DNA of 64,000 bases from Streptomyces sp. SM1. GTDB taxonomy: Bacteria; Actinomycetota; Actinomycetes; Streptomycetales; Streptomycetaceae. Both the position numbers and the translations under genes were made by a program. The DNA lies in contig NZ_NEUB01001030.1 of NCBI RefSeq assembly GCF_002910825.1, forward strand, positions 1-64,000, given 5' to 3'. Under the pieces are notes generated by a model that was given only the letters and a program-made list of their open reading frames with translations, had not been told where the DNA came from and ran no database searches. The first letter of the stretch is position 1; each line of letters starts with the position of its first letter. This document shows, piece after piece, positions 1 to 64,000 of the stretch.

Positions 1-175
1 CGGCCGTCCGCGAGGCGGAGGACCGCGGCGTCCGGCCGTCGTCGCCCGATATGAGCAACGGGTCGAACATGACCACCGCCGTGGCGAACAGCAGGAAGAC
101 GAGCGGGCCGAGCAGCATCGGCAGCACGACCGACATCACGTGCGTGCCGGAGCCGCCGCCGCCCGGTCCGTTCAC
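1..175 (-). CDS. partial small membrane protein
   Basis: This is the 5' end of a minus-strand gene that leaves the window at base 1. It reads from a GTG at 173-175 into a glycine-rich start, then one hydrophobic segment of about 20 residues (roughly residues 14-38), then a polar stretch with charged residues. The GTG overlaps the stop codon of the upstream membrane protein gene by 4 bases (GTGA), which implies translational coupling and one operon. I do not recognise the family; a single-pass membrane protein working with its upstream neighbour is the most that can be inferred. The gene is cut by the window edge, not necessarily truncated in the genome. Confidence 0.55.
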   Translation of the reverse strand, partial: MNGPGGGGSGTHVMSVVLPMLLGPLVFLLFATAVVMFDPLLISGDDGRTPRSSASRTA

Positions 176-1239
176 CCCTTGGTCAGGACATCCTGACCAT
201 CACCCACATTCCGCACCCCACGCCCCGGCGTCGTTCCCCGACTCCCTGCGAGATCCAGCCCCTCGGGCTCACCGAAGAGCGCCCGCCGGACGTCCGCGCG
301 GGTCCGGCGGACGGTCGTACGGACGGAACCGAGAGCCTGTCGCGTGGCGCGTCCCACACGACGGCCCGCCTCCGCGGCCGGCCGCAGCACGGCGTCGCGC
401 ACCAGATGCCCCACCGGGGTCAGCACGCCGCGGTACACCCACCGCACGGGCTCCACGAAGGTCCACCGGAAGAGCGCCGCGAGGAACCGCCCCACGGCGA
501 GCGAGACATGACCCGCGATCCGCCAGGCATGCCCGAAGGCGGCGCCGATCTCCCGCGCGACCACCGCCAGCACCCGCCCGACCGGCGCCAGGACCCAGCG
601 CCACACCGCGAGCGCGGGGAGCACCAGCAGGACCCGGGCCGTCCAGTACAGCGCCGTAGCGACCCCGGTGACGATCATCGTCAGCAGCCACAGAAGGCCC
701 CTCCCGCACCAGGCGAGCCCCCTGCCGCACCACACCGCCGCGTGCCCGACCGGCGTCAGGATCCACCGGTACACCCACCCCGAGGGCACCACGACGAGAT
801 ACCGCCCCAGCCACGCCAGCCCCGCCCACACCCCGGCCCCGGCGGCGGCGAGCGCCCGGCCGGCCGGAGTCAGCACATACGCGTACACCCATACCGCGAC
901 ATGCCCGAGCGGAGTCAGCACATACCGGTGGAACGCCATGGCCGGAAGGACCACGAGCACCTTCCCCAGCCACGCCGCCGCCCGCCCCAGCGGCACGAGC
1001 ACATACCGCCACAGCCCCACGAACGGCCACACGAACACCGCCCGCCCCACCCACAGCAGGGCCCGCCCGACAGGCCGGAACACCGTGTCGTTCAGGAACC
1101 GCCCGCCGACGACGAGCGCGTCCCGGACCATCCGCACCGGCACGACCAGCACGAGCACCACGATCCGCACGGGGATGCGGATCGCCACGGCGAGGCACCC
1201 CTCACCACGCGCGGGCTCCGACGACTTCTCGAGATCCAT
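172..1239 (-). CDS. membrane protein made of repeated LTPxGH-type modules
   Basis: A 355-residue protein that is almost entirely hydrophobic/aromatic with regularly spaced Arg and His. A short motif of the form R-[YW]-V/I-L-[TAV]-P-[LVA]-G-[HR] followed by a W-rich stretch recurs at least six times at intervals of about 40-50 residues (for example around residues 79, 106, 122, 161, 216 and 272). The protein thus looks built from duplicated membrane-embedded or membrane-hugging modules. The last 80 residues are Arg-rich and presumably cytoplasmic. The start ATG (1237-1239) faces an AT-rich divergent intergenic region. It is coupled (4-base overlap) to the truncated downstream gene. I recognise no named domain; function unknown. 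Confidence 0.75.
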   Translation of the reverse strand: MDLEKSSEPARGEGCLAVAIRIPVRIVVLVLVVPVRMVRDALVVGGRFLNDTVFRPVGRALLWVGRAVFVWPFVGLWRYVLVPLGRAAAWLGKVLVVLPAMAFHRYVLTPLGHVAVWVYAYVLTPAGRALAAAGAGVWAGLAWLGRYLVVVPSGWVYRWILTPVGHAAVWCGRGLAWCGRGLLWLLTMIVTGVATALYWTARVLLVLPALAVWRWVLAPVGRVLAVVAREIGAAFGHAWRIAGHVSLAVGRFLAALFRWTFVEPVRWVYRGVLTPVGHLVRDAVLRPAAEAGRRVGRATRQALGSVRTTVRRTRADVRRALFGEPEGLDLAGSRGTTPGRGVRNVGDGQDVLTKG

Positions 1240-1503
1240 ACCGGCGTGGACGCCGCAGCGGCCCGCACGGATCCCGGATACCCGCGAAAACGCCCCTCAT
1301 ATGCTGAACGCCAGTCGAAAAAAAGGAATTCCGAGGCTTATATAAAGCAATTTTACCTCCGGCTGTTCACTCATTCACCGCGCATCCAAGTGATTCGGAC
1401 GCCGTTAGTCGCTGTATGAAGGCAAGCAGGTCAGGGCCGCCCCAACCACCCACTGCAGAACCGCTGTTGAATGCCCCCACCGGCCCGATGAATCAATCCT
1501 GAC
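1240..1503. promoter_or_regulatory. AT-rich divergent intergenic region
   Basis: This 264-bp gap separates two divergently transcribed membrane protein genes, so both promoters should lie here. Bases about 1298-1395 are strikingly AT-rich for this genome, with an A-run near 1318-1324 and a TATATAA string near 1340. No coding sequence is seen. The AT-rich block could be promoter DNA or a remnant of foreign DNA; I cannot choose from sequence alone. Confidence 0.4.
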
Positions 1504-2385
1504 ATGAATGATGAACGCTACGACCCCCTCTGGTACGGCGCCGACATCCCGGACCAGTTCAATGAGACGGGCACGGGACGGCACCGGGCCGGAGCCGTCT
1601 ACGCGGAACCCGTGGAATCCGCCGTCCCGCCCTGGAACCCCGTCAGGGAACCGGTCACCCCCGCCTGGGACCCGGCCATGGAACCGGTCACCCCCGCCTG
1701 GGACCCGGCCATGGAACCGGCCGTCCCGCCCTGGGACCCGGCCGAGGAACTGGCCTACCTCCTCCAGGAGGCCCGCAGCGAGGAGTACGGCACCACCGTG
1801 CCGCCCCCGCGCGAGGAGGCCTCGGTCACCGCGCCCCCCGCCGGCACCCCCATGGGCAACCTGCAGGAGATCACGGCCGAGCTGCCACCGCTGCGCGCCA
1901 GCCCCCGCGGCCACCGCAAGCCCCCGCGCAAACGCCCCGACGCACTGCGCGTCGCCAGCTACATCATCGCCGCCATGGCCGCGGTCACCGTGTCGATGGT
2001 GAGCGTCTTCAGCGGCGTGGTCACGTACGAACCCCTGCTCCTGGTCACCACGGCGCACAGCAGCGGCAGCACATCGGCCTGGTGGCCCATCCTGGTCTAC
2101 GGCCCCTGGCTGGCGGGCTCCCTCTCCATCCTCCGCGCGGCACTGCACCAACGACGCGCCCTGCACTCCTGGTTCGTCGTCCTGCTCTTCTCCTCCGTCG
2201 CGGTCCTCCTCTGCGTGGCCGAAGCCCCCCGAACCCTCACCGACACGGCCGCGGCGGCCCTTCCGGGCGTCGCCGCCCTGGCATGCTTCCAGCAGCTGGT
2301 CCGCCAGATCACCCTCACCCGCCCACCCCGGCGCACCGTCTCCCCCCGGCACCGCATCCGCCCCTACGGCCGCCAGGTCCCGTAG
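1504..2385 (+). CDS. DUF2637-type membrane protein
   Basis: A 293-residue protein. The first 150 residues are acidic, proline- and tryptophan-rich and contain three tandem 11-residue repeats (EPVTPAWDPAM-like, residues about 49-81). Residues about 155-270 hold four hydrophobic segments beginning with RVASYIIAAMAAV, the pattern of DUF2637 proteins, which in streptomycetes are often found next to mobile-element or regulatory genes. The C-terminus is basic. The ATG at 1504 fits the first strong coding signal; GTG or ATG alternatives further upstream are absent. It is transcribed convergently with the radical SAM gene, and a strong hairpin lies between them. Function unknown. Confidence 0.75.
   Translation: MNDERYDPLWYGADIPDQFNETGTGRHRAGAVYAEPVESAVPPWNPVREPVTPAWDPAMEPVTPAWDPAMEPAVPPWDPAEELAYLLQEARSEEYGTTVPPPREEASVTAPPAGTPMGNLQEITAELPPLRASPRGHRKPPRKRPDALRVASYIIAAMAAVTVSMVSVFSGVVTYEPLLLVTTAHSSGSTSAWWPILVYGPWLAGSLSILRAALHQRRALHSWFVVLLFSSVAVLLCVAEAPRTLTDTAAAALPGVAALACFQQLVRQITLTRPPRRTVSPRHRIRPYGRQVP
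1648..1746 (+). repeat. 33-bp in-frame tandem repeat (3 copies)
   Basis: Three consecutive 33-bp units (1648-1680, 1681-1713, 1714-1746). The first two are nearly identical at the DNA level and the third is diverged. Each encodes an 11-residue E-P-x-x-P-x-W-D-P-A-x unit within the disordered N-terminal region of the DUF2637 protein. Near-identity of the first two copies implies recent slippage duplication. Confidence 0.8.
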
Positions 2386-2406
2386 CGGCGCCCCCCCAGC
2401 ACGCGG

Positions 2407-2437
2407 AAGCGGCCCCCGCCGTCGACGGGGGCCGCTT
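2407..2437. terminator. bidirectional terminator hairpin
   Basis: Perfect 12-bp arms (AAGCGGCCCCCG at 2407-2418 and its complement at 2426-2437) around a 7-base loop. The hairpin lies between the convergent DUF2637 and radical SAM genes, so it can serve both. A 17-bp direct duplication (2471-2487 and 2488-2504) lies next to it, at the radical SAM stop codon. Confidence 0.75.
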
Positions 2438-2487
2438 ACCTGTCCGCACCGCACGGGCGCCGCACTCACCTCAGTGCGCGTGACCGC

Positions 2488-4452
<1,965 letters not shown>

Positions 4453-4516
4453 CTCGCGAACCTTTGTGTGCTGAGTGGGGTGACCATTCAGCGTAACGCG
4501 GCCGGAGGGGTACTCC

Positions 4517-6076
4517 CTACGTTGTCCAGGGCCGAAGGTCCTTGCTGATCGACTTCCAGGCCTCGGGGAGGGCGCTCTCGGCGATCTCCGCGCGGCGTTC
4601 CTCGCGGGCGTGGAGGACGCCGTGGGTGAAGGTGTTCTCCCCCGCCGCGTGGGCGACGGCAGCGAGCTCGCGCAGGGTTCGGCGGGCCATGACGCTGTCC
4701 TGGTGGTCGCCGAGCAGGCCCTGGAGCGACTTCATGGCTCCGGCCAGTTCCTCCGCCGGTCCGCCGAGCGCGGGGGCGGCCGTCTCGGCGGCGTAGCGGG
4801 TGCGCTTGGTCTTCTTGCGGGCCTCGTGCAGGGCGACGTCGCGGTCGGTGCCGGGTGGGAGTTCGAGGGCGTGGGTGACGAGGGCGGCGAGTTTGTCGAG
4901 GTCCTTGCGTACGGCCCGGGTGAGGACCTTCTCCGGTGCGGCGCCGGCCTTCTTGCGCAGGGGCGGGTCCTCGAGCAGGGCGGCCAGGGCGTCGAGGAGG
5001 GTGAGGTAGCGGCGGGAGCCGAGGATGGCGGTGAGGTGGCCGTGGGCTCCGGCGTGGCGGGCCTCGGACCAGGCGGTGAGGCGGTCGCCGACGGGGCCGG
5101 AGACGAGGGTGCCGGGCAGCGCGGCGAGGGCCGCGCCGAGGCGTTCGGCGAGGACCTCCCGGTCGCGGTCCAGGCCCAGCTCGCCGGCCAGCCATGTGAG
5201 GTCGGTGGCGATGGGGTCGGTGCTCTCGCGGTCGAGGACGCTGCCGAAGGTGCGGAAGGTGCTGCGCAGGCGGCGGGTGGCGACGCGCATGCTGTGCACG
5301 GAGTCGGGGAGGTCCTGGCGTACGGCCGGGTCCAGTTCGACGAGGGCGTCGTGCTGGGCGCGGACGCAGGCGAGGACGTGGTCTCCGGCGGTGACGGGTG
5401 TGCCGACCGCTCGTGAGCGCCGTTTCTGTCGCGGGGCCGCCTCGGGTGCCGTGGCGGGGGTGGAGGTGGTGGCGGTGTCCGGTGCCGTCTCGGCGAGTGC
5501 CCTGGCCAGTTTGGAGGTCGACTCCGAGGGGCGGACGCCGGCCTTGCGCAGGCGTTTTTCCACCTTGTCGAGGAAGGCGGGGTCGCCGTCGTCGGCGAGT
5601 TCGACCTCGATCTCGGTCCACCGGGCGGTGCCGCCGTCGCCGGTGAGGCGTTCGGCGTGGACGGTGTCGACACTGACCTCGGCGAGCAGCCGGCCGTCGG
5701 TGTCGACGAGGTGGTGCACGTCGCGGTCGGAGCGCAGCCGGACGACGGGCAGCAGGGGCCGGTCGCGGACGCGGGAGCGGACGAGGGCGGCGAGCTCGTC
5801 CGGGAGGGTGTCGGAGAGCGGGGCGCGGATCTCGTCGCGCACTCCGGGGGCCACGGGGAATTTCAGGTGCCAGCCGGCGTCGGAGCCGCCGGTGCGGTGT
5901 CGCAGGGTGACGGCGGACGCGGCGAGGCGTGCGTCGGTGGTGTCGTGGTAGGTGGCGTCGAGGTGGCTGACGCCCTGGTGGAGCACGGACGCGACGCCGG
6001 TGACGCGGGTCAGGTCGGGCAGTGTGCCGGTGTCGGACTCGTACTTTCGCTCGATCTCACGCTTGGTGTCCGCCAT
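4517..6076 (-). CDS. CYTH-CHAD domain protein
   Basis: A 519-residue protein. The N-terminal CYTH domain (about residues 5-200) starts with the ExExK-type metal/phosphate signature (EIERKYE), as in triphosphate-binding enzymes such as adenylate cyclase CyaB and thiamine triphosphatase. After a basic, threonine-rich linker, the C-terminal CHAD helical domain (about residues 225-510) contains conserved His/Arg positions (VHSMRVATRRLRS) that bind polyphosphate in this family. A likely role is inorganic polyphosphate or triphosphate binding or hydrolysis; substrate is inferred from family only. The gene follows a hairpin that separates it from rodA, and precedes the radical SAM gene on the same strand by 64 bp. 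Confidence 0.88.
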   Translation of the reverse strand: MADTKREIERKYESDTGTLPDLTRVTGVASVLHQGVSHLDATYHDTTDARLAASAVTLRHRTGGSDAGWHLKFPVAPGVRDEIRAPLSDTLPDELAALVRSRVRDRPLLPVVRLRSDRDVHHLVDTDGRLLAEVSVDTVHAERLTGDGGTARWTEIEVELADDGDPAFLDKVEKRLRKAGVRPSESTSKLARALAETAPDTATTSTPATAPEAAPRQKRRSRAVGTPVTAGDHVLACVRAQHDALVELDPAVRQDLPDSVHSMRVATRRLRSTFRTFGSVLDRESTDPIATDLTWLAGELGLDRDREVLAERLGAALAALPGTLVSGPVGDRLTAWSEARHAGAHGHLTAILGSRRYLTLLDALAALLEDPPLRKKAGAAPEKVLTRAVRKDLDKLAALVTHALELPPGTDRDVALHEARKKTKRTRYAAETAAPALGGPAEELAGAMKSLQGLLGDHQDSVMARRTLRELAAVAHAAGENTFTHGVLHAREERRAEIAESALPEAWKSISKDLRPWTT

Positions 6077-6098
6077 GATTCGAATCTAGTCGCCGTGG

Positions 6099-6127
6099 GT
6101 GCGGAGCGGCAGTGGGCCGCTCCGCAC
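6099..6127 (-). terminator. terminator downstream of rodA
   Basis: Perfect 12-bp inverted repeat (GTGCGGAGCGGC at 6099-6110 and its complement at 6116-6127) with a 5-base loop, 80 bases after the rodA stop. It separates the mre/rodA operon from the CYTH-CHAD gene. Confidence 0.75.
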
Positions 6128-6206
6128 CGGTGAGGTACGGGACCGGCGGAGGGGCCGGTGGCCGCGTGGGTCCCCGGCCGTGGGTCTCCGCCGTGGGCGC
6201 CGGCCG

Positions 6207-7409
6207 CTACGCGGACATGGGCCGTTGCATTCTGATCGACTGCAGGAGCCCTATGGCCAGCCATACGGCGAACATGGAGGAGCCGCCGTAGGAGACGAAC
6301 GGCAGGGGCAGACCGGTGACGGGCATGATGCCGAGGGTCATGCCGATGTTCTCGAAGGTCTGGAAGGCGAACCAGGCGACGATGCCGGCGGCGACGACGG
6401 TGCCGTACAGGTCGGTGGTGTCGCGGGCGATCCGGCAGGCGCGCCAGAGGATGATGCCGAGCAGGCCGATGATCAGGGCGCCGCCGACGAAGCCGAGTTC
6501 CTCACCGGCGACGGTGAAGACGAAGTCGGTCTGCTGTTCGGGGACGAACTGGCCGGTGGTCTGGGAGCCGTGGAAGAGGCCGGAGCCGGTCAGTCCGCCG
6601 GAGCCGATGGCGATGCGGGCCTGGTTGGTGTTGTAGCCGACGCCGGCGGGGTCGAGTTCGGGGTTGGCGAAGGCGGCGAAGCGGTTGATCTGGTACTCGT
6701 CGAGGATGCCGATCTGCCAGACGGCGATGGCACCGGCGGCGCCTGCGCCGATCAGGCCGAAGATCCATCGGTTGGAGGCGCCGGAGGCGAGCAGGACGCC
6801 GAGCACGATGATGACCATGACCATGACCGACCCGAGGTCGGGCATGAGCATCACGATGATCATGGGGACGACGGCGAGGCCGAGGGCCTGCAGGACCGTG
6901 CGGTGGTCGGGGTAGGGCTTGTCGCCGGCGTCGACTCTGGCGGCGAGCAGCATCGCCATGCCCAGGATGATCGTGATCTTCACGAACTCGGAGGGCTGGA
7001 GGGAGAAGCCGCCGGGGAGCTTGATCCACGAGTGGGCGCCGTTGATCGTGGAGCCCAGCGGGGTGAGGACCAGCAGGATCAGGAAGACCGAGGCACCGTA
7101 CAGCAGGGGCACGGCGGTGCGCAGGACGCGGTGGCCCAGCAGGACGGCGCCGATCATCAGGGCGAGTCCGATGCCGGTGTTGAGCCAGTGCCGGACCAGG
7201 AAGTAGTAGGGGTCGCCCTGGTTGAGTTCGGTGCGGTTGCGGGTGGCCGAGTAGACCAGGAGGGAGCCCAGCAGGGACAGGGCGATCGCCGAGAGCAGTA
7301 TCGGCCAGTCGAGGCGGCGGGCGAGGGAGTCGCGGGCGAACACCCGGGTCCAGCCGGCCCGCTCGGGTCCGTATCCGGAGACCTGGAAGCTGTTGACGCC
7401 GCCGGTCAT
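6207..7409 (-). CDS. rodA: RodA/FtsW-type peptidoglycan glycosyltransferase
   Basis: A 400-residue SEDS-family membrane protein with about ten transmembrane segments. SEDS proteins polymerise lipid II glycan strands with a cognate class B PBP. Family signatures are present, including the PSEFVKI segment near residue 115, the MPDLGS motif near 190 and the GLPLPFVSYGG motif near residue 370. The ATG at 7407-7409 overlaps the pbp2 stop by 4 bases (ATGA), so the two partners are translationally coupled, as expected for a SEDS/PBP pair. In S. coelicolor the corresponding gene (sfr, SCO2607) acts in sporulation wall synthesis with the mre genes. It is the last gene of the mre operon here. Confidence 0.93.
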   Translation of the reverse strand: MTGGVNSFQVSGYGPERAGWTRVFARDSLARRLDWPILLSAIALSLLGSLLVYSATRNRTELNQGDPYYFLVRHWLNTGIGLALMIGAVLLGHRVLRTAVPLLYGASVFLILLVLTPLGSTINGAHSWIKLPGGFSLQPSEFVKITIILGMAMLLAARVDAGDKPYPDHRTVLQALGLAVVPMIIVMLMPDLGSVMVMVIIVLGVLLASGASNRWIFGLIGAGAAGAIAVWQIGILDEYQINRFAAFANPELDPAGVGYNTNQARIAIGSGGLTGSGLFHGSQTTGQFVPEQQTDFVFTVAGEELGFVGGALIIGLLGIILWRACRIARDTTDLYGTVVAAGIVAWFAFQTFENIGMTLGIMPVTGLPLPFVSYGGSSMFAVWLAIGLLQSIRMQRPMSA

Positions 7410-9736
7410 GACGTCGTCCTCCGTGTTCCCGTGCGGCCGGCGCTCCGGTGGCGGGTGCGCCGGAGGGCGGCACCGCCGCCGGGTCCGCCGGCCCGTCGTC
7501 GCTCGCGGCGGCGGGTTTCGCGGTTGGTGTTCTCCGGTGAGGGGACCGTGCCGGGCTGCTGCGGGTCGGCGGGGTCGCCGTCCTGCGGGGTGGTGGCCTG
7601 GGCGTCGGGCGAAGAGGTGGCGCGGTCCTTGGCGGGGTCCTTGGAGACCTTCGGGGACTTGATGGTGCCGTCCGTGCGGACCTTGGGGAGGGTCTTCTGC
7701 GGGGTGGGCAGCAGCGCCTTCTTCTTGTCGATCTCGCCGTCCTCGGAGACGCCGTACAGGGCGTTGTAGATGTTGCGCACGGCGGGGCCGGAGGCGCCGG
7801 AGCCCGTGCCGCCCTGGGAGATCGTCATGACGATCGCGTAGTCCTCGGTGTACGTGGTGAACCAGGAGGTGGTCTGCTTGCCGTGGACCTCGGCGGTACC
7901 GGTCTTGGCGTGCATCGGGATCTCGTCCTGCGGCCAGCCCCCGAACCGCCACGCGGCGGTACCGCGGGTGGCGACTCCCTCGAGGGCTTCGTCGATCTGG
8001 GCGAGGGTCTTCTTCGACGTCGGCAGCTTGCCGTGCGCCTTGGGCTCGATCTCGGTGACCGTTTTGCCGTCGGGGCTGATGACGGCCTTGCCGACGGTGG
8101 GGTTGTAGAGGGTGCCGCCGTTGGAGATGGCCGCGTAGATGGTGGCCATCTGGATGGGCGTGACGAGGGTGTCGCCCTGGCCGATGGAGTAGTTGACGGA
8201 GTCACCCGCGCGCAGCCGGTTGCCTTCGAGACAGTTCTCGAAGGCGATCTTCTCGGCGTAGCTGCCGTCCTTCTTCCCGTACTTGCACCAGTCGTCCTTG
8301 TTGGCCGTCCAGTAGTCCTTCTTCCACTGGCGGTCGGGGACGCGGCCGGTCACCTCGTTGGGCAGGTCGATGCCGGTCTCTTCGCCGAGGCCGAACTGGT
8401 GGGCGGTCTTGTAGAACCAGTCGTGGGCGTTCTTCTTGGGCTTGTTGCCGCCGTCGCGCTTCCACTCCTCGTGGGAGAGCCGGTAGAAGACGGTGTCGCA
8501 GGAGACCTCGAGGGCGCGGCCGAGGCTGATGCCGCCGAAGCTCTGCGACTCGAAGTTCTTGAAGACCTGTCCGCCGATGGAGTACGAGCTGGAGCACTCG
8601 TAGGGGCCCTCGAAGGAGTAGCCGGCCTGTATGGCGGCCGCGGTGGGGATCACCTTGAAGACGGAGCCGGGCGCGGACAGGCCCTGGGTCGCGCGGTTGA
8701 GCAGTGGGTAGTTGGACTTCTCGCCGGTGAGGGTGGCGTAGTCCTTGGCGGAGATGCCGCCCACCCAGGCGTTGGGGTCGTAGGTCGGGTTGGAGGCCAT
8801 GGCGACGACGCGGCCCGTCTTGGCCTCCATGACGACGACGGCGCCGGAGTCGGCCTCGTAGTTCCGGTTGGTGTTGCGGTCGTGCTGCTTGCGGGCTTCC
8901 TTCATCGCCTCGTTCAGCTCGTACTCGGCGACGCGCTGGACGCGCGAGTCGATGCTGGTGACGAGGTTGGCGCCGGGCTGGGCCGGGTCGGACTCGGCCT
9001 CGCCGAGGACGCGGCCGAGCTTGTCGACCTCGTAACGGGTGACGCCGGCCTTGCCGCGCAGCTGCTTGTCGTACTGGCGTTCCAGGCCGGAGCGGCCGAC
9101 CATGTCGGAGCGCAGGTAGGGCGAGCTGGTGTCCTGCGCCTTCTGGATCTCCTCGTCGGTGACGGGTGAGAGGTAGCCGAGGACCTGTGCGGTGTTGGCC
9201 TTGCCGGGGCTCGCGTAGCGGCGCAGGGCCTGCGGTTCGGCGGTGATGCCGGGGAAGTCCTCGGCGCGTTCGCGGATCTGCAGGGCCTGCTTGGGCGTGG
9301 CCTCGTCGGTGATGGGGATGGGCTGGTACGGCGAGCCGTTCCAGCAGGGCTGGGGGGTCTCGGCGTTGCACAGGCGGACCTTCTGCTCGACGTCCTCGGG
9401 CTTCATGCCGAGGACGCCGGCGAGTTTGGTGAGGACCGCCTTGCCGTCGTCCTTCATCTTCATGAGGTCGGTGCGCGAGGCGGACACGACCAGCCGGGTC
9501 TCGTTGTCCGCGAGGGCCACTCCGCGCGCGTCCAGGATGGAGCCGCGGACGGCGGGCTGGACGACCTTCTGGACGTGGTTGCCGGAGGCCTCCTTGGCGT
9601 ACTGGTCGCCCTCGCGGATCTGGAGGTACCACAGCCGCCCGCCGAGGGTGCCGAGGAGGGAGATGACGAGGACCTGGATGACGACGAGCCGGATCTGGAC
9701 CCGCGGGCTGCGGCCGGTCTCGGGGATGTTGGTCAC
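7406..9736 (-). CDS. pbp2: penicillin-binding protein 2 (class B transpeptidase)
   Basis: A 776-residue class B PBP: short cytoplasmic tail, one membrane anchor (about residues 15-35), a PBP dimerisation domain, and a transpeptidase domain. The acylated serine is Ser358 in a GSVFK context (S-x-x-K), and the KTG triad is at about 611-613. The last 100 residues are a low-complexity Pro/Thr/Arg-rich tail, long for the family and typical of streptomycetes. The GTG start at 9734-9736 is preferred because a GGAGGAAAC ribosome binding site lies just upstream. It cross-links peptidoglycan with the downstream-coupled RodA. Confidence 0.93.
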   Translation of the reverse strand: MTNIPETGRSPRVQIRLVVIQVLVISLLGTLGGRLWYLQIREGDQYAKEASGNHVQKVVQPAVRGSILDARGVALADNETRLVVSASRTDLMKMKDDGKAVLTKLAGVLGMKPEDVEQKVRLCNAETPQPCWNGSPYQPIPITDEATPKQALQIRERAEDFPGITAEPQALRRYASPGKANTAQVLGYLSPVTDEEIQKAQDTSSPYLRSDMVGRSGLERQYDKQLRGKAGVTRYEVDKLGRVLGEAESDPAQPGANLVTSIDSRVQRVAEYELNEAMKEARKQHDRNTNRNYEADSGAVVVMEAKTGRVVAMASNPTYDPNAWVGGISAKDYATLTGEKSNYPLLNRATQGLSAPGSVFKVIPTAAAIQAGYSFEGPYECSSSYSIGGQVFKNFESQSFGGISLGRALEVSCDTVFYRLSHEEWKRDGGNKPKKNAHDWFYKTAHQFGLGEETGIDLPNEVTGRVPDRQWKKDYWTANKDDWCKYGKKDGSYAEKIAFENCLEGNRLRAGDSVNYSIGQGDTLVTPIQMATIYAAISNGGTLYNPTVGKAVISPDGKTVTEIEPKAHGKLPTSKKTLAQIDEALEGVATRGTAAWRFGGWPQDEIPMHAKTGTAEVHGKQTTSWFTTYTEDYAIVMTISQGGTGSGASGPAVRNIYNALYGVSEDGEIDKKKALLPTPQKTLPKVRTDGTIKSPKVSKDPAKDRATSSPDAQATTPQDGDPADPQQPGTVPSPENTNRETRRRERRRAGGPGGGAALRRTRHRSAGRTGTRRTTS

Positions 9737-9850
9737 GCGGTTTCCTCCTCTCTCAGAGCGTGTGCGCGGATGTGCGTACGAGTGATGAACGGCCGGTGTG
9801 CCGGTCGGCGTTCCGCCTTCGTTCACTCGTTCCGGTGAAGTTCTGGGAGG

Positions 9851-10519
9851 TCACAGGCGCTTGACCCCCTTGATGCGGCCGGCGCGGGCCATCCGGGCGC
9901 GGGCCGCCTTGACCTTCAGTCCGCCGCGCTGGCCGCCGACGCGCAGTCCGGTGCCGCCGGAGAGCCAGCCGGAGGAGATGTCGCCGGACCCCGCGGAGCC
10001 GGTCTCGGCGAGTGGGTCGTTCTCGGCGCGCCGGGCCAGGGCCATGACGCCGGGGACGACGAACGGCGCGAGCAGCAGGTCGTACAGGGCGGCGGTGAAC
10101 AGCAGGCCGCTCAGGCCGACATGGCGGGCGGCGGTGTCGCCGACGAGGGCGCCGACACCGGCGTAGAGCAGGGTGGAGCCGACGGCGGCGGCGACCACCA
10201 CGACCATCGGACCGGTGGCCGACTTCACCTGGCCGCTCTCGGGTTTGACGAGTCCGGCGAGATAGCCGATGACGCACAGCACGAGGGCGTAGCGGCCGGC
10301 GGCGTGGTCGGCGGGCGGGGCGAGGTCGGCGAGGAGTCCGGCGGCGAAGCCGACGAGGGCGCCGCCGACATGGCCGTAGACCAGCGCGAGGCCGAGGACG
10401 ACCAGCAGCAGCAGGTCGGGGACGGCGCCCGGGAGGTGGAGGCGGGCGAGGACGCTCACCTGGATCACCAGGGCCACGACGATCAGCGAGCTGGAGAGCA
10501 GGATCCGGTTGACGCGCAT
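9851..10519 (-). CDS. mreD: MreD, rod-shape determining membrane protein
   Basis: A 222-residue protein with five to six hydrophobic segments over about residues 5-160, followed by a basic C-terminal tail of roughly 55 residues. Position between mreC and pbp2 and the topology identify MreD, an integral membrane partner of MreC in the elongation/spore-wall complex. The tail is longer than in E. coli MreD. The ATG at 10517-10519 is 13 bases after the mreC stop, so it belongs to the same operon; 114 bp separate its stop from the pbp2 start. Confidence 0.9.
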   Translation of the reverse strand: MRVNRILLSSSLIVVALVIQVSVLARLHLPGAVPDLLLLVVLGLALVYGHVGGALVGFAAGLLADLAPPADHAAGRYALVLCVIGYLAGLVKPESGQVKSATGPMVVVVAAAVGSTLLYAGVGALVGDTAARHVGLSGLLFTAALYDLLLAPFVVPGVMALARRAENDPLAETGSAGSGDISSGWLSGGTGLRVGGQRGGLKVKAARARMARAGRIKGVKRL

Positions 10520-10532
10520 GGGGTGACAGCTC

Positions 10533-11474
10533 CTACTGCTCTTGCTGGTTCAGGCCGTCGGCAGCGGCGGAGGGGGTGACGGTCACCGTCACGGTCGGCG
10601 TGGGCGTCGGCTTGGGCTTCTCGGGCAGCACCGTGTCGCGCGGGTCCTTCTCGGGCGCCTGGACGACGACGCCGACGACGTCGAGCTTGCTGAAGCTGAC
10701 GAACGGCGTGACGTAGAGGGTGCGGGTGAGGTCGCCGCCGGAGGGGTCGACGCGGGAGACGACGCCGACCGGGACGCCGGGCACGAACGGCTTGTCGGCC
10801 TGTGAGCCGAACGTGACGAGGCGGTCGCCCTTCTTGATCTCGGCCTTGCCGTTGAGCAGTTCGACCCGCAGCGGGCGGTCGCCCTGGCCGGAGGCGAAGC
10901 CCAGTTCGTCGGAGCTCTCCATCCGGGTGCCGACGGTGAAGTCGGGGTCGCTGGCGAGCAGCACGGTGGCGGTGTTCGAGCCGACGGTGGTGACGCGGCC
11001 GACGAGCCCGTCGCCGTTGAGCACGGTCATGTCGCGCTCGATGCCGTCGTCCGCCCCCGCGTCGATGGTGACGGTCCAGGAGAAGCCCTGGGCCGCTCCT
11101 ATGGCGATCACCTGGGCACCCTTGATGCCGTACTGGCCCTTGCCGGAGACCTTCAGCAGCTTGTCGAGCTGGGCGAGGCGGCTGCGGGCGCGGTCGTCGC
11201 TGCCGAGTTCGGCCTTGAGCGCGGCGTTCTGCTGCTCCAGTTCGGCGAGCCGGTCGTGCCGGTCGCCGGATTCACGCACGGCGGTGACCGCGTTGCCGAT
11301 CGGGTCGACCGCGCTGGAGACGCCGTTCTCGATCGGGCCGAAGACGGTCGCCGCGGCGTGCCGGGCACCGTCGACCGGTGAGTCCTCCCCGCCGCGGATG
11401 TCCACCGTGATCAGTGCGAACGCGGTGGCGATCAGCAGCACCAGGAGCAGCCGGCTCTCTCGTGTGTCCCTCAC
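10533..11474 (-). CDS. mreC: MreC, rod-shape determining protein
   Basis: A 313-residue protein. It has an N-terminal signal anchor (about residues 7-25), a coiled-coil stretch rich in Leu/Glu/Arg (about 68-105), and the two beta-domain MreC core with conserved GLVGRV and GDRLVTFG motifs. The C-terminal 45 residues are a Pro/Thr/Val tail. MreC sits outside the membrane and links the wall synthases to MreB/MreD. It is separated from mreB by 269 bp containing a hairpin, so it may have its own promoter as well as read-through from mreB. Confidence 0.92.
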   Translation of the reverse strand: MRDTRESRLLLVLLIATAFALITVDIRGGEDSPVDGARHAAATVFGPIENGVSSAVDPIGNAVTAVRESGDRHDRLAELEQQNAALKAELGSDDRARSRLAQLDKLLKVSGKGQYGIKGAQVIAIGAAQGFSWTVTIDAGADDGIERDMTVLNGDGLVGRVTTVGSNTATVLLASDPDFTVGTRMESSDELGFASGQGDRPLRVELLNGKAEIKKGDRLVTFGSQADKPFVPGVPVGVVSRVDPSGGDLTRTLYVTPFVSFSKLDVVGVVVQAPEKDPRDTVLPEKPKPTPTPTVTVTVTPSAAADGLNQQEQ

Positions 11475-11691
11475 GTGCGGCGGCCGTGCCTTCCTCGTCG
11501 AGAACGGGTGTGCGATGTCGTGTTGTTCGGATTGTCCGGTTGTCCGGCGGTCAGGCGGTCAGGCGGCCCGTCGGCCGGCGGTCCGCTGCCGGGTCGCCAG
11601 GGGGCCGGTGGTCCGGTGCCTGACGGTCAGCTGTCTGACGGTCCGTGGGTGGCTTCGAGGCTTATGGGGGAGCCTATGTCTCTATACCAGC

Positions 11692-11732
11692 GATCCGCCG
11701 TACGAGAGGAGAACATCCCGTACGGCGGAATC
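11692..11732 (-). terminator. hairpin downstream of mreB
   Basis: Inverted repeat with arms ATCCGCCGTACG (11693-11704) and the matching CGTACGGCGGA (11719-11729), around a 14-base loop, 12 bases beyond the mreB stop. It could terminate or attenuate mreB transcription before mreCD-pbp2-rodA. The adjacent 11540-11640 region also carries short CGGTCAGG-type direct repeats. Confidence 0.6.
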
Positions 11733-11743
11733 GAGGCGTCGCG

Positions 11744-12775
11744 TCATCTGCGGGGCTGGGCGTCCAGCACCTGCTGGAGCGCCTCGAACTCCTCGACGCA
11801 CTTGCCGGATCCGAGCGCCACGCTGTCCAGCGGGTCCTCGGCGATGTGGATCGGCATGCCCGTCTCCCGGCGCAGCCGCTCGTCGAGGCCGCGCAGCAGC
11901 GCTCCCCCGCCGGTCAGCACGATGCCCCGGTCCATGATGTCGCCGGACAGCTCCGGCGGGCACTTGTCGAGGGTCGTCTTGACCGCGTCCACGATGGCGT
12001 TGACGGGCTCCTCGATCGCCTTGCGCACTTCGGCCGCGGAGATGACGACGGTCTTGGGCAGCCCGGAGACCAGGTCCCGGCCGCGGATTTCGGTGTGCTC
12101 GTCGGTGTCGAGGTCGTACGCCGAGCCGATCGTGATCTTGATCTGTTCGGCCGAGCGCTCACCCAGCAGGAGGGAGTACTCCTTCTTGATGTGCTGGATG
12201 ATGGCGTTGTCCAGTTCGTCGCCCGCGACGCGGATGGACTGGGCGGTGACGATGCCGCCGAGGGAGATGACCGCGACCTCCGTGGTGCCGCCGCCGATGT
12301 CCACCACCATGTTGCCGGTGGCCTCGTGGACCGGCAGTCCGGAACCGATGGCGGCGGCCATGGGCTCCTCGATGATGTGCACCTGGCGGGCGCCGGCCTG
12401 GGACGACGCCTCGATGACGGCGCGGCGCTCGACGCCGGTGATGCCCGAGGGCACACAGACGACGACCCGCGGACGAGCCAGGTACCTCCGCTTGTGGATC
12501 TTCAGGATGAAGTAGCGGAGCATCCGCTCGGTGATCTCGAAGTCGGCGATGACGCCGTCCTTCAGCGGGCGGACGGCAACGATGTTGCCGGGTGTGCGCC
12601 CGATCATCTTCTTCGCTTCGGCACCGACCGCGAGGATGCCACCGGTGTTGGTGTTGATCGCGACGACGGACGGCTCGTTGAGTACGATCCCGCGACCCCT
12701 GACGTACACCAGCGTGTTGGCGGTCCCGAGGTCGACAGCCATGTCACGGCCGATGAACGACATTGAGTTCCCCAT
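11744..12775 (-). CDS. mreB: MreB actin-like protein
   Basis: A 343-residue actin-fold ATPase. The phosphate-1 motif DLGTANT lies near residues 15-21, phosphate-2 ([10 protein letters not shown]) near 160, and the adenosine motif ([10 protein letters not shown]) near 290. It polymerises on the membrane and in Streptomyces is needed for spore-wall integrity. The ATG at 12773-12775 gives the usual [11 protein letters not shown] start; an ATG four codons later (12761-12763) has the better ribosome binding site (GGGGAA) and is a real alternative. A longer upstream reading lacks conserved sequence. Confidence 0.95.
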
Positions 12776-12987
12776 CAGGATTCGACTGGCCTTCCCACGA
12801 GCTTGAGGGCTTCTCAGGTTGGCGAGGTGGGTGCGGTGACGTGAAGGCTCCATGGTAGACGCGCCTTCGCGCACACTGTGCGAGGGTCTTCGCCATTGTC
12901 ATCAGATGGCGACGCGCCCTGCTTGTGGAGACGGGCCATCGGGGGCATCCGTTCCCCCGAACGCCGCGCATATGCCAGAAACGGCCC

Positions 12988-13002
12988 GGGGGCAAAGCCC
13001 CC
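12988..13002 (-). terminator. short GC hairpin
   Basis: GGGGGC and GCCCCC arms around an AAA loop, in the 388-bp gap between ndk and mreB. It may stop residual transcription from ndk or shape the mreB leader. No gene is seen in this gap; the mreB promoter must lie in it. Confidence 0.4.
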
Positions 13003-13125
13003 AGACCATCCGACAGGCGGCAAACGTGGCGCACACGGCCGCGACGTGATCGTTATGCGCGGGATTTCCGCACGTCCGGCCGTACGGCGTCACCCGCGAC
13101 CCGCTGTACGACGTCACGCACGGGG

Positions 13126-13160
13126 GGTCGCGACGGCGCCGCGCGCGGCGCGTCGCGACG
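13126..13160 (-). terminator. terminator downstream of ndk
   Basis: A long GC-rich imperfect inverted repeat (GTCGCGACGGCGCC at 13127-13140 pairing with 13146-13159) directly after the ndk stop codon. Confidence 0.65.
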
Positions 13161-13163
13161 GCG

Positions 13164-13577
13164 TCACGCGCGCCCGGGGAAGAAGATCTTCACCTCGCGC
13201 TCGGAGGACTCCTCCGAGTCGGACGCGTGGATCAGGTTCTCGCGGACGATCACACCGAAGTCGCCCCGGATGGAGCCCGCCTCGGCGGCGATCGGGTCCG
13301 TGGGACCCGCCAGCCGGCGCACGCCCTCGATGACCCGCTCACCCTCGACGATCATCGCGACGACCGGGCCGGAGGCCATGAACTCCACCAGCGGCTCGTA
13401 GAAGGGCTTGCCCTTGTGCTCGCCGTAGTGCTGCTCCAGCGTGTCCTGGTCCAGGGTGCGCAGCTCCAGCGCGCTGATCTGCCAGCCGGCCTTGCGCTCG
13501 ATACGGCTGATGATCTCGCCGGTCAGGCCACGACGGACGGCGTCAGGCTTGAGCAGGACGAGGGTGCGCTGGGTCAC
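13164..13577 (-). CDS. ndk: nucleoside diphosphate kinase
   Basis: A 137-residue protein matching the usual NDK length. It starts with the typical TQRTLVLLKPDAV and contains KP-D-x-V and the ASDS segment. It transfers the gamma phosphate between NTPs and NDPs through a phospho-His. In the region where the active-site NxxHGSD motif normally stands the sequence reads ENLIHASDS: the catalytic His is retained and the following Gly is Ala, a common actinobacterial variant. The GTG at 13575-13577 is chosen because AAGGAG stands 8 bases upstream; upstream reading frame lacks conservation. Confidence 0.95.
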   Translation of the reverse strand: MTQRTLVLLKPDAVRRGLTGEIISRIERKAGWQISALELRTLDQDTLEQHYGEHKGKPFYEPLVEFMASGPVVAMIVEGERVIEGVRRLAGPTDPIAAEAGSIRGDFGVIVRENLIHASDSEESSEREVKIFFPGRA

Positions 13578-13642
13578 GACGGAGCTCCTTGTGCGTGAAG
13601 TGGTGCGGAAACACGAGGTTACCGGGCGTGTCGGGGCATCTG

Positions 13643-13993
13643 TCACGCAGCGTCAGGCTGCTCCGCCGCAGCGGCGAAACGGGCCTTCGCTTCGTCCACC
13701 TTTCGGCCGAAGTGCACCGACGCCCACCACAGCAGCGCGAAGACCGCGCCCATGAAGAACATCATCGGGACGAACACGCCCGAGGCGATGAGCGCGATCT
13801 GCAGCGCCCAGCCGAGGGCCACCCCGCCGGGCCGGGTGATCACCCCGCACAGGGTCACACAGAGGAACATCGCGATGCCGCACACCGTCCACACCGTGCC
13901 GGTGGACATGTCCTGGTCCTTCATGGCGACCAGCCCGGCGAAACCGATGATGAAGAACTCGCCGATCAGCGTCGAAGCGCAGAGCGTACGCAC
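13643..13993 (-). CDS. DUF4233 membrane protein
   Basis: A 116-residue protein with four hydrophobic segments, matching DUF4233, which is regularly found between folC and ndk in actinobacteria. The GTG at 13991-13993 lies 5 bases after the folC stop, with GGAGGGG upstream inside the folC 3' end, so the two are co-transcribed and probably coupled. Function unknown. Confidence 0.85.
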   Translation of the reverse strand: MRTLCASTLIGEFFIIGFAGLVAMKDQDMSTGTVWTVCGIAMFLCVTLCGVITRPGGVALGWALQIALIASGVFVPMMFFMGAVFALLWWASVHFGRKVDEAKARFAAAAEQPDAA

Positions 13994-13998
13994 AGGTC

Positions 13999-15519
13999 TC
14001 AGCCCCTCCTCAGGAGCAGTCGGGCCTCGCCGACGGTGATGACGGAGCCGGTGACGAGCACACCGCCGCCCGCGAACTCGCCCTCCTCCTCGGCCAGCGT
14101 GATCGCGGCCTCCAGCGCGTCGGGCAGCCGCGGTTCGACCTGGACCCGGTCCTCGCCGAACACCTCGACCGCCACCGCGGCCAGCTCGTCGGCGTCCATC
14201 GCGCGGTGGCTGGAGTTCTGGGTGACGACGACCTCGGCGAAGACCGGCTCGAACGCCTCCAGCAGCCCGCGCACGTTCTTGTCGCCGCTCGCGCCGACCA
14301 CGCCGATGAGCCGGGTGAACTCGAACGCCTCCCCGATCGCCCCGGCCGCCGCCCGCGCGCCCGCCGGATTGTGCGCGGCGTCCAGGACGACGGTCGGCGA
14401 ACGCCGTACGACCTCCAGCCGGCCCGGGGAGGCGACGGCGGCGAACGCCTTGCGCACGGTGTCGATGTCGAGCGGACGGGCGTGCTCGGAGCCGATGCCG
14501 AAGAACGCCTCCACGGCGGCGAGCGCCACGGCCGCGTTGTGCGCCTGGTGCGCGCCGTGCAGCGGGAGGTACACCTCGGGGTACTCGCCGCCCAGCCCGC
14601 GCAGCGTCACAACCTGGCCGCCGACGGCGATCTGCCGGGCGACGACCCCGAACTCCAGACCTTCCCGGGCCACCGTGGCGTCCACCTCGACGGCCTTCTT
14701 CAGCAGCACCTGAGCGGCGTCGACCAGCTGCTGGGCCATGATCACCGTCGCGTCCCGCTTGATGACGCCGGCCTTCTCGGTGGCGATCTCCGCGGGCGTG
14801 TCGCCCAGCCGGTCGGTGTGGTCGAGGTCTATGGGCGTCACCACGGCGACGCTCCCGTCGATCACGTTCGTCGCATCCCAGCTGCCGCCCATGCCGACCT
14901 CGACGACCGCCACGTCCACGGGCGCGTCGGCGAAGGCGGCGTACGCCATGCCGGTGAGCACCTCGAAGAAGGACAGCCGGTACTCCTGACGGGAGTCGAC
15001 CATCTCGACGTACGGCTTGATGTCCTGGTACGTCTCGATGAACCGCTCGGCGGAGACCGGCGCCCCGTCGAGACTGATCCGCTCGGTGACCGACTGGACG
15101 TGCGGCGAGGTGTAGCGGCCGGTGCGCAGCTCGAAGGCACCGAGCAGGGCCTCGATCATGCGGGCGGTGGAGGTCTTGCCGTTGGTGCCGGTGATGTGGA
15201 TCGAGGGGTACGCGCGCTGCGGCTCCCCCAGGACGTCCATCAGCGCGGAGATGCGGCTGACCGAGGGCTCGAGCTTGGTCTCGCCCCAGCGGGTGGCGAG
15301 TTCCGCCTCCACCTCGCGCAGCGCCTTGTCGACCTCGGGGTCGACCGGGCGCGCGGGTACCTCCGCCTGGGGCCCGCCGCCCTGGGTGCGCAGGGTACGG
15401 CTGCCGGCCTCGATCACCGCGAGGTCGGGGTCGCGGCGGGTCTCCTCCTCGACGAGTTCCGCGAACTCGTCAAAGGTGTCGTCCGGGTCGGGACCTGCTG
15501 ATTCTGGGCGCTCGCTCAC
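13999..15519 (-). CDS. folC: folylpolyglutamate synthase / dihydrofolate synthase
   Basis: A 506-residue Mur-ligase-family enzyme that adds glutamate to folates (or to dihydropteroate). The ATP-binding P-loop GTNGKTS is at residues 111-117. A conserved D-H-T-D motif (about 253-256) and the GRLEVVRRSPTVVLDAAHNP region mark the central and C-terminal ligase domains. An N-terminal extension of about 80 acidic residues precedes the enzyme core and is typical of streptomycetes. The GTG start at 15517-15519 opens this extension. Downstream DUF4233 and ndk follow on the same strand. Confidence 0.92.
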   Translation of the reverse strand: MSERPESAGPDPDDTFDEFAELVEEETRRDPDLAVIEAGSRTLRTQGGGPQAEVPARPVDPEVDKALREVEAELATRWGETKLEPSVSRISALMDVLGEPQRAYPSIHITGTNGKTSTARMIEALLGAFELRTGRYTSPHVQSVTERISLDGAPVSAERFIETYQDIKPYVEMVDSRQEYRLSFFEVLTGMAYAAFADAPVDVAVVEVGMGGSWDATNVIDGSVAVVTPIDLDHTDRLGDTPAEIATEKAGVIKRDATVIMAQQLVDAAQVLLKKAVEVDATVAREGLEFGVVARQIAVGGQVVTLRGLGGEYPEVYLPLHGAHQAHNAAVALAAVEAFFGIGSEHARPLDIDTVRKAFAAVASPGRLEVVRRSPTVVLDAAHNPAGARAAAGAIGEAFEFTRLIGVVGASGDKNVRGLLEAFEPVFAEVVVTQNSSHRAMDADELAAVAVEVFGEDRVQVEPRLPDALEAAITLAEEEGEFAGGGVLVTGSVITVGEARLLLRRG

Positions 15520-15571
15520 GGTCCCAGTCTACGGACCGCCCTGCCCGTGCCCGGCAGACCCCGGCCCGGCG

Positions 15572-16642
15572 TCAGCCGAGCCATCTGCGCAGTCCCAGAC
15601 TGCCCCACAGAACGCTCACGGCGAAGGCCGCCGCGACCGCGGCCGACGCCGTCACGGCGAGCGCCACGGGCGCCCAGAAGCCGCGCGGCAGCCACTCGGC
15701 CACGGGCCTGACCAGCAGCAGCACCCACAGCAGATGCACCAGGTACGTCCCGAACGACGCGTCCGACAGCCGCCCCAGCAGCGCCCGCGCCCGCTCCGGC
15801 ACCCGCACTCCGCGCCCCGCGCCCCGCGCCGAGGACGGCGAAGGTCAGCGCGGCCACCGTCACACTCCCGTACGCGGCGGGGTGCCGCACGGTGAGCTGG
15901 TACAGGACGAGCGCCGCGAGCGCGACCACGGCGCCCGCGAGCCAGAGCGGACGCGGGCCGTACCGCCAAGCGGCGAGCAGCGCGCCGCCCGCCACCGCGT
16001 ACCCCAGCGAGGACAGCGACACGCTCCACTCCCACTCGGGCAGCGGCAGCCCGGTGAGCGTCCGCGCGTCCCCGGCGAACGCCGGTGCGACGGCGAACGC
16101 GACGAGCAGCAGCAGCGCGCGGCGGGGCGTGTCGCGCCGCCTGACGACGAGCACCGTGACGCCGAGGAGCAGGAGGAGCGGCACGTAGGTGTAGAGGTAC
16201 CAGAGGTGGTAGGCGGCCCGCACAGAGCCGAAGAGCGCGTGCACAGCACCTCCTCGGCGCCGTCGTCCAGGGGCGGCCCGGCCACGAACTGCCAGAGGAG
16301 GTAGAGCGCCGTCCACACCGCCATCGGGCGCAGGATCCGGCCGAGCCGGGTGAGGAGCTGGGCCTCGCCGCGCACCGGCGAGCCGGCCAGGGCGGCCCAG
16401 CCGGCCATCGCGAAGAACGCGGGCACGGCGGACCGGCCGGCCGAGTCGCCGACCACACCGGTGGTGCGGTGTCCCCCGTGGATGAACTCGGCGGAGGCGT
16501 GCACCAGCACGACGACGGCGGCGGCGGCGGCGGTGCAGACGACCCGCAGGAGGTCGATGTCGTGGCGCCGCTCCCGCTCGGACTCGCGCCGCGCGGTCGG
16601 TCCGGCGGGCGGCGCGGCGGGGGTGGGCACGGTGCGGGACAT
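15572..16642 (-). pseudogene. acyltransferase-3 family membrane protein, two frameshifts
   Basis: An acyltransferase family 3 (OafA/YrhL-like) integral membrane protein of about 355 residues that can only be read by changing frame twice. The ATG at 16640-16642 (AGGAG upstream) begins a frame holding the signature DIDLLRVVCTAAAAAVVVLVHAS segment in parts. Near 16240-16250 the reading must move frame to continue into HLWYLYTYVPLLLLL and about six further membrane segments. In the G/C run at about 15812-15832 it must move back to the original frame to finish with a TYLVHLLWVLLLVRP helix at 15572. Without the shifts the first frame stops at 15860. The two shifts cancel, so either a paired indel inactivated the gene or the sequence has two base-calling errors. 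The gene lies between valS and folC on the same strand. Confidence 0.7.
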
Positions 16643-16921
16643 CGGAGGGCTCGCTCCTGGGGCGTCGGCCTGGGAAGGGGTCGAAGCCACAGAATCCCGC
16701 CGACGGGTTACGCGACGGCCACCACGACATGAACGGCCCCCGGCCGAAGAGGCCGGAGACCATGGACACACCGGCGCCGGTAAGGCCCGGGGCCGGTGGC
16801 GCTCCGGCACCGGCGACGATCGAGACCGCCGCCGCCCTCGGCCCCCGGGCCGTCCTCGGGGCCCGGCGCCCGGCAGGGCCCGGCGCCGGGGACGATCTCG
16901 GTCGACGCCGACCAGGACCCG

Positions 16922-16976
16922 GGACGGTCCGGGGCCCAGGACGGTCCGGGCCCCGGGGACGGTCCGGGCCGTATCC
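16922..16976. repeat. short GGACGGTCCGGG tandem repeats
   Basis: Three copies of a GGACGGTCCGGG-type unit starting at 16922, 16939 and 16957 (17-18 bp period), just downstream of the valS stop. They sit in the 351-bp gap 16643-16993 between valS and the acyltransferase, which otherwise holds only GC-rich inverted repeats and no gene. They may act as terminator DNA. Confidence 0.6.
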
Positions 16977-16993
16977 CTGGTTCCCGCCTCGGG

Positions 16994-19618
16994 TCAGGCG
17001 GTGGGGAGGCGGTCCAGTTGGGTGCGGATGCGGGCGATGTCCTCGTCCGCCTTGGCCAGGCGGGTGCGGATCTTGTCGACCACGTGGTCCGGGGCCTTCG
17101 ACAGGAACGCCTCGTTGCCGAGCTTCGCCGTCGCCTGGGACTTCTCCTTCTCGGCGGCGGCGAGGTCCTTGGCCAGACGCTTCCGCTCCGCGGCCACGTC
17201 GATCACGCCGGACAGGTCCAGCGCGACCTCGGCACCCGAGACCGGCAGGGTCGCCGTCGCGGTGAAGGAGTCCCCCTCCGGCTGGAGACGCAGCAACTGC
17301 CGGATGGCCGGCTCGTGCGGAGCGAGCGCCGTGCCGCCGAGGGCGAGCCGGGCCGGGACCCGCTGGCCGGGCTGGAGCCCCTGGTCGGCACGGAAGCGGC
17401 GGACCTCGGTGATCACCGACTGGAGCGTCTCGATCTCCCGCTCGGCGTCGCCGTCCCGGAAGCCGCTGTCCTTCGGCCACTCGGCGATGACGACCGACTC
17501 GCCGCCGGTCAGCGTGGTCCAGAGGGTCTCCGTGACGAACGGGACCACCGGGTGCAGCAGCCGCAGCGTGACGTCGAGGACCTCGCCGAGGACCCGCTTG
17601 CTGACCTCCGCCGGCTCGCCGCCCGCCTGGAACGTCGTCTTGGACAGCTCGACGTACCAGTCGAAGACCTCGTCCCACGCGAAGTGGAACAGCGTGTCCG
17701 ACAGCTTCGCGAACTGGAAGTCCTCGTAGTACGCGTCGACTTCGGCGACCACCGAGTTCAGCCGGGACAGGATCCAGCGGTCGGTCGGCGACATCCGCGA
17801 CGCGTCCGGCAGCGGGCCGTCCACCGTCGCGCCGTTCATCAGCGCGAAACGCGTGGCGTTCCAGATCTTGTTGGCGAAGTTGCGCGAGCCCTGGACCCAG
17901 TCCTCGCCGATCGGCACGTCGACGCCCGGGTTGGCGCCGCGCGCGAGGGTGAAGCGCAGGGCGTCGGAGCCGTACTTGTCCATCCAGTCCAGCGGGTTGA
18001 CCGCGTTGCCGAAGGACTTCGACATCTTCTTGCCGAACTGGTCGCGGACCATGCCGTGCAGGGCGATGGTGTGGAACGGCGGGGTGCCGTCCATCGCGTA
18101 CAGGCCGAACATCATCATCCGGGCGACCCAGAAGAAGAGGATGTCGTAGCCGGTGACCAGGACGGAGTTCGGGTAGAACTTCGCGAGGGATTCGGTCTGT
18201 TCGGGCCAGCCGAGCGTGGAGAACGGCCACAGGCCGGAGGAGAACCAGGTGTCGAGGACGTCGGTGTCCTGGTGCCAGCCCTCGCCGGCCGGCGCCTCGT
18301 CGTCCGGTCCGACGCAGACGATCTCGCCGTTCGGCCCGTACCAGACGGGGATACGGTGACCCCACCACAACTGCCGCGAGATGCACCAGTCGTGGAGGTT
18401 GTCGACCCAGTCGAAGTACCGCTTCTCCATCTCCTGCGGGTGGATCGTGACGCGGCCGTCGCGCACGGCGTCACCGGCGGCCTTCGCCAGCGGGCCGACC
18501 TTGACCCACCACTGCATGGACAGCCGCGGCTCGACGGTGGTCCTGCAGCGCGAGCAGTGGCCGACGGAGTGGACGTAGGGCCGCTTCTCGGCGACGATCC
18601 GGCCCTCGGCGCGCAGCGCGGCGACGATGGCGGAACGGGCCTCGAGCCGGTCCAGGCCCTGGAAGGGGCCGTGGGCGGTGATGACGGCGTGCTCGTCCAT
18701 GACGGTGATGGCGGGCAGGTCGTGCCGCCGGCCGATCTCGAAGTCGTTCGGGTCGTGCGCCGGCGTCACCTTGACGGCGCCCGTGCCGAACTCGGGGTCG
18801 ACGTGCTCGTCCGCGACGACCGGGATGGAACGGCCGGTCAGCGGCAGCTTGATGAGCGTGCCGACCAGGTGCTTGTAGCGCTCGTCGTCCGGGTGGACGG
18901 CGACGGCGGTGTCGCCGAGCATCGTCTCCGCGCGGGTGGTGGCGACGACGATCGTCTCGTCCCCGTCGCCGTACTTCATGGAGACGAGCTCGCCGTCGTC
19001 GTCCTGGTACGAGACCTCGATGTCGGAGATCGCGGTCAGACAGCGCGGGCACCAGTTGATGATGCGCTCGGCGCGGTAGATCAGCTCGTCGTCGTAGAGC
19101 CGCTTGAAGATGGTCTGAACGGCCTGGGACAGGCCCTCGTCCATCGTGAAGCGCTCACGCGTCCAGGCGACACCGTCGCCGAGGCGGCGCATCTGGCCGG
19201 AGATCTGGCCGCCGGACTCGCCCTTCCACTGCCAGACCCGCTCGACGAACGCCTCGCGACCGAGGTCGTGACGGGACTTGCCCTCCTTGGCGAGCTCCCG
19301 CTCGACGACGTTCTGCGTGGCGATGCCGGCGTGGTCCATGCCCGGCTGCCACAGCGTCTCGAAGCCCTGCATGCGCTTGCGGCGGGTGAGGGCGTCGATG
19401 AGCGTGTGCTCGAAGGCGTGCCCGAGATGCAGGCTTCCCGTGACGTTCGGCGGCGGGATGACGACGGTGAAGGGCGGCTTGTCGCTCGCCGCGTCCGCCT
19501 CGAAGTAGCCGCGCTCTACCCAGCGCTCGTACAGCGGCCCCTCTACATCGGCCGGCGCGTACTGGGTCGGCAGTTCGGTCGTGGGCGCGGGTGGCTGCTG
19601 CTGAGCGTTCTCGGTCAC
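16994..19618 (-). CDS. valS: valyl-tRNA synthetase
   Basis: An 874-residue class I aminoacyl-tRNA synthetase. The HIGH motif is HLGH at 64-67 after PPPNVTGS, and the KMSKS motif is at 531-535. The editing domain lies between them, and a C-terminal anticodon-binding domain plus a coiled-coil arm rich in Lys/Glu/Ala ends the protein. It charges tRNA-Val. The GTG start at 19616-19618 opens a short Gln/Pro-rich extension before the conserved [11 protein letters not shown] start. The 137-bp upstream gap is too short and shows no structure for a T-box. Confidence 0.96.
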
Positions 19619-19755
19619 GCGGCTCAGTTTAGAGGCGTCACGGGCCTGTCCCGAAACGCCTTTCCTTTGTAACGGTGCGACCCCCGCCTGCCTGAAGGCG
19701 TCGCTCCTGAGTCAGGATGTCAGCGACGCATAAGCATCTGGAGGGGAACCCAGAA

Positions 19756-20736
19756 ATGAGCTACAACCAGCCGGGCCCGTACGGCGGGCAGCCCCAGCAG
19801 CCCGGGCCGTACGGCCGGCCGGGACCTTACGGCCAGCAGCCGCAGGCTCCGCAGCCCGGCTACGGCTACCCCCAGCAGGCGCCTCCGCCCGGTCAGCCCG
19901 GCTACGGCTACCCGCCGCAGCCCGGCCAGCCCGGCGTCCCGCCGCAGCAGGCCCCGTACGGCCAGCAGCCTCCCTACGGGCAGGCCCCGTACGGCATGCA
20001 GCCCCAGCCCCCCGCCCCGGGCGGCGGCGGCAAGAAGGCCGGGATCATCGTCGGCGCGGTCGCGGTCGTCGCGGCGATCGGCGTGGGCGTGTACTTCGTG
20101 GTCGGCGGGGGCGGCGGCGCGGGCGGCCTGGAGGACGACGGCGCGCACAAGCTGTCGACGCCAAAGACAGTACTGAACGACTACACGCGCTTCGGCGACG
20201 GCACCGAGGAAAGCGGCTCCGACACCGCCAAGGACATGGCGAAGAGCGGAGTCGAGGACGGCAGCGCCGTCCTCGCGCAATGGTCGACCGCCGACTTCGG
20301 CGATTATGACCCGACGGACCCGAGCACGGCAGACGACTTCCCCGACCAGTCCGAGTTGCTGACCGCTAAGGGCATCACCATGGTCGGCGGTTATGGCAAG
20401 ATCGCCGACCCTGAGGCGACACTGGACAGGTTCTTCACCACCATCCAGGAGCGTGTCGAGAAGAACTCCTCGAGTTCTTCGAGCGGCATGCAGAACGCCA
20501 AGCTGATCGGTGAGCCCGAGAAGGTCGAGATCGACGGCACGGTCGCCAAGTGCCAGTCGACCAAGAGCACCAACTCGCTGACCAAGAAGGAATCGACCGA
20601 CTGGTTCTGCGCCTGGGCCGACTACAGCACGTTCGCCATGGTCTCTCCCGGTGACAACACCGGCACGGGCGTCGACAAGGAATCAGTGGTGGACCTCACC
20701 ATCAAGCTTCGCGAGCAGATCCGCGTCAAGGCTTGA
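19756..20736 (+). CDS. Pro/Gly/Tyr/Gln-rich single-pass membrane protein
   Basis: A 326-residue protein. Residues 1-105 are a low-complexity cytoplasmic tail of PGPYG/PGYGYPQQ repeats. Residues about 110-132 form one transmembrane helix ending in a glycine run. The rest (about 135-326) is an extracellular domain with two cysteines and a Ser-run. The architecture is common in actinobacterial surface proteins, but I recognise no named extracellular domain. The ATG at 19756 is preferred over an upstream one because GGAGGGGAAC lies 8 bases before it. A decayed partial copy follows immediately downstream. Confidence 0.8.
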   Translation: MSYNQPGPYGGQPQQPGPYGRPGPYGQQPQAPQPGYGYPQQAPPPGQPGYGYPPQPGQPGVPPQQAPYGQQPPYGQAPYGMQPQPPAPGGGGKKAGIIVGAVAVVAAIGVGVYFVVGGGGGAGGLEDDGAHKLSTPKTVLNDYTRFGDGTEESGSDTAKDMAKSGVEDGSAVLAQWSTADFGDYDPTDPSTADDFPDQSELLTAKGITMVGGYGKIADPEATLDRFFTTIQERVEKNSSSSSSGMQNAKLIGEPEKVEIDGTVAKCQSTKSTNSLTKKESTDWFCAWADYSTFAMVSPGDNTGTGVDKESVVDLTIKLREQIRVKA

Positions 20737-20778
20737 CCGGACCACACCAGTGGGGGGCAGTGGCCAGCCGTAGCCGGG

Positions 20779-20940
20779 CCCCCAGCCCGGCTACGGCTAC
20801 CTCCGGCAGACGGCTGGGACACCTCGGCGCGGTCATCGCGGCGATCGGTGTTTGGGGGACTTCGTGATCAGCGGAGGCGGCAGCGCGTGGGCTGGGGCAC
20901 AACGGCCCGCACAAGCCCACCGCGCTGTCGACACTGCTAT
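20779..20940 (+). pseudogene. decayed partial copy of the upstream gene
   Basis: Segments here match the gene at 19756-20736 in order. CAGCCCGGCTACGGCTAC (20783-20800) matches the repeat region. GCGGTCATCGCGGCGATCGG (20829-20848) and the following TTCGTG/GGCGG stretch match the membrane-helix region. GCACAAGCCC...CTGTCGACACTG (about 20908-20936) matches the start of the extracellular domain. The copy is missing blocks and is not translatable. It is a relic of a tandem duplication whose remaining part was probably lost when the insertion sequences arrived. Confidence 0.65.
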
Positions 20941-21008
20941 CGCATAAATGCCACCGCGTGGGCGAAGCCAACGAGCTCGTGCACGGTAGGCGGTGAGGCG
21001 TCGAGCTC

Positions 21009-21849
21009 TTGATCGTCGATCATGGTCGTGTGGTGGGGAACGCGTCTCGTGCAGCGATCATCAGCGACCGGAGGATCACGGGCCTGTCGGCCGACGTGAT
21101 CGCTGAACTCGTGGCAGATCTGGGCCCGTTGTGGCATGAACGGCACCAGGCCAGACTTGCCTCCAGGCCGCGGAAGCGGGCTGTGGGCGCGGGTGCGAAG
21201 TACCGGCTGGTGTTCGTCGACCGCGCTCCTGGCCACGCTCGTGCACCTCCGGCACGCGACCACGCACGACGTGCTCGCCTGCTGGTTCGGCGTCGACCGC
21301 TCCACCATCACCCGCGCCATCGGCGAGGTACGACCACTGCTCGCCGAACGCGGCTGCACCATCAGCCCGGGTGTGCGGCTGCGGACCCTGGCCGAGGTCG
21401 TCAACCACCTCGGAACCAGTGGGAAGACCGGCATCATCGACGGCACCGAGATCCGGGTCCGCCGGCCGGCAGCCGGACGCAAGGACCGGGAGACGTTCAT
21501 CTCCGGCAAGAACAAGCAGAACGCGGTCAAAACCATGGTCGTCACGGACGGCGACGGGCGGGTGACCTTCTGCAGCCCGGCCAAGCCCGGAAGCTGCGCG
21601 GACATCACCCACGCCCGCCAGCTCGGGCTGGTCAAGCTCCTGGCCGACGGACCCGCGGTCGAGATCCTTGCTGATGCCGGCTACCAGGGCCTGGGTGCCC
21701 AGACCGGCGGACGGGTGATCACACCACCACACCGCAAGTTCAAGAAGAACGCTCCCGACTGGTACGAAGAGATGCACGAGCGCCAGCGCAAAGCTCACTC
21801 CTCGAGGCGTATCCGGGTCGAGCATCAGGGCTTGATCAAGTTCCGTTGA
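21009..21849 (+). pseudogene. IS5-family (IS112-like) transposase, truncated
   Basis: Reading from about 21009 gives the N-terminal half of an IS5-family transposase (ITGLSADVIAELVADLGPLW) up to about 21220. It then needs a one-base shift into the frame that continues LLATLVHLRHATTHDVLACWFGVDRS, with an HTH and the DDE catalytic core. The two catalytic Asp are visible in IIDGTEIRV and ILADAGYQG. The frame change could be a programmed frameshift, used by several IS5 subgroups, or a mutation. The protein reads normally to RRIRVEH and is then cut at 21825/21826 by the left end of the ISAs1-type element, losing its C-terminus. Neither end of this IS is intact or identifiable. Confidence 0.8.
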
Positions 21850-23062
21850 GGTCGTGCTTGTAGGTGATGCCCAGGATGGGGAGGGCTCGTTCGGGTTGGT
21901 CGCGGATGGCGCGGGTGGTCTTCGCGATGTTGGTCGCTCCGAGGGCTTTGAGGGCTCCGATCGCGAGGTTGCGGAGGGTGGCCATGACGCGGGGTGCGTT
22001 GCCGGCGTGGACGGTGGAGGCGTCCTCGGCGAAGGTACGGTCGCGGATGTGGTGCTGGGCTTCCACGGTCCAGTGTCCGCGCAGGTGGGAGGCGAGTTCG
22101 GCCGGTTTCGCCTGGTGGACGTCGAGGCTGGTGACCGCATAGACGGTCTCGCGGGTCTCCTTCCTGCCGGTCTCTTTGCGGCGGCGGTGGACGCGGAGGG
22201 CGAGCTTCGCGTGGGGGAAGGCGATGCCGCCCAGGTTGTCGGCGATGGCCAGAGTCTTGACCGAGCGGGACTCGCGACGGCCGTGTCCCTTGTTCGAGGC
22301 GGTGTGCTGGATGGCCACCGCATGCCAGTCCAGACCGTCCAGTTGAGCCCAGGCGGTGGGCTGATTGGGCTTGATCACGGCCACGTAGTGCGCCTTCTTG
22401 GTCTCGGCCAGCCAGGCGACGTTGGCCTTCACGGAGTGCAGCGCGTCGAAAGTGACCACGTCCCCGTCCAGGTCGAGCGGTGCAAGCAGGGGCTGGAAGT
22501 GCCGTGTCTCGTTGGTCTTGGCCCCGACCTCAGCCTGGGCGAGGGTGACCGGGCAGCCGTGGGTGACGGCGGACAGCAGATGCCGGCGGGTCTGGTTTAG
22601 GCGGGCGGAGCCCCGCAGCGCCTTGCCGTCCACGGCGATCACCCGTCGCCTGCCCGGGGCTGCGGCCCTGTGGCGGTGAGCCAGCCAGGCGCCCACGGCC
22701 GCATCGAGTGCGTCGGTGTCGAGACGCTCGAGGACCCTCCCGGTCGCCGACCTGGACGGCGCATGCCGCCAGCACAGCAGGTGACGGCGCACGCCGAGCG
22801 CGGCGAGCAGCCCTGCGTCGGCGCGAGCGCCCCACTCGGCGAGTTCGTCGATGGTCCGGGCTCCCGGGACCACGGCGGCCGCGCAGACCAGCAGGATCGA
22901 GGTCAGCGAGTACCAGCGGCCCCGCCGGGAGCGCGGATCGGGCACCGCCTCCAGGAGGAATCGCAGGTCAGGCATGTCGTCCGGATTGAGCGGCCCCAAC
23001 TTGGCCAACACGGCAGGGATCGGGGAAGATGAGACAGCGGACACGGGAACCCTTTTGATCAC
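21836..23062 (-). CDS. ISAs1-family transposase
   Basis: A 408-residue DDE transposase with an N-terminal DDE_Tnp_1-associated region (about 30-115: LRFLLEAVPDPRSRRGRWYSL) and a catalytic core. The first Asp stands in AVDGKALRGS near residue 145, the second in VVTFDALHS near 205, and the Glu in RGHWTVEAQHHIRD near 325, so the element looks competent. The start is the GTG at 23060-23062. This start lies in the loop of a 13-bp inverted repeat (23036-23048 with 23091-23103), a fold-back arrangement that could limit translation from read-through transcripts. The stop is 10 bases from the left end of the element. Confidence 0.9.
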   Translation of the reverse strand: MIKRVPVSAVSSSPIPAVLAKLGPLNPDDMPDLRFLLEAVPDPRSRRGRWYSLTSILLVCAAAVVPGARTIDELAEWGARADAGLLAALGVRRHLLCWRHAPSRSATGRVLERLDTDALDAAVGAWLAHRHRAAAPGRRRVIAVDGKALRGSARLNQTRRHLLSAVTHGCPVTLAQAEVGAKTNETRHFQPLLAPLDLDGDVVTFDALHSVKANVAWLAETKKAHYVAVIKPNQPTAWAQLDGLDWHAVAIQHTASNKGHGRRESRSVKTLAIADNLGGIAFPHAKLALRVHRRRKETGRKETRETVYAVTSLDVHQAKPAELASHLRGHWTVEAQHHIRDRTFAEDASTVHAGNAPRVMATLRNLAIGALKALGATNIAKTTRAIRDQPERALPILGITYKHDLNGT

Positions 23063-23103
23063 TTGGCTTAGACACCTGAATGATCACGGATCCCGTGTCC
23101 GCT
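23036..23103 (-). promoter_or_regulatory. inverted repeat enclosing the transposase start
   Basis: AGCGGACACGGGA (23036-23048) and its exact complement (23091-23103) flank 42 bases that contain the transposase ribosome binding site and GTG start. A transcript entering from outside the element would fold the start into a hairpin loop, whereas one starting inside would not. This resembles the protection known for IS10; the function here is inferred. Confidence 0.55.
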
Positions 23104-23255
23104 CTGTCGTCCACCCCAACCCGCGGCACCCTCACGCCAGTTGGGCGATCCCGGGAACTTGCGCAAGCCCTGGCTCCAGGCTATCGGCGTAAATACCAGA
23201 AACGCGGACACAGCTTGCACGTGGGCTTAAAGGTAGACATCGCTCACACCTGTAG

Positions 23256-23405
23256 ATGGCGACCTTGGGCGGGTAATGCACCAAGGTGGACGTGATCGCA
23301 TTCGCCGTCGAACTCCTTCAGCTCCGCCTCGAAGTCCTCGCAGACCTTGCGCATGATCTCTTCGCAGCGCGTCAGCACCTCGTCGTCGAACACCCCGCGC
23401 GCCGG
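23256..23405 (-). pseudogene. remnant of IS200-type TnpA (Y1/HUH transposase)
   Basis: On the minus strand, 23393 downwards reads VFDDEVLTRCEEIMRK, then EAELKEFDGECDHVHL. This is a TnpA core with the metal-binding HUH motif (HVH, at 23286-23294). After one frameshift it continues VHYPPKVAI (about 23256-23282), again typical TnpA. Upstream the frame is closed by a stop, and the helix with the catalytic tyrosine is missing, so this is an inactive fragment. Its orientation opposite to tnpB is that of IS605-like elements with divergent genes. The 345-bp gap between ISAs1 and tnpB contains nothing else I recognise. Confidence 0.7.
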
Positions 23406-23517
23406 GGAGCTTCACCACAAGGGCAAGCGCGCCTCTCCATCACGGATGGTGAATGCGTCTTATATGCCTTTTGCCGTTCTGCATCGTGAGGAGGTGAACA
23501 ATCGTAGGGTCCTGGGT

Positions 23518-24762
23518 GTGCAGCTCCGCTACAACTACCGGGCCTACCCGGACGCCGCACAGCGCCGCGCACTGGCCAGTGCGTTCGGGTGCGCCCGCGT
23601 GGTGTGGAACGACTGCCTGCGCGACCGGAAACAAGCCCACGCGGCAGGACTGCCGTACGTGACGTCGGCCGAACTGTCCCGGCTTCGCATCACCCAGGCC
23701 AAGCGAACCGAGGAACGCGCCTGGCTCGCCGACGTGTCAGCGGTCGTCCTGCAACAGTCCCTGCGGGACCTCGACACCGCCTACAAGAACTTCTTCGACA
23801 GCCTCAGGGGCAAGCGGCAGGGCCGGAAGGTCGGCCCTCCCCGCTACAAGTCGAAGAAGGACACCCGGCAGTCGATCCGCCTCAACACCAACGCCTTCAC
23901 CGTCCAGGGCGACGGCACGGTGTACGTGGCCAAGGTCGGCAACCTCAAGGTCCGGTGGTCCCGCAAGCTTCCGGCCGCACCCACGTCCCTGACCGTCACC
24001 AAGGACAGCTCCGGCCGATACTTCCTCAGCTTCGTCGTGGACACCGAGCCGGACATCCTCCCCGAGCTTCAGACCGACGCCGGTATCGACCTCGGCCTGT
24101 CCGCCTTCGCCGTCCTGTCCGACGGCAGGAAGATCGACAGCCCTCGCTTCCTGCGCCGTGCGGAGAAGAAACTCAAGCGTCTTCAGCGGGAGCTGTCCCG
24201 CAAGCAGAAGGGGTCGAAGAACCGGGCCAGGGCCCGTATCAAGGTCGCACGCCAGCACGCCAGGGTGGCCGACCGGCGCCGGGACTTCCACCACAAGGCT
24301 TCCACACAGATCATTCGCGACAACCAAGCGGTGTATGTGGAAGACCTCGCGGTGTCCGGTCTCGGCCGTACCCGGCTCGCCAAGTCCGTGCACGACGCGG
24401 GATGGTCCGCGTTCGTCGGCATGCTCCAGTACAAGGCGGCTCTGCACGGCCGCACCTTCACCAAGGTGGACCGGACCTTCCCCTCCTCTCAGGTCTGCTC
24501 GGCCTGCGGATTCCGGGACGGCCCCAAGCCCTTGCACGTCCGGGAGTGGACATGCGGGGCCTGTGGCACCGTGCACGACCGCGACCACAACGCAGCCCGC
24601 AACGTCCTCTTCGAAGGACGCCGAATCGTCGCCGCCGGACGGACGGAGACGCTAAACGCCCGTGGAGCGCCGGTAAGACGGGCACCCGTGCCCGCACAGC
24701 GCGGTGAAGCAGGAAGCCCCCGGAAGGGTCAGACGGCCCAGGCCGGAATCCCTGGACTCTAG
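23518..24762 (+). CDS. tnpB: IS200/IS605-family TnpB, RNA-guided nuclease
   Basis: A 414-residue TnpB. All three RuvC acidic residues are in place: Asp191 in [11 protein letters not shown], Glu275 in [10 protein letters not shown], Asp356 in [11 protein letters not shown] four-cysteine zinc ribbon (CSAC and CGAC) lies between the last two. An N-terminal HTH-like region starts [18 protein letters not shown]. TnpB proteins are programmable DNA nucleases guided by a right-end (omega) RNA that overlaps the 3' end of the gene, so a guide RNA may be made from about 24600-24770. The GTG at 23518-23520 gives the canonical start; in-frame starts at 23494 and 23464 are alternatives. Its tnpA partner is destroyed, so it can move only if served in trans. 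Confidence 0.9.
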
Positions 24763-24769
24763 GTCAGGG
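24750..24769. mobile_element. right-end hairpin of the IS605-type element
   Basis: CCCTGGAC (24750-24757 region) pairs with GTCAGGG (about 24763-24769) with one bulged base, forming a small subterminal hairpin at the tnpB stop codon, as in IS200/IS605 right ends. It lies only 6 bases before the clpX stop codon (24776), so the element end and the clpX 3' end almost touch. It may now also act in clpX termination. The exact terminal base is not determined. Confidence 0.5.
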
Positions 24770-24775
24770 AGCACG

Positions 24776-26062
24776 TCAAGCCGTCTTCTGCTCGCCGGAT
24801 CCCCGGCCGCGGGCGTCGCGCGGGATCAGGGTCGGGTTGACGTTGGAGAGGACCACGTCGGCGGTGATGACGACGCGGGCTACGTCCTTGCGGGACGGGA
24901 CCTCGTACATCACGCCCTGGAGGACTTCCTCCATGATGGCGCGCAGGCCGCGGGCGCCGGTCTGGCGGAGGATGGCCTGGTCGGCGATGGCCTCCAGCGC
25001 CTCACGCTCGAAGTCCAGCTCCACACCGTCGAGTTCGAAGAGGCGCTGGTACTGCTTCACCAGCGCGTTGCGCGGCTCGACGAGGATCTGGAGCAGGGCC
25101 TCGCGGTCCAGGTTGTGGACGCTCGTGAGGACCGGGAGCCGGCCGATGAACTCGGGGATCATGCCGAACTTGACCAGGTCCTCCGGCATGACCTCCTCGA
25201 ACTGGTCCTTGTTCTCCATCTCCCGCTTCGAGCGGATCGTCGCACCGAAGCCGATGCCCTTGGCGCCCGCCCGGCCCTCGATGATCTTCTCCAGTCCGGA
25301 GAAGGCGCCGCCCACGATGAACAGCACGTTCGTCGTGTCGATCTGGATGAACTCCTGGTGCGGGTGCTTGCGGCCGCCCTGCGGCGGGACCGAGGCCGTG
25401 GTGCCCTCGAGGATCTTCAGCAGGGCCTGCTGTACACCCTCACCGCTGACGTCGCGGGTGATCGACGGGTTTTCACTCTTGCGGGCGACCTTGTCGATCT
25501 CGTCGATGTAGATGATCCCGGTCTCGGCCTTCTTGACGTCGTAGTCGGCCGCCTGGATCAGCTTCAGCAGGATGTTCTCGACGTCCTCGCCGACGTATCC
25601 CGCCTCGGTGAGCGCGGTGGCGTCGGCGATCGCGAACGGGACGTTCAGCATGCGGGCCAGGGTCTGGGCCAGCAGGGTCTTGCCGGAGCCCGTGGGGCCC
25701 AGCAGGAGGATGTTGGACTTCGCCAGCTCGATGGCGTCCTCACGGCCCTGGGCGCCGCCGTTCTCGCCGGCCTGGACACGCTTGTAGTGGTTGTACACGG
25801 CTACGGAGAGGGCCTTCTTGGCCGACTCCTGCCCGACCACGTAGCTCTCGAGGAACTCGTAGATCTCGCGCGGCTTGGGGAGTTCCTCCCAGCGGACCTC
25901 ACTGGTCTCCGCGAGCTCTTCCTCGATGATCTCGTTGCAGAGATCGATGCACTCGTCGCAGATGTACACACCGGGCCCTGCGATGAGCTTCTTGACCTGC
26001 TTCTGGCTCTTGCCGCAGAACGAGCACTTGAGCAGATCGCCGCCGTCACCGATGCGTGCCAC
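24776..26062 (-). CDS. clpX: ClpX, ATPase subunit of the Clp protease
   Basis: A 428-residue AAA+ unfoldase. The N-terminal zinc-binding domain has Cys13, Cys16, Cys35 and Cys38. Walker A is GPTGSGKT (122-129), Walker B IIYIDEID (183-190), and the ClpP-docking IGF loop is at KGIGFG. ClpX delivers substrates to ClpP1P2. The ATG at 26060-26062 gives the conserved [17 protein letters not shown] start. It is downstream of clpP2, with a 183-bp gap holding a strong hairpin. The C-terminal end is intact despite the adjacent insertion sequence. Confidence 0.97.
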
Positions 26063-26170
26063 GGTGTGCTTCCCCTTCGCCTGTGAGACGACCGGACGAC
26101 CACGTCCGGCGGCTCCTGGTGCTGCCTTATGTCCGACGGTACCTTGCCTGGCCCCCCGTTCGGGCCCCCC

Positions 26171-26214
26171 TTGGCACGGTTCACTTTGACGTGGACCGTG
26201 CCAAACCGTGCCAA
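26171..26214 (-). terminator. clpP2-clpX hairpin with a third repeat copy
   Basis: TTGGCACGGTTCAC (26171-26184) pairs with 26191-26204 (13 of 14 bases) around a TTTGAC loop. A further ACCGTGCCAA copy follows at 26205-26214 and can compete with the second arm for pairing. It stands 31 bases beyond the clpP2 stop and about 110 bases before clpX. It may end clpP1P2 transcription or, through the alternative pairing, attenuate read-through into clpX. Confidence 0.6.
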
Positions 26215-26245
26215 GGAGCGGCAGACGTTACACCCCCGCGGCGCG

Positions 26246-26938
26246 TCAGCGCAGGCTGGAGTTGTCCATCTTCCGGGTGGTGATGACCTGGTCGATCAGT
26301 CCGTACTCCAGCGCGTCCTCGGCCGTGAGGATCTTGTCGCGCTCGATGTCCTCGCGAATCTTCTCGAGCGGCCGGGTGGAGTGCTTGGCCAGCATGTCCT
26401 CCAGCTGGCTCCGCATCCGGAGGATCTCGTTGGCGGCGATCTCCAGGTCGGAGACCTGACCGCGGCCGGTCTCGCTGTACGGCTGGTGGATCAGCACACG
26501 CGCGTTCGGCAGGGCCATGCGCTTGCCGGGTGTGCCGGCGGCCAGCAGGACGGCGGCGGCGGAGGCCGCCTGGCCCATGCAGACCGTCTGGATGTCCGGC
26601 TTCACGTACTGCATCGTGTCGTAGATCGCCGTCAGCGCGGTGAAGGAGCCGCCGGGGCTGTTGATGTAGACCGAGATGTCCCGGTCGGGGTCCATCGACT
26701 CCAGGCACAGCAGCTGCGCCATGACGTCGTTGGCGGAGGCGTCGTCGATCTGCACGCCGAGGAAGATCACGCGCTCCTCGAAGAGCTTCGCGTACGGGTC
26801 GTACTCGCGGATGCCCTGGGAGGTGCGCTCGACGAAGCGCGGGATGACATAACGGGACTCGGCAGCGGGGCCGGTGTACCGGCCCTCGGAGGCGGCGGGG
26901 GTGCGGTCGTACAGGCCGCTGCCGGGGAAGTCGTTCAC
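26246..26938 (-). CDS. clpP2: ClpP2 protease subunit
   Basis: A 230-residue ClpP serine protease. The catalytic triad is Ser126 (MGQAASAA), His151 (LIHQP) and Asp201 (ERD). The N-terminal region is about 35 residues longer than in E. coli ClpP and presumably includes a propeptide. It forms a mixed tetradecamer with ClpP1 and docks ClpX or ClpC. The GTG at 26936-26938 is preceded by AGGAGAC. It follows clpP1 on the same strand with 112 bp between, as in the clpP1-clpP2 operon of S. coelicolor and S. lividans. Confidence 0.95.
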
Positions 26939-27050
26939 GGTGTCTCCTGGAAGGGGGCTGAGGCGGTCGGCTGGGGCTGCTGGGGCTGGTTCACCGGGCC
27001 GGGGGCCCGGAGGGGCGGGTGCGGGGCCACAGGGCGCCGCGCGGGCCCGC

Positions 27051-27668
27051 TCAGGCCCCGGTGCCGCCGCCGCCCGGCATACCGGCGGCCGTCGGGATCA
27101 CGTCGTCGATGAGGCCGTACTCCTTGGCCTCGAAGGCGTCGAACCAGCGGTCGCGGTCGGAGTCGCGGGTGATCTGCTCGACCGACTGGCCGGTGTGCTG
27201 GGAGGTCAGCTCGGCCATGCGCTTCTTGGTGTGCAGCAGCCGCTCGGCGTGGATCTTGATGTCCGAGGCCGAGCCGGCGAGGCCGGCGGACGGCTGGTGG
27301 ATCAGGATCTCGGCGTTCGGCAGCGCGAAGCGCTTGCCGGGGGTGCCGGCGCTCAGCAGGAACTGGCCCATGGAGGCCGCCAGGCCCATCGCGATCGTCA
27401 CCACGTCGTTCTTGATGAACTGCATGGTGTCGTAGATCGCCATGCCGGCCGTGATGGAGCCGCCGGGGCTGTTGATGTACAGGAAGATGTCCTTGTCCGG
27501 GTCGGCGGCAAGGAGCAGCAGCTGTGCGGTGATCTTGTTGGCGATGTCGTCGTCGACCGGCTGGCCGAGGAAGATGATCCGCTCGCCCAGCAGCCGGTTG
27601 TAGACCTGGTCGCCGAGGCCACCACCGATAGAAGGCTCGCCGGCGGCTGAGGGCATCAGATTCGTCAC
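27051..27668 (-). CDS. clpP1: ClpP1 protease subunit
   Basis: A 205-residue ClpP. Catalytic Ser99 (GLAASMGQ), His124 (LIHQP) and Asp173 (DSDRDRW). The GTG at 27666-27668 gives the conserved [16 protein letters not shown] start and has AGGTGG just upstream; an internal ATG (27654-27656) is less likely. The C-terminus ends in an unusual Gly-rich tail (MPGGGGTGA). ClpP1P2 degrades regulators and abnormal proteins and is important for aerial growth. A candidate ClgR site lies 143 bases upstream of the start. Confidence 0.95.
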
Positions 27669-27810
27669 GTATCCACCTGCTCGTCTTACGACGGCGCCGG
27701 GCCGTCTCACGTATCCCTGTGGGGCTGGAGCCGTATTCGGTGACTCCCGTCCCCTGGTATTCATGGACCCTAACGCGGGGGCTCCGCCGGGGAATCCCGG
27801 TAACGGGGGT

Positions 27811-27824
27811 GTTCGCCGGGGGCG
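27811..27824. promoter_or_regulatory. candidate ClgR box upstream of clpP1
   Basis: GTTCGCCGGGGGCG fits the GTTCGC-N5-GCG motif reported for ClgR, the activator of the clpP1P2 operon in Streptomyces. It lies 143 bases upstream of the clpP1 GTG. The match is exact to the recalled consensus, but the motif is short and this DNA is GC rich. Confidence 0.5.
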
Positions 27825-27890
27825 TAGAGGGGTGTAGCCCGCGCTCTCCGGGGCGCCGGGCGCGTTCCCACCGTGCGGCGCGCTGGTGGG

Positions 27891-28140
27891 GGCGGGGTGC
27901 GGGACGGCTGGGGGCTGAGCGCGCAGTTCCCCGCGCCCCCGGGGTGGTACGCCCACCCCGGTTTGGCGACAGGGCCGGGTTGCGCCGGACGATGCGCGCT
28001 CGGGGCGGGGTGCGGGACGGCTGGGGGCTGAGCGCGCAGTTCCCCGCGCCCCCGGGGTGGGACACGCCTACGCCGGTTGGCGGCGGGCCCGGGTTGCGCC
28101 GGGCGATGCGCCCTCGGGACTGAGCGCGCAGTTCCCGCGG
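27891..28140. repeat. 113-bp tandem repeat with GCGCAGTTCCCCGCGCCCC cores
   Basis: Two near-identical 113-bp units (27891-28003 and 28004-28116) plus a partial third core (to about 28140). They lie in the 590-bp gap 27669-28258 between tig and clpP1. Each unit contains CTGAGCGCGCAGTTCCCCGC followed by GCCCC, a palindrome-like core that recurs between genes in many streptomycete genomes; a degenerate copy is at 43360-43381 in this window. The gap has no coding sequence and also holds the clpP1 promoter region. Confidence 0.75.
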
Positions 28141-28207
28141 CCCTGGGCACCTGGCCCCACCCGAAACGGGTCCGGGTTGGGCCGTCGGGGCGGCTGGGGG
28201 TGTGCGA

Positions 28208-28238
28208 GGGCCCCGGGGCGGTGTGCGTCCCGGGGCCC
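28208..28238 (-). terminator. terminator downstream of tig
   Basis: Perfect 10-bp arms (GGGCCCCGGG at 28208-28217, complement at 28229-28238) 21 bases after the tig stop codon. Confidence 0.75.
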
Positions 28239-28258
28239 TGTGGTCGCGTCGGAGGGGA

Positions 28259-29644
28259 TCAGCCCTCGGTCTTCTCCTCGGCGGGGGACTCGGCCTCGGC
28301 AGCGGCCGCGGACTCGGTGGTCTCGTCCTCGTCCTCGTCGTCGAGGTCGACGACCTCGCCGTTGGTGTCCTTGACCGTGGCCTTCTCGACCACGACGGCC
28401 AGGGCCTTGCCGCGGGCGACCTCGCCGACGAGGAGCGGGACCTGGCCCTGCTCGACGACGGCCTGGGCGAACTGGTCGGGGGACATGCCGGAGGAGGACG
28501 CCCGCCGCATGAGGTGCTCGGTGAGCTCCTCCTGGTTGACGTTGAGCTTCTCCTGCTTGACGAGCTCGTCGAGGACGAACTGGGTCTTGATGCCCTTGAC
28601 CGCGGCCTCACGGGTCTCGGTGTCGAACTCCTCCTCGGTCTTGCCCTGGATCTCCAGGTACTTCGCGAGGTCGAGACCCATCTGGCCGAGCTGGTGGTGC
28701 TCGAGGTTGTGCTTACGGGTGTTGATCTCGTCCTCGAGCAGCTTCTCGGGGACCGGGACCTCGACCAGCTCGAGCAGCTTCTCCAGGACGCGCTCCTGGG
28801 CCTGCGTGGCCTGGTCGTACTGCTTCATGTTCTCCAGGCGCTTGCGGCTGTCCGCCTTCAGCTCCTCGAGGGTGTCGAACTCGGAGGCGAGCTGGGCGAA
28901 CTCGTCGTCCAGCTCGGGCAGCTCGCGCGCGGCGACCTGGGTGACCTTGACGGTGACCTCGGCCTCCTTGCCGGCCGCCGAGCCGCCCTTGAGCTCGGAG
29001 GTGAAGGTGGCCTCGCCACCGGCCTCCGCGCCCTTCACGGCGTCGTCGATGCCTTCCAGCAGCTCACCGGAGCCGATGGTGTAGGAGACGTCGCTCGCGA
29101 CGCCGTCCTCGAGGACCTCGCCGTCGACCTTGGCCTCCAGGTCGATGGTGACGACGTCGCCGTCCGCGGCGGCGCGCTCGACCGGGGAGGTCGAGGCGAA
29201 GCGCTCACGCAGCTCCTCGACGGCCTTGTCGACGTCCTCCTCGCTGACCTCGACCGCGTCCACCTCGACCTCGATGCCGGAGTAGTCCGGGATCTCGATG
29301 GCCGGGCGGATGTCGACCTCGGCGGTGAAGTTCAGCGTCTCGCCGTCCTTCAGCTCCGTGATGTCGACCTCGGGCTGGCCCAGCGGGTTCAGCTCCGCCT
29401 CGTTGACCGCGTCGGTGTAGAACTTCGGGAGGGCGTCGTTGACGGCCTCCTCCAGCACCGCACCGCGGCCGAAGCGCTGGTCGATGACCCGGGCCGGGAC
29501 CTTGCCCTTGCGGAAGCCCTTCACCGTGACCTGCTGGTTGATCTTCTTGTACGCCGCGTCGAGGCTGTCCTTGAGCTCCTCGAAGGGCACCTCGACAGTG
29601 AGCCGAACCCGGGTCGGGTTCAGGGTCTCCACGGCGCTCTTCAC
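28259..29644 (-). CDS. tig: trigger factor, ribosome-associated chaperone
   Basis: A 461-residue protein. The N-terminal ribosome-binding domain carries the GFRKGKVP signature (about residues 43-50). A PPIase FKBP-like domain follows (about 155-245), and a long helical C-terminal substrate domain ends in a very acidic, Glu/Ala/Asp-rich tail. It binds nascent chains and has prolyl isomerase activity. The GTG at 29642-29644 is chosen because AAGGAGACC is upstream and it gives the conserved [12 protein letters not shown] start. As in other bacteria tig precedes the clpP genes on the same strand. Confidence 0.96.
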
Positions 29645-29809
29645 GGTTCGGTCTCCTTGTGGCTGACTTCTCGGGTTCTGCCGGGACCAGAACGGTCCGG
29701 CCGATTCGCCGCCCGGAGGACTTCTGAGACACACAGGGCGTGCAGCTTGCATAGTAACGGCAGCGGCTACGGCACCCAAAAAGCGATCACCGGTGCGTGA
29801 GCAGGTGGG

Positions 29810-29886
29810 TGGTCGGGGTGGCGGGATTTGAACCCACGGCCTTCCGCTCCCAAAGCGGACGCGCTACCAAGCTGCGCCACACCCCG
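29810..29886 (-). tRNA. tRNA-Pro (UGG)
   Basis: A cloverleaf on the minus strand. Acceptor CGGGGTG pairs with CACCCCG. The D-arm is GCGC/GCGC with GG, the anticodon stem TCCGC/GCGGA encloses a loop with anticodon TGG, and the T-loop is GTTCAAAT. CCA is encoded (29810-29812). It lies upstream of tig and reads towards it. No integrase gene or duplicated 3' end is seen next to it. Confidence 0.95.
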
Positions 29887-30052
29887 TCTGGTGCGACACG
29901 TAGGGTACATGCACCCAGGCGGGAAGGCCGCCGCATTCCCCGGGCGCGGTGCGCCGCCGGCGGCGCTCCGGAAACGGGGTGTGCGACGAGGGCGCACAAC
30001 CCGCTACGATGCCTGTCAGTGCCGCGGCCTTCCGACGCGCGGCGCGCTCCGT

Positions 30053-30123
30053 GCGGGCGTAGCTCAATGGTAGAGCCCCAGTCTTCCAAACTGGCTACGC
30101 GGGTTCGATTCCCGTCGCCCGCT
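30053..30123 (+). tRNA. tRNA-Gly (UCC)
   Basis: A 71-nt cloverleaf. Acceptor GCGGGCG/CGCCCGC, D-arm GCTC-AATGGTA-GAGC, anticodon stem CCAGT/ACTGG with anticodon TCC, and T-loop GTTCGATTC. CCA is not encoded. A strong hairpin follows at 30133-30173. Confidence 0.95.
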
Positions 30124-30132
30124 CTGTACGGC

Positions 30133-30173
30133 TCAGGGCCAGGTCAGAGGATCACTCCTCGGCCTGGCCCTGA
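30133..30173 (+). terminator. terminator downstream of tRNA-Gly
   Basis: Perfect 11-bp arms (TCAGGGCCAGG at 30133-30143 and its complement at 30163-30173), 9 bases beyond the tRNA end. It also lies downstream of the convergent small membrane gene. Confidence 0.75.
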
Positions 30174-30219
30174 TCGTTTGCGTGGCGGGTCCCGCGGCGC
30201 GCGGGTGGGCCGGGTGAGC

Positions 30220-30414
30220 TCAGAAGCTGATCGAGTTGACCATCTCCGCTATCGAGTCCAGGAACCGCTGGATGTCGTCGGCCATGCCGGTCGAGGCGAG
30301 GAAGAAGCCGAAGAGCACGGCGACGATCGCCGGTCCCGGCTTGATGGAGCCGCCTCTCAGCAACACCACCAGGATGATTGCCAACAGCAGCACCACTGAC
30401 AGTGAAATGGCCAC
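30220..30414 (-). CDS. small membrane protein (64 aa)
   Basis: A 64-residue protein with two hydrophobic helices (about residues 2-20 and 28-44) joined by a basic RGGSIKPGP turn, and a short amphipathic C-terminal end. The codon bias and clean start (ATG 30412-30414) support a real gene. Similar small proteins are common in streptomycetes; function unknown. A 636-bp gap lies upstream. Confidence 0.7.
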   Translation of the reverse strand: MAISLSVVLLLAIILVVLLRGGSIKPGPAIVAVLFGFFLASTGMADDIQRFLDSIAEMVNSISF

Positions 30415-31050
30415 AACTGATCACACCCTTGGTCGGTTCGGCTTCCCCGGCCCGGGCGACGCGACCCCGCGCACCCCGCCAGGACCATCGTGCCACCAAC
30501 ACGGCCCCCCCATGCGGCAGGTGACGCAACGTCCGCGCCACAGTGTCCGGACGGGCGGGTCCGTACGCGCCCGCGCGGGGCAACGGAGATATATCGCACG
30601 GCAATTCGAAGAAGTACCCGCGCAGGGAAATTCGACGGGACAGTCGCCGTCTCCACACAATGCGTTCGCAAGTGATCCGAATTGATGTCCCGTTGATGTC
30701 GCCGATGACCCAACGGGCCTTCACAGGGCCCCTGAAGGAGGGGCGAAGACGGACATATCGCCGGTGTCACCCGCCGCCCTTATGCCCTGTCCAGTACGGA
30801 AGAATCGTGACAAGTGCGGTTGTTCTCGGCGGTCAAACCCTTTACCGACGTCACGTGTTGACCATCACTTCACGAGTGTGCGCACATTCCCCGGAGAGGG
30901 GTACCCGGATCGAATACCGGTGACGACGTCGGGTGTTTCACCAAATGCAGCGGACAACGCTAGGGTGCCTCAGATGTGCCACGCTGCCTCGTCCCCCGCA
31001 AGCGCAGCGAGCCCACCGATCGCCTCCCCGTTTTCCCGCCGGGAGGGTCA
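30415..31050. other. long intergenic region, no gene seen
   Basis: 636 bp between the small membrane protein (minus) and the acyltransferase (plus), so it holds divergent promoters. Base composition is less GC-rich than the genes and no frame has convincing codon bias. There is a hairpin-prone stretch around 30712-30742 (GGGCC...GGGCCCC) and a TTGACC string near 30858. A small RNA is possible, but I see nothing specific. Confidence 0.4.
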
Positions 31051-32244
31051 GTGACGAACTCGCAGCGAACGTACGGCAACCGCAGAGCGCCGCTCCCCCC
31101 GGCCGAGTCGCTGGCGGGCGGTGTGCCGGGCCCGCGCACCACGCACAAGGAGAGCGCCCGGCCGGCGCCGCCCGTCAGACAGCGCGACGCATTCTTCGAC
31201 AACGCCAAGTACCTGGCGATCGTGCTGGTGGCGGTGGGCCACGCCTGGGGACAGCTCCTGGACGTCCGGGCCGTGGAGACCGCGTACCGCGTCGTGTACA
31301 CGTTCCACATGCCGGCGTTCATCCTGATCTCCGGCTACTTCTCGCGCAGTTTCGACCTGCGGCCCAAGTACGTGAAGCGGCTGGTCACCGGGGTGGTCGT
31401 CCCCTATGTCGTCTTCGAGACCGCCTACTCCCTGTTCGAACGCCACGGGAACGACAGACCGGACCACGGGATCACGCTGCTGGATCCCACGTACCACCTG
31501 TGGTTCCTGTGCGCGCTGGTCGTCTGGCGGGTGACGACCCCGGTGTGGCGGACGGTCCGCCATCCGCTGGCGGTCTCCCTGGTCCTCGCCGCCCTGGGCT
31601 CCCTGTCCCCCCGGATCGGTGACGACCTGGAACTCCAGCGGGTGCTGCAGTTCCTGCCGTTCTTCGTGCTGGGCCTGACGCTGCGGCCCGAGCACTTCCA
31701 GCGGGTGCGGCACCGCTCGGTGCGTCTGATGTCCCTGCCGGTACTGGCGGTGGCGACGGCCGTCGCCTGGTGGTCGGTGCCGCGGATGCACGTCGGCTGG
31801 CTGTACCACAAGAGCGCCGCGGAGGAGTTGGGCGCTCCGTGGTGGTCGGGTCCGGTGATGGTGTCCGGGACCCTCGCCTGTTCGCTGGTGCTGACCGTGT
31901 GCTTCTTCGCCTGGGTGCCGCGCCGCCACATGTGGTTCACCGCACTCGGCGCGGGGACGATATACGGCTATCTGGTGCACGGCTTCTTCGTGAAGGCGGG
32001 CATCTACGCGGGCTGGTTCGACCACCCGGCGCTGCGGGAGCCGCTCGGTGCGGTCGGGCTGACCGTCCTCGCGGCCGCCGTCATCACGCTGCTGTGCACC
32101 GGGCCGGTGCGGCGGACCCTGCGGTGCGTGGTGGAGCCGAAGATGGTGTGGGCCTTCGTGCGGGAACCGGCCGAGGCGGCCCGTGGCCACGCGCGGCGGG
32201 AGAACACCGAGGTGCGCACGCAGGGTGAGAGGGTCCCGGTCTAG
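31051..32244 (+). CDS. acyltransferase-3 family membrane protein
   Basis: A 397-residue integral membrane protein with about ten hydrophobic segments. It has the family-3 opening (FFDNAKYLAIVLVAVGHAW), in which the conserved His lies in the first helix, and a YTFHMPAFILISGYFSR segment typical of OafA/NodX-like and Cgt-type acyltransferases that modify surface glycans or secondary metabolites. The GTG at 31051 is preferred because GGGAGGG lies 4-10 bases upstream and because upstream codons are Arg/Pro-rich noise. The C-terminal 35 residues are polar and cytoplasmic. The acyl acceptor is unknown. Confidence 0.88.
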   Translation: MTNSQRTYGNRRAPLPPAESLAGGVPGPRTTHKESARPAPPVRQRDAFFDNAKYLAIVLVAVGHAWGQLLDVRAVETAYRVVYTFHMPAFILISGYFSRSFDLRPKYVKRLVTGVVVPYVVFETAYSLFERHGNDRPDHGITLLDPTYHLWFLCALVVWRVTTPVWRTVRHPLAVSLVLAALGSLSPRIGDDLELQRVLQFLPFFVLGLTLRPEHFQRVRHRSVRLMSLPVLAVATAVAWWSVPRMHVGWLYHKSAAEELGAPWWSGPVMVSGTLACSLVLTVCFFAWVPRRHMWFTALGAGTIYGYLVHGFFVKAGIYAGWFDHPALREPLGAVGLTVLAAAVITLLCTGPVRRTLRCVVEPKMVWAFVREPAEAARGHARRENTEVRTQGERVPV

Positions 32245-32257
32245 CGTCCCGCCCGGT

Positions 32258-32737
32258 TCACTCCCCCAGGCCGAGAAGTGCGCGCATCCGTGCGTACTTC
32301 TCGGTCAGTCGTTGGCGGGTGCCCGCGTCGAGGACCGCGAGCCGGGCCGGGTCGGCGTTGTGCGCCAGGTCGGCCTCCTTCACCAGCGGCGCGCCCGGGG
32401 TGGCGAGGATACGGGCCGCGTACGCCTCGGGCGGCTCCCCGGGGCGTTTGGTGACCGCGAGGACGATGTCCTTGGTCCGCCGGGTGAGCGGGGCCTCGTC
32501 GAGCCACTGGCGGGTGAGCCTGTCGTCCTCGACGGCGTCGTGCAGCCAGGCCGCCGCGATCTGCTCCTCGTCGCCGCCGCGCGCGCGTACGCCCTCGGCG
32601 ACGGCCCGGAGGTGCTCGGCGTAGGGCCGGCCCGCCTTGTCGGTCTGGCCGGCGTGCGCGGCGCGGGCGGTGGCCTCCACCCGGTCCAGGGTCGGCGGGG
32701 CCGGCAGGGGGAACGGGGCGCGCGGTGTCTCGGTCAC
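32258..32737 (-). CDS. HD-domain phosphohydrolase
   Basis: A 159-residue protein with an HD metal-binding pattern: His in ARAAHAGQTDKAGRPYAEHL and the His-Asp pair in AAWLHDAVEDD, followed by a conserved Lys/Glu helix and a late Asp (LAHNAD). This layout is that of small RelA/SpoT-like HD hydrolases, which cleave pyrophosphate from (p)ppGpp or other nucleotides. Substrate is unproven. The GTG at 32735-32737 begins the protein; the gene is convergent with the acyltransferase, 13 bp away. Confidence 0.8.
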   Translation of the reverse strand: MTETPRAPFPLPAPPTLDRVEATARAAHAGQTDKAGRPYAEHLRAVAEGVRARGGDEEQIAAAWLHDAVEDDRLTRQWLDEAPLTRRTKDIVLAVTKRPGEPPEAYAARILATPGAPLVKEADLAHNADPARLAVLDAGTRQRLTEKYARMRALLGLGE

Positions 32738-32860
32738 CCGTCCAGTGTGCCCGGGCGGTCGCCCTGGCGGTCCCGGACGCCGCGCCCGGGCCAAGCACGG
32801 GGACGAGGGGGAGGACGAGCGGGTCCGGGCGGGCGGAAACGCGGGGGCAGGGCGCCCCGG

Positions 32861-34039
32861 TCAGCGGGACGCGGCGGCGGTCGGGCCGTCCCGGCATATG
32901 AGCAGCAGGGCCCGGTCGTCGTTGACGTCCTTGGCGACCGACTCGATGAGATGCCAGGCCGCGCCGTGGAAGCCTCCGGCGACATAGCGGTCGGCCGCTC
33001 CGGTGAGGCGGTCGATGCCCTCGACGATGTCCCGGTCGGAGGTCTCCACCAGGCCGTCGGTGAACAGCATCAGCACGTCTCCGGGCCGCAGTGAGCCCTT
33101 CACCGAGTCGAACTGGGCACCGTCGTACACGCCGAGCAGGGGGCCGTCGGCGGCCTTCTCCTCCCAGCGGCCGCTGCCGGCGCTGAGCTGGAGGCCCGGC
33201 GGGTGGCCGGCGGAGTAGAGCTCGTAGTCGCCGGAGTCCAGGTCGAGCACCAGGTGGATGGAGGTGGCGAAGCCCTCGTCCCAGTCCTGGCGGAGCAGAT
33301 AGCCGTTGGCGGCCGGGAGGAAGGCGTGCGGCGGGAGGCTGCCGAGGAGCCCGCCGAAGGCCCCGGACAGCAGCAGGGCGCGCGAGCCGGCGTCCATGCC
33401 CTTGCCGGAGACGTCGGTCAGGACGACCTCCATCGTGCGCCCGCCGTTGGTGCGGGCCGCGACCACGAAGTCACCGGAGAACGACTGTCCGCCGGCCGGG
33501 CGCAGCGCCATCTCGCGGTGCCAGCCGTCGGGGAGTTTCGGCAGCTTGCTCTGCACCCGGATGCGTTCGCGCAGGTCGAACAGCATGGTGCCGCCGCGCC
33601 GCCAGGGCACGCCCACCCGGCTGCGGAACTGGGCGACGAGCAGCCCGAAGAAACCGCAGGCCGCGACGACGAGGACCACACCGGGGGTGACCCGGGCCGC
33701 GCCCTCGGTGTACGGGCCCAGCCGGACCGCCTCCACGATCAGCGCGGTCGCCGCCGCCGCGTACAGGCCGAGCAGGCTCGCCGGACGCAGCAGCAGTCCG
33801 CCCACGACGATCGGGATGACCAGAGCGGACGGCGCGCACCATACGGAGTCGGCCAGTGTCCCGGCCGCGATCAGCGGCACGGTGAGGAGCAGACCGACCA
33901 GCGCGATCCAGTCGGAGCCGTCCCCCCGGAAGTAGTCGACGGCGGACCGGCGCACGCCGACGCGGGCCCGGTGCCACTGCTTCTTCAACCGGGCCGTGAA
34001 CGTGTCGGCTTCCGCGCGCCGTTCTCGTCCTGCTGCCAT
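32861..34039 (-). CDS. membrane-anchored PP2C/SpoIIE-type phosphatase
   Basis: A 392-residue protein. The N-terminal part has a basic cytoplasmic leader and four to five transmembrane helices (about residues 43-145). A C-terminal SpoIIE/PP2C domain (about 175-385) contains metal-binding aspartates in GGQSFSGDF, VLTDVSGKGMDA and LMLFTDGLVE. Streptomycetes carry many such phosphatases, which act on anti-sigma-factor antagonists. No sigma or anti-sigma gene is adjacent, so the target is not indicated. Start ATG at 34037-34039. Confidence 0.9.
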   Translation of the reverse strand: MAAGRERRAEADTFTARLKKQWHRARVGVRRSAVDYFRGDGSDWIALVGLLLTVPLIAAGTLADSVWCAPSALVIPIVVGGLLLRPASLLGLYAAAATALIVEAVRLGPYTEGAARVTPGVVLVVAACGFFGLLVAQFRSRVGVPWRRGGTMLFDLRERIRVQSKLPKLPDGWHREMALRPAGGQSFSGDFVVAARTNGGRTMEVVLTDVSGKGMDAGSRALLLSGAFGGLLGSLPPHAFLPAANGYLLRQDWDEGFATSIHLVLDLDSGDYELYSAGHPPGLQLSAGSGRWEEKAADGPLLGVYDGAQFDSVKGSLRPGDVLMLFTDGLVETSDRDIVEGIDRLTGAADRYVAGGFHGAAWHLIESVAKDVNDDRALLLICRDGPTAAASR

Positions 34040-34203
34040 TAGTTCGGGACCCTATCCATCGGACCGGCCGCTTGGCACGGGAGGTCCTGGTTGTCCCCCC
34101 GCACGGGGACCGGAATCACAGTGAACTTCACGGAACGCCCTCATGGGGTCCCCCGGGGGAAATTCTCTCGCTCACGCCGCATCGCCCTGGTAGGGATGAG
34201 CGC

Positions 34204-35454
34204 ATGGCGAACGAGCAGAGCGGCCCCGCGCCCGAAGTCCGGGCACTGAAGCCGGAGGAATGGGACAAGGTGTACGCGAACCTCATCCGTGCCTTCGGCG
34301 GTCCCCCCGAGACGGCGGAGGAGCGGGAACTGTGGAACGCGCTCAGCGAGTTCGACCGCTTCCTGGGTGCCTGGGACGGCGACGAGTGCGTGGGGTCTGC
34401 GGGCGCCTTCTCCTTCCGGCTGACCGTGCCCGGCGGCGCGTCCGTGCCGGCCGCGGGTGTCACGATGGTCGGCGTGGCCGCCACGCACCGGCGGCGCGGG
34501 GTGCTGACGTCCATGATGCGGCGGCAGTTGGACGACGTCCGTTCCTGGGGCGAGCCGCTGGCGGTGCTCACGGCGTCCGAGCCGGCGATCTACGGCCGGT
34601 TCGGCTACGGAGCGGCGACCTTCCAGACGGACGCGGAGATCGACACCGCGCGCGCGGGTCTGTCGGTGCCGCCCGGCACGGATGACGTACGGCTGCGGTA
34701 TGCGGAGCCCGCCGATGTACTGGACGCCTGCGAGGCGGTCTACGCCCGACGGGTGGCGGAGCGCCCGGGAATGCTGGCACGCGGGCCGGGCTGGGAGCGG
34801 CTCGGGGTGCTCGACCCGGAGAGCGAGCGGGGCGGGGCGTCACCGCTGCGGTGCGTGGTCGCCGAGCGGGACGGTGGGACGGTCGGGTACGCGCGGTTCC
34901 GTGTGAAGCCGTCCTGGGGACCGGGCGGGCCCGACGGCGAGGTGCTTCTCAGCGCTCTGGAAGCGCTGGATCCGGCGGCGGACGCGGCGCTGTGGCGCTT
35001 CCTGTTCGACATCGACCTGACGTCGAGGGTGGTGGCGCGGGGGCGGCCGGTCGACGAGAGCTGGCAGTTCCTGGTGTCGGACATACGGCGGTGCGGGCCG
35101 CGGCTGCGGGACGCGCTGTACGTACGGCTGGTGGATGTCGGCGCGGCGCTCCGGCAGCGGACGTACCAGGCCCCGGTGGACGTCGTGTTCGAGGTGGAGG
35201 ACGCCTTCTGCCCCTGGAACGCGGGCCGTTGGCGGCTGACCGGCGACCCGAAGGGCGCGTCGTGCGGGCGTACCGAGGACGCCGCCGATCTCACCCTGTC
35301 GGTACGGGAGTTGGGCGCCGCCTATCTGGGCGGGGTGAGCCTCACGGCACTCGCGGCGGCCGGCCGGGTGCGCGAGGTACGGCACGGCGCACTCGCGGAG
35401 GCGTCCCTGGCCTTCGGAACCAGCCGCGCACCGTGGCTGCCGCACGGCTTCTGA
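34204..35454 (+). CDS. Eis-like GNAT N-acetyltransferase
   Basis: A 416-residue protein of the Eis type (two GNAT folds plus an SCP2-like C-terminal domain). The acetyl-CoA loop of the first GNAT domain is VAATHRRRGVLTSMM (about residues 92-106). The family ends with a free terminal carboxylate after a Phe, and this protein ends in HGF, consistent with the Phe-COOH catalysis known for Eis. Eis enzymes acetylate amines, including aminoglycosides. The ATG at 34204 has AGGGATGAG upstream; upstream codons look non-coding. Convergent with the glycosylase gene, 4 bp away. Confidence 0.9.
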   Translation: MANEQSGPAPEVRALKPEEWDKVYANLIRAFGGPPETAEERELWNALSEFDRFLGAWDGDECVGSAGAFSFRLTVPGGASVPAAGVTMVGVAATHRRRGVLTSMMRRQLDDVRSWGEPLAVLTASEPAIYGRFGYGAATFQTDAEIDTARAGLSVPPGTDDVRLRYAEPADVLDACEAVYARRVAERPGMLARGPGWERLGVLDPESERGGASPLRCVVAERDGGTVGYARFRVKPSWGPGGPDGEVLLSALEALDPAADAALWRFLFDIDLTSRVVARGRPVDESWQFLVSDIRRCGPRLRDALYVRLVDVGAALRQRTYQAPVDVVFEVEDAFCPWNAGRWRLTGDPKGASCGRTEDAADLTLSVRELGAAYLGGVSLTALAAAGRVREVRHGALAEASLAFGTSRAPWLPHGF

Positions 35455-35458
35455 GGGC

Positions 35459-36286
35459 TCAGGGACGCTGGCAGGCGGGGCACCAGAAGAGGTTGCGGGC
35501 GGCGAGGTCGGCGGTGCGGATCTCGCCGCCACAGATGTGGCAGGGCAGGTTCGCCCTGCGGTAGACGTACACCTCGCCGCCGTGGTCGTCGACGCGCGGC
35601 GGGCGGCCCATCGCCTCGGGGGTGTGTTCCGGGCGGACGGTGTCGATGCGGTTGTCGCGGACGCCCTCGCGCATGAGCGCGACCAGATCGGCCCAGATCG
35701 CGTCCCACTGGGCCGGGCGGATGTCCCGGCCCGCGCGGTACGGGTCGATGCCGTGCCGGAAGAGGACCTCGGCGCGGTAGACGTTTCCCACGCCGGCGAT
35801 GACCTTCTGGTCCATGAGGAGCGCGGCGATCGTCGTACGGCTGCGGCTGATCCTGCGGTACGCGTGGGCCGGGTCGGCGTCCGGGCGGAGCGGGTCGGGG
35901 CCGAGCCGGTCGTGTACCGCCCGCTTCTCGCCGTCCGTGATCAGGGTGCAGGTGGTGGGGCCGCGCAGATCGACGTACGAGGCGTCGTCGGCGAGGCGGA
36001 GCCGGACGGTGTCCGTGGGCGGTGGCGCCGGGGCCGGGCCGAAGGTGACCTTGCCGAACAGGCCGAGGTGGATGTGGACCCAGTCGGTGTGCTCGGGCCC
36101 GGGGTCGCCGAAGCCGAGGAAGAGGTGCTTGCCGTGGGCGTCGGTGGTGTGCAGCGCGGTGCGGTCGAGAAGGGCGGCGGCGTCGGTGAACTTGCCCTGG
36201 GGGCTGGTGACGCGGAGGGGGTCGCCGGTCACGAAGGCCTCGGCGTAGTCCTTGGCCAGCCGGTGGATCGTGTGACCCTCGGGCAC
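35459..36286 (-). CDS. nei: Fpg/Nei family DNA glycosylase/AP lyase
   Basis: A 275-residue protein. After removal of the initiator the N-terminal proline and Glu (PEGHTIHRL) form the Schiff-base active site of the family. The H2TH motif (about residues 150-190: MDQKVIAGVGNVYRAEVLF) follows. A C-terminal zinc finger C-x2-C-x16-C-x2-C (CHIC...CPAC) ends the protein, with the strand-inserting Arg region. It resembles actinobacterial Nei2-type enzymes, which repair oxidised pyrimidines. The GTG at 36284-36286 sits after a GAGGGGGG ribosome binding site. It follows rpiB on the same strand with a 46-bp gap. Confidence 0.9.
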   Translation of the reverse strand: MPEGHTIHRLAKDYAEAFVTGDPLRVTSPQGKFTDAAALLDRTALHTTDAHGKHLFLGFGDPGPEHTDWVHIHLGLFGKVTFGPAPAPPPTDTVRLRLADDASYVDLRGPTTCTLITDGEKRAVHDRLGPDPLRPDADPAHAYRRISRSRTTIAALLMDQKVIAGVGNVYRAEVLFRHGIDPYRAGRDIRPAQWDAIWADLVALMREGVRDNRIDTVRPEHTPEAMGRPPRVDDHGGEVYVYRRANLPCHICGGEIRTADLAARNLFWCPACQRP

Positions 36287-36332
36287 GGGTCCCCCCTCGC
36301 TCGCTCTTCTTCCTCGTCTGCTGTTCCGCCGC

Positions 36333-36818
36333 CTACCGCTGGGGGTGGTGGGCCGGGATCGGGGGGAGATCGCCGGTGGTCTCGTACGCGGAGAGCATGC
36401 CGATCCGGCGGATGTGACGCTCGTCACCGGAGAACGGCGTGCTCAGGAAGGTCTCGACGAACTTCGTCGCCTCGTCCTGGCTGTGCATGCGCGCGCCGAC
36501 GGCGACCACGTTGGCGTCGTTGTGCTGACGGCCGAGTGCCGCGGTCTCCTCGCTCCACGCCAGAGCCGCCCGCACGCCCTTGACCTTGTTCGCGGCCATC
36601 TGCTCGCCGTTGCCGGAGCCGCCGATCACGATGCCGAGGGCGTCCGGGTCCGCGGCGGTCCGCTCCGCGGCGCGGAGGCAGAAGGGGGGGTAGTCGTCCT
36701 GGGCGTCGTAGATGTGCGGGCCGCAGTCGACGGGCTCGTGGCCCGCTTCCCTGAGCCACTCGACGAGGTGGTTCTTGAATTCGTAGCCCGCATGGTCGGA
36801 GCCGATATACACGCGCAT
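36333..36818 (-). CDS. rpiB: ribose-5-phosphate isomerase B
   Basis: A 161-residue RpiB/LacA-fold enzyme interconverting ribose-5-P and ribulose-5-P in the pentose phosphate pathway. The substrate loop SDHAG (residues 7-11) and GGSGNGEQMAANK (about 67-78) are clear. The catalytic Cys of E. coli-type RpiB is absent from this loop and the base is expected to be the Glu (Glu72), as established for the mycobacterial enzyme. Start ATG at 36816-36818. Same strand as the glycosylase gene downstream. Confidence 0.95.
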   Translation of the reverse strand: MRVYIGSDHAGYEFKNHLVEWLREAGHEPVDCGPHIYDAQDDYPPFCLRAAERTAADPDALGIVIGGSGNGEQMAANKVKGVRAALAWSEETAALGRQHNDANVVAVGARMHSQDEATKFVETFLSTPFSGDERHIRRIGMLSAYETTGDLPPIPAHHPQR

Positions 36819-37027
36819 GCGACGAGTGTGACACGGCTGCCGCCGCGCGGCGGCGCGGGGTGGCGAGGTGGACGCGGCCACTCCCCCACGCGGCCGGGGC
36901 CGGGTGGAGGCGTACTCCCGGGTCGCCGTGGGTGAGCGGCGGACCGGGCGGCGCGCTCGTGGCCGGTTGCCGTCCGGGGACGTGCGGTGGGACCCGGTTC
37001 CCGCCGCCGGGGACCGGGGGACGCGCG

Positions 37028-37060
37028 GAGGCTCGCCGTCGACCACGACCGGCGAGCCTC
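37028..37060 (-). terminator. terminator downstream of bioY
   Basis: Perfect 11-bp inverted repeat (GAGGCTCGCCG at 37028-37038, complement at 37050-37060), 23 bases after the bioY stop codon. Confidence 0.75.
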
Positions 37061-37083
37061 TCCGCCTCGGGGACCGTCAGGGG

Positions 37084-37668
37084 TCACCGCTTGTCGACGA
37101 ACTTCCAGGCCGTCGGCAGCACGCCCATCGCCAGCGCCGCCTTCAGGGCGTCACCGATGAGGAACGGGGTCAGGCCGGCGGCGATGGCCGCGGAGGCGGA
37201 CATACCGGTGGCGAGGGCCAGGTAGGGCACGCCGACCGCGTAGATGATCGCGGAGCCGAGCACCATGGTGCCCGCGGTCCGCCAGGCGGAGCGGTCGGCG
37301 CCGCGACGGGCGAGCGCGCCCACGGCGACGGCGGCCAGCAGCATGCCGAGGATGTAGCCGAAGGACGGCATCCCCATCCCCGACTTGCCCTCCGCGAACC
37401 ACGGCACGCCGGCCATGCCCACCAGCGCGTACACCGCGAGGGAGGCGACGCCGCGGCGGGCGCCGAGGGTGGTGCCGACGAGCAGCGCCGCGAAGGTCTG
37501 GCCGGTCACCGGCACCGGCGAGCCGGGAACGGGCACCGCGATCTGGGCGGCGAGGCCGGTGAACGCGGCACCGCCGAGCACCAGCACGGCGTCCCGCACG
37601 CGGGAGGCCGGGACGAGGTCGGCGAGGACCTGTCCGGATCGGGCGGACGTGACGGAAGCGGTGCTCAT
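37084..37668 (-). CDS. bioY: BioY, biotin transporter S component
   Basis: A 194-residue protein with six hydrophobic helices and the BioY signature (VPVTGQTFAALLVG, about residues 52-65, and the GYILGM segment). It is the substrate-binding membrane subunit of an ECF transporter that imports biotin. No ecfA/ecfT genes are adjacent, so it either works alone or with a shared energising module. The ATG at 37666-37668 gives a 30-residue cytoplasmic lead. Confidence 0.9.
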   Translation of the reverse strand: MSTASVTSARSGQVLADLVPASRVRDAVLVLGGAAFTGLAAQIAVPVPGSPVPVTGQTFAALLVGTTLGARRGVASLAVYALVGMAGVPWFAEGKSGMGMPSFGYILGMLLAAVAVGALARRGADRSAWRTAGTMVLGSAIIYAVGVPYLALATGMSASAAIAAGLTPFLIGDALKAALAMGVLPTAWKFVDKR

Positions 37669-38074
37669 GTGGTCTCCGCGGGGATGAGGGCGGTTGGGGA
37701 CACCGCGACGCTATACCGGTGGCCCCGCGTCGATCACCGTCAGCGTTCGACAAAGCCGCGAACGGGGGCTTGGTGGGCTCCGGACAAAGAACCGAGGTGA
37801 CCGGGGGTACGGGGTGACGCCGGTCACTGAGGTGAGGTGGTGTCGTCCACACGCGCCGGTGGAGAACCTGCTGTAGGGAACCACCAAACCGGCCGTCCGG
37901 CACACCGGGCGCCGGGACGGCCGTCGGCGACCCCGCCGGCACCCGCCGGGTAAGCGGAGTGCCACCCTCCGCACCGTCCCGGTCCATATGCTGGGCGGCC
38001 TCCCCATGATCACGGGGCAGCCGCCCAGACTGGACGACGTTTTTGCCGTCTCCCGCACTGGACGAGTCGCGCCC
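37669..38074. other. intergenic region between bioY and permease
   Basis: 406 bp between divergent genes, containing their promoters. I see no coding frame with good codon bias and no recognised riboswitch or operator. Confidence 0.4.
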
Positions 38075-39454
38075 ATGCCCAGCACCACCACGCAGACGCC
38101 CCCGGAGCCGGACGGTGCCTCCCTCTCGCACGGCCTGAAGCAGCGCCACCTGTCGATGATCGCCCTCGGCGGCGTGATCGGCGCCGGGCTCTTCGTCGGC
38201 TCCGGCGCCGGTATCGCCGCCGCCGGGCCCTCATCGTCCTCGCCTACACCCTCTCCGGCCTCCTGGTGATGCTGGTGATGCGGATGCCGGGCGAGATGTC
38301 CGCCGCCCACCCGTCCTCGGGTTCCTTCTCCTCGCACGCCGAGCGGGCCATCGGCCCCTGGGCGGGATTCACCGCGGGCTGGGCGTTCTGGGTCCTGCCG
38401 TGCACGGCGGTGGGCCTGGAGGGCATCGGCGCCGCGAAGATCGTCACCGGCTGGCTGCCGGGCACGCCGGAGTGCGCGTGGGTGGCCCTGTTCATGGTGG
38501 TCTTCCGCGGGTCGAACCTCGCCGCGGTGAGGAACTTCGGCGAGTTCGAGTTCTGGTTCGCCGCCCTGAAGGCCGGTGCGATCGCCCTGTTCCTCGGCCT
38601 CGGTGTACTGGCCGTCGCGGGTGTGCTGCCGGGCACGGACTCCCCCGGCACCTCCCATCTCACCGACTTCCTCCCCCAACGGCGGCGAGGGTCTGGTGAT
38701 CGGACTGCTCGCCTCCGTCTTCGCGTACGGCGGTCTGGAGACCGTGACCATCGCGGCGGCCGAGTCGGAGAACCCGGTCAGGGGTGTGGCGAGCGCGGTC
38801 CGTACGGCGATGTGGCGGATCGCGCTGTTCTACGTCGGCTCGATGGCGGTCATCGTCACCCTGGTCCCGTGGGACTCCCCGGCGGTCGTCGAGGACGGCC
38901 CGTACGTCGCCGCCCTGGACAGCCTCGGCATCCCGGGTGCCGGCCCGCTGATGAACGTGGTGGTGCCGGTGGCGCTGCTGTCCGCGATGAACGCCACCAT
39001 CCACGGCGCCTCGCGCATCGGCTACTCGCTGGTGCGGCGGGGTCAGGGCCCGAAAGCCCTCGGCCGGGTGTCGGGCGGGGTGCCGCGGATCGCCGTACTG
39101 GCCTCCTCGGCCTTCGGCTTCCTGTGCGTCCTGCTGAGCTACCGGCGGCCGGACGACGTCTTCCCCTGGCTGCTGAACATGATCGGCGCGGTGATCCTGA
39201 TCGTCTGGATCTTCATCGCCGTCTCCCAGTTGCGGCTGCGCCGCCGGCTCGAGCGCGAGGCGCCCGAGAGGCCGGCGGTGCGGATGTGGGCGTTCCCGTG
39301 GCTGACCTGGGTGGCGCTGGCCGGGATGGCGGCGGCCTTCGTGCTCATGGCTCGGGAACCGGGCACCCGTGTGCAGCTGTACGCGACGGGCGGGATGACG
39401 CCGGCCCTGGCGGCGGTGGGCTACGCCCGGCAGCGGGCGTCCGCCCGGCACTGA
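38075..39454 (+). pseudogene. APC-family amino acid permease, two frameshifts
   Basis: An amino acid permease of the AAT/GABA-permease type, about 460 residues. The ATG at 38075 opens SLSHGLKQRHLSMIALGGVIGAGLFVGSG, the classic first helix. At about 38236 (GGGCCC followed by TCATC) a base appears missing; the next frame continues LIVLAYTLSGLLVMLVMRMPGEM. At about 38684 a CCCCC run appears one base too long, and the original frame resumes with GLVIGLLASVFAYGGLE and runs to 39454. The shifts cancel. The sequence between and around them is otherwise well conserved in character, so base-calling errors in C runs are at least as likely as a true pseudogene. A hairpin terminator follows the stop. Confidence 0.75.
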
Positions 39455-39474
39455 CCGCCTCCCCGCCCTCCGTG

Positions 39475-39504
39475 ACGGCTCCCGCGCGGACACGCGGGAG
39501 CCGT
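39475..39504 (+). terminator. terminator after the permease
   Basis: Perfect 12-bp arms (ACGGCTCCCGCG at 39475-39486 and its complement at 39493-39504), 20 bases beyond the permease stop. It isolates the following Nur-controlled transcript. Confidence 0.8.
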
Positions 39505-39551
39505 TGCGCGTGCCCGGAGCTCAGCGGACAGCCCTTTCTGCTGTTAGCGTG

Positions 39552-39574
39552 TTATTGCAAGTACATTGCAATAA
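39552..39574. promoter_or_regulatory. Nur box (nickel-responsive operator)
   Basis: A perfect palindrome: TTATTGCAA (39552-39560), spacer GTACA, TTGCAATAA (39566-39574). The core TGCAA-N5-TTGCA is the consensus of Nur, the Fur-family nickel regulator that represses sodF and nickel-uptake genes in S. coelicolor. A TAGCGT -10-like element (39545-39550) lies just upstream, so bound Nur would cover the transcription start. In S. coelicolor sodF occupies this chromosomal neighbourhood. Confidence 0.75.
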
Positions 39575-39664
39575 GCCTCCTGTCCTCGTGACCGTCTTCT
39601 CACCGTTCACCCGGCAGGCGGAAAAAGGGAAGCCCCCGTGAGGACGTGACTCACGGGGGCTTCC
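39557..39664 (+). ncRNA. s-SodF-like antisense RNA without a sodF gene
   Basis: Downstream of the Nur box comes GCCTCCTGTCCTCGTGACC (39575-39593). Its reverse complement contains AGGAGG and so looks like the 5' leader and ribosome binding site of another mRNA. A 14-bp hairpin (GGAAGCCCCCGTGA at 39628-39641 with 39651-39664) ends the unit; 39575-39664 is 90 nt. In S. coelicolor, nickel shortage relieves Nur repression of sodF, and a roughly 90-nt RNA (s-SodF) cut from the sodF 3' UTR, carrying a 19-nt anti-sodN sequence, blocks sodN. The same parts are here but no sodF coding region intervenes. The transcript start (about 39557) is inferred from the -10 element. The target (sodN) is outside the window and unverified. 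Confidence 0.65.
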
Positions 39665-39695
39665 GGTATACGGCATTCCGGGTCACCGTTGCGCA

Positions 39696-39938
39696 ATGGC
39701 GACACAGAGGACGAAGAGGGACTACTGCTGGACCTGCGGCACGGACCAGCAGCACCGCCGGCTGAACAAGAAGGAGGAGGACTGGCTCAAGGAACGGCTG
39801 GGCCGGTCCGGGGTCGGCGAGTTCCGGCTCTGTGTGAACGTGCTCGACGTCGACAGCGGAAAGCAGTGCCGCAACCTGCGCACGGGCTTCAACAAGAAGC
39901 CGTTCCCCGAGCCGATCAAAGTACCCGTGCTGGACTGA
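39696..39938 (+). CDS. small Cys-containing basic protein (80 aa)
   Basis: An 80-residue, Lys/Arg-rich protein with four cysteines: a CWTC pair near residues 11-14 and single Cys at about 46 and 59, compatible with a zinc-ribbon-like fold. Aromatic and charged composition is that of a real protein. It has no clear ribosome binding site before the ATG at 39696, and it lies just after the hairpin that ends the candidate sRNA. It is convergent with the thiol-protein gene (3-bp gap). Family not recognised. Confidence 0.65.
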   Translation: MATQRTKRDYCWTCGTDQQHRRLNKKEEDWLKERLGRSGVGEFRLCVNVLDVDSGKQCRNLRTGFNKKPFPEPIKVPVLD

Positions 39939-39941
39939 CCG

Positions 39942-40589
39942 TCACAGGTTGCTGAAGTCCGGCCCCTTGGTCCGGGTGCGCTTGATCTCGTAGAAGCCCG
40001 GTACGGAGGCCACCGCGAGGGTGCCGTCCCACAGGCGGGCGGCACCCTCGCCCTGCGGGGCCGGGGTGACGACCGGGCCGAAGAAGGCGATCTCCTCGCC
40101 GTCGGGGCCGGGGACGGCGATGACCGGGGTGCCGACCTCCTGGCCCACCTTCTCGATGCCCTCCTTGTGGGAGGCGCGCAACTGGGGCTCGTACGGGGTG
40201 GAGTCCCAGTGGTCCATGAGCGACTCGGGCAGGCCGACGTCCTTCAGGGCGGCGGCGACCGTCTCCTTCTCCGGGCCCTCGTCCTGGTTGTGGATGCGGG
40301 TGCCGAGCGCGGTGTAGAGGTCGCCGAGCACCTCGGGACCGTGCTCCTCCTGTGCCGCGATGACCACCCTCACCGGACCCCAGGCCTTGACCTCGAGCAG
40401 CTCGCGGTACTCCGCGGGGAGCTCGTCGAGCTTGTCCTCGTTCAGGACCGCGAGGCTCATCAGGTGCCAGCGGACCTCGATGTCGCGCAGCTTCTCCACC
40501 TCCAGCACCCAGCGGGAGGTCATCCAGGCCCAGGGGCACAGGGGGTCGAACCAGAAGTCGACGGGCGTGGCGGGAGACTTGTCCGGCAT
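39942..40589 (-). CDS. Rv2466c-like DsbA-fold mycothiol-linked protein
   Basis: A 215-residue thioredoxin/DsbA-fold protein closely resembling in layout M. tuberculosis Rv2466c (mycothiol-dependent reductase): the FWFDPLCPW opening, GPVRVVIAAQEEHG, TRIHNQ and AFFGPVV segments. The active site reads CPWA instead of CPWC, so only the nucleophilic cysteine remains, which points to a monothiol, mycothiol-type mechanism. The ATG at 40587-40589 has GAGGAGTG upstream. Divergent from pepN paralogue 1 with 137 bp between. Confidence 0.85.
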   Translation of the reverse strand: MPDKSPATPVDFWFDPLCPWAWMTSRWVLEVEKLRDIEVRWHLMSLAVLNEDKLDELPAEYRELLEVKAWGPVRVVIAAQEEHGPEVLGDLYTALGTRIHNQDEGPEKETVAAALKDVGLPESLMDHWDSTPYEPQLRASHKEGIEKVGQEVGTPVIAVPGPDGEEIAFFGPVVTPAPQGEGAARLWDGTLAVASVPGFYEIKRTRTKGPDFSNL

Positions 40590-40726
40590 GTCACTCCTCG
40601 GGAAGGCGGTACCTCGGGGAGAGAACACCGCGGCCCGCCCCGGCCATTCCCGGCTGCCCCGCGTCAGGGGCACATGGCAGGATCGGTGCTGTTCATCCAT
40701 GACGACGACGCATGAGGAGTCCACCC

Positions 40727-43309
40727 GTGCCCGGTGAGAACCTGACCCGCGACGAGGCCCGGGAGCGGGCGGCCCTGCTGTCCGTCGACGGGTACGAGGT
40801 GTCCCTCGACCTGCGGTCGGCGGTCGGCGAGCACGGCGGCGAGGGCCGGCGCACCTTCCGCTCCGTGACCACCGTGCGGTTCCGCTGCGCCGAGCCGGGC
40901 GCGAGCAGCTTCGCGGATCTGATCGCGCCGGGCGTCACGGCCGTCTCGCTGAACGGCCGGGACCTCGACCCCGGCCAGGTGTTCGACGGCTCACGGATCC
41001 TGCTGGAGGACCTCGCCGCCGAGAACGAACTGGTGGTCGACGCGGACTGCGCCTACTCCCGCACCGGCGAGGGCATGCACCGCTTCGTCGACCCCGAGGA
41101 CGGCGAGGTGTACCTGTACACGCAGTACGAGCCCGCCGACTCCCGTCGCGTCTTCGCCAACTTCGAGCAGCCCGACCTCAAGGCCCCGTACCGCTTCGAG
41201 GTGCGCGCGCCCGAGGGCTGGACGGTGTGGAGCAACGGCGCCGGTGAGCTCGCCGACGGCGTGTGGCGGTTCGCGGAGACCAAGCCGATCTCGACCTACA
41301 TCACCTGCGTGGTGGCGGGCCCTTACCACTACGTCACCGACAGCTACGAGCGGGTCTTCGAGGACGGGACGCGCCTGGAGATCCCGCTGGGCGCGATGTG
41401 CCGCAAGGGGCTGGCCCCGCACTTCGACGCCGACGACGTCTTCCTGGTGACCAAGCAGGGCCTGGACTTCTTCCACGACCACTTCGACTACCCGTACCCG
41501 TTCGGGAAGTACGACCAGGCCTTCGTGCCGGAGTACAACCTGGGCGCGATGGAGAACCCGGGGATGGTCACCTTCCGCGAGGAGTTCATCTTCCGGGGCA
41601 AGGTCACGCGGGCGTCGTACGAGGGCCGGGCGAACGTCGTCCTGCACGAGATGGCGCACATGTGGTTCGGCGACCTGGTCACCATGGAGTGGTGGGACGA
41701 CCTGTGGCTGAAGGAGTCCTTCGCCGACTTCATGGGCGCCTTCTCGCTGGTCGGCGCGACCCGTTTCACCGACGGCTGGATCACCTTCGCCAACCGCCGC
41801 AAGGCGTGGGCGTACCGCGCGGACCAGCTGCCCTCCACACACCCGATCACCGCGGACATCCGCGATCTGCAGGACGCCAAGCTCAACTTCGACGGCATCA
41901 CGTACGCCAAGGGCGCCTCGGTGCTCAAGCAGCTGGTGGCGTACGTGGGCCAGGACGCGTTCCTGGAGGGCGCGCGGCGCTACTTCAAGCGGCACGCGTA
42001 CGGCAACACCACCCTCGGTGATCTGCTGTCGGTCCTTGAGGAGACCAGCGGGCGGGACATGGGCGCGTGGGCCCGTTCCTGGCTGCAGACGGCGGGCGTC
42101 AACTCCCTGACGCCGCAGGTGCTGTTGGACGCGGACGGCCGGATCGACGAGCTGGCCGTCGTGCAGGAGGCCGCCGAGTCGCATCCCGAACTGCGCCCGC
42201 ACCGGGTGGCGGTGGGTCTCTACCGGCGCACGGAGTCCGGCACGCTGGAACGCTACGCGCAGGCCGAGACGGACGTCGACGGCGCGCGCACGGTCGTGAC
42301 GGAGCTGGCGGGCGCGGACGCGCCGGAGCTGGTCCTGGTCAACGACGACGACCTGACGTACTGCAAGACCCGCTTCGACGACACGTCGCTGGCGGCGCTG
42401 CGCGAGCACCTGGGCTCGCTGACCGACCCGCTCGCCCGCGCCCTGTGCTGGTCGGCGCTGTGGAACATGACGCGGGACGCGCTGCTGCCGGCCCGGGAGT
42501 TCATCGAGCTGGTGCTGCGGTTCGCGGGCCGGGAGTCCGACATCGGCGTGCTGCAGATGCTGCACGCGTGGGCGGAGTCGGCGGCGGTGCACTACACCGC
42601 GCCGGGGCGGCGGGAGCAGGCGGGGCGCCGGCTCGCCGAGGGCGTGTCCCTCCAGCTGTACGCGGCCGAGGCGGGCAGCGAACACCAGCTGGCGTGGGCG
42701 AGGTTCTTCGCCCGTACGGCCGAGGCACCGGCCGGCTTCGAGCTGCTGACCTCGCTGCTGGACGGCACGGTGACCCTGCCGGGTCTGGAGGTGGACCAGG
42801 AGCTGCGCTGGGCGTTCCTGGAGCCGCTGGCCGCGCACGGGGAGGCGGACGAGAAGCGGCTGGACGAGGAGCTGGCCCGGGACGACACCGCGTCCGGCAA
42901 GCGGCACCACGTGCGCTGTCTGGCCGCCCGCCCGTCGGCGGCGGTCAAGGCGCAGTGCTGGGCGCAGGTCGTGGAGTCGGACGCGCTGTCCAACGCGCTG
43001 GTGGAGGCGACGATCGCGGGCTTCGTCCAGCCGCCCCAGCGGGAGCTGCTCGCGCCGTACGCGGAGCGGTACTTCGCGGTGATCGAGCGGGTGTGGACGG
43101 AGCGGTCGATCCAGATCGGCATGGATGTGGTCCGGGGCCTCTTCCCCTCCTTCCAGGACTCACGGGCGACGCTGGACGCGACGGACGCCTGGCTCGCCTC
43201 CCACGAGGACGCGGCGCCCGCCCTGCGCCGTCTCGTCCTGGAGTCCCGCGACGACCTGGCGCGGGCGCTGCGCGGCCAGGAGTGCGACGAGGCGGCGGCC
43301 GGCCGCTGA
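40727..43309 (+). CDS. pepN1: aminopeptidase N (M1), divergent paralogue
   Basis: An 860-residue M1-family metallopeptidase removing N-terminal residues from peptides. The exopeptidase motif GAMEN is at 273-277. The zinc site HExxH is at 307-311 with the third ligand Glu330 (LKESFADF). The C-terminal ERAP1-like helical domain fills residues about 520-840. It differs from the second PepN in this window at sites next to the active site (GAMENPG, WWDDLWLKES), so specificity may differ. The GTG at 40727 follows GAGGAGTCC. No signal peptide, so cytoplasmic. Confidence 0.92.
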   Translation: MPGENLTRDEARERAALLSVDGYEVSLDLRSAVGEHGGEGRRTFRSVTTVRFRCAEPGASSFADLIAPGVTAVSLNGRDLDPGQVFDGSRILLEDLAAENELVVDADCAYSRTGEGMHRFVDPEDGEVYLYTQYEPADSRRVFANFEQPDLKAPYRFEVRAPEGWTVWSNGAGELADGVWRFAETKPISTYITCVVAGPYHYVTDSYERVFEDGTRLEIPLGAMCRKGLAPHFDADDVFLVTKQGLDFFHDHFDYPYPFGKYDQAFVPEYNLGAMENPGMVTFREEFIFRGKVTRASYEGRANVVLHEMAHMWFGDLVTMEWWDDLWLKESFADFMGAFSLVGATRFTDGWITFANRRKAWAYRADQLPSTHPITADIRDLQDAKLNFDGITYAKGASVLKQLVAYVGQDAFLEGARRYFKRHAYGNTTLGDLLSVLEETSGRDMGAWARSWLQTAGVNSLTPQVLLDADGRIDELAVVQEAAESHPELRPHRVAVGLYRRTESGTLERYAQAETDVDGARTVVTELAGADAPELVLVNDDDLTYCKTRFDDTSLAALREHLGSLTDPLARALCWSALWNMTRDALLPAREFIELVLRFAGRESDIGVLQMLHAWAESAAVHYTAPGRREQAGRRLAEGVSLQLYAAEAGSEHQLAWARFFARTAEAPAGFELLTSLLDGTVTLPGLEVDQELRWAFLEPLAAHGEADEKRLDEELARDDTASGKRHHVRCLAARPSAAVKAQCWAQVVESDALSNALVEATIAGFVQPPQRELLAPYAERYFAVIERVWTERSIQIGMDVVRGLFPSFQDSRATLDATDAWLASHEDAAPALRRLVLESRDDLARALRGQECDEAAAGR

Positions 43310-43314
43310 GGGGA

Positions 43315-43338
43315 CCGGGGCGCCGCCTTCGGCCCCGG
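43315..43338 (+). terminator. hairpin after pepN1
   Basis: CCGGGGC and GCCCCGG arms around a GCCGCCTTCG loop, 6 bases after the pepN1 stop. A degenerate copy of the streptomycete intergenic repeat (CGCACGGTTCCCCGCGCCCC, about 43362-43381) follows. Confidence 0.6.
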
Positions 43339-43588
43339 GGTGCGGGTGAGCCGGTGGCTGCTCGCACGGTTCCCCGCGCCCCAGGAGCATGGAGCTTTGG
43401 CCTACGATTCGGCGCTCCGTGATCGTTACGGAATGCGGCACACAGCAGCCGTAACCCCTGGCCGCAGCCGAGCGGACCAGGGGTTTTCGGTATCCGAACA
43501 CGCGTCCTTTAGTGAGGGCTTGTCCTCATTTGTCGACGAGCGTGTAACAGGGGTTCAAGGACGGGCGGGAGGCGGGAAATTGCCGGTC

Positions 43589-44641
43589 ATGAACCACGAC
43601 ACCCCGCTCTCCCCGCGCCCCCTGCACCAGCTCTCGGCCGGCGCCGGACGCCGTGTGCTGACCCACGCACAGCTGCGCGCCCACGGCGTCTCGGCCGCCG
43701 AGGCCGGTGAGCAGTGCCGCTCCGGCGGGCCCTGGCAGCAACTCCTGCCGGGCGTGGTCCTGCTCCACCCGGGTCCGCCGACCAGCGAGGAGCGGCTGCA
43801 CGCGGTACTGCTGTACGCGGCACGGGAGCGGACCGTGGGCGTCCCCGTCCAGCCCGGCACGGACCAGCCGCCCGCCTCCCCCTACGGGGAGGCCATGATC
43901 ACCGGCCTTGCGGCGCTGACCCTGCACGGCTTCGCGTCCGCTCCCCCGCTGCCGTCCCTGGAGGTCGTCGACGTCCTGGTCCCGCGGCTGCGCCGGCTGC
44001 GCTCGACCGGTCCCGTCCGGATCGTCCGCGCTCCGGCCCTGCCCGTCCCGGAGCAGGTCACGGGCCTTCCGGTCGCCCCGGTACCGCGCGCGCTGGCCGA
44101 CGCGGTGGCGGTCCTGGAGGACGCGACCGCCGTCCGCCGGCTGCTGACGGAGGCGGTACGCGGCGGCCACTGCGACCCGGCGGCGGTGGTGCGGGAGCTC
44201 ACCGGCGCGAAGCTGCTCAACCGGCCGCACGTGGTGGACGCGGTGGACGCGCTGCTGGCCGAGGGCCGGGCGCTGGCCGAGGCCCGGCTGTACCGGATGG
44301 TCCGCGACCACGGCCTGCCGGACCCGTACTGGAACGTCGATCTGCGTCTTCCCGGCGGCCCTCACCTCGGCGGCCTCGACGCGTACTGGCCGGAGCAGGC
44401 GGTGGCGGTGGAACTCGACACCCGCGCGCCCCGGCCGGGCCGGCGCCCCGGGGACGACGCCGCGTGGACGGAGCACACCCGCAAGCGCGAGCATCTGGAA
44501 CGGCTCGGCATCACGGTCGTCCACCTCACCCCGCGGGGGCTGCGCGACGCGGCGGAGCAGCAGGCGGCGGCGGTCCACACGGCCCTGACGACCGCGACGG
44601 ACCGCGACCCGGCGGCGTACGTCGTGGTCCTGCCCCGGTAG
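43589..44641 (+). CDS. DUF559/nuclease-like protein with AbiEi-like N-terminus
   Basis: A 350-residue protein. The N-terminal 60 residues (VLTHAQLRAHGVSAAEAGEQ, then LLPGVVLLHPGPP) look like the winged-helix start of AbiEi-type proteins. The C-terminal part (LDAYWPEQAVAVELDTR, then EHTRKREHLERLGITVVHLTPRGL) fits the DUF559/Vsr-like restriction-endonuclease fold with candidate acidic catalytic residues. This combination is widespread and single-copy in actinobacteria, with no demonstrated function. The ATG at 43589 is the best-placed start but has only a weak ribosome binding site; an in-frame GTG at about 43550 is possible. It is not next to a toxin gene. Confidence 0.75.
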   Translation: MNHDTPLSPRPLHQLSAGAGRRVLTHAQLRAHGVSAAEAGEQCRSGGPWQQLLPGVVLLHPGPPTSEERLHAVLLYAARERTVGVPVQPGTDQPPASPYGEAMITGLAALTLHGFASAPPLPSLEVVDVLVPRLRRLRSTGPVRIVRAPALPVPEQVTGLPVAPVPRALADAVAVLEDATAVRRLLTEAVRGGHCDPAAVVRELTGAKLLNRPHVVDAVDALLAEGRALAEARLYRMVRDHGLPDPYWNVDLRLPGGPHLGGLDAYWPEQAVAVELDTRAPRPGRRPGDDAAWTEHTRKREHLERLGITVVHLTPRGLRDAAEQQAAAVHTALTTATDRDPAAYVVVLPR

Positions 44642-44765
44642 TGCCCGTCCGGCGGAACATGCCGGGACAGCGGGGTCCGGCGCGCTCTTCCCCCGCTGCC
44701 GCGACGACGTGGACGGCCTCCCGGCGGCCCGCCCCCTCGCCTCGCCCCTCGACCGTCGCGTACGC

Positions 44766-45230
44766 CTACTCCCGCCCGTCCACCGGCTCCGCCCGCCCTG
44801 TCGGCGGGCGTTCGCGCCACAGGCGCAGCGCGATGTCGATCAGGTGGATCCGGGTCAGACCCGGAACGGTGTCGAAGGGCTGCCAGGCGGCGAGGTCGGT
44901 GGAGCCGTCGGCCTCGTTGCGGAGTTCACCGCCGGTGACCCGGGCCTCGTAGACCAGCCGTACGCCGTGATGGTCGACGGTGCGGCCGAGGCGGGCGGGA
45001 AGGTTGCGACGGGTGGAGTGCACGCCGAGCAGTCCGGTGACCTCGACGGCATAGCCGGTCTCCTCCTCGACCTCCCGGCGCACGGTGTCGCAGGGGTCCT
45101 CGCCGTGTTCCATGCCCCCGCCCGGAAGGACCCACTCGGGGACGCCGCCGGGGCCCGGGGAACGGGCGAGCAGGAGCTGTCCGTCGCATACCACCACGGC
45201 GCAGGCCGCCACCCTCAACGTCTGTCGCAT
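44766..45230 (-). CDS. Nudix hydrolase
   Basis: A 154-residue Nudix protein. The box PGGGMEHGEDPCDTVRREVE followed by EETGY matches G-x5-E-x7-REV-x-EE-x-G-U fully, so a metal-dependent pyrophosphohydrolase is expected. Substrate unknown. The ATG at 45228-45230 opens the conserved beta strand (MRQTLRVAACAVVV); no good ribosome binding site is visible. It is convergent with the DUF559-like gene. Confidence 0.85.
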   Translation of the reverse strand: MRQTLRVAACAVVVCDGQLLLARSPGPGGVPEWVLPGGGMEHGEDPCDTVRREVEEETGYAVEVTGLLGVHSTRRNLPARLGRTVDHHGVRLVYEARVTGGELRNEADGSTDLAAWQPFDTVPGLTRIHLIDIALRLWRERPPTGRAEPVDGRE

Positions 45231-45542
45231 CAGGGGACGTTGACCCGGCCGCCGTGCACGACCGGTCCGTTCGGCCGGCAGCTGTCCGGATGCGTCCTGA
45301 CGCCACGCGCGCACCGGTGACGCACGACCCCGCGCCCGCAAGGGTGACTTGTCGGCTTCGGACCCCATCTCCCCATAAGCGCATCGGGGGTTTTCCCCAC
45401 ACATCCATTTTCTTCTCGCCAACCCTCGCCAAACATCACCCCTTGCGTAAGGCTCAACGATCGTCCGGCGCTGCCTTCCGGACCGTCGCGACCAGGGTCG
45501 ATCGGCTCCGGTCGCTCGCGATCGTTCCTTTACTTACAAGGG
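45231..45542. other. intergenic region upstream of the subtilase
   Basis: 312 bp between the divergent Nudix and subtilase genes. It becomes relatively AT-rich towards 45385-45440 and must hold the protease promoter. No gene or recognised operator seen. Confidence 0.4.
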
Positions 45543-48500
45543 ATGCCGATGACCAACTCTCCCCACCGTGACTCCATATCGGGCACCAGACGCGTGGCCC
45601 GTATAGCCGTGGCCGCCGGTCTCGTCGCCGCACTCTCCGCGGCCGGACCTGTCACGCTGGCGTCCGCCGCCGACAACCCGGCCGCCGCGCCGGCCGACGC
45701 GGACGTCAAGTCAGCTCACGACAAGCTCGGTTCGGCCGACGCGGAGCTGCTCGCCGAGGCGAAGGCCGACGGCGCCAAACACGTCACGATGATGATCGCC
45801 ACCGCTCCCGGAAAGACCGAGCGGGTCGCCGGGCAGCTGGACGCGGTCAAGGGCGGCTCGGTCGGCCGGACCGACGACAAGCTGGGCTACGTCCGCGCCA
45901 CCGTCCCCACCGGCAAGGCCGACGCGGCGATCGCCGCCGCCACCAAGCTCTCCTCCGTGCACGGCGTCGACCTGCGCGACGAGATCCCGCTGGACGACCC
46001 CACGCCCAGTGCTGACACCACGCAGCACGCCAAGGGCAAGCACAAGGGCACGAAGTCCTACTCCGGCCCCGACCGGCGGACGCCCGCCGAGAACCCGTAC
46101 AACCCGTCCTTCGAGACCGGTGCCGTCGAGTTCGTCGAGGACAACCCGAGGGCGGACGGCCGCGGCGTCACCATCGGCATCCTCGACTCCGGCGTGGACC
46201 TCGGCCACCCCGCGCTGCAGAGGACCACCACCGGCGAACGCAAGATCGTCGACTGGGTGACGGCGACCGACCCGATCGTGGACAACGACCGGACCTGGCG
46301 CCCCATGGTCTCCTCCGTCGCCGGGCCCACCTTCACCTACGGCGGCGAGACCTGGACGGCCCCGGCGGGCACGTACCAGATCAGCTCCTTCCTGGAGTCC
46401 TACACCACGGGCGGCGACGCGGGCGGCGACGCCAACCGCGACGGCGACACCACCGACTCCTGGGGCATGCTCTACGACGCCGCCGCGGGCACGGTCCGCG
46501 TCGACCTGAACAACAACCGGGACTTCTCCGACGACACCCCGATGAAGCCGTACAAGGACGGCTTCCAGATCGGGTACTTCGGCACCGACGACCCGACGAC
46601 CGACGTCGCCGAGCGCCAGCCGTTCGTCGTGGAGATCCGCGAGGACGTCCCGATGGACCCCTACGGCGGCGACTGGATCGGCAAGACCGCCGACTTCGTC
46701 AACATCGGTGTCATCGAGGGCTCGCACGGCTCGCACGTCGCCGGCATCACCGCCGCCAACGGCCTGTTCGGCGGGCGGATGGACGGCGCCGCGCCCGGCG
46801 CGAAGCTCGTCTCCTCGCGCGCCTGCACCTGGTCCGGCGGCTGCACCAACGTGGCGCTCACCGAAGGCATGATCGACCTCGTCACCGAGCGCGGCGTCGA
46901 CATCGTCAACATGTCCATCGGCGGTCTGCCGGCGCTCAACGACGGCAACAACGCCCGCGCCGAGCTCTACAACCGGCTGATCGACACCTACGGCGTCCAG
47001 CTGGTGATCTCCGCGGGCAACTCCGGCCCCGGTGCCAACACCATCGGCGACCCGGCCCTGGCCGACAAGGTCATCTCCGTCGGCGCCACCGTCTCCAAGG
47101 AGACCTGGGCCGCCAACTACGGCTCCGAGGTGCGGACCAAGTACGACATGATGCCGTTCTCCTCGCGCGGTCCGCGTGAGGACGGCGGCTTCACGCCGAC
47201 GCTGGCCGCCCCCGGCGCCGCGATCAACACCATCCAGACGTGGGCCCCGGGCGCCCCGGTCGCCGAGGCGGGCTACTCCCTCCCGGCCGGTTACGGCATG
47301 CTCCAGGGCACCTCGATGGCCTCCCCGCAGGCCACCGGCGCCGCCGCGCTGCTGCTGTCCGCCGCGAAGCAGAAGCGCATCGACCTCACCCCGGCGAAGC
47401 TGCGCACCGCCCTCACCTCCACCGCCGAGCACATCCGCGGTGTGCAGGCGTACGAGGAGGGCGCCGGCCTCATCGACATCGAGGACGCCTGGGACGCCAT
47501 CCGCGACGGTGCCACCGCGCACCAGTACGAGGTGAAGGCGCCGGTCGACACCGCGATCGACCAGTTCCTGAAGACCCCCGGCTTCGGCACGGGCCTGTAC
47601 GACCGTGAGGGCGGCCTGGAGGCCGGCCAGAAGAAGACGTACGACATCACCATCACCCGTACGTCCGGCCCCGACCGTGCCCTGCGGCACGAGCTGGACC
47701 TCGAGAACAACGAGGGCCGCACCTTCCGCATCCTCGGCGACGACGACATCCGGCTGCCGCTGAACAAGCCGGTGACCGTCAAGGTCCAGGCCGCGCCCGG
47801 CTCGGCCGGCATCAAGAGCGCGATCCTGGAGGTCGACGACCCGCGCACCGAGGGTGTCGACCGGCAGATCCTGACCACCGTGGTCGCCTCGGCGCCGCTG
47901 GAGTACACCTTCTCCGCGTCCGGCACGGCCCAGCGCAACAGCACCACCTCCTACTTCGTCACCGTGCCCGAGGGCGCGAGGACGCTGGAGATCGCGATGA
48001 GCGGGCTGAAGGCCACGAGCCAGACCCGGTTCATCGCCATCCACCCGTACGGCGTCCCGGCCGACCCGACGTCGACGGTCAACTGCTACCCGAACTACGC
48101 AAACCCGGCCAACACCTGCCGTCCCGACGTGCGTTCGTACGCGGACCCGCAGCCGGGCGTCTGGGAGATCGAGGTCGAGTCGCGCCGTACGTCGCCGCTG
48201 CTCGACAACCCGTACAAGCTGGACGTCGCCGTCCTCGGCGCGGCCTTCGACCCGGAGACCGTGACGGTGCCCGAGGCGAAGATCGGCACGCCGGCCGCCG
48301 TCTCCTGGAAGGTGACGAACGAGCTCGCCGGCCTGGAGGGCAAGCTGGTGGGCGGCCCGCTCGGCTCGTCCAAGACCGACCGGCCGGCCATCAGCACGGG
48401 TGACACCCACACGACGACGGTCGAGGTGCCCGAGGGCGCCGCGTCCCTCGACGTGGCCATCGGCAACGTCTCCGACACCGCCGCCGACCTGGACCTGACG

Positions 48501-48866
48501 GTCTACGACCAGGCCGGCAAGCAGGTCGCCCAGTCCGCCGACGGCGACTCGGAGGAGTCGGTGTCGATCGCCTCCCCGGCGGCCGGCACGTACACCGTCG
48601 CGGTGGACGGCTACTCGGTCCCGGCCGGTTCGACGGACTACGACTACCTGGACGTGTTCTTCTCCTCCACGCTCGGTTCCGTCGCGGTCGACGGTTCCGC
48701 GCCGGTGAAGCTGGGCACGGGCGACTCGGCCACCGTCTCCGGCGACGTCACCGTCGCGGCGGCGGCACCCGAGGGACGCGCGTTCTTCGGGCGCGTGCAG
48801 CTGGTGAACGAGCGCGGCACGGTCGCGGGCCTCGGCAACGTGGCGATCGAGAAGGTCGTCCCGTAA
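45543..48866 (+). CDS. secreted S8 subtilisin-like protease
   Basis: A 1107-residue secreted serine protease. The signal peptide is residues about 1-43, with two Arg before the hydrophobic core (Sec or Tat) and an ALA-like cleavage region (TLASAADN). An I9-like propeptide follows (about 50-150). The catalytic triad is Asp215 (GILDSGVD), His398 (HGSHVAGI) and Ser591 (GTSMASP). The long Asp-His insert and the large C-terminal beta domains (about 650-1100) are like tripeptidyl peptidase II-type subtilases. The ATG at 45543 and another two codons on are both possible starts. Confidence 0.93.
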   Translation: MPMTNSPHRDSISGTRRVARIAVAAGLVAALSAAGPVTLASAADNPAAAPADADVKSAHDKLGSADAELLAEAKADGAKHVTMMIATAPGKTERVAGQLDAVKGGSVGRTDDKLGYVRATVPTGKADAAIAAATKLSSVHGVDLRDEIPLDDPTPSADTTQHAKGKHKGTKSYSGPDRRTPAENPYNPSFETGAVEFVEDNPRADGRGVTIGILDSGVDLGHPALQRTTTGERKIVDWVTATDPIVDNDRTWRPMVSSVAGPTFTYGGETWTAPAGTYQISSFLESYTTGGDAGGDANRDGDTTDSWGMLYDAAAGTVRVDLNNNRDFSDDTPMKPYKDGFQIGYFGTDDPTTDVAERQPFVVEIREDVPMDPYGGDWIGKTADFVNIGVIEGSHGSHVAGITAANGLFGGRMDGAAPGAKLVSSRACTWSGGCTNVALTEGMIDLVTERGVDIVNMSIGGLPALNDGNNARAELYNRLIDTYGVQLVISAGNSGPGANTIGDPALADKVISVGATVSKETWAANYGSEVRTKYDMMPFSSRGPREDGGFTPTLAAPGAAINTIQTWAPGAPVAEAGYSLPAGYGMLQGTSMASPQATGAAALLLSAAKQKRIDLTPAKLRTALTSTAEHIRGVQAYEEGAGLIDIEDAWDAIRDGATAHQYEVKAPVDTAIDQFLKTPGFGTGLYDREGGLEAGQKKTYDITITRTSGPDRALRHELDLENNEGRTFRILGDDDIRLPLNKPVTVKVQAAPGSAGIKSAILEVDDPRTEGVDRQILTTVVASAPLEYTFSASGTAQRNSTTSYFVTVPEGARTLEIAMSGLKATSQTRFIAIHPYGVPADPTSTVNCYPNYANPANTCRPDVRSYADPQPGVWEIEVESRRTSPLLDNPYKLDVAVLGAAFDPETVTVPEAKIGTPAAVSWKVTNELAGLEGKLVGGPLGSSKTDRPAISTGDTHTTTVEVPEGAASLDVAIGNVSDTAADLDLTVYDQAGKQVAQSADGDSEESVSIASPAAGTYTVAVDGYSVPAGSTDYDYLDVFFSSTLGSVAVDGSAPVKLGTGDSATVSGDVTVAAAAPEGRAFFGRVQLVNERGTVAGLGNVAIEKVVP

Positions 48867-48889
48867 GCGGCTGACCTACGGCAAGGAAA

Positions 48890-48921
48890 GGGGGCGGGCG
48901 TCCATTCGGGCGCCCGCCCCT
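48890..48921 (+). terminator. terminator after the subtilase
   Basis: GGGGCGGGCG (48891-48900) pairs with CGCCCGCCCC (48911-48920) over a short loop, 25 bases after the stop codon. It may also serve the convergent minus-strand gene. Confidence 0.75.
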
Positions 48922-48957
48922 CGTCGTACCCGGTCGTCCGTCGAGCCCTCCTCGTCC

Positions 48958-49728
48958 TCAGTCGCAGGTCAGGGTGCGTGACTCGGGGAGCGAGGCGGTG
49001 ATCAGGGCCCGTTCGCGGGCGATGTCCGGCTCGCCGACGACCACCCTGTCCGGGTGGACGCCGTCCAGGGGCATGCCGACCAGGACGCGGTCGCCCGCGC
49101 GCAGCGGGGAACCGTCGGCGGTGTACCTGAGGAACGTGACCTCGCCCCCGCCCTGGTAGTACCGGCTCACCTCCAGCGTGACACGCTCCGTGCCGGTGGC
49201 CCCCGGCACCTGCTCCACCTCCGTCACCGAACCCTCGGCGACCAGACGCGCGCACGCCAGATAGCGAGGGCTGCCGAAGAGGACCCCGCCCGCCTCCTTG
49301 GAGTCCGCGGCGACACTGCCGTCCGCCGCGCCGGTCACCCCCTCGCCCTGCGTCACGAGCCATCCCATGCCGAGCACCAGACCGGCGGCGCCGGCGGCGA
49401 CCAGTCCGCCGAGGACGACCTTCGCCGTCCGGCGACGGGGGCTGTGAGGGCGCCGTCTCGCCGACGCACCGGCCCCCTGCTCGTCCGCCGCCGCCTCACC
49501 GGGGACCGTGAGGGCGTCGCCGATCAGCGCCAGTTGCTCCCGCAGCACAGCAACATCGGCGATGGCCACCCGGTGTGCGTCCACGAGCGCCGCATCCCGC
49601 TGTGCCCATGCGGGAAGGGGCTCATCGAGGATGACGGCCATCAGCATGTCCGAACCGTCGAGCTCGTCGCGCTGGACGTTCTCCGGGTTCTCGTACCGAG
49701 GCTCCGGGTTGTCGTCTCGTGCATTCAT
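48958..49728 (-). CDS. single-pass membrane protein, likely partner of the ECF sigma factor
   Basis: A 256-residue protein. The cytoplasmic N-terminal part (about 1-100) is acidic with helices (DAALVDAHRVAIADVAVLREQL), then a basic cluster, one transmembrane helix (about 104-126) and an extracellular domain of about 130 residues with two cysteines. It follows the ECF sigma factor gene on the same strand (286 bp gap), the usual position of an anti-sigma factor. It lacks an obvious zinc-binding HxxxCxxC motif, so anti-sigma activity is inferred from context only. Start ATG at 49726-49728. Confidence 0.7.
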   Translation of the reverse strand: MNARDDNPEPRYENPENVQRDELDGSDMLMAVILDEPLPAWAQRDAALVDAHRVAIADVAVLREQLALIGDALTVPGEAAADEQGAGASARRRPHSPRRRTAKVVLGGLVAAGAAGLVLGMGWLVTQGEGVTGAADGSVAADSKEAGGVLFGSPRYLACARLVAEGSVTEVEQVPGATGTERVTLEVSRYYQGGGEVTFLRYTADGSPLRAGDRVLVGMPLDGVHPDRVVVGEPDIARERALITASLPESRTLTCD

Positions 49729-50014
49729 GTCACTGGAAACCCTCCGAGGACATCCCTGGCCTCAGCCGGGGGAGGAATCGGATTCCTGCGAAGCAGGAAA
49801 CGGAACGGGATTTCATCCCAAAAGTGAGGGAACATCCACACGGCAGGGTAGATTGGCCGCTGTGCGTCGCGAGAACCAAGCACGCGCAACTCCTTTGTCT
49901 TGACGGGCAACCGGGCAGGTTCCGTCCCGGCCGGTATTGAGAGCGTCGGACTCACTCGCCTGCCGAGCGGATGAGCAGCTTGAGCCAGGAATCCCCCTAC
50001 TTCGGGGGGAGGGT

Positions 50015-50551
50015 TCAAACCACCTCGTCCTCGTGCAGGCGGGCGCGCAGGGCCCGTACGGCAGCGTGCAGCCGGCTCTTGACGGTGCCCTCCGGGACGC
50101 CGAGCTGCTCGGCGATCGAACGCACCGGCAGATCGGCGTAGAAGCGCAGCACGACGACCTGGCGCTGCGCGTCGGGCAGCCGGTCCAGGCCCCGGGCGAC
50201 GGCGAGGGAGAGCACGCTGGTCTCCTCGCCGGACGGCTCTTCCGCCGGACGCAGCGCGGCCAGCCGCTCCCCGAGCCGCTCCTGGCGGCGCTTGGCCCGG
50301 TGCCAGTCCATGGCGAGGTTGGAGGCGACCACCGCCGCCCACGCGGAGACGTCCCGGGGCGCCTCCCGCCCGCTCGCGGCGCGTTCCAGCAACCGCAGGC
50401 GGACCTGCTGTACCCCGTCCGGCAGGTCCGCCTGCGGTACTCCGCCCAGTGCGAGCACCGCCCGCACCCGGCGTTCCTGCGCCGCGTCCAGCGGGTCGTC
50501 GTCGCCGGCGACGTACGCCCCCCGGCCGCGCCGGATCCTTCCGCGCAGCAC
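50015..50551 (-). CDS. ECF-family RNA polymerase sigma factor
   Basis: A 178-residue sigma-70 family protein with only regions 2 and 4. Region 2 is about residues 20-88 (DVSAWAAVVASNLAMDWHRAKRR) and region 4 about 120-172 (LPDAQRQVVVLRFYADLPVRSIAEQLGVPEGTVKSRL split over the HTH). It directs RNA polymerase to a small regulon, probably released on a signal sensed by the membrane protein downstream. The GTG at 50549-50551 has GGGGGTGGG upstream. Divergent from asd. Confidence 0.9.
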   Translation of the reverse strand: MLRGRIRRGRGAYVAGDDDPLDAAQERRVRAVLALGGVPQADLPDGVQQVRLRLLERAASGREAPRDVSAWAAVVASNLAMDWHRAKRRQERLGERLAALRPAEEPSGEETSVLSLAVARGLDRLPDAQRQVVVLRFYADLPVRSIAEQLGVPEGTVKSRLHAAVRALRARLHEDEVV

Positions 50552-51911
<1,360 letters not shown>

Positions 51912-51930
51912 GCGGGCCGACGCACGTCGC

Positions 51931-51964
51931 GAGGGGCGGTCACCGGGCTCGGTGACCGCCCCTC
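51931..51964. terminator. terminator between asd and mazF
   Basis: Perfect 14-bp arms (GAGGGGCGGTCACC at 51931-51944 and its complement at 51951-51964). It lies between convergent genes and can serve both. Confidence 0.85.
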
Positions 51965-51971
51965 GGCGCGT

Positions 51972-52319
51972 TCACAGCGCCAGATGTCGCCGCAGCGCCA
52001 CGTCGATCTCGGCCATACGCTGCCGTGGGACCGCACCGATCGGCCGCAGCAGCCTGTCCGGGGCCAGCGCCCGGACTTGCTCGCACTGCGCCTTGCAGTC
52101 CTTCAGGAGCCCGCACTCCCCCGCGGGCAGCAGCACCTGGAACGGGTAGACGCGGGACGTGTTCGTCGTCAGCGGCACCAGCGTGATCACACCCCGCCCG
52201 GCCCGCTCGACGGCCGCGTTGGCGCCGTCGTTCGAGACGATCACGCCAGGACGTGCCTTGTTGGCCTCGCTGCCCCGGGCCGGCCCGTAGTCGACCAGAT
52301 AGATGTCACCGCGCTTCAT
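51972..52319 (-). CDS. mazF: MazF/PemK-type mRNA interferase toxin
   Basis: A 115-residue protein with the MazF fold: MKRGDIYLVDYGPARGSEANKARPGVIVSND, which includes the conserved Arg in KARP, and a TSRVYPFQV segment with the catalytic-site Ser/Thr. The family cuts mRNA at short sequences. The start overlaps the upstream antitoxin gene by 14 bases, so the pair is translationally coupled. ATG at 52317-52319. Confidence 0.9.
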   Translation of the reverse strand: MKRGDIYLVDYGPARGSEANKARPGVIVSNDGANAAVERAGRGVITLVPLTTNTSRVYPFQVLLPAGECGLLKDCKAQCEQVRALAPDRLLRPIGAVPRQRMAEIDVALRRHLAL

Positions 52320-52536
52320 CGGACACCCCGTCCCCCGAGAAGCGGTCCCAGAACTGCGCGTCCTCGCTCTCGTCCCACTCCGCGAAGGCCTCCGTGTACT
52401 GCTGCTCGAGTTGCGCTTGCCGTAGCAGTTCGATCGCGGCGTGTATCACCGAGGACCGGGAAGCGGCGTCCATACGGGCGGCGTACTCGTCGACGAAGGC
52501 GACATCCTCCTGCGGCAGACTCACACTGATCTTCAT
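52306..52536 (-). CDS. mazE: ribbon-helix-helix antitoxin (MazE-like)
   Basis: A 76-residue protein. The N-terminal 45 residues (MKISVSLPQEDVAFVDEYAA) are a ribbon-helix-helix DNA-binding domain, and the acidic, aromatic C-terminus (FAEWDESEDAQFW) is a typical disordered toxin-binding tail. It neutralises MazF and should repress its own operon. The promoter -10 (TAGCAT, 52545-52550) is so close to the ATG (52534-52536) that the mRNA may be leaderless. Confidence 0.88.
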   Translation of the reverse strand: MKISVSLPQEDVAFVDEYAARMDAASRSSVIHAAIELLRQAQLEQQYTEAFAEWDESEDAQFWDRFSGDGVSDEAR

Positions 52537-52544
52537 ACATTCAA

Positions 52545-52582
52545 TGCTACCCAGGGTATGACCCTCTCGGCTACCCATACCC
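52545..52582 (-). promoter_or_regulatory. mazEF promoter/operator repeats
   Basis: TACCCAGGGTA (52548-52558) is a perfect palindrome overlapping a TAGCAT -10 element. GGGTATG (52554-52560) and CATACCC (52576-52582) form a second, spaced inverted repeat. Position directly upstream of the antitoxin suggests autoregulatory operator DNA for the ribbon-helix-helix protein. Confidence 0.55.
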
Positions 52583-52714
52583 GGTGCCAGCGCGACCGGA
52601 GCCCCTCCCTCAGGTCCGACCGAGGGGTATCCCCATGGTCCGGCTGCGTCATCGCCCGATGCCGATCCCGCGTGGAAGGATGACGCAACCCACACATAAC
52701 GAGGAGATGACCGC

Positions 52715-55327
52715 GTGCCTGGCACAAACCTGACCCGCGAAGAGGCGCAGCAGCGGGCGAAGCTGCTGACCGTTGACTCGTACGAGATCGACCTGGATCT
52801 CTCCGGCGCGCAGGGTGGGGGTACCTCCCACTCGAGCGAAGCCGAGAGTGGGGGAGGGACCTACCGGTCCGTGACCACGGTGCGCTTCGACGTGGCCGAG
52901 GACGGAGACGGCGCCGAGTCGTTCATCGACCTGGTCGCTCCGGCCGTGCACGAGGTGACCCTCAACGGTGACTCCCTCGACCCCGCCGAGGTCTTCGCGG
53001 ACTCCCGCATCGCCCTGCCGGGCCTGTTGAAGGGCCGCAACATCCTCCGGGTGGAGGCGGACTGCGCGTACACCAACACGGGTGAGGGCCTGCACCGCTT
53101 CGTCGACCCGGTCGACGGCCAGGCGTACCTCTACACCCAGTTCGAGGTGCCGGACGCCCGCCGCGTCTTCGCGAGCTTCGAGCAGCCGGACCTCAAGGCG
53201 ACCTTCCGGTTCACCGTGAGGGCGCCGGAGGGCTGGACGGTCGTCTCCAACTCGCCGACCCCCGAACCGAGCGGCAACGTCTGGGAGTTCGAGCCGACCC
53301 CGCGCATCTCGTCGTACATCACGGCGCTGATCGTCGGCCCGTACCACTCCGTGCACAGCGTGTACGAGAAGGACGGCCAGTCCGTCCCGCTCGGCATCTA
53401 CTGCCGCCCCTCGCTCGCCGAGTACCTCGACGCGGACGCCGTCTTCGCGGTCACCCGGCAGGGCTTCGAGTGGTTCCAGGAGAAGTTCGACTACGCGTAC
53501 CCGTTCGCGAAGTACGACCAGCTGTTCGTACCGGAGTTCAACGCGGGCGCCATGGAGAACGCGGGCGCGGTGACGATCCGCGACCAGTACGTGTTCCGGT
53601 CGAAGGTGACCGACGCCGCGTACGAGGTGCGGGCCGCGACGATCCTGCACGAGCTGGCCCACATGTGGTTCGGCGACCTGGTCACCATGGAGTGGTGGAA
53701 CGACCTGTGGCTGAACGAGTCGTTCGCCACCTACGCCGAGGCCGCCTGCCAGGCCGACGCGCCCGGCTCGAAGTGGCCGCACTCGTGGACGACGTTCGCG
53801 AACCAGATGAAGACCTGGGCCTACCGCCAGGACCAGCTGCCGTCCACGCACCCGATCATGGCCGACATCGGCGACCTGGACGACGTGCTCGTCAACTTCG
53901 ACGGCATCACGTACGCCAAGGGTGCGTCGGTGCTGAAGCAGCTCGTCGCGTACGTCGGTGAGGACGAGTTCTTCCGGGGCGTGCAGGCGTACTTCAAGCG
54001 CCACGCGTACGGCAACACGCGCCTGTCGGACCTGCTGGGCGCCCTGGAGGAGACCTCCGGCCGCGATCTGAAGACGTGGTCGAGGCAGTGGCTGGAGACG
54101 GCCGGCATCAACATCCTGCGCCCGGAGTTCGAGACGGACGGCAACGGTGTCATCACCTCCTTCGCCGTCCGCCAGGAGGCCCCCGCGCTGCCGGCCGGCG
54201 CGAAGGGCGAGCCGACCCTGCGCCCGCACCGCATCGCGATCGGCTTCTACGACCTCGACGAGGCGAGCGGCAAGCTGGTGCGCGGCGACCGCGTCGAACT
54301 GGACGTCGACGGCGAGCTGACCGCCGTGCCGCAGCTGGCCGGCAAGCGCCGTCCGGCGGTCGTCCTCCTCAACGACGACGACCTGTCCTACGCCAAGGTC
54401 CGCCTGGACGAGCAGTCCCTGGCCTTCGTCACCGAGCACCTGGGCGACTTCGAGTCCTCGCTCCCCCGCGCGCTGTGCTGGGCCTCCGCCTGGGACATGA
54501 CGCGGGACGCGGAACTCGCCGCCCGTGACTACCTCTCCCTCGTCCTGTCGGGCATCGGCAAGGAGTCCGACATCGGTGTCGTGCAGTCGCTGCACCGCCA
54601 GGTGAAGCTGGCGATCGACCTGTACACCGATCCGGCCGCCCGCGAGACGCTGCTGTCCCGCTGGACCGACGCCACGCTGGCCCACCTGCGGTCCGCGGAG
54701 GCGGCGAGCGACCACCAGCTGGCGTGGGCACGCGCCTTCGCGGCGACCGCCCGCACCCCGGAGCAGCTGGACATGCTGGAGGGGCTGCTGGCCGGCACGC
54801 AGACCGTCGAGGGCCTGGCCGTCGACACCGAGCTGCGCTGGGCGTTCGTCCAGCGGCTGGCGGCGGTGGGCCGCTTCGACGAGGCGGAGATCGCCGGCGA
54901 GTACGAGCGGGACAGGACGGCGGCCGGTGAGCGCCACGCCGCGACCGCCCGCGCGGCCCGTCCGACGGAGGAGGCCAAGGCGGAGGCCTGGGCCTCGGTC
55001 GTGGAGTCCGACAAACTCCCGAACGCCGTCCAGGAGGCCGTCATCGCCGGCTTCGTCCAGATCGACCAGCGCGAGCTGCTGGCCCCGTACACGGACCGGT
55101 ACTTCGAGGTCCTGGCGGACGTCTGGTCGTCCCGCTCGCACGAGATGGCCCAGCAGATCGCGGTCGGCCTCTACCCCGGCATCCAGGTCTCGGGCGAAAC
55201 CCTCGACAAGACCGACGCCTGGCTGGCGGCCACGGCCCCGGGCGCGGCCCTGCGCCGCCTGGTCTCGGAATCCCGCGCGGGAGTGGAACGGGCGCTGCGC
55301 GCCCAGGCGGCGGACGCGGGAGCGTAA
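52715..55327 (+). CDS. pepN: aminopeptidase N (M1)
   Basis: An 870-residue M1 metallopeptidase, the likely main PepN of the cell. GAMEN is at 278-282, HExxH at 312-316 and the third zinc ligand Glu335 (LNESFATY). The ERAP1-like C-terminal domain is complete. Residues about 35-48 (GGGTSHSSEAESGGG) are encoded by a hairpin repeat that seems to have inserted in frame; the paralogue at 40727 lacks it. The GTG start follows GAGGAG. Cytoplasmic, no signal peptide. Confidence 0.95.
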   Translation: MPGTNLTREEAQQRAKLLTVDSYEIDLDLSGAQGGGTSHSSEAESGGGTYRSVTTVRFDVAEDGDGAESFIDLVAPAVHEVTLNGDSLDPAEVFADSRIALPGLLKGRNILRVEADCAYTNTGEGLHRFVDPVDGQAYLYTQFEVPDARRVFASFEQPDLKATFRFTVRAPEGWTVVSNSPTPEPSGNVWEFEPTPRISSYITALIVGPYHSVHSVYEKDGQSVPLGIYCRPSLAEYLDADAVFAVTRQGFEWFQEKFDYAYPFAKYDQLFVPEFNAGAMENAGAVTIRDQYVFRSKVTDAAYEVRAATILHELAHMWFGDLVTMEWWNDLWLNESFATYAEAACQADAPGSKWPHSWTTFANQMKTWAYRQDQLPSTHPIMADIGDLDDVLVNFDGITYAKGASVLKQLVAYVGEDEFFRGVQAYFKRHAYGNTRLSDLLGALEETSGRDLKTWSRQWLETAGINILRPEFETDGNGVITSFAVRQEAPALPAGAKGEPTLRPHRIAIGFYDLDEASGKLVRGDRVELDVDGELTAVPQLAGKRRPAVVLLNDDDLSYAKVRLDEQSLAFVTEHLGDFESSLPRALCWASAWDMTRDAELAARDYLSLVLSGIGKESDIGVVQSLHRQVKLAIDLYTDPAARETLLSRWTDATLAHLRSAEAASDHQLAWARAFAATARTPEQLDMLEGLLAGTQTVEGLAVDTELRWAFVQRLAAVGRFDEAEIAGEYERDRTAAGERHAATARAARPTEEAKAEAWASVVESDKLPNAVQEAVIAGFVQIDQRELLAPYTDRYFEVLADVWSSRSHEMAQQIAVGLYPGIQVSGETLDKTDAWLAATAPGAALRRLVSESRAGVERALRAQAADAGA
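52814..52859. repeat. palindromic element inserted in pepN
   Basis: A hairpin-forming stretch: GTGGGGGTACCTCCCAC (about 52815-52831) is nearly self-complementary, then CTCGAGCGAAGCCGAGAG and GTGGGGGAGG close a larger stem. From general knowledge, sequences of this GGGGGTACCTCCC...GAGCGAAGCCGAG...GGGGGAGG form are scattered through streptomycete genomes. Here it adds about 14 residues to the protein without breaking the frame. Confidence 0.6.
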
Positions 55328-55396
55328 CCCGTACGCCTGCCGCACCAGGGGCGCCCGGCTTCGTGCCGGGCGCCCCTGTTTCCGTACGAGGGGTGG

Positions 55397-55939
55397 TCAG
55401 CGCAGCACTTGGAGAACGCGCTCACGCAATGCCTCGTCCTCGATACCGACCGCGTCCCGCCATGCGGCGGCCGTAACCTCCTCGGCCTGCACCGCGACGA
55501 CTTCGGCCGCCGTGCGGAAGACGAACCGGAAGTCGAAATGCCGGTGGTCCGGCTCGCCCTTACCGGGGTTGGCCGGGATCGGGTGGTCATCGATGTGCAC
55601 CGGCCGCCGCCCGACCGGGGTGATCGCCGACAGTGGAATGCCGGTCTCCTCGGTCAACTCCCGCTGTGCGGCCGCGAGGAGGCTGCTGTCCTCGGTCTCG
55701 ACGTGCCCGCCCGGGAGAAGCCAACGGTCCAGGGCGCGGTGGCGGATGTGGAGCACGCGGCCCTCCGCATCGCTGAGAACCGCTCCGGCGGTCACATGGC
55801 CACGGAACTCCTTGCGGCTGCTGAGGTCCGCGGCTTCGTCCAGAAGCTCGGACAGGGCAGTCAGCCGCTCCCCCTCGTCCGGGTACGCGCCGAGATACTC
55901 GTCGAGCGTCGCGCGGATGTGATCGGCAGTGATGGGCAT
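55397..55939 (-). CDS. Nudix hydrolase
   Basis: A 180-residue Nudix protein. The box PGGHVETEDSSLLAAAQREL followed by TEETGI matches G-x5-E-x7-RE-L-x-EE-x-G-I. A preceding N-terminal helical region (ADHIRATLDEYLGAYPDEGERL) is shared with many streptomycete Nudix proteins of unknown substrate. The ATG at 55937-55939 has GGAGACAC upstream. It is the last gene of a three-gene unit after the HATPase and SAHH-like genes (11-bp gap). The unit as a whole may process a nucleotide-derived compound. Confidence 0.88.
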   Translation of the reverse strand: MPITADHIRATLDEYLGAYPDEGERLTALSELLDEAADLSSRKEFRGHVTAGAVLSDAEGRVLHIRHRALDRWLLPGGHVETEDSSLLAAAQRELTEETGIPLSAITPVGRRPVHIDDHPIPANPGKGEPDHRHFDFRFVFRTAAEVVAVQAEEVTAAAWRDAVGIEDEALRERVLQVLR

Positions 55940-55950
55940 GGGGTGTCTCC

Positions 55951-57075
55951 TCACCTGTTGAAGTAGTCGAGCCAGGTCGCGGCGATGGTGGCCCGGTCGG
56001 CCGACCCGATCTCGTGCAGGCCCGGTTCCAGGTTGCCGCGCACGAGGGCCGCGGAAGCGGCCAGGATCTCGGCCTGCACGAGGAAGATGAACGGTCCGAC
56101 ACTCGCTCCGTGGAGAAAGTTGACGGCGTTGCCTCCGTTGAGCAGGTAGAAGTAGTGCCCGGTCGTCAGATACCGGGTGACGTTCTGACCCACGTGGGCC
56201 CGCTCGTACACGTCGTGCACTCCCGCGAGTTCGAGTTCATCCTCGCTGCTGGTAACGGTGGCGACGTACGCACCGTTGCGCAGGCGGCCGAAAGCCTCTC
56301 CCCGCATCGAAAGTGCGCCGCTGGCACACAGGACCAGCCCGGCGTCCTCAAGCCCCGCTTCCAGTGCGCGCGCCACTGAGAAGCCCTGGGAGAGAGCTTG
56401 CGTACGCCGAACCGGGTCGATGTCGTGGACCGTGACGCGCACGCCCTTCGCGTGGAGCAGACGCGCAATGCTCGAACCCAGCTTCCCGAAGCCGATGACG
56501 AGGGCGGTGCGGCCGTGCAGGATGTCGCCACGGCTGCGCATGAGTGCCTCGGTCGAGAACACGACGGACTGCCCTACCAGGAAGTCTTCCGGCTCCTTGA
56601 GTGGTGAGCGGGCCACCGAGACGACCGGACAGGGCAGCTTGTCGAGTTCGGCGTACCGGCGGTGGCCGTTCTCGGTGTCCTCGACCACGCCGGCGATGCT
56701 TCCCGAGAAGCGCTCGCACAGGGCATGGAGTGAGGGCGCAAAGTATCCGCCCACATCGAGCAGGGCGACCCGCAGTCCCGCCGCTTTCTCCTCGACGTAC
56801 CGCAGTGCGCGGTCAGGGTCGGCGAACAACTCCCGCGACAGCTTGTCGCACACGTACCCGCTGCTCTCGACCCGCCTCACGGCCTCCGGATGCACGGACT
56901 TGGGTTTGGGTAACACCGCCCGCAGTTCGGTCACCGCCGCCACACCCCGAACGAACGCCGGACGCTCCGGCAACAGATGCGTGATCAGCAGTGAGGCCGG
57001 TCTGTCCGCCGGAGCGAAAAGAGAGGCAATACGCCCGAAGTAGGCGTTGAGTCGCGCGTGCTCAGCTGCTTCCAT
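55951..57075 (-). CDS. S-adenosylhomocysteinase-like NAD-binding protein
   Basis: A 374-residue protein. The Rossmann segment (ALVIGFGKLGSSIARLLHAK, about residues 190-210, GxGxxG) with DIDPVRRTQAL and the late GNAVNFLHGASVGPFI region correspond to the NAD-binding and closing parts of S-adenosylhomocysteine hydrolase. The segment that in true SAHH has the catalytic Lys and Asp (TKSKFDN-like) reads EDFLVGQSVVFSTEAL here, and the C-terminal Lys-Tyr cofactor tail is missing. So it is probably not a normal SAHH: another substrate, or a binding-only role. It overlaps the HATPase gene by 14 bases (start ATG 57073-57075). Confidence 0.75.
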   Translation of the reverse strand: MEAAEHARLNAYFGRIASLFAPADRPASLLITHLLPERPAFVRGVAAVTELRAVLPKPKSVHPEAVRRVESSGYVCDKLSRELFADPDRALRYVEEKAAGLRVALLDVGGYFAPSLHALCERFSGSIAGVVEDTENGHRRYAELDKLPCPVVSVARSPLKEPEDFLVGQSVVFSTEALMRSRGDILHGRTALVIGFGKLGSSIARLLHAKGVRVTVHDIDPVRRTQALSQGFSVARALEAGLEDAGLVLCASGALSMRGEAFGRLRNGAYVATVTSSEDELELAGVHDVYERAHVGQNVTRYLTTGHYFYLLNGGNAVNFLHGASVGPFIFLVQAEILAASAALVRGNLEPGLHEIGSADRATIAATWLDYFNR

Positions 57076-57475
57076 CGCTGCCCTTCCATTGTGAGTCCAT
57101 CTTGAGTACGGCCCAGACGGTCTTGCCGGGGTCGTGCGGCGTCACACCGAAGTCGTCGGCGAGGGCCATGACGAGGTGCAGCCCCCTCCCTCCACAGCTG
57201 TCCGGCGCCATCCTGGGTACCTGCGGCCACCCCGCCCCGCTGTCCCGCACCTCGATGCGGACGAATGGACCGTCTCCGACCACCACCAGCGCGTACTCAC
57301 GCCTCGGCGGCACACCGTGCAGCAGAGCATTGGTCGTCAGCTCCGACACACAGAGGCGTACGTCGTCCTGTCGCTCCCGGTAGCCCCACTCGGTGAGTGT
57401 TTCGAGAGCGAACCTGCGCGCGATCGGCACAGAGTGGCGAGTGCGCGGGAACCGGCGTTGCCGAGACAGAAGCAC
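57062..57475 (-). CDS. RsbW-like HATPase (ATP-binding) protein
   Basis: A 137-residue GHKL ATPase of the HATPase_c_2 (RsbW/anti-sigma-like) type: N-box SELTTNALLHG, G1 box RDSGAGWP and G2 box GGRGLHLVMALAD. Streptomycetes have dozens, usually beside regulators. The GTG at 57473-57475 is preferred over an ATG at 57550 because it has GGGGG upstream and because the longer version would run over the 14-bp palindrome that looks like an operator. Its stop overlaps the SAHH-like gene start. Confidence 0.88.
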   Translation of the reverse strand: MLLSRQRRFPRTRHSVPIARRFALETLTEWGYRERQDDVRLCVSELTTNALLHGVPPRREYALVVVGDGPFVRIEVRDSGAGWPQVPRMAPDSCGGRGLHLVMALADDFGVTPHDPGKTVWAVLKMDSQWKGSDGSS

Positions 57476-57525
57476 AGTGAGCGCCCCCTTGATCCAGTGG
57501 TTGCAAGGCCGGAGAAAGCGTATCA

Positions 57526-57539
57526 CTATTCGCGAATAG
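57526..57539. promoter_or_regulatory. CTATTCGCGAATAG palindromic operator
   Basis: A perfect 14-bp palindrome in the 148-bp divergent gap between the HATPase unit and the UTRA/GntR pair. It lies 51 bases from the HATPase start and 85 from the UTRA start. It is markedly AT-rich against its surroundings. It is the obvious candidate binding site for the GntR-family regulator encoded at 58163. Confidence 0.65.
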
Positions 57540-57623
57540 CAGTAAGCCATGAGCGGACTCGGGAAGCGCTTCGCTTAACGTGTAAAGCAGCAAGGTCGAA
57601 CAACCGCCCTCATGGAGGCCACA

Positions 57624-58166
57624 GTGAGCGACAGCACGTGGGTCAGCACCTCGTTGCCGTATCTGACTGCACGGGAAAGGGGGCGGCCGGACGCATGGGC
57701 GGCCGAGGCAGAGACACGCGGAGGCAAAGGCACACAGCGCATTGCGTACGCCGGTGAGGCCGCAGCCACGGAGGAAGTTGCCGCGCTTCTCGGGCTGCCG
57801 CCGGAGGAGACGGTGATCGTGCGCCGCAGGGTGATCGAACTCGATGGGGCACCCTGCGAACTGACGGACACCTACTATCCCGCACACATCGCCCGAGGAA
57901 CCCGCCTTGCCGAGGAGAGGAAGATCCCGGGCGGCGCCGTGACATTCCTTGCCGAGCGCGGACACGTCGGCGCCCGCGTGCGCGAGGACGTGACCGCGCG
58001 GATGCCGGACGCGGAGGAGCGCGAGATCCTGCGCCTGGGACCGGACGAACCGGTACTCCGGCTGAACCGGGTCACGCTCGACGGCGACGACCGGCCCTTC
58101 CAGGTCGACATGATGGTCATGCCGGCCCACCGGCAGCAGTTGCGTTACGAGATCCGGATCGGATGA
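57624..58166 (+). CDS. UTRA-domain protein without a DNA-binding domain
   Basis: A 180-residue protein. Residues about 45-175 form a UTRA ligand-binding domain of HutC/GntR regulators (LGLPPEETVIVRRRVIELDG, LTDTYYP, VTARMPDAEE, PVLRLNRVTLD). The winged-helix domain that should precede it is absent; the first 40 residues are a polar lead. The GTG at 57624 is chosen because GGAGG stands 7 bases upstream; an ATG four codons earlier is an alternative. Its stop overlaps the start of a full-length GntR/UTRA gene by 4 bases (ATGA), so the two are co-translated and may form a mixed dimer. It does not look truncated by accident. Confidence 0.8.
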   Translation: MSDSTWVSTSLPYLTARERGRPDAWAAEAETRGGKGTQRIAYAGEAAATEEVAALLGLPPEETVIVRRRVIELDGAPCELTDTYYPAHIARGTRLAEERKIPGGAVTFLAERGHVGARVREDVTARMPDAEEREILRLGPDEPVLRLNRVTLDGDDRPFQVDMMVMPAHRQQLRYEIRIG

Positions 58167-58942
58167 CAGTGCCCACCACCCACACCGACTCACCCGACCG
58201 CCGGTCGCTCCATGAACGGATCGCCGCCGACCTCCGGGACGAGATCATGAGCGGCGACCTGGCACCAGGCGCCAACCTTCCCTCCACCACACAGCTCAAG
58301 GAGCGATTCGACGCCTCGAACGCGACCATCCAGAAGGCCCTGCATGTCCTCAAGGACGAGCAACTGGTCGTCGGCCGCGCCGGCTCCGCCGTGACGGTCC
58401 GCGAACACCGGCAGCAGACCATGCGCCCGGCCGCTTACATGGCTCCCGCGGCCCCGGGGACGCCCTATCGCTGGCTGACCGAGGCGGCACAGCCTGGCGC
58501 CCAGGCACACAGCACGTTGCTCGACGTGGTCGAGACGCGGCCTCCGGCCGACGTGGCGTCCTCACTGGACCTCGACGACGCCGAGAACGCGGTACTACGT
58601 CACCAGATCCTGTACATCGACGGAGAACCGGTCGAACTGGTCAAGTCGTACTACCCCCTGTCCCTCGCCCGGGACACCGCCATCATGGCCAAGCGAAAGA
58701 TCAAGGGCGGCACTCCTGCACTCCTGAGCCAACTCGGATTCCCACCACGCCTGAGCGTCGACCGCGTCTCGGCCAGAGTCCCCACCCAGGAGCAGTACCA
58801 GGCGTTGAACCTGCCCAGTGACCTTCCAGTGCTCCGAACCCTGCGCGTGGTCTACAGCGATGCCGACCGCCCGGTGGAAGCCACGGTCATGGTCAAGGCA
58901 GGCCATTTGTACGAGCTGCAGTACGAGTTCACTCCCAGCTGA
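58163..58942 (+). CDS. GntR-family (HutC/UTRA) transcription regulator
   Basis: A 259-residue regulator. The N-terminal winged helix-turn-helix is at about residues 13-80 (LHERIAADLRDEIMSGDLAP then LPSTTQLKERFDASNATIQKAL). A UTRA effector domain follows at about 110-255, paralogous to the protein encoded immediately upstream. It probably binds the 57526-57539 palindrome and controls both arms of the divergent locus in response to a small ligand. The start ATG overlaps the stop of the UTRA-only gene. Confidence 0.9.
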   Translation: MTVPTTHTDSPDRRSLHERIAADLRDEIMSGDLAPGANLPSTTQLKERFDASNATIQKALHVLKDEQLVVGRAGSAVTVREHRQQTMRPAAYMAPAAPGTPYRWLTEAAQPGAQAHSTLLDVVETRPPADVASSLDLDDAENAVLRHQILYIDGEPVELVKSYYPLSLARDTAIMAKRKIKGGTPALLSQLGFPPRLSVDRVSARVPTQEQYQALNLPSDLPVLRTLRVVYSDADRPVEATVMVKAGHLYELQYEFTPS

Positions 58943-59007
58943 GGAAGCGCCGTCCCGTCGGGAAGAATCCAGGAGCCTTTCGGTCACGTCCCAGGCAGGA
59001 TGCCTCT

Positions 59008-60639
59008 ATGGACCATGTTCTGTGCGGGCTTGCAACCAACGTGAGCCTGCCGCACCAACTGGTCGACCGACTGATCGCGGCCGCTGACGCGGACATCGCT
59101 GCGGCTCTTGCACGTCGAGCGGACCTCAGCCACACGCAGGCGGTCGCACTGGCCATGCGGGCTGAGGAGAGCGCCGCGTGGCTTGCCTGCGCAGGCCTGC
59201 TGACCGCCGCCGACATCGACCCCGCGACACAACCGGACGGCGCGCTCGCCCTGCTTGCCGGGCGCGCCGGACGCCCGGAATGGGCGCGTCTCTTCGCGGA
59301 AGACCCAGTCGTCGAGCGCCGGGAGAAGCTGGCCGCCTGTTCCGGCCTTCCGCCCGACGTGGTGGAGATGCTGGCCGGCGACTCGGACATACAGGTCGTC
59401 GCGGAACTCGCATTGTGGACGACACCGGAGACGGCCACCGGACTTGCGGCGCACCCGCATGCCGAGGTCCGCCGCGCGGTGGCGGCCAACGAGGCCGCGC
59501 CACCGGCCGTACTGGCGGCGCTGCTCACTGGTGAAGGGCTTTCTCCCGCGCCGCGGTGCCTGGTCTGCGACCATGAGGAGGTGCCGTTCGTGCACGATCC
59601 GCAATGCTCGCGACTCAACTGCGAGCTGCTGCCCGGCGCCTCCTGCGACGGCTCCCACGAGTCCACCGGGCAAGATACACAGCAGATGGCGATTCGGAAC
59701 CCGGCTACGCCCATCGAAGCCGTCGTCAGCTTCGTCGGTCACCCTTTACTGTTGCTGCGCTGGGCGCTCGCCGGCCGCCCCGATCTTCCGTCGGATGTCT
59801 GCGCTCGGCTCGCCGTCGACGCACATCCCGGTGTCCGAGCCGACGTCGCCGGGATTTCCACGACCGACGGCGCCCTGATGCGCGTACTGGCCGCCGATCG
59901 TGACCACGGAGTGCGGCGCAGTCTCGCCCACAACCCACACGTACCGCTCGACGTGCTGACCCACCTGGCCGGCGTCACCAAGATCGGCGCGACTCTGCTG
60001 CCGCGGATCGCCTCCGCATCCCCCGACGAGGTCGAGAAGCTGGCCGGATCATCGAACCCGGCCGCGCGGATGCTCATAGCCCAGCGACGCGATGTGCCAC
60101 CCGCTGTACGGGACGCGCTGGCTGCCGACTGCGACGCAAAAGTGGTCAAGTCCATCGCCCCGCACCCGGGCCTCTCGGAAGGCCGACTGCGCACCGTGCT
60201 CGACCGGCACGGAGTCCGCGCCATCGCCAAGGTGGCCGCCAATCCGGACGCGACTCCGGCCCTTCTGGAAGACCTTGCCCGGCACAAGCCACCGGTACAG
60301 AAGGCGTTCCGCGAAATCGCCCGGCACCGCAATGCGTCGGCACCAGCACTGCTCGCCTGCCTGGGAGACACACGGGCGAGGCCCATAGCCGCCGGCCGCC
60401 CAGCCCTTCCGCCGCCGATCATCGAAGGGCTGCTCACCGACGCGGACTGGCAGGTGGTGGAGGCGGCATCCGCCAACCCCTCGCTGCCAGTCACGACCGG
60501 TGCGCTGCGGATCGGGCCTGGGACGCGGACGCCTCGCCGCCGGAACCTCCGGAGCCCTTCGAGCCGGCAGCGGAGCGCGAGGACGGGCGCGGGCTGGCGC
60601 TGGTGCGGGCCTGCGCCGACACGTGGGGGTGGCAGCTGA
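59008..60639 (+). pseudogene. LRV/HEAT-like repeat protein, 3' end replaced
   Basis: The frame from ATG 59008 encodes about 500 residues of short Ala/Pro-rich helical repeats (units such as AANPDATPALLEDLARH, ASANPSLPVTTGAL) like leucine-rich-repeat-variant or HEAT proteins. A cysteine cluster near residues 190-215 (CLVCDHEE, CSRLNCELL, SCDGSH) could hold a metal or Fe-S cluster, as in LRV proteins. From about 60510 the frame turns into Arg-rich noise, while another frame encodes the C-terminus of an ATP-binding protein. So the native 3' end has been lost by deletion or recombination. The product may still be made with a random 40-residue tail. Function unknown. Confidence 0.6.
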
Positions 60640-60704
60640 CCAGGGGAGGGAGCAGGGGAAAGGTGGTGTGGTGCGAGCTGACGCCGACTGGAGAGGCAGT
60701 TTAG
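60516..60704 (+). pseudogene. C-terminal fragment of an HATPase protein
   Basis: Read from 60516 in its own frame, this stretch gives an acidic Pro/Glu linker, then the G2 box region EDGRGLALVRACADTWGWQL and KVVWCELTP, ending at TAG 60702-60704. This is the C-terminus of an RsbW-like ATP-binding protein distinct from the one at 57062. No N-terminal part exists upstream; the repeat-protein gene is joined directly to it. It marks one side of a deletion junction near 60510. Confidence 0.7.
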
Positions 60705-60710
60705 GAACGT

Positions 60711-60734
60711 TCGTTCTTGACTGGTCGTTCTTGA
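60711..60734. promoter_or_regulatory. direct repeats upstream of tetR
   Basis: TCGTTCTTGA occurs at 60711-60720 and again at 60725-60734 (14-bp period), next to a GAACGTTC palindrome (60705-60712). They lie 20-45 bases before the TetR start, where an autoregulatory operator is expected. Confidence 0.5.
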
Positions 60735-60753
60735 ATCCCGTAGGGTCACCGGC

Positions 60754-61242
60754 ATGGGACGACCACGCACCTTCGACACCGACCGGGCCGTCGAGTCCGC
60801 GGCCGCCCTCTTCGCCACGCATGGCTACGAGGGCACCTCGGTGGACGACCTGGTCTCCGCCACCGGAGTCCACCGGGGCAGCCTCTACAAGGTGTTCGGG
60901 TCGAAGAGGAGTCTGCATCTGACCGCCCTTCGCCATCACCTCGATCACGAGATCCACCCGAGCACGGCAGCCATCGCCACCCTCACCGACCCCGAGCAGG
61001 CGCTGACCGCGGCTATCGCCTCCTACGACAACGGACCGGCCTCCGGGCTGCTCCTGCTCGCCGCCGCCGAGCGCGCACCCCATGACGCCGACGTCGCCGC
61101 GCTGGTCGCGGAGGGCATCGCCGCGCTGGAGGACGCCCTGCGTCCTTCCCATGGCGACGCCGCGCCGCACCTCACCTCCACCGTCCTCGGCGCGCGCCTG
61201 AGGCTGCGCGCCGCCCGGCCGACCGTCTCCAAGGAGCACTGA
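60754..61242 (+). CDS. TetR-family transcription regulator
   Basis: A 162-residue protein with an N-terminal TetR HTH (RAVESAAALFATHGYEGTSV, then HRGSLYKVFGSKRSL, about residues 10-57) and a short, Ala/Leu-rich ligand domain. The C-terminal domain is shorter than the usual 190-210 residues, yet the reading is clean. It is 2 bp upstream of the next gene, which it probably controls together with itself. Confidence 0.88.
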   Translation: MGRPRTFDTDRAVESAAALFATHGYEGTSVDDLVSATGVHRGSLYKVFGSKRSLHLTALRHHLDHEIHPSTAAIATLTDPEQALTAAIASYDNGPASGLLLLAAAERAPHDADVAALVAEGIAALEDALRPSHGDAAPHLTSTVLGARLRLRAARPTVSKEH

Positions 61243-61244
61243 CC

Positions 61245-61610
61245 ATGGCCCTGATCTCCGTCGACCGCGAACGCGGCCTGCTGACTGTCGAGTTCCGGGG
61301 CCTCGACAAACTCTGGACACTCAAGAGCCGTCTGGAGATTCCCCTCGCGCATGTGCGCGGCGCCACCCATGACCCCGGGATGGCACGCGAGCCGAAGGGC
61401 ATACGCGTCGCCGGGACCCACTTCCCGGGCTACATCACCGCCGGACGCTTCCGGCAGGGTGGGGAACGTCTCTTCTGGGATGTGAAGAACCCGGACAAGG
61501 CGGTCGTCGTGGCGCTCGCCGATGGCGGGACCTACGACCGCCTCGTCATCGAGGTCGACGACCCCCGCGCCACCGTGGCGCTCATCGAGCGGTCCATCGA
61601 ACGCGGTTGA
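61245..61610 (+). CDS. small PH-like/DUF protein, tetR partner
   Basis: A 121-residue protein rich in beta strands (ISVDRERGLLTVEFRGLDKL, then LWDVKNPDKAVVVALADG), resembling the bacterial PH-like domain proteins of unknown function found next to TetR genes. Soluble, no signal or membrane segment. Two bases separate it from the tetR stop, so they form one operon. Confidence 0.75.
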   Translation: MALISVDRERGLLTVEFRGLDKLWTLKSRLEIPLAHVRGATHDPGMAREPKGIRVAGTHFPGYITAGRFRQGGERLFWDVKNPDKAVVVALADGGTYDRLVIEVDDPRATVALIERSIERG

Positions 61611-61625
61611 CGCCTCGCGGACGAC

Positions 61626-63158
61626 TCAGCGGCCCACGGCGCAGGCGTCCCCGTCGAGCATGAACCGTGCCGGCGGGGACGCGTCGCCGGTGTGTTCGGT
61701 GAGGTAGCCGAGGGTGACGCTCGCGCCGGGGGCGATCGTGGCGTTGTGCGGGGCGTTGACCGCCGTGATCACGTTGCTGCCCTGGGTCAGGGTCGTGTTC
61801 CAGTCGGAGACGACCGTCTGGCCGAGGGCGAGCGGGAACTCCAGCGTCCAGCCGTTCACGGGGGTGTCACCGGTGTTGGTGACTTTGAGGTCGACCGTCG
61901 CCCCGGTGCCCCAGGCCGTCACCGTGCGGTCCACCCGGCAGGTGGGCTCCTCCTGGGCGAAGGACACCTTGTGCAGGCCGCCGGGGAGATCGTTGACCAC
62001 GTAGAACTCGCCGTCGGCGGTCGTGCCGATCGACGTCACCTGGGTCGGCATCTCCCCGATCTCCGCCTGCTCGTAGCCGCCGTTGCCGTCGGGGCGCAGC
62101 GCCCACACCGTGGACGAGCAGTAGTCGGTGGCGATGTACGTGCCGCCGGCCAGGTCGGCGTGGTCCCGGCCCCGGTAGACGTGGCCGCCGATGACCGAAC
62201 AGCCGCCGGTGTAGGGGGAGTACGTGAACACAGGGTCCGTGTACTCCTCGCCGGGCAGGCAGCCGCCGTTCGCGAACTTCTCCAGGCCCTCGTAGCAGGA
62301 CCAGCCGAGGTTCAGCCCGCCCCGGCCGGGAGCGAGGTGGTCGATCTCCTCCCAGCGGCCCTGGCCCACGTCGCCGATCCACATCGAGCCGTCGGCGGCG
62401 TCGAAGGAGAACCGCCACGGGTTGCGCAGGCCGTACAGCCAGATCTCGTCACGGGCGCCGGGCGTGCCCACGAACGGGTTGCCGGCGGGGACGCAGTACG
62501 GAAGCGGGTCACAGGCACGGCTCACGTCGATGCGCATGATCTTGCCGAGGAGGGTGTCCAGCCGCTGCCCGGAGCGGAAGGGGTCGCCGGAGCCGCCGCC
62601 GTCGCCGATGCTCCAGTACAGGTTGCCGTCGGGACCGAACGCGAGCTGGCCGCCGTTGTGATTGCTGAACTCGGCGTGTTCCTGCGAGAGGAGGGGTTCC
62701 AGGCGGGAGTCGTCGAGGCGGTAGCGGGCGACGGTGACCGCGCCGTCGGGCAGTGCCGTGTAGGCCAGGTAGAGGTGGTGGGTGGCGGCGAAGTCGGGCG
62801 GGAGTGCGATACCGAGCAGGCCGCGCTCGTTGCCCGACTCGTCCACGGCTGACGTGATGTCGAGGAGGGGTGCGGCCGCCAGGCCGGTGTCCGGGTGGTA
62901 GACGCGTACGGTGCCGGACTTCTCGGTGATGAACAGGCGGTCCGTGCCGTCGTCGGGGGCGACCAGGGCGGTGGGGCGCCGCAGGCCGGAGGCGACCTGG
63001 GTGGTGGTGGCGCGGAGGGAGGGGAGAGGGACCGAGGGCGCGGCCTTCGTCGTCTCCTTCGGGGGCGGTGCGGGGTCCGCCGCGGCCGAGGGCAACGGGG
63101 CGAGCACGGTCAGCAGGAGAGCCAGCAGAACGGGCCCGGTCCAGCGGGGTCGTGGCAT
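61626..63158 (-). CDS. secreted PQQ-dependent sugar dehydrogenase with CBM2
   Basis: A 510-residue secreted protein: signal peptide (about 1-27), a Pro/Thr linker, a six-bladed soluble glucose-dehydrogenase-like propeller (about 50-390; GLLGIALPPDF, HNGGQLAFGPDGNLY and DEIWLYGLRNPWRFSFD motifs) and a C-terminal CBM2 cellulose-binding module (about 402-510) with two terminal cysteines and aromatic residues. Such PQQ enzymes (AA12-like) oxidise sugars and can donate electrons to cellulose-cleaving oxygenases. The ATG at 63156-63158 begins the signal peptide. A CebR-like operator lies 127 bases upstream. Confidence 0.9.
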   Translation of the reverse strand: MPRPRWTGPVLLALLLTVLAPLPSAAADPAPPPKETTKAAPSVPLPSLRATTTQVASGLRRPTALVAPDDGTDRLFITEKSGTVRVYHPDTGLAAAPLLDITSAVDESGNERGLLGIALPPDFAATHHLYLAYTALPDGAVTVARYRLDDSRLEPLLSQEHAEFSNHNGGQLAFGPDGNLYWSIGDGGGSGDPFRSGQRLDTLLGKIMRIDVSRACDPLPYCVPAGNPFVGTPGARDEIWLYGLRNPWRFSFDAADGSMWIGDVGQGRWEEIDHLAPGRGGLNLGWSCYEGLEKFANGGCLPGEEYTDPVFTYSPYTGGCSVIGGHVYRGRDHADLAGGTYIATDYCSSTVWALRPDGNGGYEQAEIGEMPTQVTSIGTTADGEFYVVNDLPGGLHKVSFAQEEPTCRVDRTVTAWGTGATVDLKVTNTGDTPVNGWTLEFPLALGQTVVSDWNTTLTQGSNVITAVNAPHNATIAPGASVTLGYLTEHTGDASPPARFMLDGDACAVGR

Positions 63159-63195
63159 GTCGGCTCCAGAAACGAGGGGGGACGCTGACACAGCG

Positions 63196-63241
63196 GTGGT
63201 GCTTCTGGTGCTTCCGGTGCTTCTTCGGGTGCTTCTTGGGG
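63196..63241 (-). repeat. GAAGCACC direct repeats in the leader
   Basis: Four spaced copies of AAGCACC (minus strand) at short, irregular spacing, between the CebR-like box and the start of the sugar dehydrogenase gene. Probably slippage-generated leader sequence; a regulatory role is unproven. Confidence 0.5.
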
Positions 63242-63284
63242 TGGCGGGCGCGACCGGTCCTCCTGCCGCGGTTCGACGGCGGCG

Positions 63285-63298
63285 TGGGAGCGCTCCCG
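63285..63298. promoter_or_regulatory. CebR-like operator
   Basis: TGGGAGCGCTCCCG differs in one end base from the 14-bp palindrome TGGGAGCGCTCCCA bound by CebR, the cello-oligosaccharide-responsive LacI-family repressor of Streptomyces cellulose-use genes. It stands upstream of a gene for a secreted enzyme with a cellulose-binding module, which agrees with that control. Confidence 0.7.
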
Positions 63299-63386
63299 CG
63301 ACCTCCCAGGCTGCGCGTCGCCGCACAGGGCGGCAATGATGGAACGCGCCACTTTCGCCCCACATGGCGCGAACGGTGCGGTCGCC

Positions 63387-64000
63387 TCAGCACCGGACCT
63401 TCGGGGGTCCGGCGGCCACCGGAACGGTGCGGGAGGGCTCGGGCACCGCGGGTGCCGCGCCGGGGCGCGCGGTGATCTGTCCCGCCACCGTCGCCCCGAA
63501 CGCCACCGCCATGCCGGTCAGTTGCAGCGGTGTCAGGGTCTCGCCGAGGGCCGCCCAGCCGACCACCGCCGCCGCGAGCGGGGAGAGCGGGCCGAGGAAG
63601 GTGACCTGGGTGGCGGCGAGGCGGCCGATGCCCCGGAACCAGAGCCAGTACGCGACCGCCGTGTTCGCCAGGGCGAGGTAGACGTACCCGCCGGCCGCCG
63701 CGGCGTCGAGGGCGGGCGGGGCGCCCTCGACCAGGAAGGCGAGGGGGGCGATCAGCAGGCCGCCCGCGGTGAGCTGCCAGCCGGTGAGGGCGAGAGGGCC
63801 CACACCCTCGGGGCGGCCCCAGCGCTTGGTGAGCACCGTGCCGGCGGACATGGACGCGGCGGCGGCGAGGGCCGCGAGGACGCCGACGGAGTCGAGCGCG
63901 CCCGTCGCCTTCAGGACGACCAGGCTGACGCCGAACGCGGCCACGACGCCGGTGAGGACGTTGCGGACCGTCGGCCGCTGACCCAGCAGCAGCGCCGAGA
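63387..64000 (-). CDS. EamA/DMT-family transporter, partial
   Basis: The C-terminal part of a drug/metabolite transporter; the 5' end lies beyond base 64000. About 205 residues are visible with six hydrophobic helices of an EamA repeat (LALANTAVAYWLWFRGIGRL and a later LGPLSPLAAAVVGWAALGE typical of the family). Substrate unknown. The frame runs open to the window edge with good codon bias. Confidence 0.85.
   Translation of the reverse strand, partial: SALLLGQRPTVRNVLTGVVAAFGVSLVVLKATGALDSVGVLAALAAAASMSAGTVLTKRWGRPEGVGPLALTGWQLTAGGLLIAPLAFLVEGAPPALDAAAAGGYVYLALANTAVAYWLWFRGIGRLAATQVTFLGPLSPLAAAVVGWAALGETLTPLQLTGMAVAFGATVAGQITARPGAAPAVPEPSRTVPVAAGPPKVRC

Follow-up and report, generated by a model that had tools for sequence, protein, structure and literature searches.

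REP elements are dispersed hairpins of high copy number, which are mostly located outside genes and possess a conserved GTAG-like tetranucleotide 5' of the hairpin. Rickettsia palindromic elements (RPE) are short palindromic repeats of about 150 bp, which occur in frame in unrelated protein genes (PMC10969869). By analogy, and without a comparison of the sequences, RPE are the closest precedent for the Streptomyces element analysed here, since in this element, too, a palindrome lies in frame in unrelated proteins. The two differ in length (42 bp, net 36, versus about 150 bp), and the Streptomyces element additionally swaps approximately six target bases and nests in its own loop. With REP elements it has in common that it is a dispersed hairpin of high copy number, mostly unassigned to genes, whereas its in-frame gene insertions and the loss of target bases set it apart from REP/RAYT systems, as does the absence of a solitary RAYT gene among the matches listed. 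A GTAG-like tetranucleotide was not seen upstream of the copies, which were only looked at by eye and not searched systematically. Bacterial MITEs are likewise small, non-autonomous, palindromic and dispersed; in contrast to these, the Streptomyces element shows no target duplication, and no parent transposon with matching ends was found among the three IS200-like loci compared. No literature on this element was found among the matches listed, which covered open-licence PubMed Central papers only, so that this absence is weak evidence. The exact 17-mer core occurred in 0 papers of the open-licence PubMed Central text, and the available part of PMC4681348 holds nothing on the element.

The window, i.e. 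the whole analysed stretch of 64,000 nucleotides of Streptomyces sp. SM1, contains a near-palindrome at positions 52814-52859 within the pepN frame, as the original prediction had claimed (Table 1). A covariance model matched this copy at 52815-52859 with 66.1 bits (E 1.5e-11). The consensus of the element is ATGGGGGTCCCCCCGCTC-GAGCGA-AGCCGAGAGTGGGGGAGG (arms of 18, loop of 6), and pepN harbours a subtype that has GTGGGGG(T/C)ACCTCCC on its left side. Elsewhere in the 64-kb window, neither the core with up to three mismatches nor a looser hairpin pattern revealed another copy. A comparison with Rfam (window 52600-53050, E up to 5) yielded a single match with a score below the gathering threshold, located downstream of the element. 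The energy of the RNA fold at the pepN stretch (-26.2 kcal/mol, z -1.52; 17 of 200 shuffles fold equally well or better) was rejected as evidence, because it is too weak and a hairpin alone lies within chance for GC-rich DNA.

Table 1. Positions of pepN, its paralogue and the parts of the hairpin element in the window
Feature	Position	Strand	Remarks
pepN, M1 aminopeptidase with in-frame insert	52715..55327	+	870 aa; Pfam Peptidase_M1; insert residues about 34-48: GGGTSHSSEAESGGG
pepN paralogue without element	40733..43297	+	tblastn 57% identity to PepN; loop reads SAVGEHGGEGRRTFRS
42-bp hairpin element	52816..52857	+	18-nt left arm, 6-nt loop GAGCGA, 18-nt right arm
Apical loop hexamer GAGCGA	52834..52839	+	place where other copies hold nested elements; none nested here
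Left stem arm	52825..52833	+	basis: predicted fold
Right stem arm	52846..52856	+	basis: predicted fold

It is the repetition, and not the fold, that sets the element apart from chance. The 17-base core CTCGAGCGNAGNCGAGA occurs exactly 35 times in the draft genome, and with up to two mismatches 74 matches (38+36) were obtained in comparison to 27 (10+17) for the reversed control. A covariance-model search of the genome gave at least 65 places at E<=0.1, at least 58 of them at E<1e-3. These numbers are lower bounds, as 150 of 8939 first-look candidates were scored; the model comprised 22 rows, of which 21, including the window copy, were taken from this genome and one from G136. The view that the element is of a dispersed type is thus confirmed by matching DNA at dozens of other places in the genome, in the core search as well as in the covariance search. 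Of 28 Streptomyces genomes, 9 contained the exact core 26-mer, compared with 0 of 268 genomes of other genera of the class, and the reversed-control 26-mer had no match in the same 28 and 268 genomes.

In the draft genome (1057 contigs), 44 copies with at least 48 bits each, the window copy included, were examined with their flanks. Judged by codon-position GC and translation, eight of them lie in frame within genes, named by Pfam as pepN, add (adenosine deaminase), sip (siderophore-interacting protein), an acyl-CoA dehydrogenase, a response regulator, kdpA (KdpA), topA (topoisomerase I) and sufD (SufD). Both orientations and four of the six possible frames are represented. In two further own genes, DUF1992-like (L100, G000:C261:740-785) and GH43-like (L076, G000:C1019:2583-2627), both named by eye, the frame is shifted by a single base where the element lies (net +35), which is perhaps real or perhaps a homopolymer or draft error. 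Among copies fetched from relatives, 9 of 25 (G130 and G142) and 7 of 40 (G160 and G136) were called in-gene, and L251 and L270 were added by alignment. The gene of L251 encodes a Cu-oxidase_4 according to Pfam, while that of L270 gave no Pfam match; G160 also has a copy in sufD (L279). Over this and related genomes, more than twelve unrelated proteins besides PepN have gained 12 in-frame residues from the same element, as judged from the sequences.

The remaining copies could suggest that the element is kept for a function at gene ends, for example as a transcription terminator or an mRNA-stabilising hairpin, with the gene copies being accidental. For 34 of the 44 own copies no gene was assigned, though by codon-position GC, which is a rough test, and many of these are embedded in other palindromic intergenic repeats. 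Such a retained function is nevertheless an unlikely explanation, though not a negligible one: no T-run follows the hairpin in the flanks inspected, and the open frame continues through the gene copies, which are forward in pepN and reversed in topA and kdpA. The intergenic copies, among them L066, L067, L085 and L101, were observed within repeated palindromes of the types GCCCCCGGGGAC..GGAAGGGGCGG and GTGCCGCAGGGC..GGGCGCGACGGCAC.

Empty orthologues were found for all eight own in-frame genes, which supports the claim that these elements move into genes. In flank-anchored alignments with four empty orthologues, the pepN element corresponded to a gain of 42 bp and a loss of 6 bp (net +36). The same loss of a 6-bp target and net gain of 36 bp (12 codons) was found in 14 of 15 in-frame single-element events, namely pepN, add, sip, acd, rr, kdpA, topA, sufD, L153, L154, L251, L270, L271 and L257, and the loss of six bases applied to 45 of 45 orthologue rows of these events. 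One to five orthologues per event were taken into the alignment, not every one fetched. The exception is L247, open in frame, in which 8 bp were lost in comparison to its only orthologue (net 34; +33 by coordinates in six genomes). For the sip orthologue L197 the net size was 48 due to a further indel, yet six bases were lost beside the element. No target-site duplication occurred in the 15 in-frame events; target bases were lost instead.

Several orthologues and copies do not enter these numbers. For example, L120-L122 (acyl-CoA dehydrogenase) and L133 (add), with 36 gap columns each, were left out, as were L113-L115, which were never aligned, and L213 (gene of L154), with a net of -3 through another indel; L150 showed a 36-nt gap plus another indel. 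The gene-borne copies L254, L267 and L269 were judged by coordinates alone: for L254, five of the seven genomes listed showed +36, one +40 and one a partial match; L267 was +33 in five genomes but +36 in three, and L269 ranged from +35 to +37. By coordinates, L270 and L271 were mostly +36 (+27 in G229 and +33 in G223, respectively), and the net size of L257 was variable. L157, the neighbours of L251 and the copies L255, L262 and L266 were kept outside the counts as unresolved.

In out-of-frame and intergenic cases the size is less exact than in genes, where it is best shown. Losses of 5, 5, 5 and 4 (C422), 5, 4 and 3 (C522), 7 (C1019) and 7 and 7 bases (C261) were obtained, C682 gave +37 or +38 by coordinates, and a copy of a longer form (C868:29261) a net of +39. 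When paralogous intergenic repeats served as empty sites, seven stretches of 24, 29, 29, 30, 30, 30 and 36 nt in this genome stood against 66 nt for two filled ones; a difference of 36 was the commonest (three of seven) and not the only value. In genes the frame is under selection, although losses of 0, 3, 9 or 12 bases would equally preserve it. Furthermore, an exchange of 42 for 6 bp cannot be distinguished from one of 40 for 4, because the element ends in a GG that the target shares (identity 0.84-0.89 over the final two positions). A pure insertion of 36 nt with later substitutions was rejected as well, as this fit costs 2.30 mismatches of 6 on average.

From these comparisons, and from sequence data only, the pepN segment probably represents a small mobile hairpin of Streptomyces that is non-autonomous and exchanges approximately 6 bp of target for 42 bp. 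Dispersal together with presence or absence at orthologous sites shows, by comparison, mobility and in-frame capture.

The pepN site itself was compared at 29 loci of relatives, of which 6 carried the element (one decayed) and 23 did not (one with a scar). In sister species the empty site reads GCGCAGGAGGGCGGCACC. The original prediction would have failed if all relatives had carried the segment and if no matching DNA existed elsewhere; neither is the case, given this empty site and the dozens of other copies. A search of 295 genomes of the genus with the start of pepN revealed filled genes in at least this genome, G160, G136, G223, G109 and G255, and a decayed one in G064. Filled pepN genes were also found in the named genomes of Streptomyces sp. 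HM190, S. griseoaurantiacus JCM 4763, Streptomyces sp. CHD11, S. oryzae and Streptomyces sp. CT34, which apparently overlap in part with the numbered ones. In a PepN tree of 24 hand-chosen rows (10 filled and 14 unfilled, including the scar of G102; loop removed; HM190 partial), the filled rows were scattered and not clustered. Nine changes between the filled and the unfilled state were counted, and well supported branches require at least six of them.

This scattered pattern would be explained equally by several insertions at the same site, by gain with later loss, or by gain with interspecies recombination, and horizontal exchange of pepN alleles could mimic recurrence, which speaks against reading every change as an insertion. 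Instead of being inserted repeatedly, the segment could be ancestral with many losses, or could have passed between species by recombination. The ten filled genes share their orientation and, where still readable (that of G064 is decayed), the type of left arm. In addition, the start of pepN in G102 (L058 and L324) contains GGTGGGGGTACCTACC, which looks like the scar of a lost element and is exactly the product expected from a filled allele that was deleted between its two ACCT repeats. Because of this exact match, it is probable that loss of the element at pepN also happens. On the other hand, the plain target GAGGGCGG(C/T) is present in 9 of the 14 unfilled genes and would not be regenerated by an imprecise loss, and filled and unfilled sisters occur in three well supported pairs (G136/G195, G109/G236 and G064/G294). 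Recombination of short tracts is not excluded. An ancestral segment, or its spread between species, seems improbable to us, without being ruled out.

The hexamers lost in the 14 events share a motif near GRGCGG, with 2.61 bits in comparison to 0.91 bits (sd 0.30, max 1.96) in 200 random placements. Their match to the loop GAGCGA was 3.29 of 6 at the true offset and 1.81 (sd 0.26) at other offsets. It counts against the mobile-hairpin reading that GGGCGG fits the targets better than the loop does (3.93 versus 2.34 elsewhere), and the value for GGGAGG, the right end of the element, was also raised (3.17 versus 2.13 elsewhere). A further point against it is that, when each event was left out in turn, only 4 of the 14 placed the true offset at the top, with a mean of 9% of the offsets scoring higher. 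Retention of the target hexamer as the loop between two added arms of 18 nt was tried and rejected (P 0.34 in a permutation test of the whole hexamer); taken singly, position 6 gave P 0.038, uncorrected for six tests.

The loop of the element also fits the GRGCGG-like motif, and copies nested in other copies sit at the loop of the host. It may be inferred that nesting occurs because the loop itself is a fitting target. Nesting, not necessarily through independent events, was flagged for 5 of the 44 own copies, four of them with both host arms (one left arm was recognised by eye), and for 14 of 25 copies in two relatives. Nested doubles were also observed in frame in protein genes, with +72 (L136 and L141) or with +75 where the host copy is of the longer form (L138, L142 and L146). 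The host genes encode an AMP-binding enzyme, a GH43 enzyme, a StiP-like protein, a sigma factor with DUF6596 and a molybdopterin oxidoreductase.

An enzyme of its own might not be required if microhomology-mediated template switching or ectopic conversion copied the hairpin into GRGCGG-like sites. The GG of the target equals the GG end of the element, the targets resemble both its loop and its right end, and the sizes are more variable outside genes, all of which would fit such copying. However, variable junctions would then be expected, whereas the two ends hardly vary and 14 of the 15 in-frame events have the same net size; the lacking retention of target bases in the loop does not agree with it either. 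We regard this origin as quite unlikely.

A mechanism of the REP/RAYT or IS200/IS605 type, with a Y1 transposase that carries the hairpin in single-stranded form to a place next to a short target, without duplicating this target, would account for the hairpin, the high copy number, the nesting and the lack of target duplication, and Y1_Tnp genes are present in the genome. The PF01797 matches, however, consist of seven 160-aa frames of equal score and one fragment covering 39 profile positions. The seven frames look like one insertion sequence: five were fetched, and the three compared are 99.9-100% identical over 1.8 kb. No additional single-copy RAYT gene appeared among the matches listed in this draft, and between the element and the three IS200-like loci compared only matches of chance length (<=10 nt) were found. 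A loss of about six target bases is not known to be a feature of the REP/RAYT or IS200/IS605 family. A REP/RAYT link was rejected on the grounds of the missing solitary Y1 gene among the matches listed and of the missing match to these three loci, and we consider a mechanism of this type very unlikely. The window itself contains a fragment of an IS200-like Y1 transposase (23283-23399, minus strand; profile positions 17-55 of 121), of which seven full-length copies lie on other contigs.

For the mobile hairpin, 14 of the 15 aligned in-frame events show approximately 6 bp of a GRGCGG-like target exchanged for the 42-bp element, with a net gain of 36 bp (an exchange of 40 for 4 bp fits equally well). 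The exchange would be performed by a sequence-specific recombinase or transposase acting in trans, which is inferred and unidentified; no mobilising enzyme was identified for the element. As 36 is divisible by three and stop codons are absent from all six frames of the consensus, the frame would be kept and 12 residues would be added in any phase and orientation. Of the 44 own copies, 41 are also free of stops in six frames; against the exchange reading, this property is not rare at the given base composition, as 28% of shuffles of the consensus share it. Presumably, the surviving gene copies are those which reside in tolerant loops. A more specific proposal is that a dedicated enzyme swaps a GRGCGG-like hexamer for a hairpin with a like hexamer in its loop, so that one target is removed and another one supplied, with +36 per round (nested +72) and the frame kept. 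This is a tentative idea, which we judge less likely than not to hold. The mechanism of exchange as such has a fair chance of being new.

The window encodes a second M1 aminopeptidase, related to PepN and lacking the element (Table 1), so that the Gly/Ser-rich loop is indeed missing from the paralogue, as anticipated. The best PDB match of PepN is an alanine aminopeptidase (7v9n), which is shorter at the insert site. In the predicted structure, the insert is placed in the N-terminal domain between two strands (20-31 and 49-60); with a mean pLDDT of 55 and an alignment of 7 rows, this prediction is usable only for the strand-loop-strand pattern. Short insertions not derived from the element (GGDADGSGHG-type and AGE) were observed in the same PepN loop (L317 in G294 and L334 in G048), and the loop is therefore regarded as tolerant to indels. 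The element adds a Gly/Ser-rich segment between two predicted beta-strands, probably merely tolerated and without a selected function. While insertion into genes, the first part of the earlier claim, is supported, tolerance as a protein insert, as opposed to harm or benefit, is only inferred from the in-frame presence.

An abundant hairpin in a free-living genus of antibiotic producers writes inserts of 12 residues and frame-keeping size into core proteins, among them topoisomerase I, SufD and KdpA. These inserts represent natural insertion experiments on protein loops. They are also a source of lineage-specific protein differences, which could be misread as adaptive. Furthermore, the element offers a clear genetic test for the unknown mobilising enzyme. 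If the exchange rule is true, its mode of insertion would be unlike those of the families compared here (RPE, REP/RAYT and MITE), and if a dedicated enzyme performs it, the element would be a natural system for the in-frame insertion of peptides.
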